Source: Liolophura sinensis
Taxonomy: Eukaryota > Mollusca > Polyplacophora > Chitonida > Chitonidae
Direction of reading: 5' to 3'
Assembly (NCBI RefSeq): GCF_032854445.1
Contig: NC_088304.1
Location: forward strand, 32,854,810-32,918,809
DNA: 64,000 nucleotides
Shown: positions 1 through 64,000 of the stretch, piece by piece
How the letters are laid out: every line of letters starts with the position of its first letter
Numbering within the stretch: the stretch's first letter is position 1
Program-made: the position numbers and the translations under genes
The notes under the pieces: model-generated
Seen by the model: the letters and a program-made list of their open reading frames with translations, nothing else
What the model was told of the DNA's origin: nothing
Database searches by the model: none

Positions 1-185
1 TGTGAATTGATGTGTGGCATCGTAGGTTGTGTGGATTGATGGGTTATATTGTGGGTTGTGTGAAATGATGGGTTGTATGGTGGGTTGTGTGAATTGATGG
101 GTTGTATGGTGGGTTGTGTGAATTGATGGGTTGTGTGGTGGGTTGTGTCATTTTAGAGGATGTGGGATATGGCTGGTTGTAAGTA
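1..185. repeat. Short minisatellite in NF1 intron
   Basis: Direct repeats of a GT-rich unit of roughly 26-30 bp (core gaattgatgggttgt followed by a ggtgggttgtgt segment) fill the left edge. The array runs off the window. It lies in the intron before the first NF1 exon seen here. Confidence 0.8.
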
Positions 186-441
186 TGAGTCTAGTAGTCT
201 TGTAGGTTATATGGGTGGATTGTACTTGATGTAAATTTCTAACAAAATTTAAAAATTTCGGCCAATACATTAAAATCATGAAGGGAAGATTTAGCATCAT
301 TTTCATACTGTGTTGAATGTCATAGTTTCACTCTCAAGTTGATTCATATAATTCCTTGAAAGAAGAGTATGGCCATAGACTAATAACAATCATAAATATG
401 AGTGATCATTGTTTACAAATTTTGGTTTCTGTCTTTACCAG
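186..441. other. NF1 intron remainder
   Basis: AT-rich intron sequence up to the acceptor at 440-441 (tctttaccag). I see no gene or repeat in it. Confidence 0.6.
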
Positions 442-3400
442 TCCTTGGAATCAATCATGATGGAAACGAGAGAACCACTGGAATGGCATTTTAAACAACT
501 CGATCACTCAATGGGACTCAGCTTTAAAAACAACTTTAACTTTGCTCTAGTGGGTCACCTGCTCAAAGGTAAGATTGACAAGTTGATGTGTGTTTCATGT
601 TAAAAGAACACCTTGTTCCTTATTTTGATGTTACTCATTGTTTTGGTGGTTTGATATGTAGATAGTATAACACCACTGGGAGTTCCATTTCTCCCCTGAA
701 CTGTATAACACATGTTCAGCATGCTGATCGGTGTCATCTAAGTGGGATGTTTTTGAGTATGGCATAAAACACCAATCAGATAATAAAATAAATCAACATA
801 GTGGTTCTAGCAAGAAGGAACATGGGCATGTAGGATTGAAGAGACATGTGATCCTTTAGTCTAAAGGTTGATTTTAGACTTCAGGGACTTTCTGCAAATT
901 TGACTAACACAAGACTAAATGTATACATCGATAAAGTATCCCACATGACTTTTAAAAGCAAAACTTTTTGTCCTTTTGAAGTTGTAAAACCAAGATATCG
1001 CGGTTCAAAGTAAGGAAAAATCGCACACAATGAAAAACTTGAAAGCCCCACAAAGCTAGCAGTTTTGATCAATCAGGCTAGAGTTACATGTTTCTCTGTC
1101 ACACAAGAGCACAGCTATTTCCACTTACACAGGACTGATTGTCAGGACTGGAAATAGTTTGTTGATGACCAGGAAAAAATCGAAAGCCCTGCAGTGCTAG
1201 CAATTTTGATCAGTCAGGCTAGAGTTATTTGTTTCTCTGTCACACAAGAACACAGCTACTTCCATTTACTCAAGACAAATTGTCAGGACTGATTGTCAGG
1301 ATGATTGATTGTCAGGACTGATTGTCAGGATGATTGATTGTTGGGACAGACTGTCAGGACTGATTGTCAGAATGATTGATTGTCGGGACTGATTGTCGGG
1401 ACAGATTGTCAGAATGATTGTCAAGGTGATTGATTGTCGGGACTGATTGTTGGGACAGATTGTCAGGACTGATTGTCAGAATGATTGATTGTCGGGACTG
1501 ATTGTCAGAATGACTGATTGTCAGGACTGATTGTCAGGACTGATTGTCAGGACTGATTGTCAGAATGATTGATTGTTGGGACTGATTGTCAGGACCAGAA
1601 ATAGTTTGTTGATGACCAGGATTTTAATTAGCTTTCTCTGGCTGATTGTAAAACTCCACTGTATGTTTTATTTTTCCAGGCTTCCGTCACCCATCGCCAA
1701 CAACCCTGTCTCGCTCTGTGCGCATTCTGAACCAGCTTCTCACCATCACTGTTAAACCATCCAACAGGTACGAGCCTTGCTCTGTTTTATTGTCTGTGTT
1801 CAGTAAGTCATGAACAAAGGTGTGCAGATATACTGCAGATTTTGGCATAAAATCAATCAGTGCAAATCTAATCTAATTTTTACTTTTATTTTTGAATAAC
1901 CCAATAACTCAAAATCGGGAGACTTTAAAAATGGTACTTGTTCCTGCCTTGCTTGGCGCTCAGCACCTAGAGTTTAGAGGAACAAAACAGGAGAGGTTGG
2001 CATGATGTCAGTATAATGTGACTGGGTGGGGTGTCATGTCTGGTGTCTTCAGGATGATACTTCAGTGGCAGCAGCAGTATGGCAGCATGGACTCACCCAG
2101 CCACAAGAAGACACAGTATATGTGCACACACCTAATGGAACCTCGTTGCCACATGACTGAAAAATTGTGAAGGACAACCCCAAGCATACACACATACATA
2201 CCTGTTACGTGATGAAAATCTACCTTGTGAAGTCCTCATGTTCAGTGATGGTTGATTAATATGGCAGATTATGTGTAAAACGTGGCCTGTTGTATATACA
2301 GAGCCTGACACATGTAAGCTGGTATTCAGTCGAGTTTATGAGACGACTTAAATATGCTCAGACTTTTCACTTTCAGAGACAAGTTTGAGATTCATCCAGA
2401 CACAGTTTCATATCTTGCTGGTAAGTTTAATAAGGCAGGTGCAGATGTTATGCTTATTACAAATTTTTTTCTTTGTTTTTAGGTGTATGAGAATAATTGT
2501 GTCACACAGTTGATCAAAAACCAACGCAGATTACTTTTGGTCTGGTTACATGAATCTATACATTTCCTTTTCACACTTTGATTTCCATGTAACAACTTAG
2601 TTTTGTGCGATTTAGATAAAAATTGTGTGTTGGTTCATTGTGTGGCATCTCCCAGTCAAGTTTGAAAACCTGACTGATCCATGCGTATGTTGTATATTCT
2701 TAATGGGATATGAGTCCTCTGAATCAGCATGTTAGATTCTTGGCAGGATGAGACATGTAGGTACTGTAGTTCTTCAAACATTTCCCTTGTTTGCAAGGTG
2801 TTTATTCAAGCATATTCTGAAGGCATTTTTCTGTGTTGACTGATGAGATTATTCTTTTTGTGAAGCCCTGAAACTGGTCAATCCAAACAATGTTGTTTTG
2901 TCTCCAAACCAGGTTAAAAAACGTGCACAAATTGCACTGAAAATTGCTCTTTCGTATGTGACAAGGTTGAGGAATTGGGATATATTTTCATTCAAGCCAG
3001 TAGGTGTTTTACACACACTACAGTATTTTTAGTTATTAACACTATTGTTTAGAGACCTGGGGATTTGAGTTTATCAGCCCCTCTGCATTGATAACTCATG
3101 TCGGTACTGTTTTAAACTTTCAGCGCTGGTATCGGTGTCAGAAGAGGTCAGAGGTCGTTGCCGCTTACGTCACCAGACCAGCCAGTACACCATGACAGAG
3201 TCGCCTTCCAATGACAGTATTAGTGCAGAGCTGTGTCAGCCTCCTGCAGGGCCCGTCCTGGTCAGCCCAGGGGCCCCCTCAGTGCAGCTATTGGCGGTGT
3301 CGCCCGGCCAGTCATCCCCACCGCAGCCTCAGTCCTCCCCTCTCCCCTCCCCCCAGCCCACGGGCACCCAGACAGGCCCCCCCATGATGTCAACACGCTC

Positions 3401-6400
3401 CAAACAGAAAAGCTGGGACCAGTTAGACCAGACGGCTGTTCATGCTGCCAGGATGCAGAAAAATACCCACATCACACAGTCACAGGTGATTAAGTCATCT
3501 TTTTTTTTTTTTTTTGACTTACTTGTAGGGATAAGAATGATATGACCTGCATGAAGTGTGACACACCTTTCGGTCATAGATTTAGCCAGAATTGAAATCA
3601 GAACGTATCATTTCCAAATTTCTCCTATTTTCCCTATCTGTCTCAAGTTTATTTTGTCAGAATAGGGCGCCTCAAAGACACTGAGACACCCTTCTGGCTA
3701 AACCTATGTTTTTGTGTTTGGGATGACCATTGGGTTGAGAGGACTTTTGTTTTTGAGATGACCACTGTTTTGGAATGACTGCTGATTTGAAATTTTATTA
3801 TTTCCATATATATATTGTTAAGATGACCCCTGTTTTATTTCCCTAACACTTTTACTACTACACAGCAACTGAGCACAACAGCCAGTCCCAAAGTGTGGAG
3901 GAGTCTAGACCTTGATCTCAACTCCAAGCACCCGTTGTTCAACACCCGCAGTAGCTCCATGCCTACGCCGGGTACTAAGAAAGCCATGGAGACAAAGTCA
4001 AGTCTGTCCCAGGTGCGGGCGGCGCGGGGGTCTGTCTCCAACGAGAACAACGTCCTACTAGACCCCGAGATTCTGACTGATTACCCCACACAAGCACTAG
4101 TTCTCACAGTTCTGGTAAGATCACAGATAGTCTTCAGCTTGGCATGTACGAGTGCTTACCCCACACAAGCACTAGTTCTCACAGTCCTGGTAAGATCACA
4201 GATAGCCCTAAGCTTGGCATACACGAGTGCCTACCCCACACATAGTCTTGGGCTTGGCATGCACGAGTGCTTACCCCACACAAGCACTAGCTCTCACAGT
4301 CCTGGTAAGATCACAGATAGTCTTGGGCTTGGCATGCACGAGTGCCTACCCCACACAAGCACTAGTTCTCACAGTCCTGGTAAGATCACAGATAGTGTTG
4401 GGCTTGGCAAGCACGAGTGCTTACCCCACACAAGCACTAGTTCTCACAGTCCTGGTAAGATCACAGATAGTCCTAAGCTTGGCATACACGAGTGCCTACC
4501 CCACACATAGTCTTGGGCTTGGCATGCACGAGTGCTTACCCCACACAAGCACTAGTTCTCACAGTCCTGGTAAGATCACAGATAGTCTTAAACTTGGCAT
4601 GCATGAGTGCTTAAGGCCATACTCCTCTCAACTAGACTGTTGTGTCAGGTCATAAGCACATGCTTTCAACCTAACGACATGACCCAGCTGGAGTTGTTCT
4701 CCAGTCATTACATGTACATGTATGTTGATGCAATCCAAAGTCGTGTGGCCTCCAGCGACTGACCAACTGCAAACGACCAGTAGTGTTGCATCTGAGGTTG
4801 TCATATATGCCATGTTTTTACACTTACGACATACTGCAACTGACTTACGCAGGTCGTCAGATTTCCAGATGCCACACTCACAATGCTGCTAAGTAGTGCG
4901 CAGTAAAAAGCTATAAATGTTGAAATGATTTGGAATACTGTCAGTGACATATAAGTTCATCCTTAACTGTTCCTTTTTTAGAAAAAAAAATGAATTACTG
5001 TAAAATATTAGCGTTTGTGCTGAAACATAAATTTTCTCACTAGGATAGAGTCTGTTCCTGTAGTTTTGAAGTGTTGATGACAAGAGGTGATCATTGACAT
5101 TCACTACAGCCAGGTGGATTGTCTGCATTACAGTGTCATATACAGGCTATTGAGTGGCCGAGGTGGTTAGCCTGCCAGATTGGCACATTGACCCAGGAGG
5201 CTCTCACCAATGCAGTGGCTGTGAGTTCAAATTCAGCTCATGCTGTCTTCCTCTCCAGCCTGAAGGTCTCCGGAAGGTCTGCCAGCAACCTAAAGATGGT
5301 GAGGTAGTGGGTTTCCCATTGGCTCTGCCCGGTTTCATCCCACCATAATGCTTGTCACAGTCGTTTGAGTGAAATATTTCTGAGTATGGCATAAACCACC
5401 AATCACATAATTAGACACTTGATTTTTAGGCAACTCTCGTGCGAAACACGACAGATGAGAACGAGGTGCGGATACTTTACGAGTATCTAGCTGAAGCTTC
5501 AGTTGTATTTCCCAAAGTCTTTCCTGTTATGTGAGTATATCTTACTGTCTCAGTACTGTACGAGTATCTAGCTGTATTTCCCAAAGTCTTTCCTGTTATG
5601 TGAGTATATCTTACTGTCTCGGTACTGTGCGAGTATCTAGCTGTATTTCCCAAAGTCTTTCCTGTTATGTGAGTATATCTTACTGTCTCGGTACTGTGCG
5701 AGTATCTAGCTGTATTTCCCAAAGTCTTTCCTGTTATGTGAGTATATCTTACTGTCTCGGTACTGTGCGAGTATCTAGCTGTATTTCCCAAAGTCTTTCC
5801 TGTTATGTGAGTATATCTTACTGTCTCAGTGCTGTGCGAGTATCTAGCTGTATTTCCCAAAGTCTTTCCTGTTATGTGAGTATATCTTACTGTCTCAGTA
5901 CTGTGCGAGTATCTAGCTGTATTTCCCAAAGTCTTTCCTGTTATGTGAGTATATCTTACTGTCTCGGTACTGTGCGAGTATCTAGCTGTGTTTCCCAAAG
6001 TCTTTCCTGTTATGTGAGTATATCTTACTGTCTCAGTACTGTGCGAGTATCTAGCTGTATTTCCCAAAGTCTTTCCTGTTATGTGAGTATATCTTACTGT
6101 CTCGGTACTTTACGAGTGTCTAGCTGAAGCCTCAGCTGTATTTCCCAAAGTCTTTCCTGTTATGTGAGTATATCTTACTGTCTCAGTACTGTGCGAGTAT
6201 CTAACTGTATTTCCCAAAGTCTTTCCTGTTATGTGAGTATATCTTACTGTCTCAGTACTGTACAAGTATCTAGCTGAAGCTTCAGTTGTATTTCCCAAAG
6301 TCTTTCCTGTTATGTGAGTATATCTTACTGTCTCAGTACTGTGCGGGTATCTAGCTGTATTTCCCAAAGTCTTTCCTGTTATGTGAGTATATCTTACTGT

Positions 6401-9400
6401 CTCGGTACTGTGCGAGTATCTAGCTGTATTTCCCAAAGTCTTTCCTGTTATGTGAGTATATCTTACTGTCTCAGTACTGTACGAGTATCTAGCTGAAGCT
6501 TCAGTTGTATTTCCCAAAGTCTTTCCTGTTATGTGAGTATATCTTACTGTCTCAGTACTGTACGAGTATCTAGCTGAAGCTTCAGTTGTATTTCCCAAAG
6601 TCTTTCCTGTTACGTGAGTATATCTTACTGTCCCGGTACTGTGCGAGTATCTAGCTGTATTTCCCAAAGTCTTTCCTGTTATGTGAGTATATCTTACTGT
6701 CTCAGTACTGTGTGAGTATCTAGCTGTATTTCCCAAAGTCTTCCCTGTTATGTGAGTATATCTTACTGTCTCAGTACTGTACGAGTGTCTAGCTGTATTT
6801 CACAAAGTCTTTCCTGTTATGTGAGTATATCTTACTGTCTGAGTACTTTACGAGTATCAAGCTGAAGCCTCAGCTGTATTTCCCAAAGTCTTTCCTGTTA
6901 TGTGAGTATAACTTACTGTCTCAGTACTGTGCGAGTATCTAGCTGTATTTCCCAAAGTCTTTCCTGTTATGTGAGTATATCTTACTGTCTCAGTACTGTG
7001 CGAGTATCTAGCTGTATTTCCCAAAGTCTTTCCTGTTATGTGAGTATATTTTACTGTCTGAGTACTTTACGAGTATCTAGCTGAAGCCTCAGCTGTATTT
7101 CCCAGTCTTTCCTGTTATGTGAGTATATCTTACTGTCTCAGTACTTTATGAGTATCTAGCTGAAGCTTCAGCTGTATTTCCCAAAGTCTATCCTGTTATG
7201 TGAGTATATCTTACTGTCTGAGTACTTTACGAGTATCTAGCTGAAGCCTCAGCTGTATTTCCCAAAGTCTTTCCTGTTATGTGAGTATATCTTACTGTCT
7301 CGGTACTGTACGAGTATCTAGCTGTATTTCCCAAAGTCTTCCCTGTTATGTGAGTATATCTTACTGTCTCAGTACTGTGCGAGTATCTAGCTATATTTCC
7401 CAAAGTCGTCCCTGTTATGTGAGTATATCTTACTGTCTCAGTACTGTACGAGTGTCTAGCTGAAGCTTCAGCTGTATTTCCCAAAGTCTTCCCTGTTATG
7501 TGAGTATATCTTACTGTCTCGGTACTTTACGAGTGTCTAGCTGAAGCTTCAGCTGTATTTCCCAAAGTCTTTCCTGTTATGTGAGTATATCTTACTGTCT
7601 CGGCACTGTACGAGTGTCTAGCTGAAGCTTCAGCTGTATTTCCCGAAGTCTTTCCTGTTGTGTGAGTATATCTTACTGTCTCGGTACTTTACGAGTGTCT
7701 AGCTGAAGCTTCAACTGTATTTCCCAAAGTCTTTCCTGTTTTGTGAGTATATCTTCCTGTCTCAGTACTGTATGAGTGTCTAGCTGAAGCTTCAGCTGTA
7801 TTTCCCAAAATCTTTCCTGTTGTGTGAGTATATCTTACTGTCTCGGTACTTTACGAGTGTCTAGCTGAAGCTTCAACTGTATTTCCCAAAGTCTTCCCTG
7901 TTATGTGAGTATATCTTACTGTCTCAGTACTGTACGAGTGTCTAGCTGAAGCTTCAACTGTATTTCCCAAAGTCTTTCCTGTTGTGTGAGTATATCTTCC
8001 TGTCTCAGTACTGTACGAGTGTCTAGCTGAAGCTTCAGCTGTATTTCCCAAAGTCTTTCCTGTTTTGTGAGTATATCTTCCTGTCTCAGTACTGTACGAG
8101 TGTCTAGCTGAAGCTTCAACTGTATTTCCCAAAGTCTTTCCTGTTATGTGAGTATATCTTACTGTCTCAGTACTGTACGAGTGTCTAACTGAAGCTTCAG
8201 CTGTATTTCCCAAAGTCTTTCCTGTTATGTGAGTATATCTTACTGTCTCGGTACTTTATGAGTGTCTAGCTGAAGCTTCAGCTGTATTTCCCAAAGTCTT
8301 TCCTGTTGTGTGAGTATATCTTACTGTCTCAGTACTGTACGAGTGTCTAGCTGAAGCTTCAGCTGTATTTCCCAAAGTCTTTCCTGTTATGTGAGTATAT
8401 CTTACTGTCTCAGTACTGTAAGAGTATCTAGCTGTATTTCCCAAAGTCTTTCCTGTTATGTGAGTATATCTTACTGTCTCAGTACTGTAAGAGTATCTAG
8501 CTGTATTTCACAAAGTCTTTCCTGTTATGTGAGTATATCTTACTGTCTCAGTACTGTGCGAGTATCTAGCTGTATTTCCCAAAGTCTTTCCTGTTATGTG
8601 AGTATATCTTACTGTCTCGGTACTGTGCGAGTATCTAGCTGTATTTCACAAAGTCTTTCCTGTTGTGTGAGTATATCTTACTGTCTCAGTACTGTACGAG
8701 TATCTAGCTGAAGCTTCAGTTGTATTTCACAAAGTCTTTCCTGTTATATGAGTATATCTTACTGTCTCAGTACTGTGCGAGTATCTAGCTGTATTTCACA
8801 AAGTCTTTCCTGTTATGTGAGTATATTTTACTGTCTCAGTACTGTGCGAGTATCTAGCTGTATTTCACAAAGTCTTTCCTGTTATGTGAGTATATCTTAC
8901 TGTCTCAGTACTGTGCGAGTATCTAGCTGTATTTCCCAAAGTCTTTCCTGTTATGTGAGTATATCTTACTGTCTCGGTACTTTACAAGTGTCTAGCTGAA
9001 GCTTCAGCTGTATTTCCCAAAGTCTTTCCTGTTATGTGAGTATATCTTACTGTCTCGGTACTTTACAAGTGTCTAGCTGAAGCTTCAACTGTATTTCCCA
9101 AAGTCTTTCCTGTTATGTGAGTATATCTTACTGTCTCAGTACTGTACAAGTATCTAGCTGAAGCTTCAGCTGTATTTCACAAAGTCTTTCCTGTTATGTG
9201 AGTATACCTTACTGTCTCGGTACTTTATGAGTATCTAGCTGAAGCTTCAACTGTATTTCCCAAAGTCTTTCCTGTTATGTGAGTATATCTTACTGTCTCA
9301 GTACTGTACGAGTATCTAGCTGAAGCTTCAGCTGTATTTCCCAAAGTCTTTCCTGTTATGTGAGTATACCTTACAGTCTCGGTACTTTATGAGTGTCTAG

Positions 9401-12400
9401 CTGAAGCTTCAACTGTATTTCCCAAAGTCTTTCCTGTTATGTGAGTATATCTTACTGTCTGAGTACTTTATGAGTATCTAGCTGAAGCCTCAGCTGTATT
9501 TCCCAAAGTCTTTCCTGTTATGTGAGTATATCTTACTGTCTCAGTACTGTGCGAGTATCTAGCTGTATTTCCCAAAGTCTTTCCTGTTATGTGAGTATAT
9601 CTTACTGTCTCAGTACTGTAAGAGTATCTAGCTGTATTTCCCAAAGTCTTTCCTGTTATGTGAGTATATTTTACTGTCTGAGTACTTTACGAGTATCTAG
9701 CTGAAGCCTCAGCTTTATTTCCCAGTCTTTCCTGTTATGTGAGTATATCTTACTGTCTCAGTACTTTATGAGTATCTAGCTGAAGCTTCAGCTGTATTTC
9801 CCAAAGTCTATCCTGTTATGTGAGTATATCTTACTGTCTGAGTACTTTACGAGTATCTAGCTGAAGCCTCAGCTGTATTTCCCAAAGTCTTTCTTGTTAT
9901 GTGAGTATATCTTACTGTCTCGGTACTGTACGAGTATCTAGCTGTATTTCCCAAAGTCTTTCCTGTTATGTGAGTATATCTTACTGTCTCAGTACTGTGC
10001 GAGTATCTAGCTATATTTCCCAAAGTCTTCCCTGTTATGTGAGTATATCTTACTGTCTCAGTACTGTACGAGTGTCTAGCTGAAGCTTCAGCTGTATTTC
10101 CCAAAGTCTTCCCTGTTATGTGAGTATATCTTACTGTCTCGGTACTTTACGAGTGTCTAGCTGAAGCTTCAGCTGTATTTCCCAAAGTCTTTCCTGTTAT
10201 GTGAGTATATCTTACTGTCTCAGCACTGTACGAGTGTCTAGCTGAAGCTTCAGCTGTATTTCCCGAAGTCTTTCCTGTTGTGTGAGTATATCTTACTGTC
10301 TCGGTACTTTACGAGTGTCTAGCTGAAGCTTCAACTGTATTTCCCAAAGTCTTTCCTGTTTTGTGAGTATATCTTCCTGTCTCAGTACTGTACGAGTGTC
10401 TAGCTGAAGCTTCAGCTGTATTTCCCAAAATCTTTCCTGTTGTGTGAGTATATCTTACTGTCTCGGTACTTTACGAGTGTCTAGCTGAAGCTTCAACTGT
10501 ATTTCCCAAAGTCTTTCCTGTTATGTGAGTATATCTTCCTGTCTCAGTACTGTACGAGTGTCTAGCTGAAGCTTCAGCTGTATTTCCCAAAGTCTTTCCT
10601 GTTTTGTGAGTATATCTGCCTGTCTCAGTACTGTACGAGTGTCTAGCTGAAGCTTCAACTGTATTTCCCAAAGTCTTTCCTGTTATGTGAGTATATCTTA
10701 CTGTCTCAGTACTGTACGAGTGTCTAACTGAAGCTTCAGCTGTATTTCCCAAAGTCTTTCCTGTTATGTGAGTATACCTTACTGTCTCGGTACTTTATGA
10801 GTGTCTAGCTGAAGCTTCAGCTGTATTTCCCAAAGTCTTTCCTGTTGTGTGAGTATATCTTACTGTCTCAGTACTGTACGAGTGTCTAGCTGAAGCTTCA
10901 GCTGTATTTCCCAAAGTCTTTCCTGTTATGTGAGTATATCTTACTGTCTCAGTACTGTGCGAGTATCTAGCTGTATTTCACAAAGTCTTTCCTGTTATGT
11001 GAGTATATCTTACTGTCTCAGTACTGTGCGAGTATCTAGCTGTATTTCCCAAAGTCTTTCCTGTTATGTGAGTATATCTTACTGTCTCGGTACTGTGCGA
11101 GTATCTAGCTGTATTTCACAAAGTCTTTCCTGTTGTGTGAGTATATCTTACTGTCTCAGTACTGTACGAGTATCTAGCTGAAGCTTCAGTTGTATTTCAC
11201 AAAGTCTTTCCTGTTATATGAGTATATCTTACTGTCTCAGTACTGTGCGAGTATCTAGCTGTATTTCACAAAGTCTTTCCTGTTATGTGAGTATATCTTA
11301 CTGTCTCAGTACTGTGCGAGTATCTAGCTGTATTTCACAAAGTCTTTCCTGTTATGTGAGTATATCTTACTGTCTCAGTACTGTGCGAGTATCTAGCTGT
11401 ATTTCCCAAAGTCTTTCCTGTTATGTGAGTATATCTTACTGTCTCGGTACTTTACAAGTGTCTAGCTGAAGCTTCAGTTGTATTTCCCAAAGTCTTTCCT
11501 GTTATGTGAGTATATCTTACTGTCTCGGTACTTTACAAGTGTCTAGCTGAAGCTTCAACTGTATTTCCCAAAGTCTTTCCTGTTATGTGAGTATATCTTA
11601 CTGTCTCAGTACTGTACAAGTATCTAGCTGAAGCTTCAGCTGTATTTCCCAAAGTCTTTCCTGTTATGTGAATATATCTTACTGTCTCAGTACTGTACGA
11701 GTATCTAGCTGAAGCTTCAGCTGTATTTCACAAAGTCTTTCCTGTTATGTGAGTATACCTTACTGTCTCGGTACTTTATGAGTGTCTAGCTGAAGCTTCA
11801 ACTGTATTTCCCAAAGTCTTTCCTGTTGTGTGAGTATATCTTACTGTCTCAGTACTTTACGAGTGTCTAGCTGAAGCTTCAGCTGTATTTCCCAAAGTCT
11901 TTCCTGTTGTGTGAGTATATCTTACTGTCTCAGTACTGTACGAGTGTCTAGCTGAAGCTTCAGTTGTATTTCCCAAAGTCTTTCCTGTTATGTGAGTATA
12001 TCGTACTGTCTCAGTACTGTACAAGTGTCTAGCTGAAGCTTCAGCTGTATTTCCCAAAGTCTTCCCTGTTATGTGAGTATATCTTACTGTCTCAGTACTG
12101 TACGAGTATCTAGCTGAAGCTTCAGCTGTATTTCACAAAGTCTTTCCTGTTATGTGAGTATATCTTACTGTCTCAGTACTGTACTAGTATCTAGCTGAAG
12201 CTTCAGCTGTATTTCACAAAGTCTTTCCTGTTATGTAAGTATATCTTACTGTCTCGGTACTGTGCGAGTATCTAGCTGTATTTCCCAAAGTCTTTCCTGT
12301 TGTGTGAGTATATCTTACTGTCTCAGTACTGTACGAGTATCTAGCTGAAGCTTCAACTGTATTTCCCAAAGTGTGAGTATATCTTACTGTTCATTTATTT

Positions 12401-15400
12401 CAAACATCGGTACGTAAGTACTACACCTGTCTCAAACTATTCTAACATATATACATTCAGGTCCTCACCAAGCTACATGTTTTTAAAACATATACCGTAA
12501 TTATGTATATCTGCAAACTTACAATACATCTATTGACATGTGCGTTATTTTATGAATGTTTTCGAGCATAAATGCATTAAATGTTTTCACCATTTTCAAG
12601 ATGAATACATTAGTTGTGTTTCTACATAATGTACTAGTGTCTTCCCCTTTTTAAATGTTCTAAATAAAAGCACTCTAATTTCTGAAATTTTTATGAAAAT
12701 GAGCACTTCAACTTTTGTTGGTTAAATGTTTTAATTAGCCCTAGGCCTCCGTTCATGTCAACCTAAACTTTTCTCTTTTCTTTTTTCAGACATAGTTTAT
12801 TAGATTCCAAAATTACAAGTGTGTTGTCGTTGTGTCATGACCAAGTGATCCTCAACGCTGTCCAAAGTATTATCCAGAATATGATAGCATGCGAGGATTC
12901 CTCCCAGCAGACTCTGGCTAATTTACAAGGTATTTCTCTATTCTTAATGTCTTGTTTCATCGCTTAGGTAATTTGTGAATGCAAGTTGAATTTAAGAGTC
13001 TGTGTTCCTGGATCTAAAAATTATTGATTTGATTCAAAGTCCTTCCCTAACAGATAATTTTACTTATCTGGTCGTTAGAGCACCTGAATTTATGACATAT
13101 TTATGTGCATGTATTCAATTCCTAATGCTTTCCTGGGAGTTGTATTTTCTGATCGAAGGGTAAATGCAATCTTACGCACATAGAGTTGCATATTGGCTGC
13201 ATTCCACATGTATACCCTAAATCCTCAACCCAGACTGGCTTCCTCTCTGGCCTGTGGGTGGTCGTGGAATTTCCACTGGGCTCTGCCCGGTTTTCTCTCA
13301 CCATAATTCTGGCCGCCGTCGTACAAGTGAAATATTCTTGAGTATGGCATAAAACACCAATGAAATAAATAAATAATTCCTCAACCTTTCACACCTTTTA
13401 AGACCATCTTTCAATGCAATACATGCACATTAATTTGATTTTGGACACAAAACTACATTGGTCAGATTTGCAAATTTCAGAGCGTCATGAAAACTATTAT
13501 ATTATCATCCTACACAGATTTCAAATGTTACAAACACCTTGTCAACATGTGAAAAGGTTGAAAAATTACAGTGTATGCATAAATGCTAAAGTAGTCGCTT
13601 TATTATCAAGTGTTGCTTTCCGCAACATTGGTTAAGTAGAATGTTAGCGCAGTTTGGCCTGTAGAAGAATTTGTTACGACCAGGATGTTAACCATTGGTA
13701 GTATTGTCATAGCATTGGTAGTATTGTCATAGCATTGGTAGTACTGTCATAGCATTGGCATATGCCTTATTTTCTGCTTCAGCTATTGGGTTTGGTGGGC
13801 TCTGGCGGTTTGCTGGAACTTTCACGAAGGTAAGATATTGAGCTCAAACTTGGCTAACTTCTAAGTTTTGTGAGGTTTAGTTGTACTTCTTGGGTTGGTG
13901 GGCTCTGGCGGTTTGCTGGAACTTTCACGAAGGTGAGATATTGAACTCAAACTTGACTATCTTCTACGTTTTGTGAGGTTTAGTTGTACTTCAGCTATTG
14001 GGTTTGGTGGGCTCTGGCGGTTTGGTGGAACTTTCACGAAGGTAATATATTGAGCTCAAACTTGACTAACTTCTACGTTTTGTGAAGTTAAGTTGTGCTT
14101 CAGCTATTGGGTTTGGTGGGCTCTGGCAGTTTGCTGGAACTTTCACGAAGGTAAGATATTGAGCTCAAACTTGACTATCTTCTACGTTTTGTGAGGTTTA
14201 GTTGTACTTCAACTATTGGGTTGGGGGGCTCTGGCTTTTTGCTGGAACTTTCAAAAAGGTGAGATATTCAGCTCAAACTTGACTATCTTCTACGTTTTGT
14301 GAGGTTTAGTTGTACTTCAGCTATTGGGTTGGTGGGCTTTAGCGGTTTGCTGGAACTTTCACGAAGGTAAGATATTCAGCTCAGACTTGACTAACTTCTA
14401 CGTCTTGTGAGGTTTAATCGTGCATTAAGGCCCATTGAATAGGCAGGTACAAGTGTTCACCAAAGCTGTTGCTACACTACATGTATGATGTACACCTTAA
14501 ATATGTTCTTGATGCACACCCTTACAGCACATGCACTGCTTTCTGCATTCTCTTTAAATGACTGCCACCAGAAGCAGATTTTGTACAGAGGTCTTGAACA
14601 ACAACGAGGTCACTGGGGTCATGGTGTTGAGGCACTGAGTGATGCCAGAAAAAAGAAAATCTCTGGCCTCAACCTTTAACTATAAACAGCATTATTCCGA
14701 CAGATGCCTGAAAAAATTTTGTTGATGAAAACTTGGCAGTAATATGAATCAAGCCTAGAGAACGGCACATACACTGCAAGGAATATGGTAGTTGATCCGA
14801 AGATCCTAGTTCCGAATTTAGGGGAGGTGAAACGAGACCCAACTAGAACAGGTCTGCAGTTTGGAGATTTGAAGCTGTTTCATATTTGTTTGATGTACAA
14901 AAAAAAAAAAAAAATACATTGGTCTAGGTATAAACTTAAAAAAAATTTAAAGTAAAGAAACACTTACTTTTTGAAAGTGGCCAAAAGCGTGCCAAATCTG
15001 TATTTGTATATATATCAGTAAACCTATTACTTGTCTTTCACATGTTATTAATAATTAAGTAAAAAAAGCTTTAATAATGGCCTTATTACAGGGGTTGAAA
15101 AAGGAACATTTTAGGAGTCAAATAGTAAGTAAACAAATTTTTTTTCTAATCACTATGTGTTGTTTATTTTATTCACAGTCTCCCCAGCAGAGTGACACGG
15201 CAGAGCTGTTTGTGAACTGCCTGGAGGCCATGGTGGAGACCTGTCTCCCAGGGGATGACTTGGATGTACAAAACCCCTACCCTGTACTTCTGGGAATCAC
15301 CTCTAACATCAACCTGTCCAGCTCCATGTCCAGCCTCAGCGTCTGCAGTGTTCACTCTCCCACGGACAAGGACAGCGTCGACTCGGTCCTTTCTAACGGG

Positions 15401-15508
15401 CGCATGCGCCATGGCTCCGCAACCAATCAGGGGCTCTCTAAGAACAGACCAGGCAGCCTTAAGCGCAAGAACAGCAAGAAGAAAATGTTTGATAGCTTTG
15501 ATCAGTGA
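442..15508 (+). CDS. NF1: Neurofibromin (NF1) orthologue, C-terminal nine exons (gene 5'-incomplete)
   Basis: Neurofibromin is a RAS GTPase-activating protein; this part lies C-terminal to its GAP and Sec14-PH domains. Exons are 442-568, 1680-1767, 2377-2420, 3124-3485, 3866-4114, 5430-5530, 12790-12929, 13783-13829 and 15179-15508. All are bounded by AG/GT, and the reading frame runs through every junction for 495 residues to TGA at 15506-15508. Recognisable vertebrate-like blocks are [12 protein letters not shown] (exon 1), VSEEVR.RC (exon 4), NVLLD.E.LTD (exon 5), [19 protein letters not shown] (exon 6), LLDSKI..LLSLC-like (exon 7), [14 protein letters not shown] (exon 8), and NLS.SMSSL, RHGSA and a basic KRKNSKKK tail (exon 9). 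Exon 4 carries a Ser/Pro-rich stretch I cannot align to vertebrates. Upstream exons lie left of the window. Introns after exons 5, 6 and 8 contain arrays of copied exon ends. The identification is strong; the exact splice choice at exon 8, which has rival copies, is inferred. Confidence 0.93.
745..800 (+). repeat. 3' fragment of the (AAAT)n-tailed SINE family
   Basis: The segment gagtatggcataaaacacca followed by atcagataataaaataaat matches the conserved 3' end of the SINE family found whole at 5150-5415 and 42888-43143. The rest of the element is missing or too decayed to see. Confidence 0.6.
1060..1610. repeat. Duplicated intron block and GATTGTCAGGACT minisatellite
   Basis: Two related blocks of about 125 bp (around 1035-1165 and 1165-1290, sharing caggctagagtta and tttctctgtcacacaag) lead into a dense array at about 1285-1600. 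Its unit is roughly 13-15 bp, gattgtcaggact alternating with gattgtcagaatgatt. The array ends about 80 bp before the next NF1 exon. Unlike the arrays further downstream, it contains no exon sequence. Confidence 0.8.
1905..2215 (+). repeat. SINE (tRNA-derived family, mollusc-type core), 5'-truncated
   Basis: This copy contains the family core ccttgcttggcgctcagcac, then cagtataatgtgactgggtg, then atgatacttcagtggcagca, and a tail ending in aaccccaagcatacac. The same order recurs at 23454, 30118, 37505 (reverse) and 54128. No clear tRNA head is present. It sits in the NF1 intron between exons 1680-1767 and 2377-2420. Confidence 0.8.
4080..4612 (+). repeat. Tandem array of NF1 exon 5 3' end plus its splice donor
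   Basis: The last ~40 bp of NF1 exon 5 (taccccacacaagcactag, then ttctcacagttctg) and the first ~35 bp of the following intron (gtaagatcacagatag...) form a ~75-78 bp unit. It is repeated about six times, with donors after about 4114, 4188, 4302, 4378, 4456 and 4568; one copy is internally deleted. Every full copy keeps the ctg|gtaaga splice donor. The true donor is taken as the first (4115), because the next exon (GCA ACT CTC) joins it in frame as LTVL-ATLV, as in vertebrate neurofibromin. Confidence 0.9.
5150..5415 (+). repeat. Full-length SINE, (AAAT)-tail family
   Basis: This copy starts with a tRNA-like head (ggccgaggtggttagcctgc, then tgtgagttcaaattcag as a B-box-like segment). A body containing gaaggtctgccagcaacct and ctgcccggtttcatcccacc follows, then the conserved end taaaccaccaatcacataat. 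It is inserted just before NF1 exon 6 (5430), close to the 3' splice site. Confidence 0.85.
5471..12392 (+). repeat. ~6.9-kb minisatellite made of NF1 exon 6 end plus splice donor
   Basis: Each unit holds the last ~57 bp of NF1 exon 6 (tacgagtatctagctgaagc through cccaaagtctttcctgttat) and ~24 bp of intron (gtgagtatatcttactgtct). There are two length classes: 81 bp, and 69 bp lacking the 12-bp gaagcttcagct. Estimated from length, there are about 85-95 copies, nearly all keeping the gttat|gtgagt donor. Copies are very similar to each other, and a block of about 2.6 kb is itself duplicated. The array fills most of the 7.26-kb intron 5531-12789. Because both unit lengths are multiples of three, long periodic reading frames appear on both strands; these are not genes. 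Confidence 0.95.
12393..12789. other. Unique intron sequence before NF1 exon 7
   Basis: AT-rich single-copy intron between the end of the giant array and the acceptor ttttttcag at 12781-12789. Nothing else is seen. Confidence 0.6.
13195..13378 (+). repeat. 5'-truncated SINE, (AAAT)-tail family
   Basis: The body and 3' end of the family seen whole at 42888 are present (tctgcccggttttctctcac, then cataaaacaccaatgaaata and an aaataaataa tail). The tRNA head is missing. It lies in the NF1 intron between exons 7 and 8. Confidence 0.75.
13680..13756. repeat. 20-bp tandem repeat, three to four copies
   Basis: The unit agcattggtagtattgtcat is repeated just upstream of NF1 exon 8. Confidence 0.8.
13777..14412 (+). 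repeat. Six-copy cassette of NF1 exon 8 with its splice sites
   Basis: A ~106-109 bp unit contains an acceptor (tacttcag), a 47-nt exon (ctattgggtttggtgggctc ... ttcacgaag), a donor (gtaaga) and ~50 bp of intron. Exon copies are: 1, 13783-13829, intact. 2, ends 13932, acceptor and first codons deleted. 3, 13995-14041, intact with Ala to Gly. 4, 14104-14150, intact with Arg to Gln after Trp. 5, ~14213-14258, acceptor AG lost (caac) and sequence decayed. 6, 14321-14366, one base short and frameshifted. The exon enters in phase 1 and leaves in phase 0, so including two copies would break the frame; only one can be used per in-frame message. Confidence 0.92.
14413..15178. other. NF1 last intron, unique part
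   Basis: AT-rich single-copy sequence with an A-run at about 14899-14914, ending at the acceptor tttattcacag before 15179. No other feature is seen. Confidence 0.6.
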
Positions 15509-16714
15509 CATTGTGCCACTGCTGCCAAGGTACCTTAATGTACATCTGTGTGCATCATGCAAAAACTATGGCGAGTTGAGACCAAAATTGAGACCAGCGT
15601 GGTCCCAAATCATGTTCTCTTTTGTTTCTTTCTGTGATCTGCGTTCCAGTGTCATCGGTTTGTCTTGTCACATAATCTCATTGTTGGCTGGCGGCTGTAG
15701 GCGATATATGTGTCAGCATCAGAGAACAAAATCAGCATGCATTCTTAAGGATAAACACAGGTCCCGATTTATACCTGTAGTGGGACACAAACCGTAGTGA
15801 CTCATGACGAAAATTCACCAATATTGCTGCCTCAACCAACCCTGATAAGTACAGCGAATGGAAACCAGTGTTTAACTACAGGTACTGATACCACGTGGTG
15901 CTTCAGAAGGAAATGGCAATGTTTTATCGGGACTAGCAGCATGTTTTCAACCCACAGCAGCTAGTGGCCTGCTTTGATGTGAGGTATATACATATGTATT
16001 ACTGTACACTGCAGTTCATGGACATAAATGTGATAGAACACTCAGTGCAGTGGCTCAAATACTGCTGGTATTTTTTAGTCTCCCTTCAATTATTCACTCA
16101 GTCTTTAACTGAAAGACTATGTGACGTATTGGTGAGTATTTTAAGAGGTCCATGGCTGTACTTCAGTTGGTTAGCAAATAAGCAGGAGTATTTCTGTTTT
16201 AACGTTCACTGTATAAGTGGCCGCTTATTAGATGCCACTTAATGTGGAAGGGCAAATTTGATTATGCCTCTAGAGAATTGTGGTTTTGACCCCACTCTGA
16301 GTGTTTATCAATCTCTCAGTTTCAATTCGAAATCTGTAGCTAATCCATCTTGTGTCAGGTCGGTGGTCAATCAGTCAGTGTCCGTTCTGAATCTTGAGCC
16401 CATTTGTCTCAGTGATCAGTAAGTTAGGCTGTTTTTCAGATGGTGGGTCGACTTTAGTGAGTAAACTACACCCAGGAAATGTCAACAATTCTCATGTCAG
16501 TTTGTTAGTGCTTCGTAACTATGGGAGCCACACCATTGTTCTCATGTGCAGTGTTATTGGTGATAGTTGTGAAAGTTTTGGCAAAGTTTTGATATCTAGA
16601 TCTCATTGTCATATCTTTGAAACAAGGTCTTACTATGTGGGAAAAATTTTGCTATCCTAAAATTTGAAAAAAAAAAAAACATGCCCCAATCATATTCTTT
16701 CTGGCTCATTATCC

Positions 16715-16940
16715 TTTGGGAAACATTTCACAACATTATTCCTTGGGAAGCATTTTGCAACAATATGGTTTGGAAACATTTTGCAACATTATGGTGTTGG
16801 AAACATTTTGCAACCTTATTATGTGGGAAACATTCTGCAACTGTTGCTATGCAACATTGTTCTGTGGAGTACACTTTGCAACTCTGTTTAATGGGGAAGC
16901 ATTTTGCTACATTATTCTATGGGGAAGTATTTCATAAGCT
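16715..16940. repeat. Degenerate tandem repeat, unit ~20-35 bp
   Basis: Irregular repeats of gggaaacattttgcaacatt with variants (gggaagcattttgcaac). It falls in the probable NF1 3' UTR or flank. Confidence 0.7.
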
Positions 16941-18459
16941 TGTTGTGCATGAAACATTTACATATAAATGAATCTTAAAACTCATGATATACTGGTTAGA
17001 TGATGCCTTGGTTTCTCCAGGAATTTGTTTATAGGGAGACTGAAATATTCATTTGTGATTTTACTCAAGATAATCCCACAAGAAGAGTCTCTTTTCCATT
17101 GGGAGCTGCCATTATATATACTTTTGTAATTTGACAGAGTCTGGCACAATATATTATGTATATCAGTGGTACAAACAGTTATTCAATCTTTACGTGTATT
17201 ATCTTTTGATTAACTCAAGGAACAGTTATCACTGTAGAAATTGAAGAGGAGATGGTGACGTATTTTACATTGATAGTTATTTTCACCGTGGATATTTTCA
17301 ACACCAGACAACAACATGGGTGATCTTGAAGCATCGAAGTAGGGCAAAGATATTCCTAGGTAAATTCACTCATATATCCAGAGAATGCTTTTGAAAGCTT
17401 TAGTTTATGTAAGAGGAACCAATGCTTTATAATAATTGCTGTTAATAAAACTTGGTGGTAATAATGTTATATGAAATCAGAGAAATCCAGCTTAAAATTA
17501 CACAATCTTTGCTGTTCGATAACTAAGATTTGAAAAATTCGGAATAGTTGTCAGCACGTAATTTGGGATGCTTTGTGTGTAATGTCTCCCCACCACCCCA
17601 CCACTGGTATGTGAAGTATAGCCTATATATACATTGTTCATAGATATATTTTTTATTCCTTCCTTTGATGCTTTAACAAGATGTTCATATTTGACAGCTT
17701 CCTTTTAAAATATTTGTGCATGTAAACCCCCTGTTTTAATTCAAGGTGACTGTATGACGCCATGTTTATAATGGATGCTGTTATAATTGACCTACTGGGT
17801 TTTCCAGATATATTCATGTATTTGGGTTCAGTGATGGTTTGTAGGGGGTAGGGGTAGGGGAGCGGGGAGTGGGACGGGAATAATTCATAATATAAAGTCC
17901 TAAATTTCTCATTCAACTGTTTGCATTCAGTAATTTGTGGCATAATTTTGGTAATTGGTGCAATGGCATGTGTTCTGTTTCTTCCAGGATTTTAATATAT
18001 ACCTACACATACATTTCCATATTTTCTCTCCTGCATGATTAAACATATTGAACGCATTATTACCATTACATGTACAAGTGTGAGATAATTTCTGCTGGTG
18101 TTGATTGATAGAATGTATTTTTTCCCAGTTCTCATGAGTAGAATGTACTTTGCTTTATTCTTGTCACACATGAAAAGGCCAAACCTTTTCCCAATATATT
18201 TTGCACCTGTATGAATAGATGTGATGTCAAATTGGATCTGGTTTTGCTTACGGTGGTTGACGGCTGCTTGGGCTGATATCCATTCGCATGTTTGTATATC
18301 CATCCTTGTTACTCATACTGCTACCATTTGAATAGTGCTGCAACTTGAACAGAAGACAAAATTAGCCAGTGGCAATCATAGCTCTGGGGGTGCCAGTTGA
18401 GACCGATTCTTTAGAGCTGTTTTTCACGGAGTCAAATTTTAAAACTTCATCACTCCGGC

Positions 18460-18590
18460 CGTACGTGAGAAGGTCTGCCAGCAACCTGCGGATTCCTCCC
18501 GCCATAATGCTGGCGGACGTCGTATGGAGTGAAATATTCTTGGCGTAAAACACCAATCAAATAAATAAATAAATAAATAAATAAAACTTC
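18460..18590 (+). repeat. 5'-truncated SINE with (AAAT)n tail
   Basis: The 3' half of the family is present: gaaggtctgccagcaacctg, then ccataatgctggcggacgtc, then taaaacaccaatcaaataaa and five aaat units. Confidence 0.8.
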
Positions 18591-21094
18591 ATTATGTGGC
18601 TTAGTTCCGAAAATTGAGCGTTGAAGTACAAGTATGAAAAACTTTCACTTATAACAGTTTTTATATGAATACTGTGTTTTGAGATATTGTCATTAAAATT
18701 GTGTGTGATAATGGGGAACTTAACTGCCTAAGTCGGTGCAAACGCTGTACTCCTATGTTCTTAATCTTAATGCGTCACGGTTTCTCAAAAGTTGTACTCG
18801 GTAAGCTCGATGACAAAGTAATTGTTCGTAAGCACTGCAGTGTAACAGCAAAGTGAATGTTTTTTTTTTCCACAGTTTTGACGGGGTTTGCCTCACACAT
18901 ACGTTCGGGCTGCTATGATGCCTTAGTCTACACGAGCGCATTGATTTTTCTTGCTGTTTATGTAGTAAGCTTTATAACTTCAAACTCAAGTAAACAATGT
19001 TTATGCATGTCCTAACTTTAGGGTGACACCATGCCATACACACCACATGCAGCTTGCACTTTTCTCTGAAACATATCAAAATATCAACCTAGCATGATAG
19101 CCATTTTTGAGCTGTGGTTGCTGAAATTAAAGTCATAGCATTTTGTTACCATGGTAACCTCCACAGGCTGGGTAATTACACAGGAAATTGGTGCAATGGC
19201 ATGAAAACGTTTTTTTAAATTCTATCAATGAGAGGAAATTCTATCAGAAAGAGACAAAATTCAGATATATTTTTACTAGGTGGAAAATAGCAGTGCAGAA
19301 ATTCATAGTGTGTCAACAACCTAACCTGTCGATGTGGCAGTATTATCCAATCACTGCACTTTCACTCTTTTATTCGGAGGCAAATCTTGGACCCAGTTTT
19401 CTGAGTAACGTATGTGTAACCATTAGAGCTATACGTATACTGTTAGTTGCGACATTTTTTTTAGGCGAGAACTGTTTCCCATTATTTCGGGTGGAAAGGA
19501 GCTCTTCAAAACGGAGGTAACAAAATGTCGTTTTCGCCGACTAAGTTTGTACAAGTATTCGGAGGGTGGACCAGGGTATGGGTATGGCCAAACATCCATT
19601 TTTTGTGTTATAAACACAGCTAATTATTCCGATAAGATCCCGGTAACCCGCAGTTTTGATTAATTTGGTAGGAAAGAGTCATTCTTCAGTACGCTTGCCA
19701 AAGTCACTTATGAAAACGACCGTTTGTAGGCCTATCTGTCTGTTTTTGTCGAGTTCCTGCTCATCGGCATGTAGACCTTTAAACCTGCTGAAAAGTACTC
19801 TTGTTAACATACCATGTGATATTTCGTGTCGTATTACACGAAGCTCTGCGCTCTGCATATTACTGTTACTGACACGTCCTGCAGAGACATAAATACGCTG
19901 GTGATACGTATTTTTATCCTTGTTGTATATAGGCCTCTTTAAAATCTTGGGTCCTATACTCGGCAAATGTAGGTCTGACTTAGGGAAGACGATTTGCAGG
20001 GTCCGAGCCATGATTGCTGTGTTGTTGTTGTTGTTGTTGAAATGAATCTCTCCTCGCTGTTCGCGTTGAATCTAGTCCTTATCATCACGTGGAAATGCCA
20101 TTATATTTGTTCTTGGACTCAAATAGGCGTATTTGCTGATTTGTATTTTAAACGTCTATAGAAGGGGTAACAATTTTTTTTTTCAATGTTTGCCTTCGAT
20201 TTGGGTTTTATTAAATATGATATTTAATATGATATTTAATTTGTATGAATTTGACATGCAGTAAATCTAAGGAATTATTCTGGGACATTCTTAGGTAATG
20301 TACAGGAATACGACTGACTACGCCTGCTAACGTGTAGACCTTGGAAGAATTGCATAGACTTTCATATTGAATGATTGGGGGAGGGTGGAATACCACGGGT
20401 ATAGGGAAGTTAGTCGGTCCGACAGAAGGACCATTGCGCATGAACAAAGTGATTTAGAATACGTAACGTTTCCTTCCCACAGTAGTTCGGGTCCAAGCTG
20501 TGTAGTCTGTTGTCCATTCCTGCCTCTGCGTAGACGTTTTGTGAACAAACTGGTAGCGTAGAACAATGGTAACTTCAGCTTGGCACCACGCCGGCATTAC
20601 ACGGGAAAGAGTGCCCTATTGAATGAATAAAGATGGGCAGGACCTATTCAATGTGACTGTCATCTGATGTGGACAGCTAACCTTGCCCCATTTTGTAGCA
20701 TAACAAGAAAAGTTGATATGCTGTGTATACATATATCTATATATCTGTCTTTTAACGGTTGAAAAGCTGGAAAGACGTTTTGAACTCGAGGCAGATTCCT
20801 ACAAACTGTATTTTTGAGTCCTAAAACACTGTGGAAATGTCCTAACCCGCTTCGAGGTCATCCAAGACAACGTGGTGAAAATGATGTTATATATTGCACC
20901 TTCGCAGAATGGTAGCATTCTGTTTGTTTCGTCTAAGTCTTCTTTTACATGACCTAACACTACCATATCTCATTTTCATGCCAACTTTTTAGCATATTTT
21001 TATGGGTTTCATTCAACCTTCTGATGGGTGCGGACACGTGCGTTAGATTATCCAATAACGTACTGAATGCTGCTCTAGTGAAAAACATGTCCAT

Positions 21095-21305
21095 GAAAGC
21101 ATTGTTACAGGTTGCACAGTTGCACCCGAAAACATTGATGTCCTGTTGTACATGAAAACATTGTTGCCCTGTTGTACGCGAAAGCATTGTTGCGCTGTAG
21201 TACACGAAAACATTGTTGCTCTGTTACATGTTCGTACACGAAAATATTGTTGCCGGTTGCTCTGTTGTCCGTACGCGAAAACATTGTTGCGCGGTAATAT
21301 TGTTA
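21095..21305. repeat. Degenerate tandem repeat, unit ~30 bp
   Basis: Repeats of the form gttgtacacgaaaacattgt followed by tgc..c. The short open frames here (around 21146-21349) are by-products of this periodicity. Confidence 0.7.
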
Positions 21306-21719
21306 TTCACCGAGAAATATGTTTTCATGCCAAACCTCACTTTAATTGAAAACCTTGAATCGTGTGTTGAAACATTTGAATCCATGGTGACATTATTTAC
21401 TCATTTATCTTCGTTATTTATTACTGAAGGTCGTTTCCAGTTGGCGCCTTCAACGAACGTATACAAAACGATGCCTGTATACCTTTTATTGCCAGCTGTC
21501 TGTTAACGTGTATATGTACATGTATATGCGCTGATATGTACCTGTATCTTCCGTGTTAATGTACACGTATGTTGGCGTATGTTGTGAATAAAGATACTAT
21601 ATGTATGTTTTTGAAATCGCCTGCCTCTGTGCCTTCTCTTTTGCAATCGTTATGTATTACTTACTATAGAATATTTCACACGTATGCTGGAGTTACGCAG
21701 GTTTAGATAATCTTCCTGT

Positions 21720-21900
21720 TTGACCGCTTCGGTGGCCTAGTTGTGAGAGTGTCTGTCTCGAAGTCAGGAGACCTGGATGCAAGCCCGGGTCTGTTCATAT
21801 CAAAGTTGTAAGTGAAAATTTTGGCGAAATCACCGCACCAAGACGTGTCTCACTTAAAGCAGCATCCCTGACGGCGTCGACTGGATTCGAACACGTGATT
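21720..21900 (+). repeat. tRNA-headed SINE, different 3' body
   Basis: It begins gaccgcttcggtggcctagt and contains gacctggatgcaagcccggg, a tRNA-like A/B-box head closely related to the one at 54128. The following ~100 bp (caccgcaccaagacgtgtct) differ from the other copies, so it may be another subfamily. Confidence 0.65.
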
Positions 21901-22204
21901 TCATTTGTCAAGGTAGTTTAAACACTCCTTTTAATCCCACAAAGGTCAATCTACAGGCTTGCTGACGATTGATTGTTGTTACGGTTCGGCTTCTGCACTC
22001 TAAAAGTGAACTTCCAATCTCGTTTGAGTCACTATACTGACTTGTCCTTGACTAGATTGATTGGTGTTAAGGCTTGCCCTCTTCACCCTGATAAAGATAT
22101 CCAACAAAAATGATCGAATCTTTTAGTCAGTAGACTAAATTGAAAAGGAGAATATGGGTTTCGTGCGAGGATGAGATACGGGTTGTATATCCAAGTTAAA
22201 ACAA

Positions 22205-22445
22205 CCGCCGTGAATCCTGAAAGCTCTTTACTATACATAGTTGGGTTAGCTAGCCATACAGGGGGACGTAAAACCATGAACAGCTGGGTTAGCTAGCCAC
22301 ACAGGAGGACAGTAAAACCATGCACAGTTGGGTTAGCTAGCCACAGGAAGACATAAAACCATGCACAGTTTGGGTAAGCTAGCCACAGGAAGACATAAAT
22401 CCATGCTAGTTGGGTTAGCTAGCCACATGAGGACGTAAAAATCAA
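22205..22445. repeat. ~43-bp tandem repeat, five copies
   Basis: The unit agttgggttagctagccaca followed by caggaggac.taaaaccatgcac is repeated with small indels. Confidence 0.85.
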
Positions 22446-23453
22446 GATGGTTGCCAATCCAAGTTTCGGATAGGTACTGTACGCGTGATAACGTATTTAG
22501 TTAGATTGACCTTGTGGCTATTTCAGATCGCTATAAAACATAAATTAGTCCTGCTGAACTCGAACATGAATTATGCAGAGGAAATCTCCTACTGAGGAGG
22601 GGACCAAACAAGAATGATTTAGTCAATGTCGATTTGAAATAAATTGGTTTGAAATAAACGTAGAAAAAGAGAATGGTTAACCCAAAAGGTAGAGGATAAT
22701 GAACATATGCGTGTTTACGAAACAATGGAAAAGTAATTACTCACTGGTAATAAGGTAACCTGGCATGTGAAACAAGTAAGATGCCTTAACAATTATGACG
22801 TTAAACGGTCCAACACAACATCAACAAAAACTTGCTGGAAATATTGTACTTTACACGGAATAAAAATACACGTATGGAATGAAAATCTCTTGATAGCTCT
22901 AACGCGATTGTCTAATAGTGGCCATTCAGAATTGATTTTCTGTGTGTACTTGCATATGGTACAGAAAGGCGCAAACATTCAACTGGAATAACGTGTTTGT
23001 GAAATTTAAACTCCATTCTAGTTCATTGAATTAATTACGAGTGGCAGTGGTCAGCTTACTCCCCAGACTTGAAATTAGCACCATTGATAATTGACTGTTC
23101 AACAATTCCGTGTTACTATTTTAGCATACAAGTCATAGTCAACAAACATTTTGTCATACTCAAAAGCTAAGAGAGAATTCGAGTTAGATATAACATATCA
23201 TTTCCTTCTGACACAGAGTTATGGCAGGCTGTTCAACGTTTTTCATTTCCGTGTATATGGATTCATAAAACAAATCAGCAAGGTAAAGCCGCGTCCAGAC
23301 AATCCAACATCACTCAACGTAAAAGAAACGAACACATGTGTACAACCAATACCTTAAATGAAATAGGTATGCTTAAGGTTAAAGAAAATATCTGAATTTT
23401 CTGTCAGCAATGCTTGTTATTTGAGTATTTAACAGTTAAACATCGAAAGCTTA

Positions 23454-23805
23454 GCACAGTTGGTAGAGCGTCCGCGTCGGGAGCGGTAGATCCAGGGTCA
23501 ATCCTGGGTCGGGACACACCTAAGACCCTAAAAAAGACGAAGCTGTAACTTCCTTGCTTGGCGTTCAGGGTTTTAGAGGATAGTGCATCGGCTGGTTGAC
23601 CCGTATCAGTATAATGGCTCGGGCGGTGTGGCTTACTTGCCTTCGGTAAGGCGCCTCAGTAAAGCAGCACTAGAGCGGTGGAAATCCGTCCTGCAACAAG
23701 GATGCATATTACGTGCACTCTAAGGACTCCTTCGTCGTCATATGACTGAAAGATTGTTACGTACGATGTTAAACCCCAAGCACTCACCCACTCACTCGAA
23801 AGCTT
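23454..23805 (+). repeat. Full-length tRNA-derived SINE
   Basis: The head cacagttggtagagcgtccg, then ggtcaatcctgggtcgggac (B-box-like), is followed by the core ccttgcttggcgttcagggt, then tatcagtataatggctcggg, and the tail gtcgtcatatgactgaaaga, then taaaccccaagcactcaccc. The antisense relative at 37505-37870 matches over the whole length. Confidence 0.85.
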
Positions 23806-24369
23806 AGAACTCTCCTTTAGGCCGCCATTTTAACATGATTACGCACGTCATCGTGCTTAGCTTTGCCCAGCAGTAGCTCTCCAGAACATGGCAATCCAGA
23901 CACATTTTGGCACCCTATCTGCATGGTGTAGCCCGCTCGTACATCCTAAACTGTTCCTTTTTAGAGTTGGCTTTCAAAGACCTTAAAATTCAGGAGTATC
24001 AAGATATATGTACGCATTTAGCTGAGACTGGAAATGCACGTTAAATAAATGGTAGGAATAAAACCGTAAGTACAGTGACGTCAGCATAAATATTCAAGAG
24101 GAGGAAAGGAGGCTTTTCACTGGACAAGCCTTAAACATGGCGGGAATTTCAACGTGCCTCGTATCAGTGGATTTTGTAGAGACTGACGATGTTTAAACCC
24201 GCTTTTCTCTCTAACAAAAACTTTTTAAAATCTAAACAAATAGAATTCCACACAGTTTGTACAGCGCTTTCATTTAAGATATAGGCTGTATACATGTGTT
24301 CTTTTCTTTTAAGATAACACTGATGACGTAGTAAACATTTTCATTTACAGGACCCCAAAATGAACTCTA

Positions 24370-24625
24370 AAATCGTATTTCAAATCTTGACTTAAGTCAA
24401 AATTGGCTTTGTGGAATCGGCTCCCGGTTTATTGGTAGAGGAAAGCTGCTATAGTCCGTGCAAAGCTATCGTCAGGGACCATTTGTTCCATTTGGCACAG
24501 GCAACAGATTTAGTTCATGTCTAATATACCGTTACTCAATTATTTTTGGGCTAAGTACAAAAGTGAAGATTTGGCTTAAAGTTAAATCTTAATTCTTAAG
24601 ACACTTTTGAACAACCCGGCCAATT
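24370..24625 (-). repeat. Dispersed repeat, shared with introns of genes B and C
   Basis: On the minus strand this resembles 43455-43650 and 56105-56290. Shared blocks on this strand are attatttttgggctaag, then gatttggcttaaagttaaat and acttttgaac. It is probably an old non-autonomous element. Its outer limits are uncertain. Confidence 0.6.
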
Positions 24626-25212
24626 TGCTTGACAAACCTCCTGATTGAAAACCTGAGTCGAACCAGCCACAGGTTGAATTCGAACACGCGATTATACTGG
24701 TCAAAGTCACATCTGGTGCGGCTCTCACGTTGTTGTGCTGTGTTTCCATGGACACCCGATTTTGTTTGCGATTACTCGTTGAAAATAAAGCGACAGTGAA
24801 AAGGCGCTTCCCTCACAATCGTAAAATAAAGTAATACAAACCCGCATATGTGATACTATTACACGCTTCGCCTGCGCGCCATGGTTACACATTCCACGCA
24901 CGGGGGCGCGTGTCACGCCTCCCGGGAGAAACAAGAGAGTGTTTAAAGCTGACTGATAATGGCGGTACACACACAAGCCAATACAACGCACCGGGTGCTA
25001 CCGGTGCCCCTCTTTGGCATTAGATCCGTGCTCACGCCTTCACTGAAACTTTTTCCTAAAGCGCGTGAGATCAAGCTTCAAGGGCCACTCATATGCAAAT
25101 AGCAGACAGCGTGCGAGGGACTGTCGATTGCAATTACTCACTTTGGCATTACCAAATGTACAGTTGTACCTGAAAGCGCGCAGGTTATCGCACGAATTAA
25201 CGCAAAACATAT

Positions 25213-27225
25213 TCAGGAATCACACCCATTGTGCTTGTAAGAAAAGCGATCGTGGAGTCGTGAGGATGCCGCGAACTGCACAAATTCGTCCTGCGGGAAA
25301 CTGGGACTGGAAACTGGAAAATCGGAAGCGTACAACTCCGCTAGATGGCACTGGCTGCTCTTTGGTCCACTTTGCACGAGGGATTTAGCCGCTGAAGAGT
25401 ACGACCTTCGAAGGGCATTGAATGTTTTCGCCCTGCGATGAAACTGACTCACTAACGCTTTGAAGTTCTTATCAAACGAACTTAGATGCTTTTTAACATT
25501 CTTTGATGCTCTGCTGTAAGAACTGTTTTTACCTTGTATTGCACTTAATCCGACTAATATCAGCTGCCTGCTTAGCTCCTTTTCTGAAGAATGTATTTCG
25601 GTAGCTTCACATGGATCAGCTGCAGCCGGCTTTTTTGTAGCCGATTTTAAAGTATTATTTAATACCCGAGGCATGTTATCTTCCAATGCGGGTTGTAAAT
25701 CACCGACTTCCCCAAGGGTTTTGGAAACATATGGTGAGCATAATCTTTTACCTCTAAGGGCTATTGGTTTAAAGGTATAAGACTTTTCAGTTGTTATATT
25801 CAACATCTCGGACGTGAATCTGGGACGTGAATGGGGTGTTTTCAGTGCACAGTTCTTTTGATTATCCTTTGTCGTTAAACTATTTGCATGAATCTCTACC
25901 GCTAATCCAGAGTTGTCATCAAATCTGAGTGCCGACTGAACAAATTGGTCTTCTGTTTTTGACGACCTAGGTTTACAGGGTACTTCCGACGTTGATCGAC
26001 AAAGAAGGTCGATTCCAGATATCGACAGGCTGTTGAGCGGTGTAGGTAAAGTCAGTGTCCTTGATATCGGTTCTGTTGCTATGATACACCGGCGCTCATT
26101 GATTGTCGACGGCATATTCGCACAAATGTCGATTGTCACAGGTTTTTCCTCGACTCTTCCGTGTCCACTTCTGTACGAATCCCCAACACCATCTTCAGTT
26201 GTCGATGAAACATTGTCTGTAGTTTTGTAGCGCACAATTCCCTCCTTTGCACAAGGACGGACCTGTGACAATGCCGATGACTGATCTACTGAACCATGTT
26301 CTGACTGACAGCTCATAGTGGATAGCTCCACATTGCACTCTGAATTAAGTTCACTTATGCCAGAATGTACCGTACATGTACATGTTATGCATGTATCAGT
26401 GCCGTCACATGGCCCTATAACTTTCGGATTTGATACCCAAACTCTTTCGCTGCCAACGCTGTCACTCTGACCATCCGACTCAACCTTCGTGGATGAGTCA
26501 CTCCAGTTTTTCAAGTCCGTCATCGACACAGCAGACCATCTCTGCGCTTTATCCATAAGATCGAGTTTTGGGACGCTTAGTAGGGAAGAAGCGAAGTATC
26601 CCTCATCCAGTTCTATACTGTATATTGATGGCGTGGAATATTCAAGATCCGATCCATCGTCCTCTGAGTGTCCAGAAGCAGTTCTGGAATTTCCCCGACA
26701 GTCTACCATGTTGACCGTGATCTTGGGGAGAGGAGGAATATGGGTCTGACAACAAGAACTGGTTATCTCTTGTCGTTTTTGGGATATCTCAGCGGCCGCC
26801 AACTGGGCGCTATCATCGGGAGAACGTTTTGTAGGCAAACAGTTACTGGTAATCATACGATGAAAGCCTAAGAAGCCAGGGATGGGTTTCCGGGCACCGG
26901 AACTAGGTTTCCTGGCCCATCTGTTGTAGTATGCTTTGCTAACCGTCACGTCCGGGGGTAGCCCATTGCCCAGGCGTTGATCTTGTACCGACGGTGCTTT
27001 CGTGTCTTCCAACATTTTTTCATTAGTTGGTCTGTTTCGCAGATTTCCTTCTTCGCACCTCTCTGCAAATTTCCGCGTGTTAAGTCCTGTCCTACATCTC
27101 TGTTCCGTTAACCTATTGTCGGCTTGGCCGGGCGCTGGTATGCCCACAATTCGTCCGGAGGGCTGATCTAAACCCGGCCTTTTCTTTGCACCTTTTCTGT
27201 ACCAACTTGCGGATGACGATACCAA
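25213..27225 (-). CDS. Uncharacterised Ser/Thr-rich protein, long single-exon reading frame
   Basis: I do not recognise this protein. The frame is open for 670 codons without an intron, far beyond chance for this AT-rich region. The product is rich in Ser and Thr, hydrophilic, with no visible signal peptide, membrane segment or catalytic motif. There is an acidic patch around residues 187-210 (SEDDGSDLEYSTPSIYSIEL) and a basic C-terminal part (KNVKKHL, FHRRAKTFNALRR). The most upstream start-like codon (27223-27225) is TTG. The first in-frame ATG is at 27013-27015, giving 600 residues, and the frame stays open upstream to a TGA near 27330 with no ATG. Either translation starts at 27015 or an upstream exon is spliced on. 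It could be a lineage-restricted, largely disordered protein. The pieces at 27627-28260 are decayed copies of parts of it. Confidence 0.6.
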   Translation of the reverse strand: MVSSSASWYRKGAKKRPGLDQPSGRIVGIPAPGQADNRLTEQRCRTGLNTRKFAERCEEGNLRNRPTNEKMLEDTKAPSVQDQRLGNGLPPDVTVSKAYYNRWARKPSSGARKPIPGFLGFHRMITSNCLPTKRSPDDSAQLAAAEISQKRQEITSSCCQTHIPPLPKITVNMVDCRGNSRTASGHSEDDGSDLEYSTPSIYSIELDEGYFASSLLSVPKLDLMDKAQRWSAVSMTDLKNWSDSSTKVESDGQSDSVGSERVWVSNPKVIGPCDGTDTCITCTCTVHSGISELNSECNVELSTMSCQSEHGSVDQSSALSQVRPCAKEGIVRYKTTDNVSSTTEDGVGDSYRSGHGRVEEKPVTIDICANMPSTINERRCIIATEPISRTLTLPTPLNSLSISGIDLLCRSTSEVPCKPRSSKTEDQFVQSALRFDDNSGLAVEIHANSLTTKDNQKNCALKTPHSRPRFTSEMLNITTEKSYTFKPIALRGKRLCSPYVSKTLGEVGDLQPALEDNMPRVLNNTLKSATKKPAAADPCEATEIHSSEKELSRQLILVGLSAIQGKNSSYSRASKNVKKHLSSFDKNFKALVSQFHRRAKTFNALRRSYSSAAKSLVQSGPKSSQCHLAELYASDFPVSSPSFPQDEFVQFAASSRLHDRFSYKHNGCDS

Positions 27226-27513
27226 TGCTAAGGTAGACGTAACCGTTTTTCCGTCGCCTTGTGTGAATTGTGTTGAACAGTCAGCTCTATAAACGACTCG
27301 CCTGATTGTCGGATGGTTACGTCATTAACAGACCTTTCCAGTACTCGTTAAACATGCATGCTGGCTGAGGCAACATGGTGCTTGTTACATGTAGTTCCCG
27401 CCCTTGACTTGACTTCTTGTTGGGTAAGCACTGCGTAAGATAGGAAATAGTCTTTGATCGTATAAGAGCCTTAGTTCGTGGTATCTGCTGATTAAACAGG
27501 GTGCCTCGTGACG

Positions 27514-27521
27514 TGACGTCA
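27514..27521. promoter_or_regulatory. CRE-like palindrome TGACGTCA
   Basis: A perfect TGACGTCA lies about 290 bp upstream of the open part of the minus-strand gene 25213-27225. CREB/ATF factors bind this site in animals. Its use here is inference; a single 8-mer can occur by chance. Confidence 0.25.
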
Positions 27522-27949
27522 ACGCGTAATGGTGATCAGCGTGCGCTGGGGTATATTGGTTCGCTCTGTAATGAGATTAACTTTCATAGGTAATGATTTG
27601 TTAATGAAGGTTTTTTGACACCTGACTATGATACACCGGCGCTCATTGATTGTGTTACTTTCAAGATAATTGGAATGGCACAGTGCACCAGGTGCTTTGC
27701 AACCGTTTCTAACAACACAGATTGTGACCTTCACACCGCTCAAGATTTATTTACCTATTTATTTAATAATGCGCCTTGTTCTCGCATACCGTGTGTGCTT
27801 CTCAATCAGGGACGGTCGTTAATTGTTTCATTTCCAAGCTTGATCTTATCTTAACTATAGACTACTTACTGATCGAGTGGACTAGATTGCCTCCGGTGTT
27901 TCCACTGGCCTTTCACCAAATAGGTCGCTCTAGCAGTACCTTATCCGCT

Positions 27950-28260
27950 ATAATTCTAATTAAACGAACTTAGGAGCTTTATAACACTCTTTGATGTTCT
28001 GTTGAAAAAAACGTCTTTTCATTGTGCTGCAGTTGATCCGTCTGAGGTCCGTTTCGCGCATAATTCTTTTTTTTTTCAGTAAATATTCCAATAACTTCAT
28101 AAAGATCTGTTGCGCACTCGTTTCTAGGACATTGTTTAGTACCCAGACTATATTACCTTCCAATGTGGGCTAAAATTGTCAAGTTTCCCAACACTTTTTA
28201 AAACCAGATGATGAGCATAATCTTTAGGACTACGGGCTTGAACTTCAATTACAGTTACTT
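27950..28260 (-). pseudogene. Decayed partial copy of the 25213-27225 gene
   Basis: Two segments match the neighbouring gene in the same strand orientation. 27960-28015 resembles 25470-25525 (aaacgaacttag..gctttwtaac, ctctttgatg). 28110-28245 resembles 25635-25765 (ttaccttccaatgtgggct versus ttatcttccaatgcgggtt; gatgagcataatcttt versus ggtgagcataatctttt). Indels break every frame. A separate 28-base exact match at 27627-27654 equals 26078-26105 of the gene, but in a different order, so the copy is rearranged. Confidence 0.7.
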
Positions 28261-28849
28261 TGGCCCAAGACTTGGAATTATATTACGTCATACATGCAGA
28301 ATAGCTATAGTTCTGTGCTTCGCGTCTGTGCGTTACATTGCAAACTTACTTCAACAGCTTGGACCTATCAGATTTCATGTAACGCTTGTTTTACTGGGAA
28401 AATCAGGCCATATGTATGTGGCTTGTGCTGATTGTTTTTTTATTTTCACAAAATTCAGCCTTGCTTGGAAGAGAGAGTCTTATCTCAGCAGTGAAATATA
28501 GTCAAAGATAACACGCACCGAACAGCTGCGTCTGTGTGGACAGTTGGACTTCAAACTAGGTAAAAGAAATGCTTTGCTATACCGTTATTAGGTGCACATA
28601 TGCCCTTTTAATGGCCCTTTTAATTGCCCTTTTAATGAAGATAGTAAGAATGGAAATGGAATCAAAGATGAATCCATGTGACTTGGAATTTTAAAGGTGT
28701 CAGCTTAATAATATGTCGAGGGAAAGTAGTAACGAAGGCTTCCGTTTCAATGCTGTCGTGCGCATGTGCATATTGGTATAACTCGCGTTGGAAAGTTACA
28801 AATTCTTGGGTTAAATGTGCCTTAACGATTCCAGACGGTTTAAAACTCT

Positions 28850-29110
28850 GGTTCCCTACGTTCGCCACGTCCTTGAACCATGAGGTTGCGTGTTCGAATC
28901 CTGCCGTCGCTGGTTCGGATTCTATTGGGTTTCGAGAGGTTTTTCAAATACCTGACAAAGAGCGGTCGTTTCCTCCGGGCTCTCCGTTTTCCCGAGCAGT
29001 AAGTCTGATCACTGTAATATATTAAGTTTTTGATCACAGAGTTAAACAGACGTCATATGACTGAAAAATTGTTAGGTGCGACGTTAAACTCCAAACACGC
29101 ACGCACGCAG
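28850..29110 (+). repeat. Degenerate tRNA-derived SINE
   Basis: A B-box-like segment, ggttgcgtgttcgaatcctg, lies at 28883-28902. The family tail (gtcatatgactgaaaaattg, then gacgttaaactccaaacacg) lies at 29051-29100. The middle is too diverged to align by eye. Confidence 0.6.
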
Positions 29111-29672
29111 AGTTAAACACCAAGCAAATAAACCAATAAATCAAAACCTTTGTGGTTTTTAGAACACTTTTGGTAAAACTGAAGAAAGTCTGGAACCAAA
29201 ACACATAGCAAGCCGTAATTATTAAATGTGTGAGCATTTATATATTATTAAACATGCATGCATGACGGCTTCCAGATCTCTTGAAATGGGTCCATTGGTT
29301 TCCGACATCATGAATTCATTGCGATCTGAAAATCTTTTCATTAGAAGCCATATCTGATAGGCCTACGTGCGCATTTTACGGGCATGTGCACTGTAATTGT
29401 TTATCGAGATGTGTTGAAAAGTATTCCAGATACTTACCTGGAAAACATTTTTAGATATTGGAAATAGATGGTTCACGTATGAACACAAGCCTATTATTTG
29501 AGATGTCGGAATTTAATTTTAAAGTACACGTGTTTAATTAATAAAATGGTTTAAATATATCTGTAATTATTTTAAGATATCGCAAATATACACCCTAGTC
29601 ATTAGTCGGCAAGAAGGGCTTGGTTTAGGAACGTATGGACAGACTGGAAAAGTTGGTGTAAACCAGTTTCAG

Positions 29673-32600
29673 ATGGGAATATCGTCTTCGGGAACAATGG
29701 CTGCTAGCTGTGTAACGACTATTCTCCTGCTCGGCATTCGAGCGGTCGTCGCCTTGCAGCACGAAGAAGAGTTCTTCTTCGGGGACTTCCCTCCTGATTT
29801 TATGTGGGGCATCGCCACGGGGTCCTACCAGATTGAGGGAGCATGGAATGAGGATGGTAAGCCATAGCTACTTCTACACCAAGCTTTACCTTCCCAGACA
29901 TGTAAAGTGCAAGGCTACGGGTTACCTGGCCAATGTGCACATTTTGCACGCGTTTTCCCTCGTATTGCCGAAACAGGTCGAATAGATTTGATATTGTTTT
30001 CTTCCAAAGAATCAGACCAAATCGAATTACATCAGGCGGGAAAGATTGCACATTACATTATAGCTCGTAGCTCATTTGACCCATGTGAATATGTTTTATC
30101 GTTTCTTTGCTGATTCACTGTCTCGCTTAGCGCTCAGCACTGAGCGGTTAGAGCAACAAAACATGACTGGTTGACCTGGTGTTAACATAATGTGACTGGG
30201 AGAGGTGTCACGTCTGGTGTCTTCAGCATAATACTTCAGTGGCGGCAGCAATTTGACGGTATAGACTCGCTCTGCCACAAGAAGACATAATATATGTACG
30301 CACACCAGATGACTAACCGTCGTCATATGACATTGTTACATTAAACCCCAAGCATACATACATGCATCTATTCTTTGTTGTTTCACTCTTCTTTTGGTGC
30401 GAATCTCAAACAGGAAGAGCAATTATTTTCTTTTCTACTCAAAGGTCTCGTGATCTGTTCCACAGATAAAACTAACTGTTATTGTAGACTTAACTGTACA
30501 CAGAAAAAAATGAATCAAGCATTAATTCATGTTATATCAACGGTATCAGTCGGCCCGCTGTAGGTAAGAAATTGGCTACTCGATATTATATACTGACAGA
30601 TACTAAATGTGCATCTACCTGTAGCTATGTGAACTGCTGCGGATAGCTGCATTCATGTATCGCAATGAAAAACTCGGCGGCACTGAGATCTGTAGACAAA
30701 CACAAATGCCTTATCGTCCTACACTCTCTTCAAAACTGTGGGCAGTAGCCTATGCACTAGAGAATTACTTGTTTTGTGTCTTAGTCCGTATCCCAAGATA
30801 ACATGATAGGCTTATCTAACGGATTTAATTAATGTCTTAACTCTCTTCTGGGGATAATTTTGATCGATTGTCTGCTGTGCTGCGTAGGCTATAATGCAGA
30901 CTAAGATTGACTAAGACTAAGATAGAGTTAATTACAGCTATGTATGTGCCTTTCTAAATGTCATGTATAAATGCTCTTAACTTTTTATGTAAATACTGTA
31001 GAAGACAGTGAAACCTGTGGCATAGGCTGAGAGATGCCTTTATTCTGTGGACGAACGGTAAGAGTACCACAGCTGACGCACATACCTCCAATGTTACCAC
31101 CATGAGACGAGTAGATTCGTCATTGCGTCATAAGACAAGTAAACTTGTCCGTACTTATTCAAATGATGACGTCACAAGAGGAGTAAAACTGTCAAACTTC
31201 ATCATGTGATACCACCCCGATCCAAGTACGTCAGTAATTGCGAGACTATAATTTCTAGGAACAGGTTCAACACCAACCATGGAAGAATTAAGTAAGTATA
31301 TAAGAAATTAGCACGGAGCCATGGAAAGGCAAACAGTAAACAAAACGTACACGTATGTATGTAAAACAGTAGGCCTACGTTAAACGTATAAATTATTATC
31401 TACCCACGAAATGATTAGGCCTACGTTATTGCTGTGACATGTGTCTTAGGGATCTTTTGTTTTAGGAAAAGGTCCAAGTATCTGGGACACGTTTTCCCAC
31501 GAGGGTAAAAACTACAACAACGACACGGGCGACGTGGCCTGTGACAGCTACCACAAGTGGGAAGAGGATGTCGCTAACTTGAAAAGATTAGGGGTGAGGG
31601 GCGTGCTTCAGTTTTGATTTAATATATGAATATTTTAATAGTTTTCTTTTCTCACTGTGTTTATAAAGCGCTCAATTAAAAGATTTGTGGTATTTCTCTC
31701 AGATTGTCTTTAATTTTGATTAATTATTATTCTTTAGTATTTTCAAGTAATGGATGACAGATTCACGACAAAAGAATGAATGAAATATGAAAAAATTATG
31801 CAATAATGAAGGATGATAGTGTTGATACATACGTATATAAATAAGTTTACATGGCGACTCCATTGCATGGAACGATTTGCTCCAAGGCAATGAGATGTGT
31901 TTCAGGGATTCAGGCTGTTCTAACCAACAACGGTCAATTCATAGAAAACTAGTGACACAATACTGTGAGTCCCACAAAAATAATCCCCAACGTTAAACAA
32001 AGCATCGTTCTCAGATTTGGGTTAACAATTCCATCGCCTGCAAAGATGAAAGTGTGAAGTAATAAATGATGGACTAGCTAGCTTGTTCGGCCGAATTGAT
32101 GAATGCCAAGATCATGGAAACACTATTCAGTCAATCAATCAATCAATCTGCAGGTAAAGCATTACCGTTTCTCGATCTCCTGGCCACGGGTGCTTCCAGA
32201 CGGTACCACGGCACAGGTAAACCAGAAGGGCATAGAGTACTACAACAACCTTATTAACGCCGTCCGTGGGGCCGGGATCAAGCCCATGGTTGTGCTCTAC
32301 CACTGGGATCTCCCTCAGGCTCTGCAGGACGCAGGAGGGTGGCTAAACGAGAGCATTGTGGATCGCTTCAACGACTACGCCCGATTCTGTTTCAAGACTT
32401 TCGGAGATCGGGTAACGAACCATTTTGGTATAATCGTTATGGATCAGTTAATTAACGTAGGTAATTTGTCATTGTTTGTTTATTGGTCTCTTTGTAATCT
32501 ATGTGTCGGAACAGACGTTCGTATGCCAGACGTTAGCCAACATGGACGTTCCAGGTCAATAATCACAAAGCCAATTCTCAAAACGACATTAACACGAACT

Positions 32601-35600
32601 AGACAAGTAAGAAAGTGTATAGAGTGTAGGAGAATACGATGGAATCAGGCAAAGAGAAGCAGTCAACAGTTTTCATTTATGTTGGAAAGACGCAATGCAT
32701 GTTTTAGGTGACTGTGTGAAATTAGTATTCAAATCGTGTACCATGCTAGACTGTAAGTTGTCAGTAACAAAATATCTTATGTTAAATACCTTTTAACACC
32801 TGAAGTAATTCCGAACCAAACTGCGTGTTACGTATTCTTCGTTCCTGTTCATTCCTTTACGATGACGATTTCTGGACTAACTGGTAAGGCAGTACCCATT
32901 TATGAGACGAGATAAATGCTTAATCCATCTTGGACCCGGGTAGCCATTAAGCCAGAATAGGTCCCCATATACAACCAAATTTCCATGTAGTATATTTGCT
33001 TTCAGGGGTAGCTTATTTGCACCCTTGATGTTGAGATTTGCAAAGTGTCTCATGTCCACTGTTATCCAATACTTGTCGCCATGTACTTACACATGTAGGT
33101 ACCGTTCTGGGTGACATTTATCGAGCCCTGGTCTATCATCTGGCTTGGATATGGTAACGGAATCTTTGCCCCTGGGATTCAAAGTCCAGCCGAGGATCCT
33201 TACATTGCCGGTCACAACATGATTCTATCCCACGTTCAGGCATTCCATACGTACAAGAACGAATTCTACGGGAAATTTAAAGGTATGACCCAGTAGGTCA
33301 AGGCCATGGTGTCAAGTAGGTCAAGGCCATGGTGTCTGCGTTACGAAAATGGTTGTTCTGCAGAAAAATGTGTTTTCGTGTCTGTTGGTTAAGTGAGGGT
33401 GAGGTGGGGACGGAGGTGCGCCATTCCCATGAAGGCGGCTTACTCGCCTAAAATACACTTTCTTTGACTTTTCGATATAATAGCTGATAGTGAAACTCTT
33501 TTTCGCTACAGGCAAGACTGGTATAACAGCTGATTATGAAATTGTCTTTGACTCCAGGGAAGGTCGGTATAACAGCTGATCTGCAATGGAAGTTTCCCAA
33601 GACTCAGGCACCACGTGATCAAGAGGCCGCGGAACGTGCGGCTCAGTTCAAACTGGGCTGGTTCCTCAACCCCATATATGGTAGTGGTGACTACCCAGAT
33701 GTTATGAAGGAACGAGTAGCCAATAAAAGCAAGGCTCAGGGATACACTAAATCCCGACTTCCGCCTTTCACTGCCGACCAGATCCGTATGAACAAAGGTA
33801 AGGGATATTTTAACGTATTTATTTTACTCCTTTGTAGTAGATAGGTGGTTATAGCGACCCATTTTCGAAGCAGTCGCAACGTCTGTGGTAACACAGAGTG
33901 AAAACACACATCAGTATAATACAAGCTCTTTACGCTACGTTGACTCAACTTTGTATGGCAGGCAAAGAGAGTTAAGCATCGAAAAGCAGATGTCTTATCA
34001 TGGGATAGAATCATGTTGTGACATCCATAATCATGTGTATAAACTGGGACCTCCCTGGCCCCTGGTAGTTAGCCCGCCAGCACGGCACGGAGACCCAATA
34101 GCCTCTCACTGTGAGTTCAAGTGCTGGCTTCTTCTCCGGCCAAACGTGTGTAAGGTCCAGCAGCAACTTGCGGATGATCGTGGGTTTCCATCGGGTTCTG
34201 CGCAGTTTCCTCCCACCATAATGCTGGCCGCCGTGATACGTAATTGAAGTATTCTTCAGTACAGTGTAAAACACCAATCAAATAAATAAATACTGTAAAG
34301 TACTTATTCGCTGGAATTTATTTTCGCGGATTTTCTCCAAAAATATGTTCGCAGGAATTAATTTTCGCGTATTTAAGAGAATACTGAAAAATAAATCTTA
34401 AAATTTTCCAAGATATAATATGGCCGAAATTATTCAAGCACGTCAAACAGATATCACCGTGGATGGCTTTTATCCTCATGTTTTTCCTGCGGTAATCCTC
34501 GTGATCTGGATCAGATATTAAAACAATGGGGGATGGATTATCACAACGTAAGAAGATTATTTTCACACCTACCGTGGGCAGTGCTCAAACAGGTGTTACT
34601 TCTTTTCAAATCATGGATGAATACTTTTAAAACACCTGTCACCTTTGGAGCAGTTCAACGTAAAACATATGAATTCACCATAATCGGCGCCAGTCACTCG
34701 TTCTTTATCAAGCAACACGGTAAGTTTTGCATTGTTTTCAGTTTTAATCGTCCGTATCAGGTTAGAAACCGCAAACATTGCCGTAGCTGTCAAACTGCCA
34801 TTGTGTTGTTGTACACACTTCACAGTTTGTTAGAAGCTCACTCATTGGACCACTGGAGAGACACAACCAATGGGATAACGTGCATCAGAGCGACATTCAA
34901 CACAAGCCAGCGCGTGCTGGTATCTACTTTTCTTTCACTTTACGGGCATAGCGAAGATTCATCAAACTAAAGACGAATAAACTCACACTTTGTTTACCAA
35001 GCTTTAGCACCAGAGTTTGTATAAATTTAAACCATAATATCCCTTTCCTTGCTGTTAAAAAATTTAGCTGACTCGTCGGCCTTTTTAGCGCAACTCCCGT
35101 CACCCTGGCAAAGATTACTACTAAATTTTTTTTTGGGATAATTTTTTCTCTGGAATCATTATTAGCGGTAAATTATTGACCGCGAAATTCGCGAAAATTA
35201 GTTCCACGCGAAAATTAAGTACTTCTCAGTAAATATAAACTGAAAAGGATGACAACAGCAATAATAATACCAATAATAACTTCAATAATAATGGCAATAT
35301 AGAATTTACATGGGGAATACAGAATGGCTTCCTTTCTAGATGTCTGTAGTTTTAAGATTCATGTCGTTTCTGTGTCTCCAAGACACTGGCGCACGTATTT
35401 TCTTTTGCTCGTCATGCAGGGTCAGGAGATTTTGTCGGTATCAACCATTACTCCTCCCAGCTGATTTCCGATCACCCACTTCCTTTATTTCCGCCATCTT
35501 ACGAAAGTGACCAGGACCTGTTGATCTCACTCGATCCAAAATGGAAAGGGTAGGTATTTTGCTGTCGTTTTCCAAACCAGAAACCTTGCTACCAAAGGGA

Positions 35601-37407
35601 ATAGGCCGATGATATTAATCTTCAGAAAAGAATAATTTAATAGAAAATCTGTCGCCTGAGTGATACCAGAATGTATTATGTTATGGCAGGAGATGGCTGT
35701 AGCAGATTATTCTAATATTGTAACAGATTATTCCGTTAAATATAGCTCACATATTCTATTAATTCAATATAAAGATATTTATTTATATATTTGACTGGTG
35801 TTTTACGCTGTAGTGAAGAATATTTCACTTATTCGACGGCGGCCATACTTATGACGTTATAATAATTATGATTACCTGCATTGCTTAAAAATATTTACAT
35901 AATCCATATAAATTCGTCATTTCTAATATTGATTTTCGCATATAAACTCTGGCATTCAGTTGGCAATCGGATGGGGACAACTCTATTAAACATTAACATA
36001 GAACAACAACAACACGCACACAGTACTTTACAGAGATGCCGCCAGTTTGTTGACTGACACATGATCTTGGAAGAGGTAAATTTATGTTCCAAATGGTAAA
36101 GAAGCAACACTCTCGGGCAAAAAGCACCCTACCAATTATGATATCAATGTTAATTTGGATCACCATGTATTATTTTCTTGATTAAACCAAGATTAAATCG
36201 AGAGTACTTTCAGAACTTCTGTATCAAGATTTCCATTGGTTCCCCCAGGTTAGTTCCAGGTGATTGGTTAAAATCGGTTCCTGTGGGGATAAGGAAACTG
36301 CTGAACTGGGTGAAGTCGCAGTACAACAACCCTTTGGTGTACATAACAGAAAATGGAGTGGACGACCCCACAGGTGAATTAGATGATCAGTTCAGGGTGG
36401 GCTATATACGTAACTACACCAACGAGGTGCTGAAAGGTAAGTTTGGCGGTAGGAATAGGGGAGTTTCGAGTTCAAACTCTTTTAGCTCGAAAAGTAAAAC
36501 AAGTCCTACTTTACAACGTGATCTGTCCAAAAAATGTTAGACAACTAGTATTGATCACATTTTACTATCTGACATGGGCATCTGAAAGACGTTTGACAAA
36601 ACGTTATTTAGCGTGGAACGATGGAAAAAATTGGGGGAACTGAACGTTTGTGAACTTGAGAAGTTCCTAAGGGAATGAGGTGTCTTTTGTACTTCTATAA
36701 CATGCTGGAACAAGTGGTCGTTAACTTAATTAACAATTAACAAAGGTTGCCTAAACCATTGTCACAAGTCACATGATACAGTAGGACAATTTGTACCTTT
36801 AACGACAAAAGAGTTCGAATTCGAAACAAAACTTTAATTTCTCTTCTGTCAACACATTGACAAAGACAAAGATTGGTTTGATTTATTTATTTGAATGGTG
36901 TTATACGCCGTACCCAAGAATATTTCACTTACACGCCGTCGAGCAGCATTGTGGTAGGAGGAAACATGGCAGAGCCCAGAAGAAACTCACGACCATCCAC
37001 AGGTTGCTGTCAGACTTTCCCACATACGCCCCAAATATAAAGAAGGTTATGCTAATGTTTCAGTGTGATTCAAAATGTCAAATATAAATATACTGTCTGT
37101 GGATGAGGGTTATTCTTATTTTGCGAGGTACCAATATAACATTTTATATTAATTTAGAAGATTTCATCGACCTCTTTTTTCTTTCCCAGCAATTCGATTG
37201 GACAGCTGCAACGTGAAGGGTTACACGGTATGGACTCTGATGGACGACTTTGAATGGAGTTCTGGATATCGCATAAAATTTGGACTGCATTATGTGAACT
37301 TTTCGGATCCGTCTAGACCTAGGACGCCAAAGGCATCTTCCAAATTTTACGCCAGTTTGATCCGAAACAATGGTTATGATTCGACGACGACAACAGTAGT
37401 TGGGTAA
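29673..37407 (+). CDS. GH1 gene A: secreted beta-glucosidase/lactase-like, altered TFNEP motif
   Basis: Glycoside hydrolase family 1 enzymes cleave beta-glycosides by a two-glutamate retaining mechanism. Exons: 29673-29856, 31466-31593, 32154-32411, 33099-33282, 33558-33797, 35420-35549, 36249-36436 and 37190-37407, which join in frame to 509 residues. A hydrophobic signal peptide covers about residues 9-30; a second Met at 29697 would shorten it by eight residues. Motifs in order: [52 protein letters not shown] and MDDFEW. The nucleophile Glu (about 409) and acid/base Glu (about 199) remain, but the Asn usually before the latter is Ile (ATC at 33120-33122). That Asn normally contacts the sugar's 2-hydroxyl, so activity may be changed or lost. 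All exons are open, so it is not an obvious pseudogene. It converges with gene B. Confidence 0.9.
30118..30370 (+). repeat. 5'-truncated tRNA-derived SINE in gene A intron 1
   Basis: Core tcgcttagcgctcagcactg, then taacataatgtgactgggag, then taatacttcagtggcggcag and the tail cgtcgtcatatgac, then ccccaagcatacatacatgc. The tRNA head is missing. Confidence 0.8.
32530..32800 (+). repeat. Dispersed repeat in gene A intron 3, second copy at 62650
   Basis: It resembles 62670-62910 over about 200 bp. Shared stretches are caatggacgttcc/caacatggacgttcc, agtaagaaagtgtatagagt versus ctaagaaagtatataaagta, and caacagttttca. The copies are clearly diverged and no termini are evident. Confidence 0.6.
34048..34292 (+). 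repeat. Full-length SINE, (AAAT)-tail family, in gene A intron 5
   Basis: A head cctccctggcccctggtagt, a body cagcaacttgcggatgatcg, then cctcccaccataatgctggc and the end gtaaaacaccaatcaaataa, then ataaata. A DNA transposon-like element abuts its tail. Confidence 0.85.
34293..35234. mobile_element. Non-autonomous DNA transposon (MITE-like) with TTCGCG-rich ends
   Basis: The left end tactgtaaagtacttattcg and the reverse complement of the right end, tactgagaagtacttaattt, are near-identical inverted repeats. Both are followed by several gaattaattttcgcg-type motifs. The interior (~900 bp) has no transposase I can recognise; the open frame at 34533-34970 shows no known domain. It is inserted directly after the SINE tail in gene A intron 5. 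The target-site duplication is unclear (TA or an AAAT-like run). Confidence 0.7.
35697..35865. repeat. Repeat fragments in gene A intron 6
   Basis: Positions 35697-35765 (cagattattccgttaaatat) resemble 55072-55125 in gene C intron 4. Positions 35785-35860 are the reversed 3' end of the (AAAT)-tail SINE (tggtgttttacgctgtagtg, then tatttcacttattcgacggc). Confidence 0.6.
36877..37025 (-). repeat. 3' part of a reversed (AAAT)-tail SINE, gene A intron 7
   Basis: tggtgttatacgccgtaccc, then aagaatatttcacttacacg and ccatccacaggttgctgtca match the reverse complement of the SINE family. Confidence 0.75.
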
Positions 37408-37474
37408 TTACTGTTACTGTTTTGGTTTACGAAGACAATACCGTCCATTGTAAACAAAAATTTTGATATTCTTC

Positions 37475-37480
37475 AATAAA
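37475..37480 (+). terminator. Candidate poly(A) signal of GH1 gene A
   Basis: AATAAA lies 68 bases after the gene A stop codon, a plausible distance for a short 3' UTR. Confidence 0.5.
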
Positions 37481-37504
37481 AATTGAAATTGGGCATTTTC
37501 ATTT

Positions 37505-37870
37505 GAAATGAGTGAGTGAGCGCTTGGGGTTTAACGTCGTACTCAACAATTTTTCAGTCATGCGACGACGAAGGAATCCTTAGAGTGCATGTAATGTGCC
37601 TCCGTGTTGCAGGATAGATTTTCGCCGATCTTTTATCTAGTGCTGCTTCACTGAGATGCCTTACTGAAGGCAAGTTAGCTGCCCCGACCGAGCTATTATA
37701 CTGATACAGGTCAACCAGTCGTTGCACTATCCCCTTAACTCTGAACGCCAAGCGAAGAAGTTACAACTTCCCTTTTTAGTGTCTTAGGTGTGACTCGACG
37801 CAGGATTGACCTTGGATCTACCGCTCCCGAAGTGGACACTCTACCAACTGTGCCGATCGGGGCCGATCGT
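37505..37870 (-). repeat. Full-length reversed tRNA-derived SINE
   Basis: Reverse complement of the element at 23454-23805. It starts with the tail gagcgcttggggtttaacgt, passes through gatacaggtcaaccagtcgt, and ends with the head ctaccgctcccgaagtggac, then ctaccaactgtgccgatcgg. Confidence 0.85.
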
Positions 37871-38126
37871 TTGAAATGAAAACAGGAATTATTGTTTGGT
37901 GTATTAAACAATCGTACTTGTTGACGTGTAATTTATTTCTTAGTACAGATCAGCGCGTTCATCTTGTCTTCTAAATTTATTTTCTGCTTTTTTGTTTGTT
38001 TCCTTGTTTTATTCTCTGAAGTAAAAGAAGTAAAATCGGCTAGGAAGTCAACAAGTGATTTAAAGATCATAAGATGAATAATTTAAGAGCATAAGTGTAC
38101 AGATAGTATCATCAAACATAAGAATG

Positions 38127-38250
38127 TATTTATTTGATTGGTGTTTTACGCCGCACTCAAGAATATTTCACTTATACGACGGCGGACAGCATTATGGTGG
38201 GTGGAAATCGGGCAGAGCCCGGGGGAAATCCACGACCATCCGCAATTAAG
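38127..38250 (-). repeat. Reversed 3' half of the (AAAT)-tail SINE
   Basis: tatttatttgattggtgttt, then tacgccgcactcaagaatat, then cggcggacagcattatggtg match the family on the minus strand. Confidence 0.8.
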
Positions 38251-39202
38251 GTTGCTCAAACATAAGAATAAAATAATCATTGTTGAAAATAGTTTCTGAA
38301 AAAAATTTAAATACGATATAGCGTGTGCTATGTGTTTCGGAGATATCAATAAAAAAGCAGGTGTAATCATGTCAGAAAACAGAAGATTCTTGCCAAGGGA
38401 ATATACGAGAAAATCCCAGGCTAACTGAGACAAGCGATAACTGAGACAAGAGAACAAGCGATCTTTGTTGAATCTTCGTGTGTGCTTACATCAAAACTGT
38501 GGTTGGTCACTTTGCGAGACACAGTCAACATGTTTTCATAAAAAGGAGATTGGACTACAGGTGTCTAGTTAATGCCAAAGCACGTAAGGAGAAAACTGAC
38601 TTTGCATATGTATGTATCTGTTATATACTTGGTTTCCTGATTTTCACAGTGTTTTCTTGTTCAAGACTATGGCTGAACTATTTACAATGTCGCTCTAAGG
38701 CACAATCAATCATTCATTCAATGTTTCAGCTTTCTGTTTGCCTTTAAACTGATACATGTAGGAAACCAGGCCTGTGTGCACATGCATTTCGGACAGTATT
38801 TTCTCAAAATACCTTCAGAGGAACCCTAACCTGAATTTCAAACTGTTACAGAAAGGATTGATTGAATTAAGAATTCATTTCAAAATTTTCCTAATCAATT
38901 GATTTTGGCTATATTTTGTTTATCATGCTCTTGTTAGCAGCAGTTAGTGGCCTAGAATTCCACACAGCAAACGTAATTTTCAATCAAGCTGAAATAGACT
39001 TAAAACATTTTTTTTCAGGAAAGGCGGGAAAGAGAGGGGGTGGGGCATCAGACAACCAAATGCATATTAATACTAGAAATAAAGGCGGTACTCGAAGACA
39101 GATTGATACAGTCATTTCTATGTATTTCTTTACAAGTATTACTAGATACAGTAATCTTTCAAAAGTCCAAAAGCAATCATCTCTATCGGAACCTGGGAAG
39201 AA

Positions 39203-46764
<7,562 letters not shown>

Positions 46765-46934
46765 CTTGTGGCTAGAAGGTTGAAATCGGAGACGCCGCCG
46801 TAAAACTGGAATGTCAATGAACGTAATGTGTATAACAGTCCTTGTAGAAATGTGTCTAAGTGTAGTACTTGACGACAGCAAAATACACAACCCGAAAAGA
46901 AGGGAATGTTTATGGTTTCGGCTGTGAGAGAATC

Positions 46935-46941
46935 ATTTATA
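46935..46941 (-). promoter_or_regulatory. Candidate TATA box of GH1 gene B
   Basis: On the minus strand this reads gcTATAAATg, about 170 bases upstream of the gene B start codon. The position suits a 5' UTR of about 140 bases if transcription starts ~30 bases downstream. No other promoter element was identified. Confidence 0.4.
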
Positions 46942-47649
46942 GCCGCGTAATCTCTGTGTCAGTGAGTAGTTAGGAAATGGAAATTTTGCTATCCCCTGAA
47001 AAACGTCCAGGAATTATTCGGAAGATCATATGGTTTACTTCTGGCGCTGTGTGTATAATGCAGTCCTATTTCGCGATGCCTGCACTAGCGTATGGTACAT
47101 AGGCCAGCGTATACGATCAGGTTTATAGGCCACAATGATAAATCTCAAGTTTATGCTAGACTATAAATGATGTCCGTTGAGATCACCACATAGGTTGTCC
47201 CAGCAATTGCTAGTACAGCTCAGTTTGTGAAAACTAGACGTATGGCATGAGCCAAGTTTTGACCACTTTCATTTTTCTAGTATTATCCATTGCATAAGTC
47301 ATATTTTTTTTAGCAAACCTTCATTCAAATGGACACACTTAATTTCTCACCTGCTCTCGTTGTCTCCGCGAATCTCGCTGATATCTATCACCTGTTCTGT
47401 CTCTAGCCAAGTTATACAGTATCCAGTTCACGCGATCACAGGCTCACTGCAAAGCCGTCGGACCAACTCGGTAATGTCCGGACAGAAACCCCATGACAGA
47501 GAAGGTCCATCTGCTGTACAACAGCTTTCTCGAAAGACGATCAGAATTCTGTTAAACTTCAAATCGAAAGGTTCTTCTCGAGCAAATCTCATTTAAATGT
47601 GTTACATTCCCCGCGCAATAGCGCCTCGGACCCAAGACAAATTAACAGT

Positions 47650-48810
47650 TGCTCTATTGCAATATATGTGTACTATGCGTAATCGGTTTGCCCACAGATC
47701 GTTAGCGTGAATGTAGGACTGAACAACATATGTGTAGTCTGTGTAATCAGTTTGCCCAAAAATGTTTAGCGTAAATTTAGGACTGAACAATATATGTGTA
47801 CTTTGCGTAATCAGTTTGCCCAGAAATCGTTAGCGTGAATGTAGGACTGAACAATATATGTGTGCTGTGCGTAATCAATTTGCCTACAGATCATTAGCGT
47901 GAATGTAGGACTGGACGGTATATGTGTACTATGGTCAATCGGTTTGCCCAGAAATGGTTAGCGTGAATGTAGGATTGAACAATATTTATGTTCTATGCGT
48001 AATCAGTTTGCCCAAAAATGATTAGCGTGAATGTAGGACTGGACAAACTATGTGTGCTGTGCGTAATCAGTTTGCCCAGAAATGGTTGTCGTGAATATAG
48101 GACTGAACAATATATGTGTGCTGTGCGTAATCAGTTTGCCCACAAGTGGTTAGCGTGAATGTAGGACTGAACAATATATGTGTTCTATGCGTAATCAGTT
48201 TGCCCAGAAATCGTTAGCGTGAATGTATGATTAAACAATATTTATGTACTGTGCGTAATCAGTTTGCCCACAAATGGTTAGCGTGAAATTTTGACTGAAC
48301 AAAATATGTGTACTGTGCGTAATCAGTTTGCCCAAAAATGGTTGGCGTGAATGTAGGAAAGAACAAATTATGTGTGCTGTGCGTAATCAGTTTGCCCAGA
48401 AATGGTTAGCGTGAATGTAGGACTGAACGAAATATGTGTACTGTGCGTAATCAGTTTGCCCACGAATGGTTAGCGTGAATGTAGGACTGAACAATATTTA
48501 TGTGCTATGCGTAATCAGTTTGCCCACAAATGGTTGGCGTGAATGTAGGACTGAACAATATATGTGTGCTGCGCGTAATCAGCCTGCCAACAAATGGTTC
48601 TCGTGAATGTAGGACTGAACAATGTAGTGTGCTGTGCGTAATCAGTTTGCTCACAAATCGTTAGCGTGAATGTAGGACAAAACACTATTTGTGTGCTATG
48701 CGTAATCAGTATGCCCACATATAGTTAGCGTGAAGGTAGGACTGAACAATATATGTGTACTGTGCGTAATCATTTTCCGACAAATGGTTGGTGTGGATGT
48801 AGGAATGAAC
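47650..48810. repeat. 64-bp tandem array between genes B and C, ~18 copies
   Basis: The unit gcgtaatcagtttgcccaca followed by aatggttagcgtgaatgtaggactgaacaatatatgtgtgctgt has about 64-bp spacing and moderate divergence. It lies upstream of gene B and downstream of gene C. Confidence 0.92.
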
Positions 48811-49059
48811 AATATACAAGACACAGCATAAGGCATAATTACTTTAGGAGAGAAAGGTTCCCTATTAGGGACATGTTAGAAATCTTGCGGACACCGTACT
48901 AAGGCGGACGTTGGAAATCAAATTTGACGTTCTATATTTATCCGTTAGGTATTTTGGGCAAAAATGTATGTTTGTTGTAAACAGTCCTGAGTACTATGCG
49001 TATAAATAATTTAAGAAATGAACCGTATAAAAAAAACGTTAAACGTATATGTATATAAG

Positions 49060-49240
49060 TATGAACGCACAGGTATGCATGGGGTTCAACTTCGTACCCC
49101 TCTTCGTCATACGATGACCATTAGGTCAGTGTACATGCATTGCCGCCCCTGAAGTATCAGGCCGAAGACACCAGACATATGTTGGCTGCTTACCGGCGTC
49201 TGGGAACTTCCAGAAAGTGATAAACATCACCTTCAGAGAC
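49060..49240 (-). repeat. Reversed 3' part of a tRNA-derived SINE
   Basis: ctcttcgtcatacgatgacc, then gtacatgcattgccgcccct and gaagtatcaggccgaagaca match the reverse complement of the SINE core. Confidence 0.65.
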
Positions 49241-49694
49241 ACCACAGATAATCATCGTATACTTGATATCACCTTCGTGAACTTACTTTGACACTGAGGT
49301 AAGTTCTTTCTGGCTATTTTCCCATAGGAGCTGCTATATAAAATGTAGGCCTATACCAAACCCGACAGTATGCAAGTGCTCGTTGTGAGATTTTCGACTA
49401 ATGTTTCTAGAAGTTGCGTTACTCGGATCATTGAGAAATTATCCTCACAAGAACTCACATTAAGTAATGTGTTCGTCCTCGTTACCAATCGCAGAAGACT
49501 TACATTACAGTGTAATTATATCATGCCGAAGACATGGAGGAAACCCGAGTACATTATAAAAGATTGCAGCACAGAGAGCAATACCAGAGCAGGAACGACA
49601 GTGTGATAGTTGGCAAACGGTTATATGTAACCGATGAAATGTGGTTTCTAGTCAATAGAGCACTGGTGCATACATACCTGGGAATTCACTTATA

Positions 49695-49830
49695 TATTTA
49701 TTTATTTATTTGGTTGGTGTTTCACGCCGTACTCAAGACCATTTCCCTTATACGACGGCGGTCAGCATTATGGTGGGAGGAAACCGGGCAGAACCCGGGG
49801 GAACCCACTTACGGTTGGAGAGGAAGCCAG
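49695..49830 (-). repeat. Reversed (AAAT)-tail SINE, 3' part
   Basis: atttatttatttggttggtg, then tcacgccgtactcaagacca, then acgacggcggtcagcattat, and ggaggaaaccgggcagaacc. Confidence 0.8.
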
Positions 49831-49974
49831 CTCACTTATATAGGATGATTGGAGGTCATGCTGCTTCAGTCGACTGAAGCGTTGTTTTCGTCGTTTTTCA
49901 ACCGTTTCCTCGTCACCAAGCAGGTTGGGTTCCAGTTCTCGTTAGTTCGACTGCAGCTTTACGTCAGGTGATTT

Positions 49975-50250
49975 GTAAGGTGTAACTGGAAAAGGGCAAT
50001 GGCCTTATTGAAGGCGCATCAATTTCTCTTACCACCTTGCTCTAGCCTCTGAGAGCTGAGCGCCTAGTCATTACCGTTTTAAATTTTTTTCCTGACTCCC
50101 ATTCGGGTTTGATCTCGGGGTCTCCCGACTTCGAGGCCAACGCTCTAACCGTTAGGCCACTGCTGATGGCAAATCGTCGTCATATGACTGACAAGTATGG
50201 TTTAAAAACAAGTATACATACATACATACATACATGCGCGCATACATACA
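49975..50250 (-). repeat. Reversed tRNA-like SINE head plus tail fragment and microsatellite
   Basis: Positions 50107-50160 read, on the minus strand, as a tRNA-like head (gtggcctaacggttagagcg, gtcgggagaccccgagatca). Positions 50176-50250 carry a forward SINE tail (gtcgtcatatgactgacaag) followed by a catac microsatellite. At least two fragments are involved. Confidence 0.6.
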
Positions 50251-50519
50251 AAACTGGTTTTGACTTAGATGTACTTAAAAATTTCAAATCGGATTTTCAA
50301 GCTAATTTGTGGGCCATAGGCCTTCAAACTGGGTTCATCTAGCAGATGTTCTCGCAATTGCCACCTTCTTCTTTGTTTGGCCGTACCGGCACCCTACCTA
50401 TTATACAGCGCGAAGCATAAAATTTGGACTGAAGTCAAGAATCAATTCAGGAGTCGGTCTCATGTGTTTACTTTCACTGAGTTCATATGTTAGAGGGGAA
50501 CAACTGAATTATGCAGATT

Positions 50520-50525
50520 TTTATT
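50520..50525 (-). terminator. Candidate poly(A) signal of GH1 gene C
   Basis: On the minus strand AATAAA lies about 100 bases after the gene C stop. A second AATAAA at 50617-50622 is only five bases after the stop and is less likely. Confidence 0.4.
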
Positions 50526-50626
50526 TTAATACACAAACTACATCCAGGTGAGATACTGTTTTGACATTAACAATGTATACAAAATCACCAGTAGATTAGC
50601 GTTAATCGGTCGGCAGTTTATTGTCT

Positions 50627-53600
50627 TCAACCAATCGGCTGTGAGATAACATCTGTGTAGGTCGGGTGGTAGCCGTTTCTCTTGATCAGATTACTGTAGA
50701 ATCTCGCTGAGTCTTTGGCCACTCTCGGTCTCGCGGGATCCGTGAAGTTCACATAATGGAGACCGAACTTGTAATGGTAACCATCTGCCCACTCAAAGTT
50801 GTCCATCAGGCTCCAGTAAGTATACGCCTTCACATTACAGTTGTCCAATCGGATGGCTGGAAGCAAAGCACAGCCAAAGGGTATCGAATATAATCTATGG
50901 AGTTGAGTGTGTGGGAAAGAGACCGAAGTCTAAACATGAAGATTCAGAATAAAAATTCAGGTCTCTAATTATGAAACGAAAGACAAAGAGTCATTCTACA
51001 AGCAAACTCCACAATATCTTTTCCAAAGGCGAGAAGAAACATTAAAAGAAGAATCTTTCTGACATTCAACCCCTTAAAGGCAAAGAATACATTAACATGA
51101 AGTACATGTCAGATGAAAGACCATTAAATATTATTCGGGAAAATGGTTTGATTTACTGTTTTAGATTATTTTTCGACCTAGTAAAATGAATTTAAAACTA
51201 TGGATTCTGCTCTGGCCTTCTACTTTTTGTCACTTGATAGATATAGATTGATATATTTCATCATCCAAAATGCATCATCATTTAGAGCTGTGAATGCATA
51301 CAACAAATGGCCGTTGAAACCAACTATTTCAAGCCAAAAATATAGCTGTGACCTCACTGATATCCTCTGGGTCCCAACAGATCATCATAAAATCACAACA
51401 GATCATCATAAAATCACATGTTTTAAATGCATTTTAGTCGGTTTGAAAAATTCTACAAAAATAAATCCAACTATTTTCCCGGAGAGTGTTTAATAGTCTT
51501 TTATCTTATAAATACTTTATTTTAGTGTTTTCTTTGCATTCAAAATCATCCATAAAATTCGGTTAATTATGAAAAAAATGGGTTATAGTAGATTTTGACA
51601 GGGTATTTTTTTTGCTCTCCTTTCACACACTTATTTTGCATATATTCTTATTCAAAATCTATAAATAAATAAACAGAATAGAGAGGATGGGATGATACAT
51701 GCCTTTGAGAACCTCATTGGTGTAATCCCTGATAAAATCTATTCTGAACCTATCGCTGGTGTCTCCCGTCATGTCGAAAATTCCATTCTCAGTGATGTAA
51801 ACGGGTTGGTTGTTATAGCGATCCTTCACCCAGTTAAGTAGCTTCCGCAATCCCCAAGGAACTACCTTCAGCCAACTGGTGCCCACGGGACTGAGAGAAA
51901 ACAATCCTCAAATAATGGCATATACCGACTTTTAAAATCTATAAAATGAAATACCCAAAAGCTATGTGGCAAATTTTCCCCAGACTAAATTTCTATTTGT
52001 TTTCAATGATAGATTTCTAATATAATATTTCTAATACACTAAAATGAGAAAAAGAAATTAGTGGATGTTCTGTATAAATGAGCAAAAGTATATGAACAGT
52101 GAATCCTAAACACAGAGACATCTGATGAAGGAACCGATCTGCGGACTTGATCGCGATTTAATCAGCCTAATTTCTGGATACTTACTGACAAGGTTCAATG
52201 TAAATTTCCAAATGTTCAAACCAGATCCCTGTTCAGGTCACAAGAAAACGCCCACACGTTCTTGGTTTGTTCTGACGATTGTCTTCACACTTATACGTTA
52301 TAATAAAATATTCGAGAAAATATTAGAAGGCATTGCAATGTCCGCTGCGTCTCGGGCCCGTTTCACAAGGTGCACGTAGAGCTACGTTCGCGTAACTACA
52401 AAGACGGCGTTATACCTACAGTACAGGTGCCATGGAAGTTAAGTGCACGTAACGCCATGGATGTTTAGTGCACAAATTTTCGAAAACTCTTGTAAAAGTT
52501 CGATCTACAGTATAAATACCATGGACTTTTTACTGGCAAAACTGCTTTTCCACAAGCATATCACCAAGTATTTGGTTGCATATATTTGCGGTAGACCAAA
52601 CTTGCTAAACATTTCCTATGGTGAAACCAATATGAGCTATATTATAATAATAACTTATTTAATAGCAAATTAACACCCAGTGTTTGTATTTTCTTTTAGC
52701 ATAGCATGGAAGTCAATCAGACGGAAGTGAGCGGAGGGCAGAGATACATATATGTGTCAATCAGACGGAATTGGGTAGAGAGCAGAGATACATGTATGTG
52801 TCACTCAGGCGGAAGTGGGCTGAGGGCAGAGATACATATATGCGTCACTCAGGCGGAAGAGGGCGGAGGGCAGAGATACATATATGCGTCACTCAGGCGG
52901 AAGTGGGCGGAGGACAGAGATCGTTTGAAATTTTTGGCGAGAGGGCACAACTTTCAGATAGTGATGAGGCTGCGAGTGACGTCCCATTGGCGTTGCTAGG
53001 CACCCACCAAACTGCTGGCATAGGAAAATCCAGATTTGGACGATCAATCTATGTCCAGATTTTTATGGGTATAGACATCGAATGACAAAAACCGAATGGC
53101 TAGGAAAATATTATGACGTTGTGGATAGAGATATTAACTACAAAAACCTGTGTTCATATATATTTAATTTCTTTACATATTTGGCGCGGATTTGTGGTTT
53201 TACCAAAGCGTATATATTATTTATATTTTAATAACTGTATTTTAATATAAAATGTAGGAATTTAAAACTGCTGTGTTTTTATTACTTACGCCCCAATCCA
53301 AGCTTAGTAGGATGACGTCATAATACAAGTTCAGTCAACTTTAACATTCCTTACCTCACGCAACAAAACACGATGTCATACAAGACGTCTTGTGCGACGT
53401 CACACCATGTACACAAGTGTGTGAAGGCCTACAGCTAAAAACATTACTTAAACTTGTTCAAATACACAAAATCATGATATTGTCAAAATATAAATAACAA
53501 ATACATTATTTTACAGCCTTTTTTTTTTTAAGTTTACCCCTTCCAGCTGGGATCAAACGTGATCTTGACGTCCTGGTCATATTCATACGACACCGGTTTT

Positions 53601-56600
53601 AGGGGGCGCTTGAAGTCGGATACGAGTTGTGTACTATAATGGTTAATACCAATGAAGTCTCCAGATCCTGTGGAAGAAAATGGAAGCTTGTTTCCGGTTT
53701 TGGTCGATGAAAGTCGAACTTTCTGACCAAGCTTAATTATAGGCATGCAGCGAAACAGGAAGTGGTGGTTTAATCTTTGTATTCTGATTTCCTTTACGTG
53801 TAAACCTGACCAACATCAAATAAGCGAACAATTCTTGCATAGCAGCAAACAAAATTGAAATGTATCAATACAATAAATCAATAAATAAAATACATTTACA
53901 AAATATTCCTTAAAAATGTATATTAACGATTTCATAACAAGTGTTTATGGACAGATCAAATTCATTCAGAGTGGTGGTGTAGTGGTCGCTAATTTTAATT
54001 TTAAATTTTATGTATTCCATTTTGTTTTTTCCCATATTCACAGAACTTGAAATAAACATCAATAGAAAGCCCACCTTACGATGCAAAACTTTGGCTGTAT
54101 TTAAGTCAGTGAAACACAAAATCTAACTTAACCACTTCGGTGGCCTTATGGTTAGATCGTCCGCCTCGAAGTCGGGAGACCAGGATCAAACCCGGATCGG
54201 GTCATACCAAAGACTGTAAAAATGGTACTTGTTGCTGCCTCGCTTAGCGCACAGCACTAAGATGTTATAGCAAAGGACTGGATGGCCTGGTGTCAGTATA
54301 ATGTGACTGGGTGGGGTGTCATTTCTGGTGTCTTCGGCATGATACTTCAGTGGCGGCAGCATTTTGGTGGCATGGACTCACCCAAGAATACACAGTATAT
54401 GGCACACAACTAATGACTCCTCGTCGTTATACGACTTAAGAATTGTTAAAAGAAGAACAACTTTAAACCTCTTTTGCTTTTAAAAATTGACTGTTTAGGC
54501 TTACCTTTATTTCGCTGAATCTCAGCATAAGTAAAAAAAATGGAAGTCCTGATTTTGAAAGTAATGAATACCTACCTTTGTTACGTTGGATTTCTTCGTC
54601 ACTAAAAAGCGGAAGTCGTGACACTGAATAACCCTGAGCACTGCTCTTATTGGCTACCAGCTCCTTCATCACATCCGGGTAATCTCCATTACCATATATG
54701 GGGTTGAGATACCAGCCCAGTTTAAACATGGCGGCTCTTTCGGCGGCGGCGATGTCTTCTGGGCTATTTGTTTTGGGCTCTTTCCACTGTAAGTCTGCGG
54801 TAAGTCCCACTTTACCTAGGATTATTACCAGCGAAATCCCGTTTTACAGCGACATTTATATTTCATCAGATACAGGCTCGTGTTCACGTGTCACCGCTGT
54901 CATTTTGAACAAAAAAGGGACGTTGTTAAGCTGAATTTTGCGCTACATGGAATCATTTCCCTTTCTCAGAGGAAATGTTTTAAGGCGACCAAAATCTAGA
55001 CTGACATTCTACCACCCACAGAAGAATAGTTTGACAAAGCCGCCTTCTCTCAAAACATTTAACAAATTTTCAGCAGATTATTCTGTTAACTATAGCACAA
55101 ATATTATGTTAATTCAACCCCAAAATTCTATATCACTATTAGAATAGTATTCTGAGTATGACATCGTGTGATGTTATAATAACAGAATACATTCCAGCAT
55201 CACTTAGACAACAGACTTTCTATTTAAATGAACAGAATATGTTTTTGAGAGTACCTTGTTGACTTGGCTGGAAAAACTCTCTGTAAGTGTGATAAGCCTC
55301 GACATGTGACCGGATGATGTTATGAGCGGCGGTGTAGGGCGGACCGTACGGGACTTTATACCCGGGGGCAAACAGCCCGTTGCCATATCCCAACCACGTG
55401 GTCGCCCACGGCTCGTTAAAGGTAATCCAAAATTTCACCTAAATCATAAAATGGAACAAGAAGCGACTATGAGACAAAAGCATCACATTTAATTGATGAT
55501 CATAAAGAACATCCATTACGCTAACGACAGTGTTCATTTTATTCTGTGGCGGTTGGACATTGGCCGAATTAATAGAGATTTCCGTATCCCACATATGTTA
55601 AGGCACAAATATCGCCTCCTAGAAAATCCACTGAATCGCCAACAAAATTAGAGAAGTTACAAAAATGTAGCACGAAATTCAGAACTTTTGACTGTGAACT
55701 TTTTTCTTTACCTTTGTTTTTTTTGTTGGGATCAAGGAAATATGAGTCAAAATCGTCAGTATGAGTTCTTAAAGGGTTAGATTGTGTGTAAGATGACACA
55801 TCTTTATTTTCTGTTAGTTACAGCTAAAGCTTTAGACTCTGTAGCATGTATTTTGAAAGGAAAATTATCATTATGTTTAGCTTACACAGTCTTCAGCTTA
55901 CACGAATGTAGATCCGTACAACAAGTACACTCTGAGGCAGATTACCTATTAATCAAGGTACACTGTCATATCATATTTACCCGTTATTCTCCACGCCATC
56001 GTCTGATTCGACGGACTTAAACACACTTGCCAGTGCTTTTTATTTAAGCCCTGGGTGTGAAATTTTAACACTTGACCTGTGGCTGAGGGATAAAACTCCA
56101 CACACATGATCCCAGATGTTCAAAACTGTTTTAAGATTTAACACCAGATTTAACTTTACACCAAGTCTTCAATTTAGTCCAAAAATAATTATGTAACAGT
56201 ATATTAAATATAAGCTATAAGTCTACTGCTGTTATACTTTGACTTTGGGCAACTGCATTGGCTGCTGAATTTGGCAAACATTTAAATATAAAAAGTGTCA
56301 ATACCAGTATGAACTATTGCCCTTTCGTACAACTGGGCCTTGTGTGATTTAAATTCCCATATGCCCTTATCAGGATAATCTATGAAGTAGTTGCATGTTC
56401 TATGTGTAAGTACTGAACGTACCCGGTCTCCAAACGATCTGAAGCAAAGTTTAGCGTATTCGTTGAACGCATCTACAATGGTATCGTTCAACCAACCTCC
56501 GCTATCTTGCAAAGCCTGGGGAAGATCCCAGTGATACAAGGTTACCATGGGAACAATGTTAGCCCATACGAGAGAGTTGATGAGTTTGTTGTAATAATCG

Positions 56601-58302
56601 ATGCCCTTCTGATTGATGACGCTTGTCGTTCCGTCAGGTAACAGTCTGCTCCAGGAGAGCGAAAAACGGTAGTGTTTCACCTGAACGAATTCAAAGCATA
56701 ATGAATAACGTTATACATTTATTTATTTATTTTCTTTCTTTTTATTTGATTGATGTTTTACGCCGTACTCTAGAATATTTAACTTATGCGACGGCGGCCA
56801 GCCTTATGGTGGGAGGAAACATGTTATAGCCCGAAGGAAACCCACACCCATTCACAGGTTGCTCGGAGAGGAAGCCAGCATGAGCTCGACTTGAATTCAA
56901 AGCGAATGCATTGGTGATAGGCTCCTGAGTCATTGCACCGAGCTGGCTTGCTAATTCAGCACTTATTCATTTGGTGTTAACTCAGATTTGTCACGAATTT
57001 GTCACATGGCACCGTTGCCCAGCTTGATAGGTGGAGGAAATCAGCGGCAGGAATAAACCACCTGTTCTTGACATGTAAGTTATTGATGAATTCTTCCATG
57101 TATTATACACATTTTAACGGACTTATGGGGTCCAATAAGTGAGCCATGTTGCTGGAAGGCTTGTGACCTCTAACGAACAATATGTAAAGCTCGATTAAAC
57201 GGGTAGTGGTCGTCTTGCGAGATGCGCGCTCAAACCCGACCATGGGTGGGGGTTTTGTACAATCCTTCGCTGTCACTAGTCGTGGGAACTTTTAAACATT
57301 TAAAGACGCTAAGATGTCCCTTGCCTAATGACCGACTACTTGTTTTTCACCGATAGTTCGAGGCCGGTGGTTTTATACCGGACACTCCGGCGTCTTCCAC
57401 CCACAAGATGATGCATTGTATAAGCGAAAAAATCTTTAAAATGAAGTATGAACAACAATCGAGAAATAGTTGTGTCTGTTTTTAAATCCATAACAAAGGA
57501 TGGCGAATAAAACAACAACAAACATGCTCCAATCTGATAATCGCTTTTCTCCTTCCACCATGCACTAACAAAATATTAGATTTAACATTATAAAGTTATG
57601 AGTAATATTACAGTTTTAAGAGTGTAAATGTGATACTGGTAGCCTATAATGCACACCGCCAGTATTACCTACGTAACGGTGACCTACCCCCATGCGTTGT
57701 AAATTCTTCACGTCTTCCTTCCACAGATGATAGCTGTCACAGGCCACGTCTCCATTCTCGTTGTTCCGGACGTTACCCTCGTGGGAGAACGTATCCCAAA
57801 TACTAGGGCCCCGTCCTGTACACACGTGAGGGGAATGTAACGTGGTTTTAGGTACTGAATTTATTAATTAATCCATCATCAGTTTAAATATTGATCCGTA
57901 TTGGGTATAACATCAAGCTGAAGGGTATGCTCCTAGATGGACGGCAGACATGATTAGAGTGGCCAAAAGTGAAACATTTTGTATTTGATTTGTGTTTTAC
58001 GCCGTACTCAAGAATATTTCTTTTATACGACAGTGACCAATATTATGGCAAAAGTAAAACAACCGGAAGAAAACTTTACATGTACAGGGGAACAATTCAA
58101 TAGAAAGATAGAATAGAATCTTTTGACTAACAATCCATCACTCACCGTCGGCGTTCCAGCCACCCTCTATCTGGTAAGCCGACGTGGCCGTACCCCACAG
58201 AAAGTCTGGCGGGAAATGTCCATAGTAAAACTGATGCTGAGGTAAAGATTCATTGAAAGCCGCGATAAGGCACAACAGCAACAGCAGCGTGGTCAAGGCC
58301 AT
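50627..58302 (-). CDS. GH1 gene C: secreted beta-glucosidase / lactase-like protein
   Basis: Secreted family 1 glycoside hydrolase; its role is as for gene B and its substrate unknown. Minus-strand exons in coding order: 58302-58146, 57815-57688, 56680-56423, 55438-55255, 54815-54576, 53667-53538, 51890-51703 and 50856-50627, giving 504 residues. The signal peptide is [19 protein letters not shown]. Motifs: [43 protein letters not shown] (acid/base Glu about 190), INHYSTQ, YITENG (nucleophile Glu about 400) and MDNFEW, so the active site looks complete. Intron 7 has a GC rather than GT donor (ctcaaag|gcatgt). The reading phase requires that boundary, because the next exon (CC ATC CGA) completes Ala as in gene B. 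The neighbour on the same strand is gene B, a tandem duplicate. Confidence 0.93.
52350..52470. repeat. Fragment of a palindromic mollusc-type repeat, gene C intron 6
   Basis: The sequence cccgtttcacaaggtgcacg, then agctacgttcgcgtaactac and aagtgcacgtaacgccatgg resembles a short palindrome-rich interspersed repeat I associate with molluscan genomes. This is a memory-based resemblance only. Confidence 0.35.
52710..52925. repeat. 44-bp tandem repeat, five copies, gene C intron 6
   Basis: The unit ggcggaagtgggcggagggc followed by agagatacatatatgcgtcactca has 44-bp spacing, visible from 52720, 52764 and 52808 onward. Confidence 0.88.
54128..54475 (+). repeat. Full-length tRNA-derived SINE, gene C intron 5
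   Basis: tRNA-like head ccacttcggtggccttatgg, then gatcaaacccggatcgggtc; core cctcgcttagcgcacagcac, then gtcagtataatgtgactggg, then catgatacttcagtggcggc; tail tcgtcgttatacgac. Confidence 0.87.
56105..56290 (+). repeat. Dispersed repeat, gene C intron 3
   Basis: Partner of 43455-43650. It lies in a different intron from the gene B copy (B intron 4), so it was inserted independently rather than inherited through the gene duplication. Confidence 0.7.
56715..56965 (-). repeat. Reversed (AAAT)-tail SINE, gene C intron 2
   Basis: atttatttatttattttctt, then tgatgttttacgccgtactc, then gcgacggcggccagccttat and aggttgctcggagaggaagc, ending in a tRNA-like head remnant (gagtcattgcaccgagctgg). Confidence 0.8.
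57985..58105 (-). repeat. Reversed SINE fragment, gene C intron 1
   Basis: ttgatttgtgttttacgccg, then tactcaagaatatttctttt, then atacgacagtgaccaatatt: a decayed copy of the (AAAT)-tail family. Confidence 0.7.
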
Positions 58303-59459
58303 TGCTTTGCAAAATTTTGCTGAAATTTCAAAACAGAATGGAGAATTCTGAGATCATTAAAATGCTGTTCTCAGACATGACTGTAATATCTAATGCATAG
58401 AGTATTTCCTTTCTTTAATGGTGCGGTCATCGCACCATGCCTTGTAGCATGCAAAAATAAAAGCATTTACTTCAAAATCAGCTCCACTAGATTTAACTCG
58501 TCATCTTTATTCCGCAGTAAGAAGCAGATACAAGTTAAGAACAGTGACATTTTTATAAGGATAACAGTTCCTTATTTATTTTTTTTACGACACAGCCATG
58601 CAGACACTAGCATCGCTATTAAGTTTTTAAAAAAGGAAGCTATTATCCATAATAAGTTTGTTAGTATACGTTACGATAGGTTTTACCTTCGAGTTAGTCT
58701 TCTGAGAACACTTATAACGGTCAGTCCACTGTCGATATGGCTGGCGTGACCCACATGATCAAACGCTGTATATCTTTGACGCCATCGAGGTCAAACCAGC
58801 TGTGATGTAGGTGTGAACAGGCAGCTGAAAAATTTGGATCATATCTAATCACTACCAATAGCTTTTGGGCCGAAGATTTTGAAACTCCGGGTCGGACTTG
58901 TGTATTAATGACGGCCATCTTTATGAACAGGAACACGGGAACACTTCTTCCGCCCCTTGGCAACACAGACGAGTTTACCTCAGCGAGCTATACTGTATTA
59001 AAATTTCATGTTGATGGATTTTTCTCCAAATATTTTACTGAAGCCAGCGCTGACCAATTTTTTGGCAGCGTATTTGTTTTGGAGATACACGGGCAAACGA
59101 TGGTGGATCAGTCCAGGATAGCTGGATCATCACTTTGCAACGTGACTCCAATCATTGCACGAGTCTTTTCTGCTTGTTTTGAGTCCACGTCTGAACGATG
59201 TTGTGCTATATGGGTCTATGCCCTATTTTGACTGAGATTTTATACCCGTATGTGTACTAGGTGGGAAATTACAGATGATTTAGCTTATCACTAACGTTGT
59301 ATACTTGTATTTTTCCCCTAAATTAACGTGGTTCATCCGTATGCGTAGTGAAATGTGATAAGAATAAAAAAAAAGCCATTTCCAAGTACCTGGTGCTTAT
59401 TTTAATTCAAATAAATGTAAGATTCATAACATTCTTCTGGTGGACTAAGCATCCCCAGT

Positions 59460-61412
59460 AACTGGATTGCCAGAATGTGATAGTTGGTACATGGACTATA
59501 AGAATGTACTAGTTACTAAATGGACTACGAGAATGCGAAAGCTGGTAACTGGATTACGAAAACGTGAGTGTTTACAAATGGACTGCAAGAATGCAAAAGC
59601 TGGTAACTGAACTACGAGAATATGATGGTTGGTAACTGAAGTGGGAGAATGTGTTAGCTGGGACTGTAAGAATGCAAAAGTCGGTAAACAGACTACAAGA
59701 TTGTTATAGGGAAAGTTGGCAAGTGAACTACGAGAATGGAATTATTGGTAACTGGACTACGAGGATATAATAGTTGGTAACTGAACTACGAAAATGTTAT
59801 AGCGAAAGTTGGTAAGTGCACTATGAGAATGTAAATGTTGGTAACTGGACAACGAGAATGTAAAAGATGGTAACTGGATTGCCAGAATGTGATAGTTGGC
59901 AACTGGACTGCGAGAATGTGATAGATGGTAACTGGACTACGAGAATGTGATAGTTGGTAACCGGATTGCCAAAATGTGACAGTTGGTAACTGGGCTGCAA
60001 GAATGTGATGGTTGGTAACTGGATTGCCAGAAGGTGACAGTTGGTAACTGGAATGCGAGAATGTGATAGACGGTAACTGGATTGCGAGAATGTGACAGTT
60101 GGTAACTGGCCTGCAAGAATGTGATGGTTGGTAATTGGACTACGAAAATGTCATAGTTGGTAACTGGATTGCCAGAATGTGATAGATGGTAACTAGACTA
60201 TAAGAACACAATAGTTAGTAGCTGGAGTACGAGAATGCGAAAGCTGGTAACTGGACTAGAAAAACGTCTTTGTTCACAAATGGACTGCAAGAATGCAAAA
60301 GTTGGTAACTGAACTACGAGAATATGATGGTTGGTAACTTGACTGCAAGAATGTAATTGTAGGCAACTGGTTTGCGAGAATGTGACAGTTGGTAACTGTA
60401 CTGCGAGAATGTGATGGCTGGTTACTGGGCTGCGAGAACGTGATGGCTGGTAACTGGACTGCGAGAATATGATAGTATGGAATTGGACTACGAGAATGTG
60501 ATAGTATGGAACTGGACTACGAGAATGCGATAGTTGGCAGCTGGATTGTGAGAATGCCAAAGTTGATAACTGGACTACGAGCATGCGAAAGTTGATAACT
60601 GGACTACGAGAATGTGATGGTTTTTAACTGGATTGCGAGAATGTAATGGTTGGTAACCGGACAGCGAGAATGCAAAAGATGTCAACTGGATTACGAGAAT
60701 GTAATAGTATTGAACTGGGCTGCGAGAATGTGATAGATGGGAAGTGGACTGCGAGAGTTTGATAGTGGGGAAGTGGACTACGATAATGTTATAGCTGGTA
60801 AGTGGACTGTGAGTGTGATTGTTAGCAAGTGCATTACGAGAATGTGACAGTTGGTAACTGGACTGCGAGAATGTGATAACTGGTACCTGGACTGGGAGAA
60901 TGTGATAGTTTGCAACTGGAGTACGAGAACGTGATAGTCAGTGACTGGATGGTAAGTTGGTAACTGGACTGCGAGAGTGTTATAGCTGATAACTGGACTG
61001 CGAGAGTGTGATTGTAGGTAACTGAACTACGAGAATGTAATAATTGACTACTGGAGAATGTGATAGTTGGTAACTGGGCTACGAGAATGTGACAGTTGGA
61101 AACTGGTTTGCGAGAATGTGATAGTTGGAAACTGTAATGTGAGAATGTGATGGTTGGTAACTGAACTACGAGAATGTAATAATTGACAACTGGATTGAGA
61201 GAATGTGACAGTCGGAAACTGGATTGCGAGAATGTCACAGTTGGTAAATGGACTGTGAGAATGTGACAGTTGGTAACTGGGCTGAGAGAATGTGACAGTT
61301 GGAAAGTGGACTGTGAGAATGTGATAATTTGTGACAGTTGGAAACTGGACTGCGAGAATGTGATAGTTGATAACTGAGTGCGAGAATGTGATGATTGGTA
61401 TCTGAATTCGAC
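59460..61412. repeat. ~29-bp minisatellite, ~65 copies
   Basis: The degenerate unit gttggtaactggactacgag followed by aatgtgata runs for about 1.95 kb. Copies vary in both halves. Minus-strand open frames here (60198-60584, 60834-61238 and 61048-61425) are periodic by-products. Confidence 0.92.
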
Positions 61413-61669
61413 ATATCAATTCCATTTGGAAAGAAATTCCAAGCTGTTACTTGTACGCTAGGTTTTACCGCCAGTAGGCCTATACTGTATTTATAACAGG
61501 TATTCTATACAGGAATAGAACACTTTGTACCACAGGTCCAGGAAAACCGTACCCAGCCGAATGTCACCTGAGGGAGCTGAAGTTTACTTTTACCCTTACT
61601 CAGGGGAAAAGATCAACGAAAATGCTGACCGGATGGCTAAAGACTCATTGTTGCTCCTTGAAGTGTCTG

Positions 61670-62228
61670 TTTCAGTTAAGGTTCAGACTGGGGGCTGTGT
61701 CTTCTGCAAATCATTGTCATGATCGTGTCTTTTCCAGTTAAGGTTCAGATTGGGGCTGTGTCTCCTGCAAATCATTGTCATGATCGTGTCTTTTCCAGTT
61801 AAGCTTCAGACTGGGGGCTGTGTCTTCTGCAAATCATTGTCATGATCGTGTCTTTTCCAGTTAAACTTCAGAGTACGGGCTGTGTCTCCTGCAAATCATT
61901 GTCATGATGGTGTTTTCCAGTTAAACTTCAGACTGGGGGCTGTGTCTTCTGCAAATCATTGTCATGATGGTCTTTTCCAGTTAAGCTTCAGACTGGGGGC
62001 TGTGTCTTCTGCAAATCATTGTCATGATCGTGTCTTTTCCAGTTAAACTTCAGACTGGGGGCTGTGTCTCCTGCAAACCATTGTCATGATCGTGTCTTTT
62101 CCAGTTAAGCTTCAGGCTGGGGACAGTGTCTCCTGCAAATCATTGTCATGATCGTGTCTTTTCCAGTTAAACTTCAGGCTGGGGGCTGTGTCTCCTGCAA
62201 ATCATTGTCGTGATTTGCAACCGTCTGT
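61670..62228. repeat. 62-bp tandem array with a splice-acceptor-like motif, ~9 copies
   Basis: The unit cagttaagcttcagactggg followed by ggctgtgtcttctgcaaatcattgtcatgatcgtgtctttt repeats nine times with few differences. Most junctions read tcttttccag, resembling a 3' splice site. It is flanked on the left by unique sequence with an open frame (61525-61722) that I do not recognise. Confidence 0.9.
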
Positions 62229-62649
62229 CTAAAATGCGCTTTATTCAACTATAGTCTTTTCTTTTAGAGAGTCGCCTATGTTAAGTTGTTAAGTAAATCA
62301 GCCATACTAGCTACCAAAATCTGAATAATTCTGACGACACCCGAGGCAATGGATATACTTGCCGTCGAAACGGAGCTTATACGGAGCCTATAGCCGAATA
62401 TAGGCGACTTGCTAAAAGAAACCGACTATAAGATGTCGAAAGGCTGATATGTTACTTTTAAGGATTCTTTCTGAAATATGTCCATTACATGCACGTTTGC
62501 ATAGAATAAATTGATGCCCTATAGGACTATCTCATCATTGCCAAATCTTTTAAATGCCACTTTTTATTAGGTGTACGTTATACTGCCTGTAGACCTACAC
62601 CTCGGAAAGGTTTTTATTTTGTTCCTAATCTGGGCGTCAAGAAAGACAT

Positions 62650-62910
62650 TCACATATCAGCTGTCAAACACAATGGACGTTCCCGGCCAATAAGCGTAAG
62701 ACCACTTTCCACAAAACCTTTTGTAGAGCCAACAAAGAACTAAGAAAGTATATAAAGTATAAGAAATTGGAACGGTGTCATACGCATAGAAGGGGCCAAC
62801 AGTTTTCAACGATGACGTAAAGACGCAAGGAGTGTTCTACACGAATGGATTAAATCAGTATCCAGTCGGTGTGCTTTGCCTATAACTGCCAGTATATCCA
62901 ACGATCTTGT
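62650..62910 (+). repeat. Dispersed repeat, partner of the gene A intron 3 copy
   Basis: It resembles 32530-32800 in the same orientation: caatggacgttcccggccaa, then aactaagaaagtatataaag, then caacagttttcaacgatg. Divergence is moderate and the ends are undefined. Confidence 0.6.
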
Positions 62911-64000
62911 TCAAAACGATAAATATGCGTACCTTAACCCAGATGTAAGGGGAAGGACAAAGATTGGTGTCACACACAGCTACCAAATGAATTGTAACAC
63001 ACAGTGGTAAATCTGCTCAGAAAAAGATGAAATTTCAGCAAATAAATTTGATCAATTAAAGTTGTTTACCGTGTAATTCTGTTAACGAAACCTGTCGATG
63101 ATTTTATTTGGTGTCTTGTGGCTTAAAATGAATCACAGGGTAACAACTCCAACCAACGATTGATATGCACATACTGGGAGAAGTAATGTTTCGTAACTAT
63201 CGGCCTGAAAGATGAACTATATTCCGTTCCGTAGAAAATTATCTTTAAACACATTTATAAAGCCATCACCATTATCGACAACGCAGATGTGTAGAAGTGT
63301 GACTTCAATGAGATGGGCCTTGAAATGTTGTACGGTCAGCCGAACTTGTAATGCTTATGAGCTTAGTAATTCTGATGTACTGGAATGAATTACATATACG
63401 CCTTGTGGGCGTGGCCTGTATGTCTGACAAGACTATATCGATTTTTAAACCAGACAACCAATGGCAATAGAGAATCACGGGTGGGTATATGTATATGTAC
63501 CAGGGACCCGTTCTGCGACGCAATCGCAAACTCCGCCTGGCGCAATTTCTATGACAACATATAGTGAAGAGATGCGTCACCATGGTAAATGCGCTTGGGG
63601 CAAGGTTGCGACAGATTGGTAAAACTACCCGAGGCACAGCTCAAGGTTGAGTAAAGTGTGTATTTTCCGTTGTGTATTTTTTATTGTTAATAACGTATAA
63701 CAATTCTGACAATCAGTTTGCCCAAAATGATAATAGCTTTGAATAGGGAGCTTGTCCACCTTCACGTCTCAAACGCATTTGTAAAAATAAGTTACGTCAA
63801 ATGGAACAATGGAATTGTACGGTGATTATAACTTTTCTGACTTAAGATCGCGATCGTATACCAAAACTGCCTGCTACATAATGTTGGTTTATGTAAATGG
63901 AAAATGTACCAGTCAGTAACTTCTGTTGAGTTCATTTTCAAATAAGTTCCACATCATGTTCATTGAGCAACTAACAACATACGGAAAAAATTGCGTAACA

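Follow-up and report, generated by a model that had tools for sequence, protein, structure and literature searches.

Tandem Copies of an Exon End and Its Splice Donor in an NF1 Intron of the Chiton Liolophura sinensis

Results

Exons and Arrays at the NF1 Locus

The window, that is, the whole stretch of DNA analysed, is 64,000 nucleotides long and comes from contig NC_088304.1 of Liolophura sinensis (positions 32,854,810 to 32,918,809, forward strand). All coordinates without further specification are positions in the window. It includes exons of an NF1 gene and, beyond position 17,000, a cluster of GH1 genes. The features of the NF1 part discussed below are as follows.

3866..4114, + strand: preceding NF1 exon, with its donor at 4115
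4081..4610, + strand: second exon-edge array, exon end and GTAAGATC; six donors with spacings of 75 and 115 bp; the authentic exon end forms the first unit
5430..5530, + strand: authentic NF1 exon corresponding to human neurofibromin residues 2624-2656; donor at 5531
5531..12390, + strand: array of exon end and donor; 91 donor junctions with spacings of 81, 69 or 79 bp; the final unit is truncated
12391..12789, + strand: non-repeat remainder of the array-bearing intron, with the acceptor ...CTTTTTTCAG
12790..12929, + strand: following NF1 exon, from the sequence and the NF1 exon annotation
13777..14416, + strand: third exon-edge array, in which the 47-bp exon is repeated together with its acceptor and donor; TRF gives 109 bp x 5.9
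13783..13829, + strand: authentic complete 47-bp NF1 exon, from the sequence and the NF1 exon annotation

The NF1 exons were annotated with a sequence of human neurofibromin, and comparison with PDB chains subsequently confirmed two of them. The 33 residues encoded by the exon at 5430-5530 align with residues 2624-2656 of human neurofibromin in a PDB chain (E = 2.7e-10). The exon terminates in TAT, followed by GTGAGTATATC, at 5530/5531. It had originally been predicted to be NF1 exon 6. The gene is indeed NF1, but the number is only that of the sixth exon within the window, not of the gene.

The assembly (GCA_032854445.1) comprises 632 scaffolds with an N50 of 37,343,639 and a total of 609,495,693, as given in the accessible part of its report (PMC11068029). 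Its authors later corrected the species, replacing the name Liolophura japonica with L. sinensis (PMC12441733). The genome also contains a run of eight consecutive haemocyanin domains of the mollusc type.

Structure and Size of the Array

Parsing of the array revealed 91 donor junctions, the first at 5531 and the last at 12373. The 90 spacings between them are 81 bp in 51 cases, 69 bp in 37 cases and 79 bp in two cases. The 81-bp unit joins ~58 bp from the end of the exon to ~23 bp of the intron starting with the donor; each unit therefore carries up to ~58 bp of coding sequence. A 12-bp block is missing from 36 of the 90 aligned units. The donor hexamer is GTGAGT at 87 junctions, GTAAGT at one, ATGAGT at two and GTGAAT at one. 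The original prediction was a ~6.9-kb array of 85 to 95 units, each with ~57 bp of exon end and ~24 bp of intron and some with a 12-bp deletion, and it agrees closely with these numbers. Its description of a coding exon end and donor turned into a satellite within one intron, with dozens of consensus donors, also holds, as GTGAGT or GTAAGT is present at 88 of the 91 junctions.

TRF reported a tandem array at 6053-12372 with a period of 81, 82.2 copies and a score of 8685. A genome search with an 88-base query found at least 92 places, 91 of them in this array and one at the homologous exon of a second NF1 gene; this search scored candidates, and its place counts are lower bounds. Such an array of exon ends far exceeds chance expectation. 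Stricter unit matching recovered only 72 or 56 units, compared with 91 by full parsing. The presence of the array is secure, and its exact copy number is approximate, because the HiFi reads, averaging 8,347 bp at 14x in the consulted part of the assembly report (PMC11068029), barely span 6.9 kb.

This read length and depth, together with a probable mitochondrial concatemer in the same assembly, could raise the suspicion that the presence or the size of the array is an assembly artefact. It is very unlikely. The units are diverged from each other, with a mean pairwise identity of 0.87 among all units and 0.91 between neighbours, and only 2% of neighbouring units are identical. Moreover, similar arrays are observed in several genes, and many of them are short enough for one read.

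The order of the variants shows repeated blocks. Fourteen successive units match those 34 units further on with at least 97.5% identity, and ten units match those 32 units further on at the same threshold. Recurring blocks are the pattern expected under unequal exchange. Block duplications in this one assembly would also fit length instability between alleles or tissues.

The copies show no sign of coding constraint, in that variants in the exon-derived columns are not enriched at third codon positions; variability at the three codon positions is 2.1, 5.9 and 3.5%. Nor is there a sign of special conservation of the donor hexamer in the array (P = 0.23 against six random columns). Thus, nothing in these comparisons points to selection of the copies as code or as donors.

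Consequence of Using a Later Donor

The exon at 5430-5530 stops two bases into a codon. When the reading frame is continued past the donor at 5531, it runs into ATG TGA (...PVM*). The stop is the second codon of the extension, and TGA recurs in the next unit. Since 88 of the 90 spacings are divisible by three, the frame would seldom be the obstacle to the use of a later donor; the in-frame stop is. Only the first donor would therefore give the full NF1 protein, as judged from the reading frame of the array at 5531-12390. The original prediction had left two options, the first donor or a later one with a tolerated change of frame. The former fits the protein. The latter does not, as the frame is mostly kept and the TGA lies in it.

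Production of protein isoforms through alternative donors, each adding units to the coding sequence, is accordingly hard to reconcile with the large array, and the lack of a third-position bias among its copies also speaks against it. The neighbouring array at 4081-4610 is more favourable to such isoforms, because the frame is kept and no stop is met in the first extension of 75 bp, which could thus add an insert of 25 residues. Taken together, we consider isoform production highly improbable.

Other Exon-Edge Arrays in NF1 Genes

The possibility that the array is unique to one intron was rejected. Exon-edge arrays are also seen in two more NF1 introns of the window, at an upstream NF1 exon, in the second NF1 gene and in other genes. 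The satellite described in the original prediction is real, but it is not a one-off: exon edges are copied at 4081-4610, at 13777-14416 and in other genes as well.

In the array at 13777-14416, the script recovered four exon copies of 46-47 bp, and the remainder is altered. The upstream NF1 exon, whose repeated end lies at 7792-8221 of a separate stretch (L005), ends in GFGNSNIEMKHLCLEYMTPWLPNLTR followed by GTATGT. The second NF1 gene is on the same chromosome (stretch L003, minus strand). Its homologous exon is at 4911-5012 of that stretch, and the intron is present there without the array. Arrays are found at two other exon ends of this gene, 95 bp x 11 and 35 bp x 3 (LTVL followed by GTAAGG).

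Tandem duplications over exon-intron boundaries can found introns, as described in the accessible portion of PMC4974935, and the chiton duplication likewise crosses such a boundary. In addition, the 47-bp exon is repeated with both of its splice sites. It could be supposed from this that a new intron has arisen from the array or is now arising from it. However, the second NF1 gene keeps the intron at the same position without an array, which indicates that the intron does not owe its origin to the array, and the copies sit within a pre-existing intron. No new intron is seen in the chiton, unlike in that process. Intron gain under way is extremely unlikely.

Exon-Edge Arrays in Other Genes

The genes examined were three motor-protein families, NF1 and the GH1 cluster in the window. 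Arrays were defined as TRF repeats with a period of at least 20, merged. The first sample consisted of 27 stretches (151,924 bp) with 142 exon matches around dynein (PF12774) and myosin (PF00063), covering 108 of the 108 dynein matches and 34 of the 84 myosin matches; one more myosin match, at a cut, was excluded. The stretches were picked by the density of exon matches, not by arrays. The expectation was calculated by placing the founding unit of each array randomly in introns or across junctions.

In this sample, ten of the 35 arrays straddle a junction, six at donors and four at acceptors, against 2.8 expected (P = 0.0002). All ten were inspected in sequence. Arrays near junctions in one stretch (L013) were left uncounted, as the junction is not included in them. 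For example, a dynein exon end (...YTK followed by GTGAGTG) is repeated as 83 bp x 8. An acceptor with GLAKKVYTLYSL is repeated as 92 bp x 4.6, and a myosin exon start, CCAACCCCTTGCTAGAAGCC preceded by CTGTTTTCAG, as 95 bp x 3.

The second sample, analysed with identical settings, consisted of kinesins (PF00225): 18 stretches, 93,318 bp, 79 of 137 matches. No excess at junctions was observed here; two of the 26 arrays straddle a junction, both of the acceptor type, against 1.8 expected. Two further candidates (in stretches L034 and L050) were dropped by hand, as the profile match ran beyond the real exon. Without this curation, the script gives four of 26 for kinesins (P = 0.10) and 14 of 61 for the pooled samples (P = 0.0001). 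After curation, 12 of the 61 arrays in the pooled 45 stretches straddle a junction against 4.6 expected (P = 0.0015), six at donors and six at acceptors. Among the 12 arrays in the GH1 cluster of the window, none overlaps any of the 21 GH1 exon matches, and the nearest ones start 20-21 bp away.

It is firmly established that exon-edge arrays exist in unrelated genes of this genome. The excess of arrays at junctions over random placement is only suggestive, with a null model and a splice-site scoring devised for this analysis.

Discussion

Comparison with Mirages and Other Repeats

Repeats of a similar kind have been described in amphioxus under the name of mirages. According to the accessible parts of two reports (PMC3087553, PMC3902484), mirages are minisatellite-like copies of exon-intron boundaries, on the donor or the acceptor side, in which AG or GT is repeated and the authentic section lies at the edge. 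They were found there in Adh3, the globin genes BflGb6 and BflGb9, and troponin C, and PGBD5 has splice-site repeats. The BflGb6 mirage has six and three units in two haplotypes, and mirages are reported in the same passages to have no effect on regular splicing. The tandem unit of the chiton NF1 array also spans an exon-intron boundary. Both exon boundaries are affected in the chiton genome (six donor-side and six acceptor-side arrays among 61), and the authentic exon section is at the array edge. The differences are that the chiton array is in another phylum, that it has 91 units against the six and three of BflGb6, and that it is known from the sequence alone.

Ordinary intronic minisatellites, many of which are present in the window, share the exchange of units in blocks with the NF1 array, but their units do not straddle a splice junction. 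No earlier report of exon-edge arrays in molluscs was found among the records listed in literature searches, which covered titles and the starts of abstracts, mostly of open-access papers. The words "tandem repeat", "minisatellite" and "satellite" are all absent from the searchable part of a comparative chiton genome paper (PMC12005716). As far as these searches show, the phylum is new for this kind of repeat, and the chiton array is a very large example of it.

The VNTR in intron 18 of human ABCA7 is a functional parallel by analogy. As described in the available part of PMC5954066, it has 25-bp units in 12 to ~427 copies, includes the donor of exon 18, and each unit starts with GT. In the same partial passage, retention of one unit appears to be ~2% and independent of VNTR length, while longer arrays are accompanied by more skipping of exon 19, alongside lower expression. 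The chiton unit likewise includes a splice donor. Unlike the ABCA7 units, which begin at GT and have no exon copy, the chiton units carry the exon end. Given the behaviour of long ABCA7 arrays, an array of 91 units need not be neutral.

This parallel, together with the 88 intact donors, could be read in favour of a selected device, in which the donor array recruits large amounts of U1 snRNP and thereby blocks premature polyadenylation or sets the dosage of NF1; altered splicing and lower expression can go along with a long donor VNTR, as the accessible text on ABCA7 (PMC5954066) shows. However, the donor columns are not unusually conserved, the homologous intron of the second NF1 gene does without an array, and acceptor-side arrays, which would have no such role, are equally frequent. 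Such a device is improbable.

Origin and Persistence of the Array

It is very probable that the array is a minisatellite of the mirage type, which originated by duplication of the junction, grew by unequal exchange and persists because splicing keeps to the outermost authentic donor. The founding tandem duplication would have reached from a left end ~58 bp within the NF1 exon to a right end ~23 bp into the intron, and the extra copies of the junction would have landed in the intron. Unequal exchange may then have raised the number of copies to ~90, in part by duplicating blocks of 10-14 units. The array would be tolerated as long as splicing continues at 5531. Mis-splicing at a later donor would meet the immediate in-frame TGA, and the resulting mRNA is expected to be cleared by nonsense-mediated decay. 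From these features we infer the duplication history, the use of the first donor, the decay of mis-spliced mRNA and a nearly neutral array. The same process may have operated at other junctions of the genome, where the real exon stands at the 5' end of donor arrays and at the 3' end of acceptor arrays.

A wider proposal is more doubtful than probable. Splice junctions may be preferred birthplaces of minisatellites, where duplications that copy the junction arise or survive above chance, so that thousands of exon edges could have been amplified into introns. If this is true, the spliceosome would follow a general rule of using the outermost site, and this rule would make amplified exon edges tolerable.

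With these arrays, the range of mirage repeats widens beyond amphioxus to include a mollusc. Their recurrence in unrelated genes suggests that mirages arise generally, as a by-product, in genomes rich in minisatellites. Each array can be regarded as a natural experiment with nearly identical donors or acceptors in series, among which, in the NF1 intron, the outermost alone would yield the full protein. RNA reads deposited for five tissues, which are mentioned in the accessible part of PMC11068029, could gauge how strictly splicing adheres to the first site and how this depends on array length. For gene annotation, the arrays are a warning, since copied exon ends may be mistaken for exons.

Arrays beyond the main array

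A second NF1 gene is located on the same chromosome as the window, ~19 Mb distant, and carries exon-edge arrays (tandem repeats whose unit spans an exon-intron junction) of its own.

G000:C10:13889900-13899899, minus strand: second NF1 gene; its C-terminal exons gave matches and have open reading frames

Two intronic arrays have a good donor in their unit, and no adjoining exon was seen at either. They may be relics of exon-edge arrays or may have arisen by chance.

L005 (NF1 stretch upstream) 1335-2262, gene orientation: intronic array, donor CTCACAGTAAGTATGG
L015 (another genomic stretch) 804-1410, gene orientation: intronic array, donor CCAGTGAGTATAG

Other features of the window and the assembly

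The GH1 gene cluster in the window extends past it, and a long frame is also present. A tail like GAAATATTCTTGAGTATGGCATAAAACACCAAT recurs at 5366-5406 and 13337-13375 of the window; it probably belongs to a tRNA-derived SINE.

Window 29784-58221, both strands: GH1 glycosidase cluster, several genes (21 matches to GH1 exons within the window)
Window 25216-27321, minus strand: reading frame running 702 codons from stop to stop

On contig C1, two myosin exons (26642195-26642299 and 26643291-26643386), 1.1 kb apart, matched a nearly identical profile range and are candidates for mutually exclusive exons. COX1 matched seven times on contig C99, at a spacing of ~15.5 kb, and once on C632. This pattern probably reflects a mitochondrial concatemer produced by assembly.
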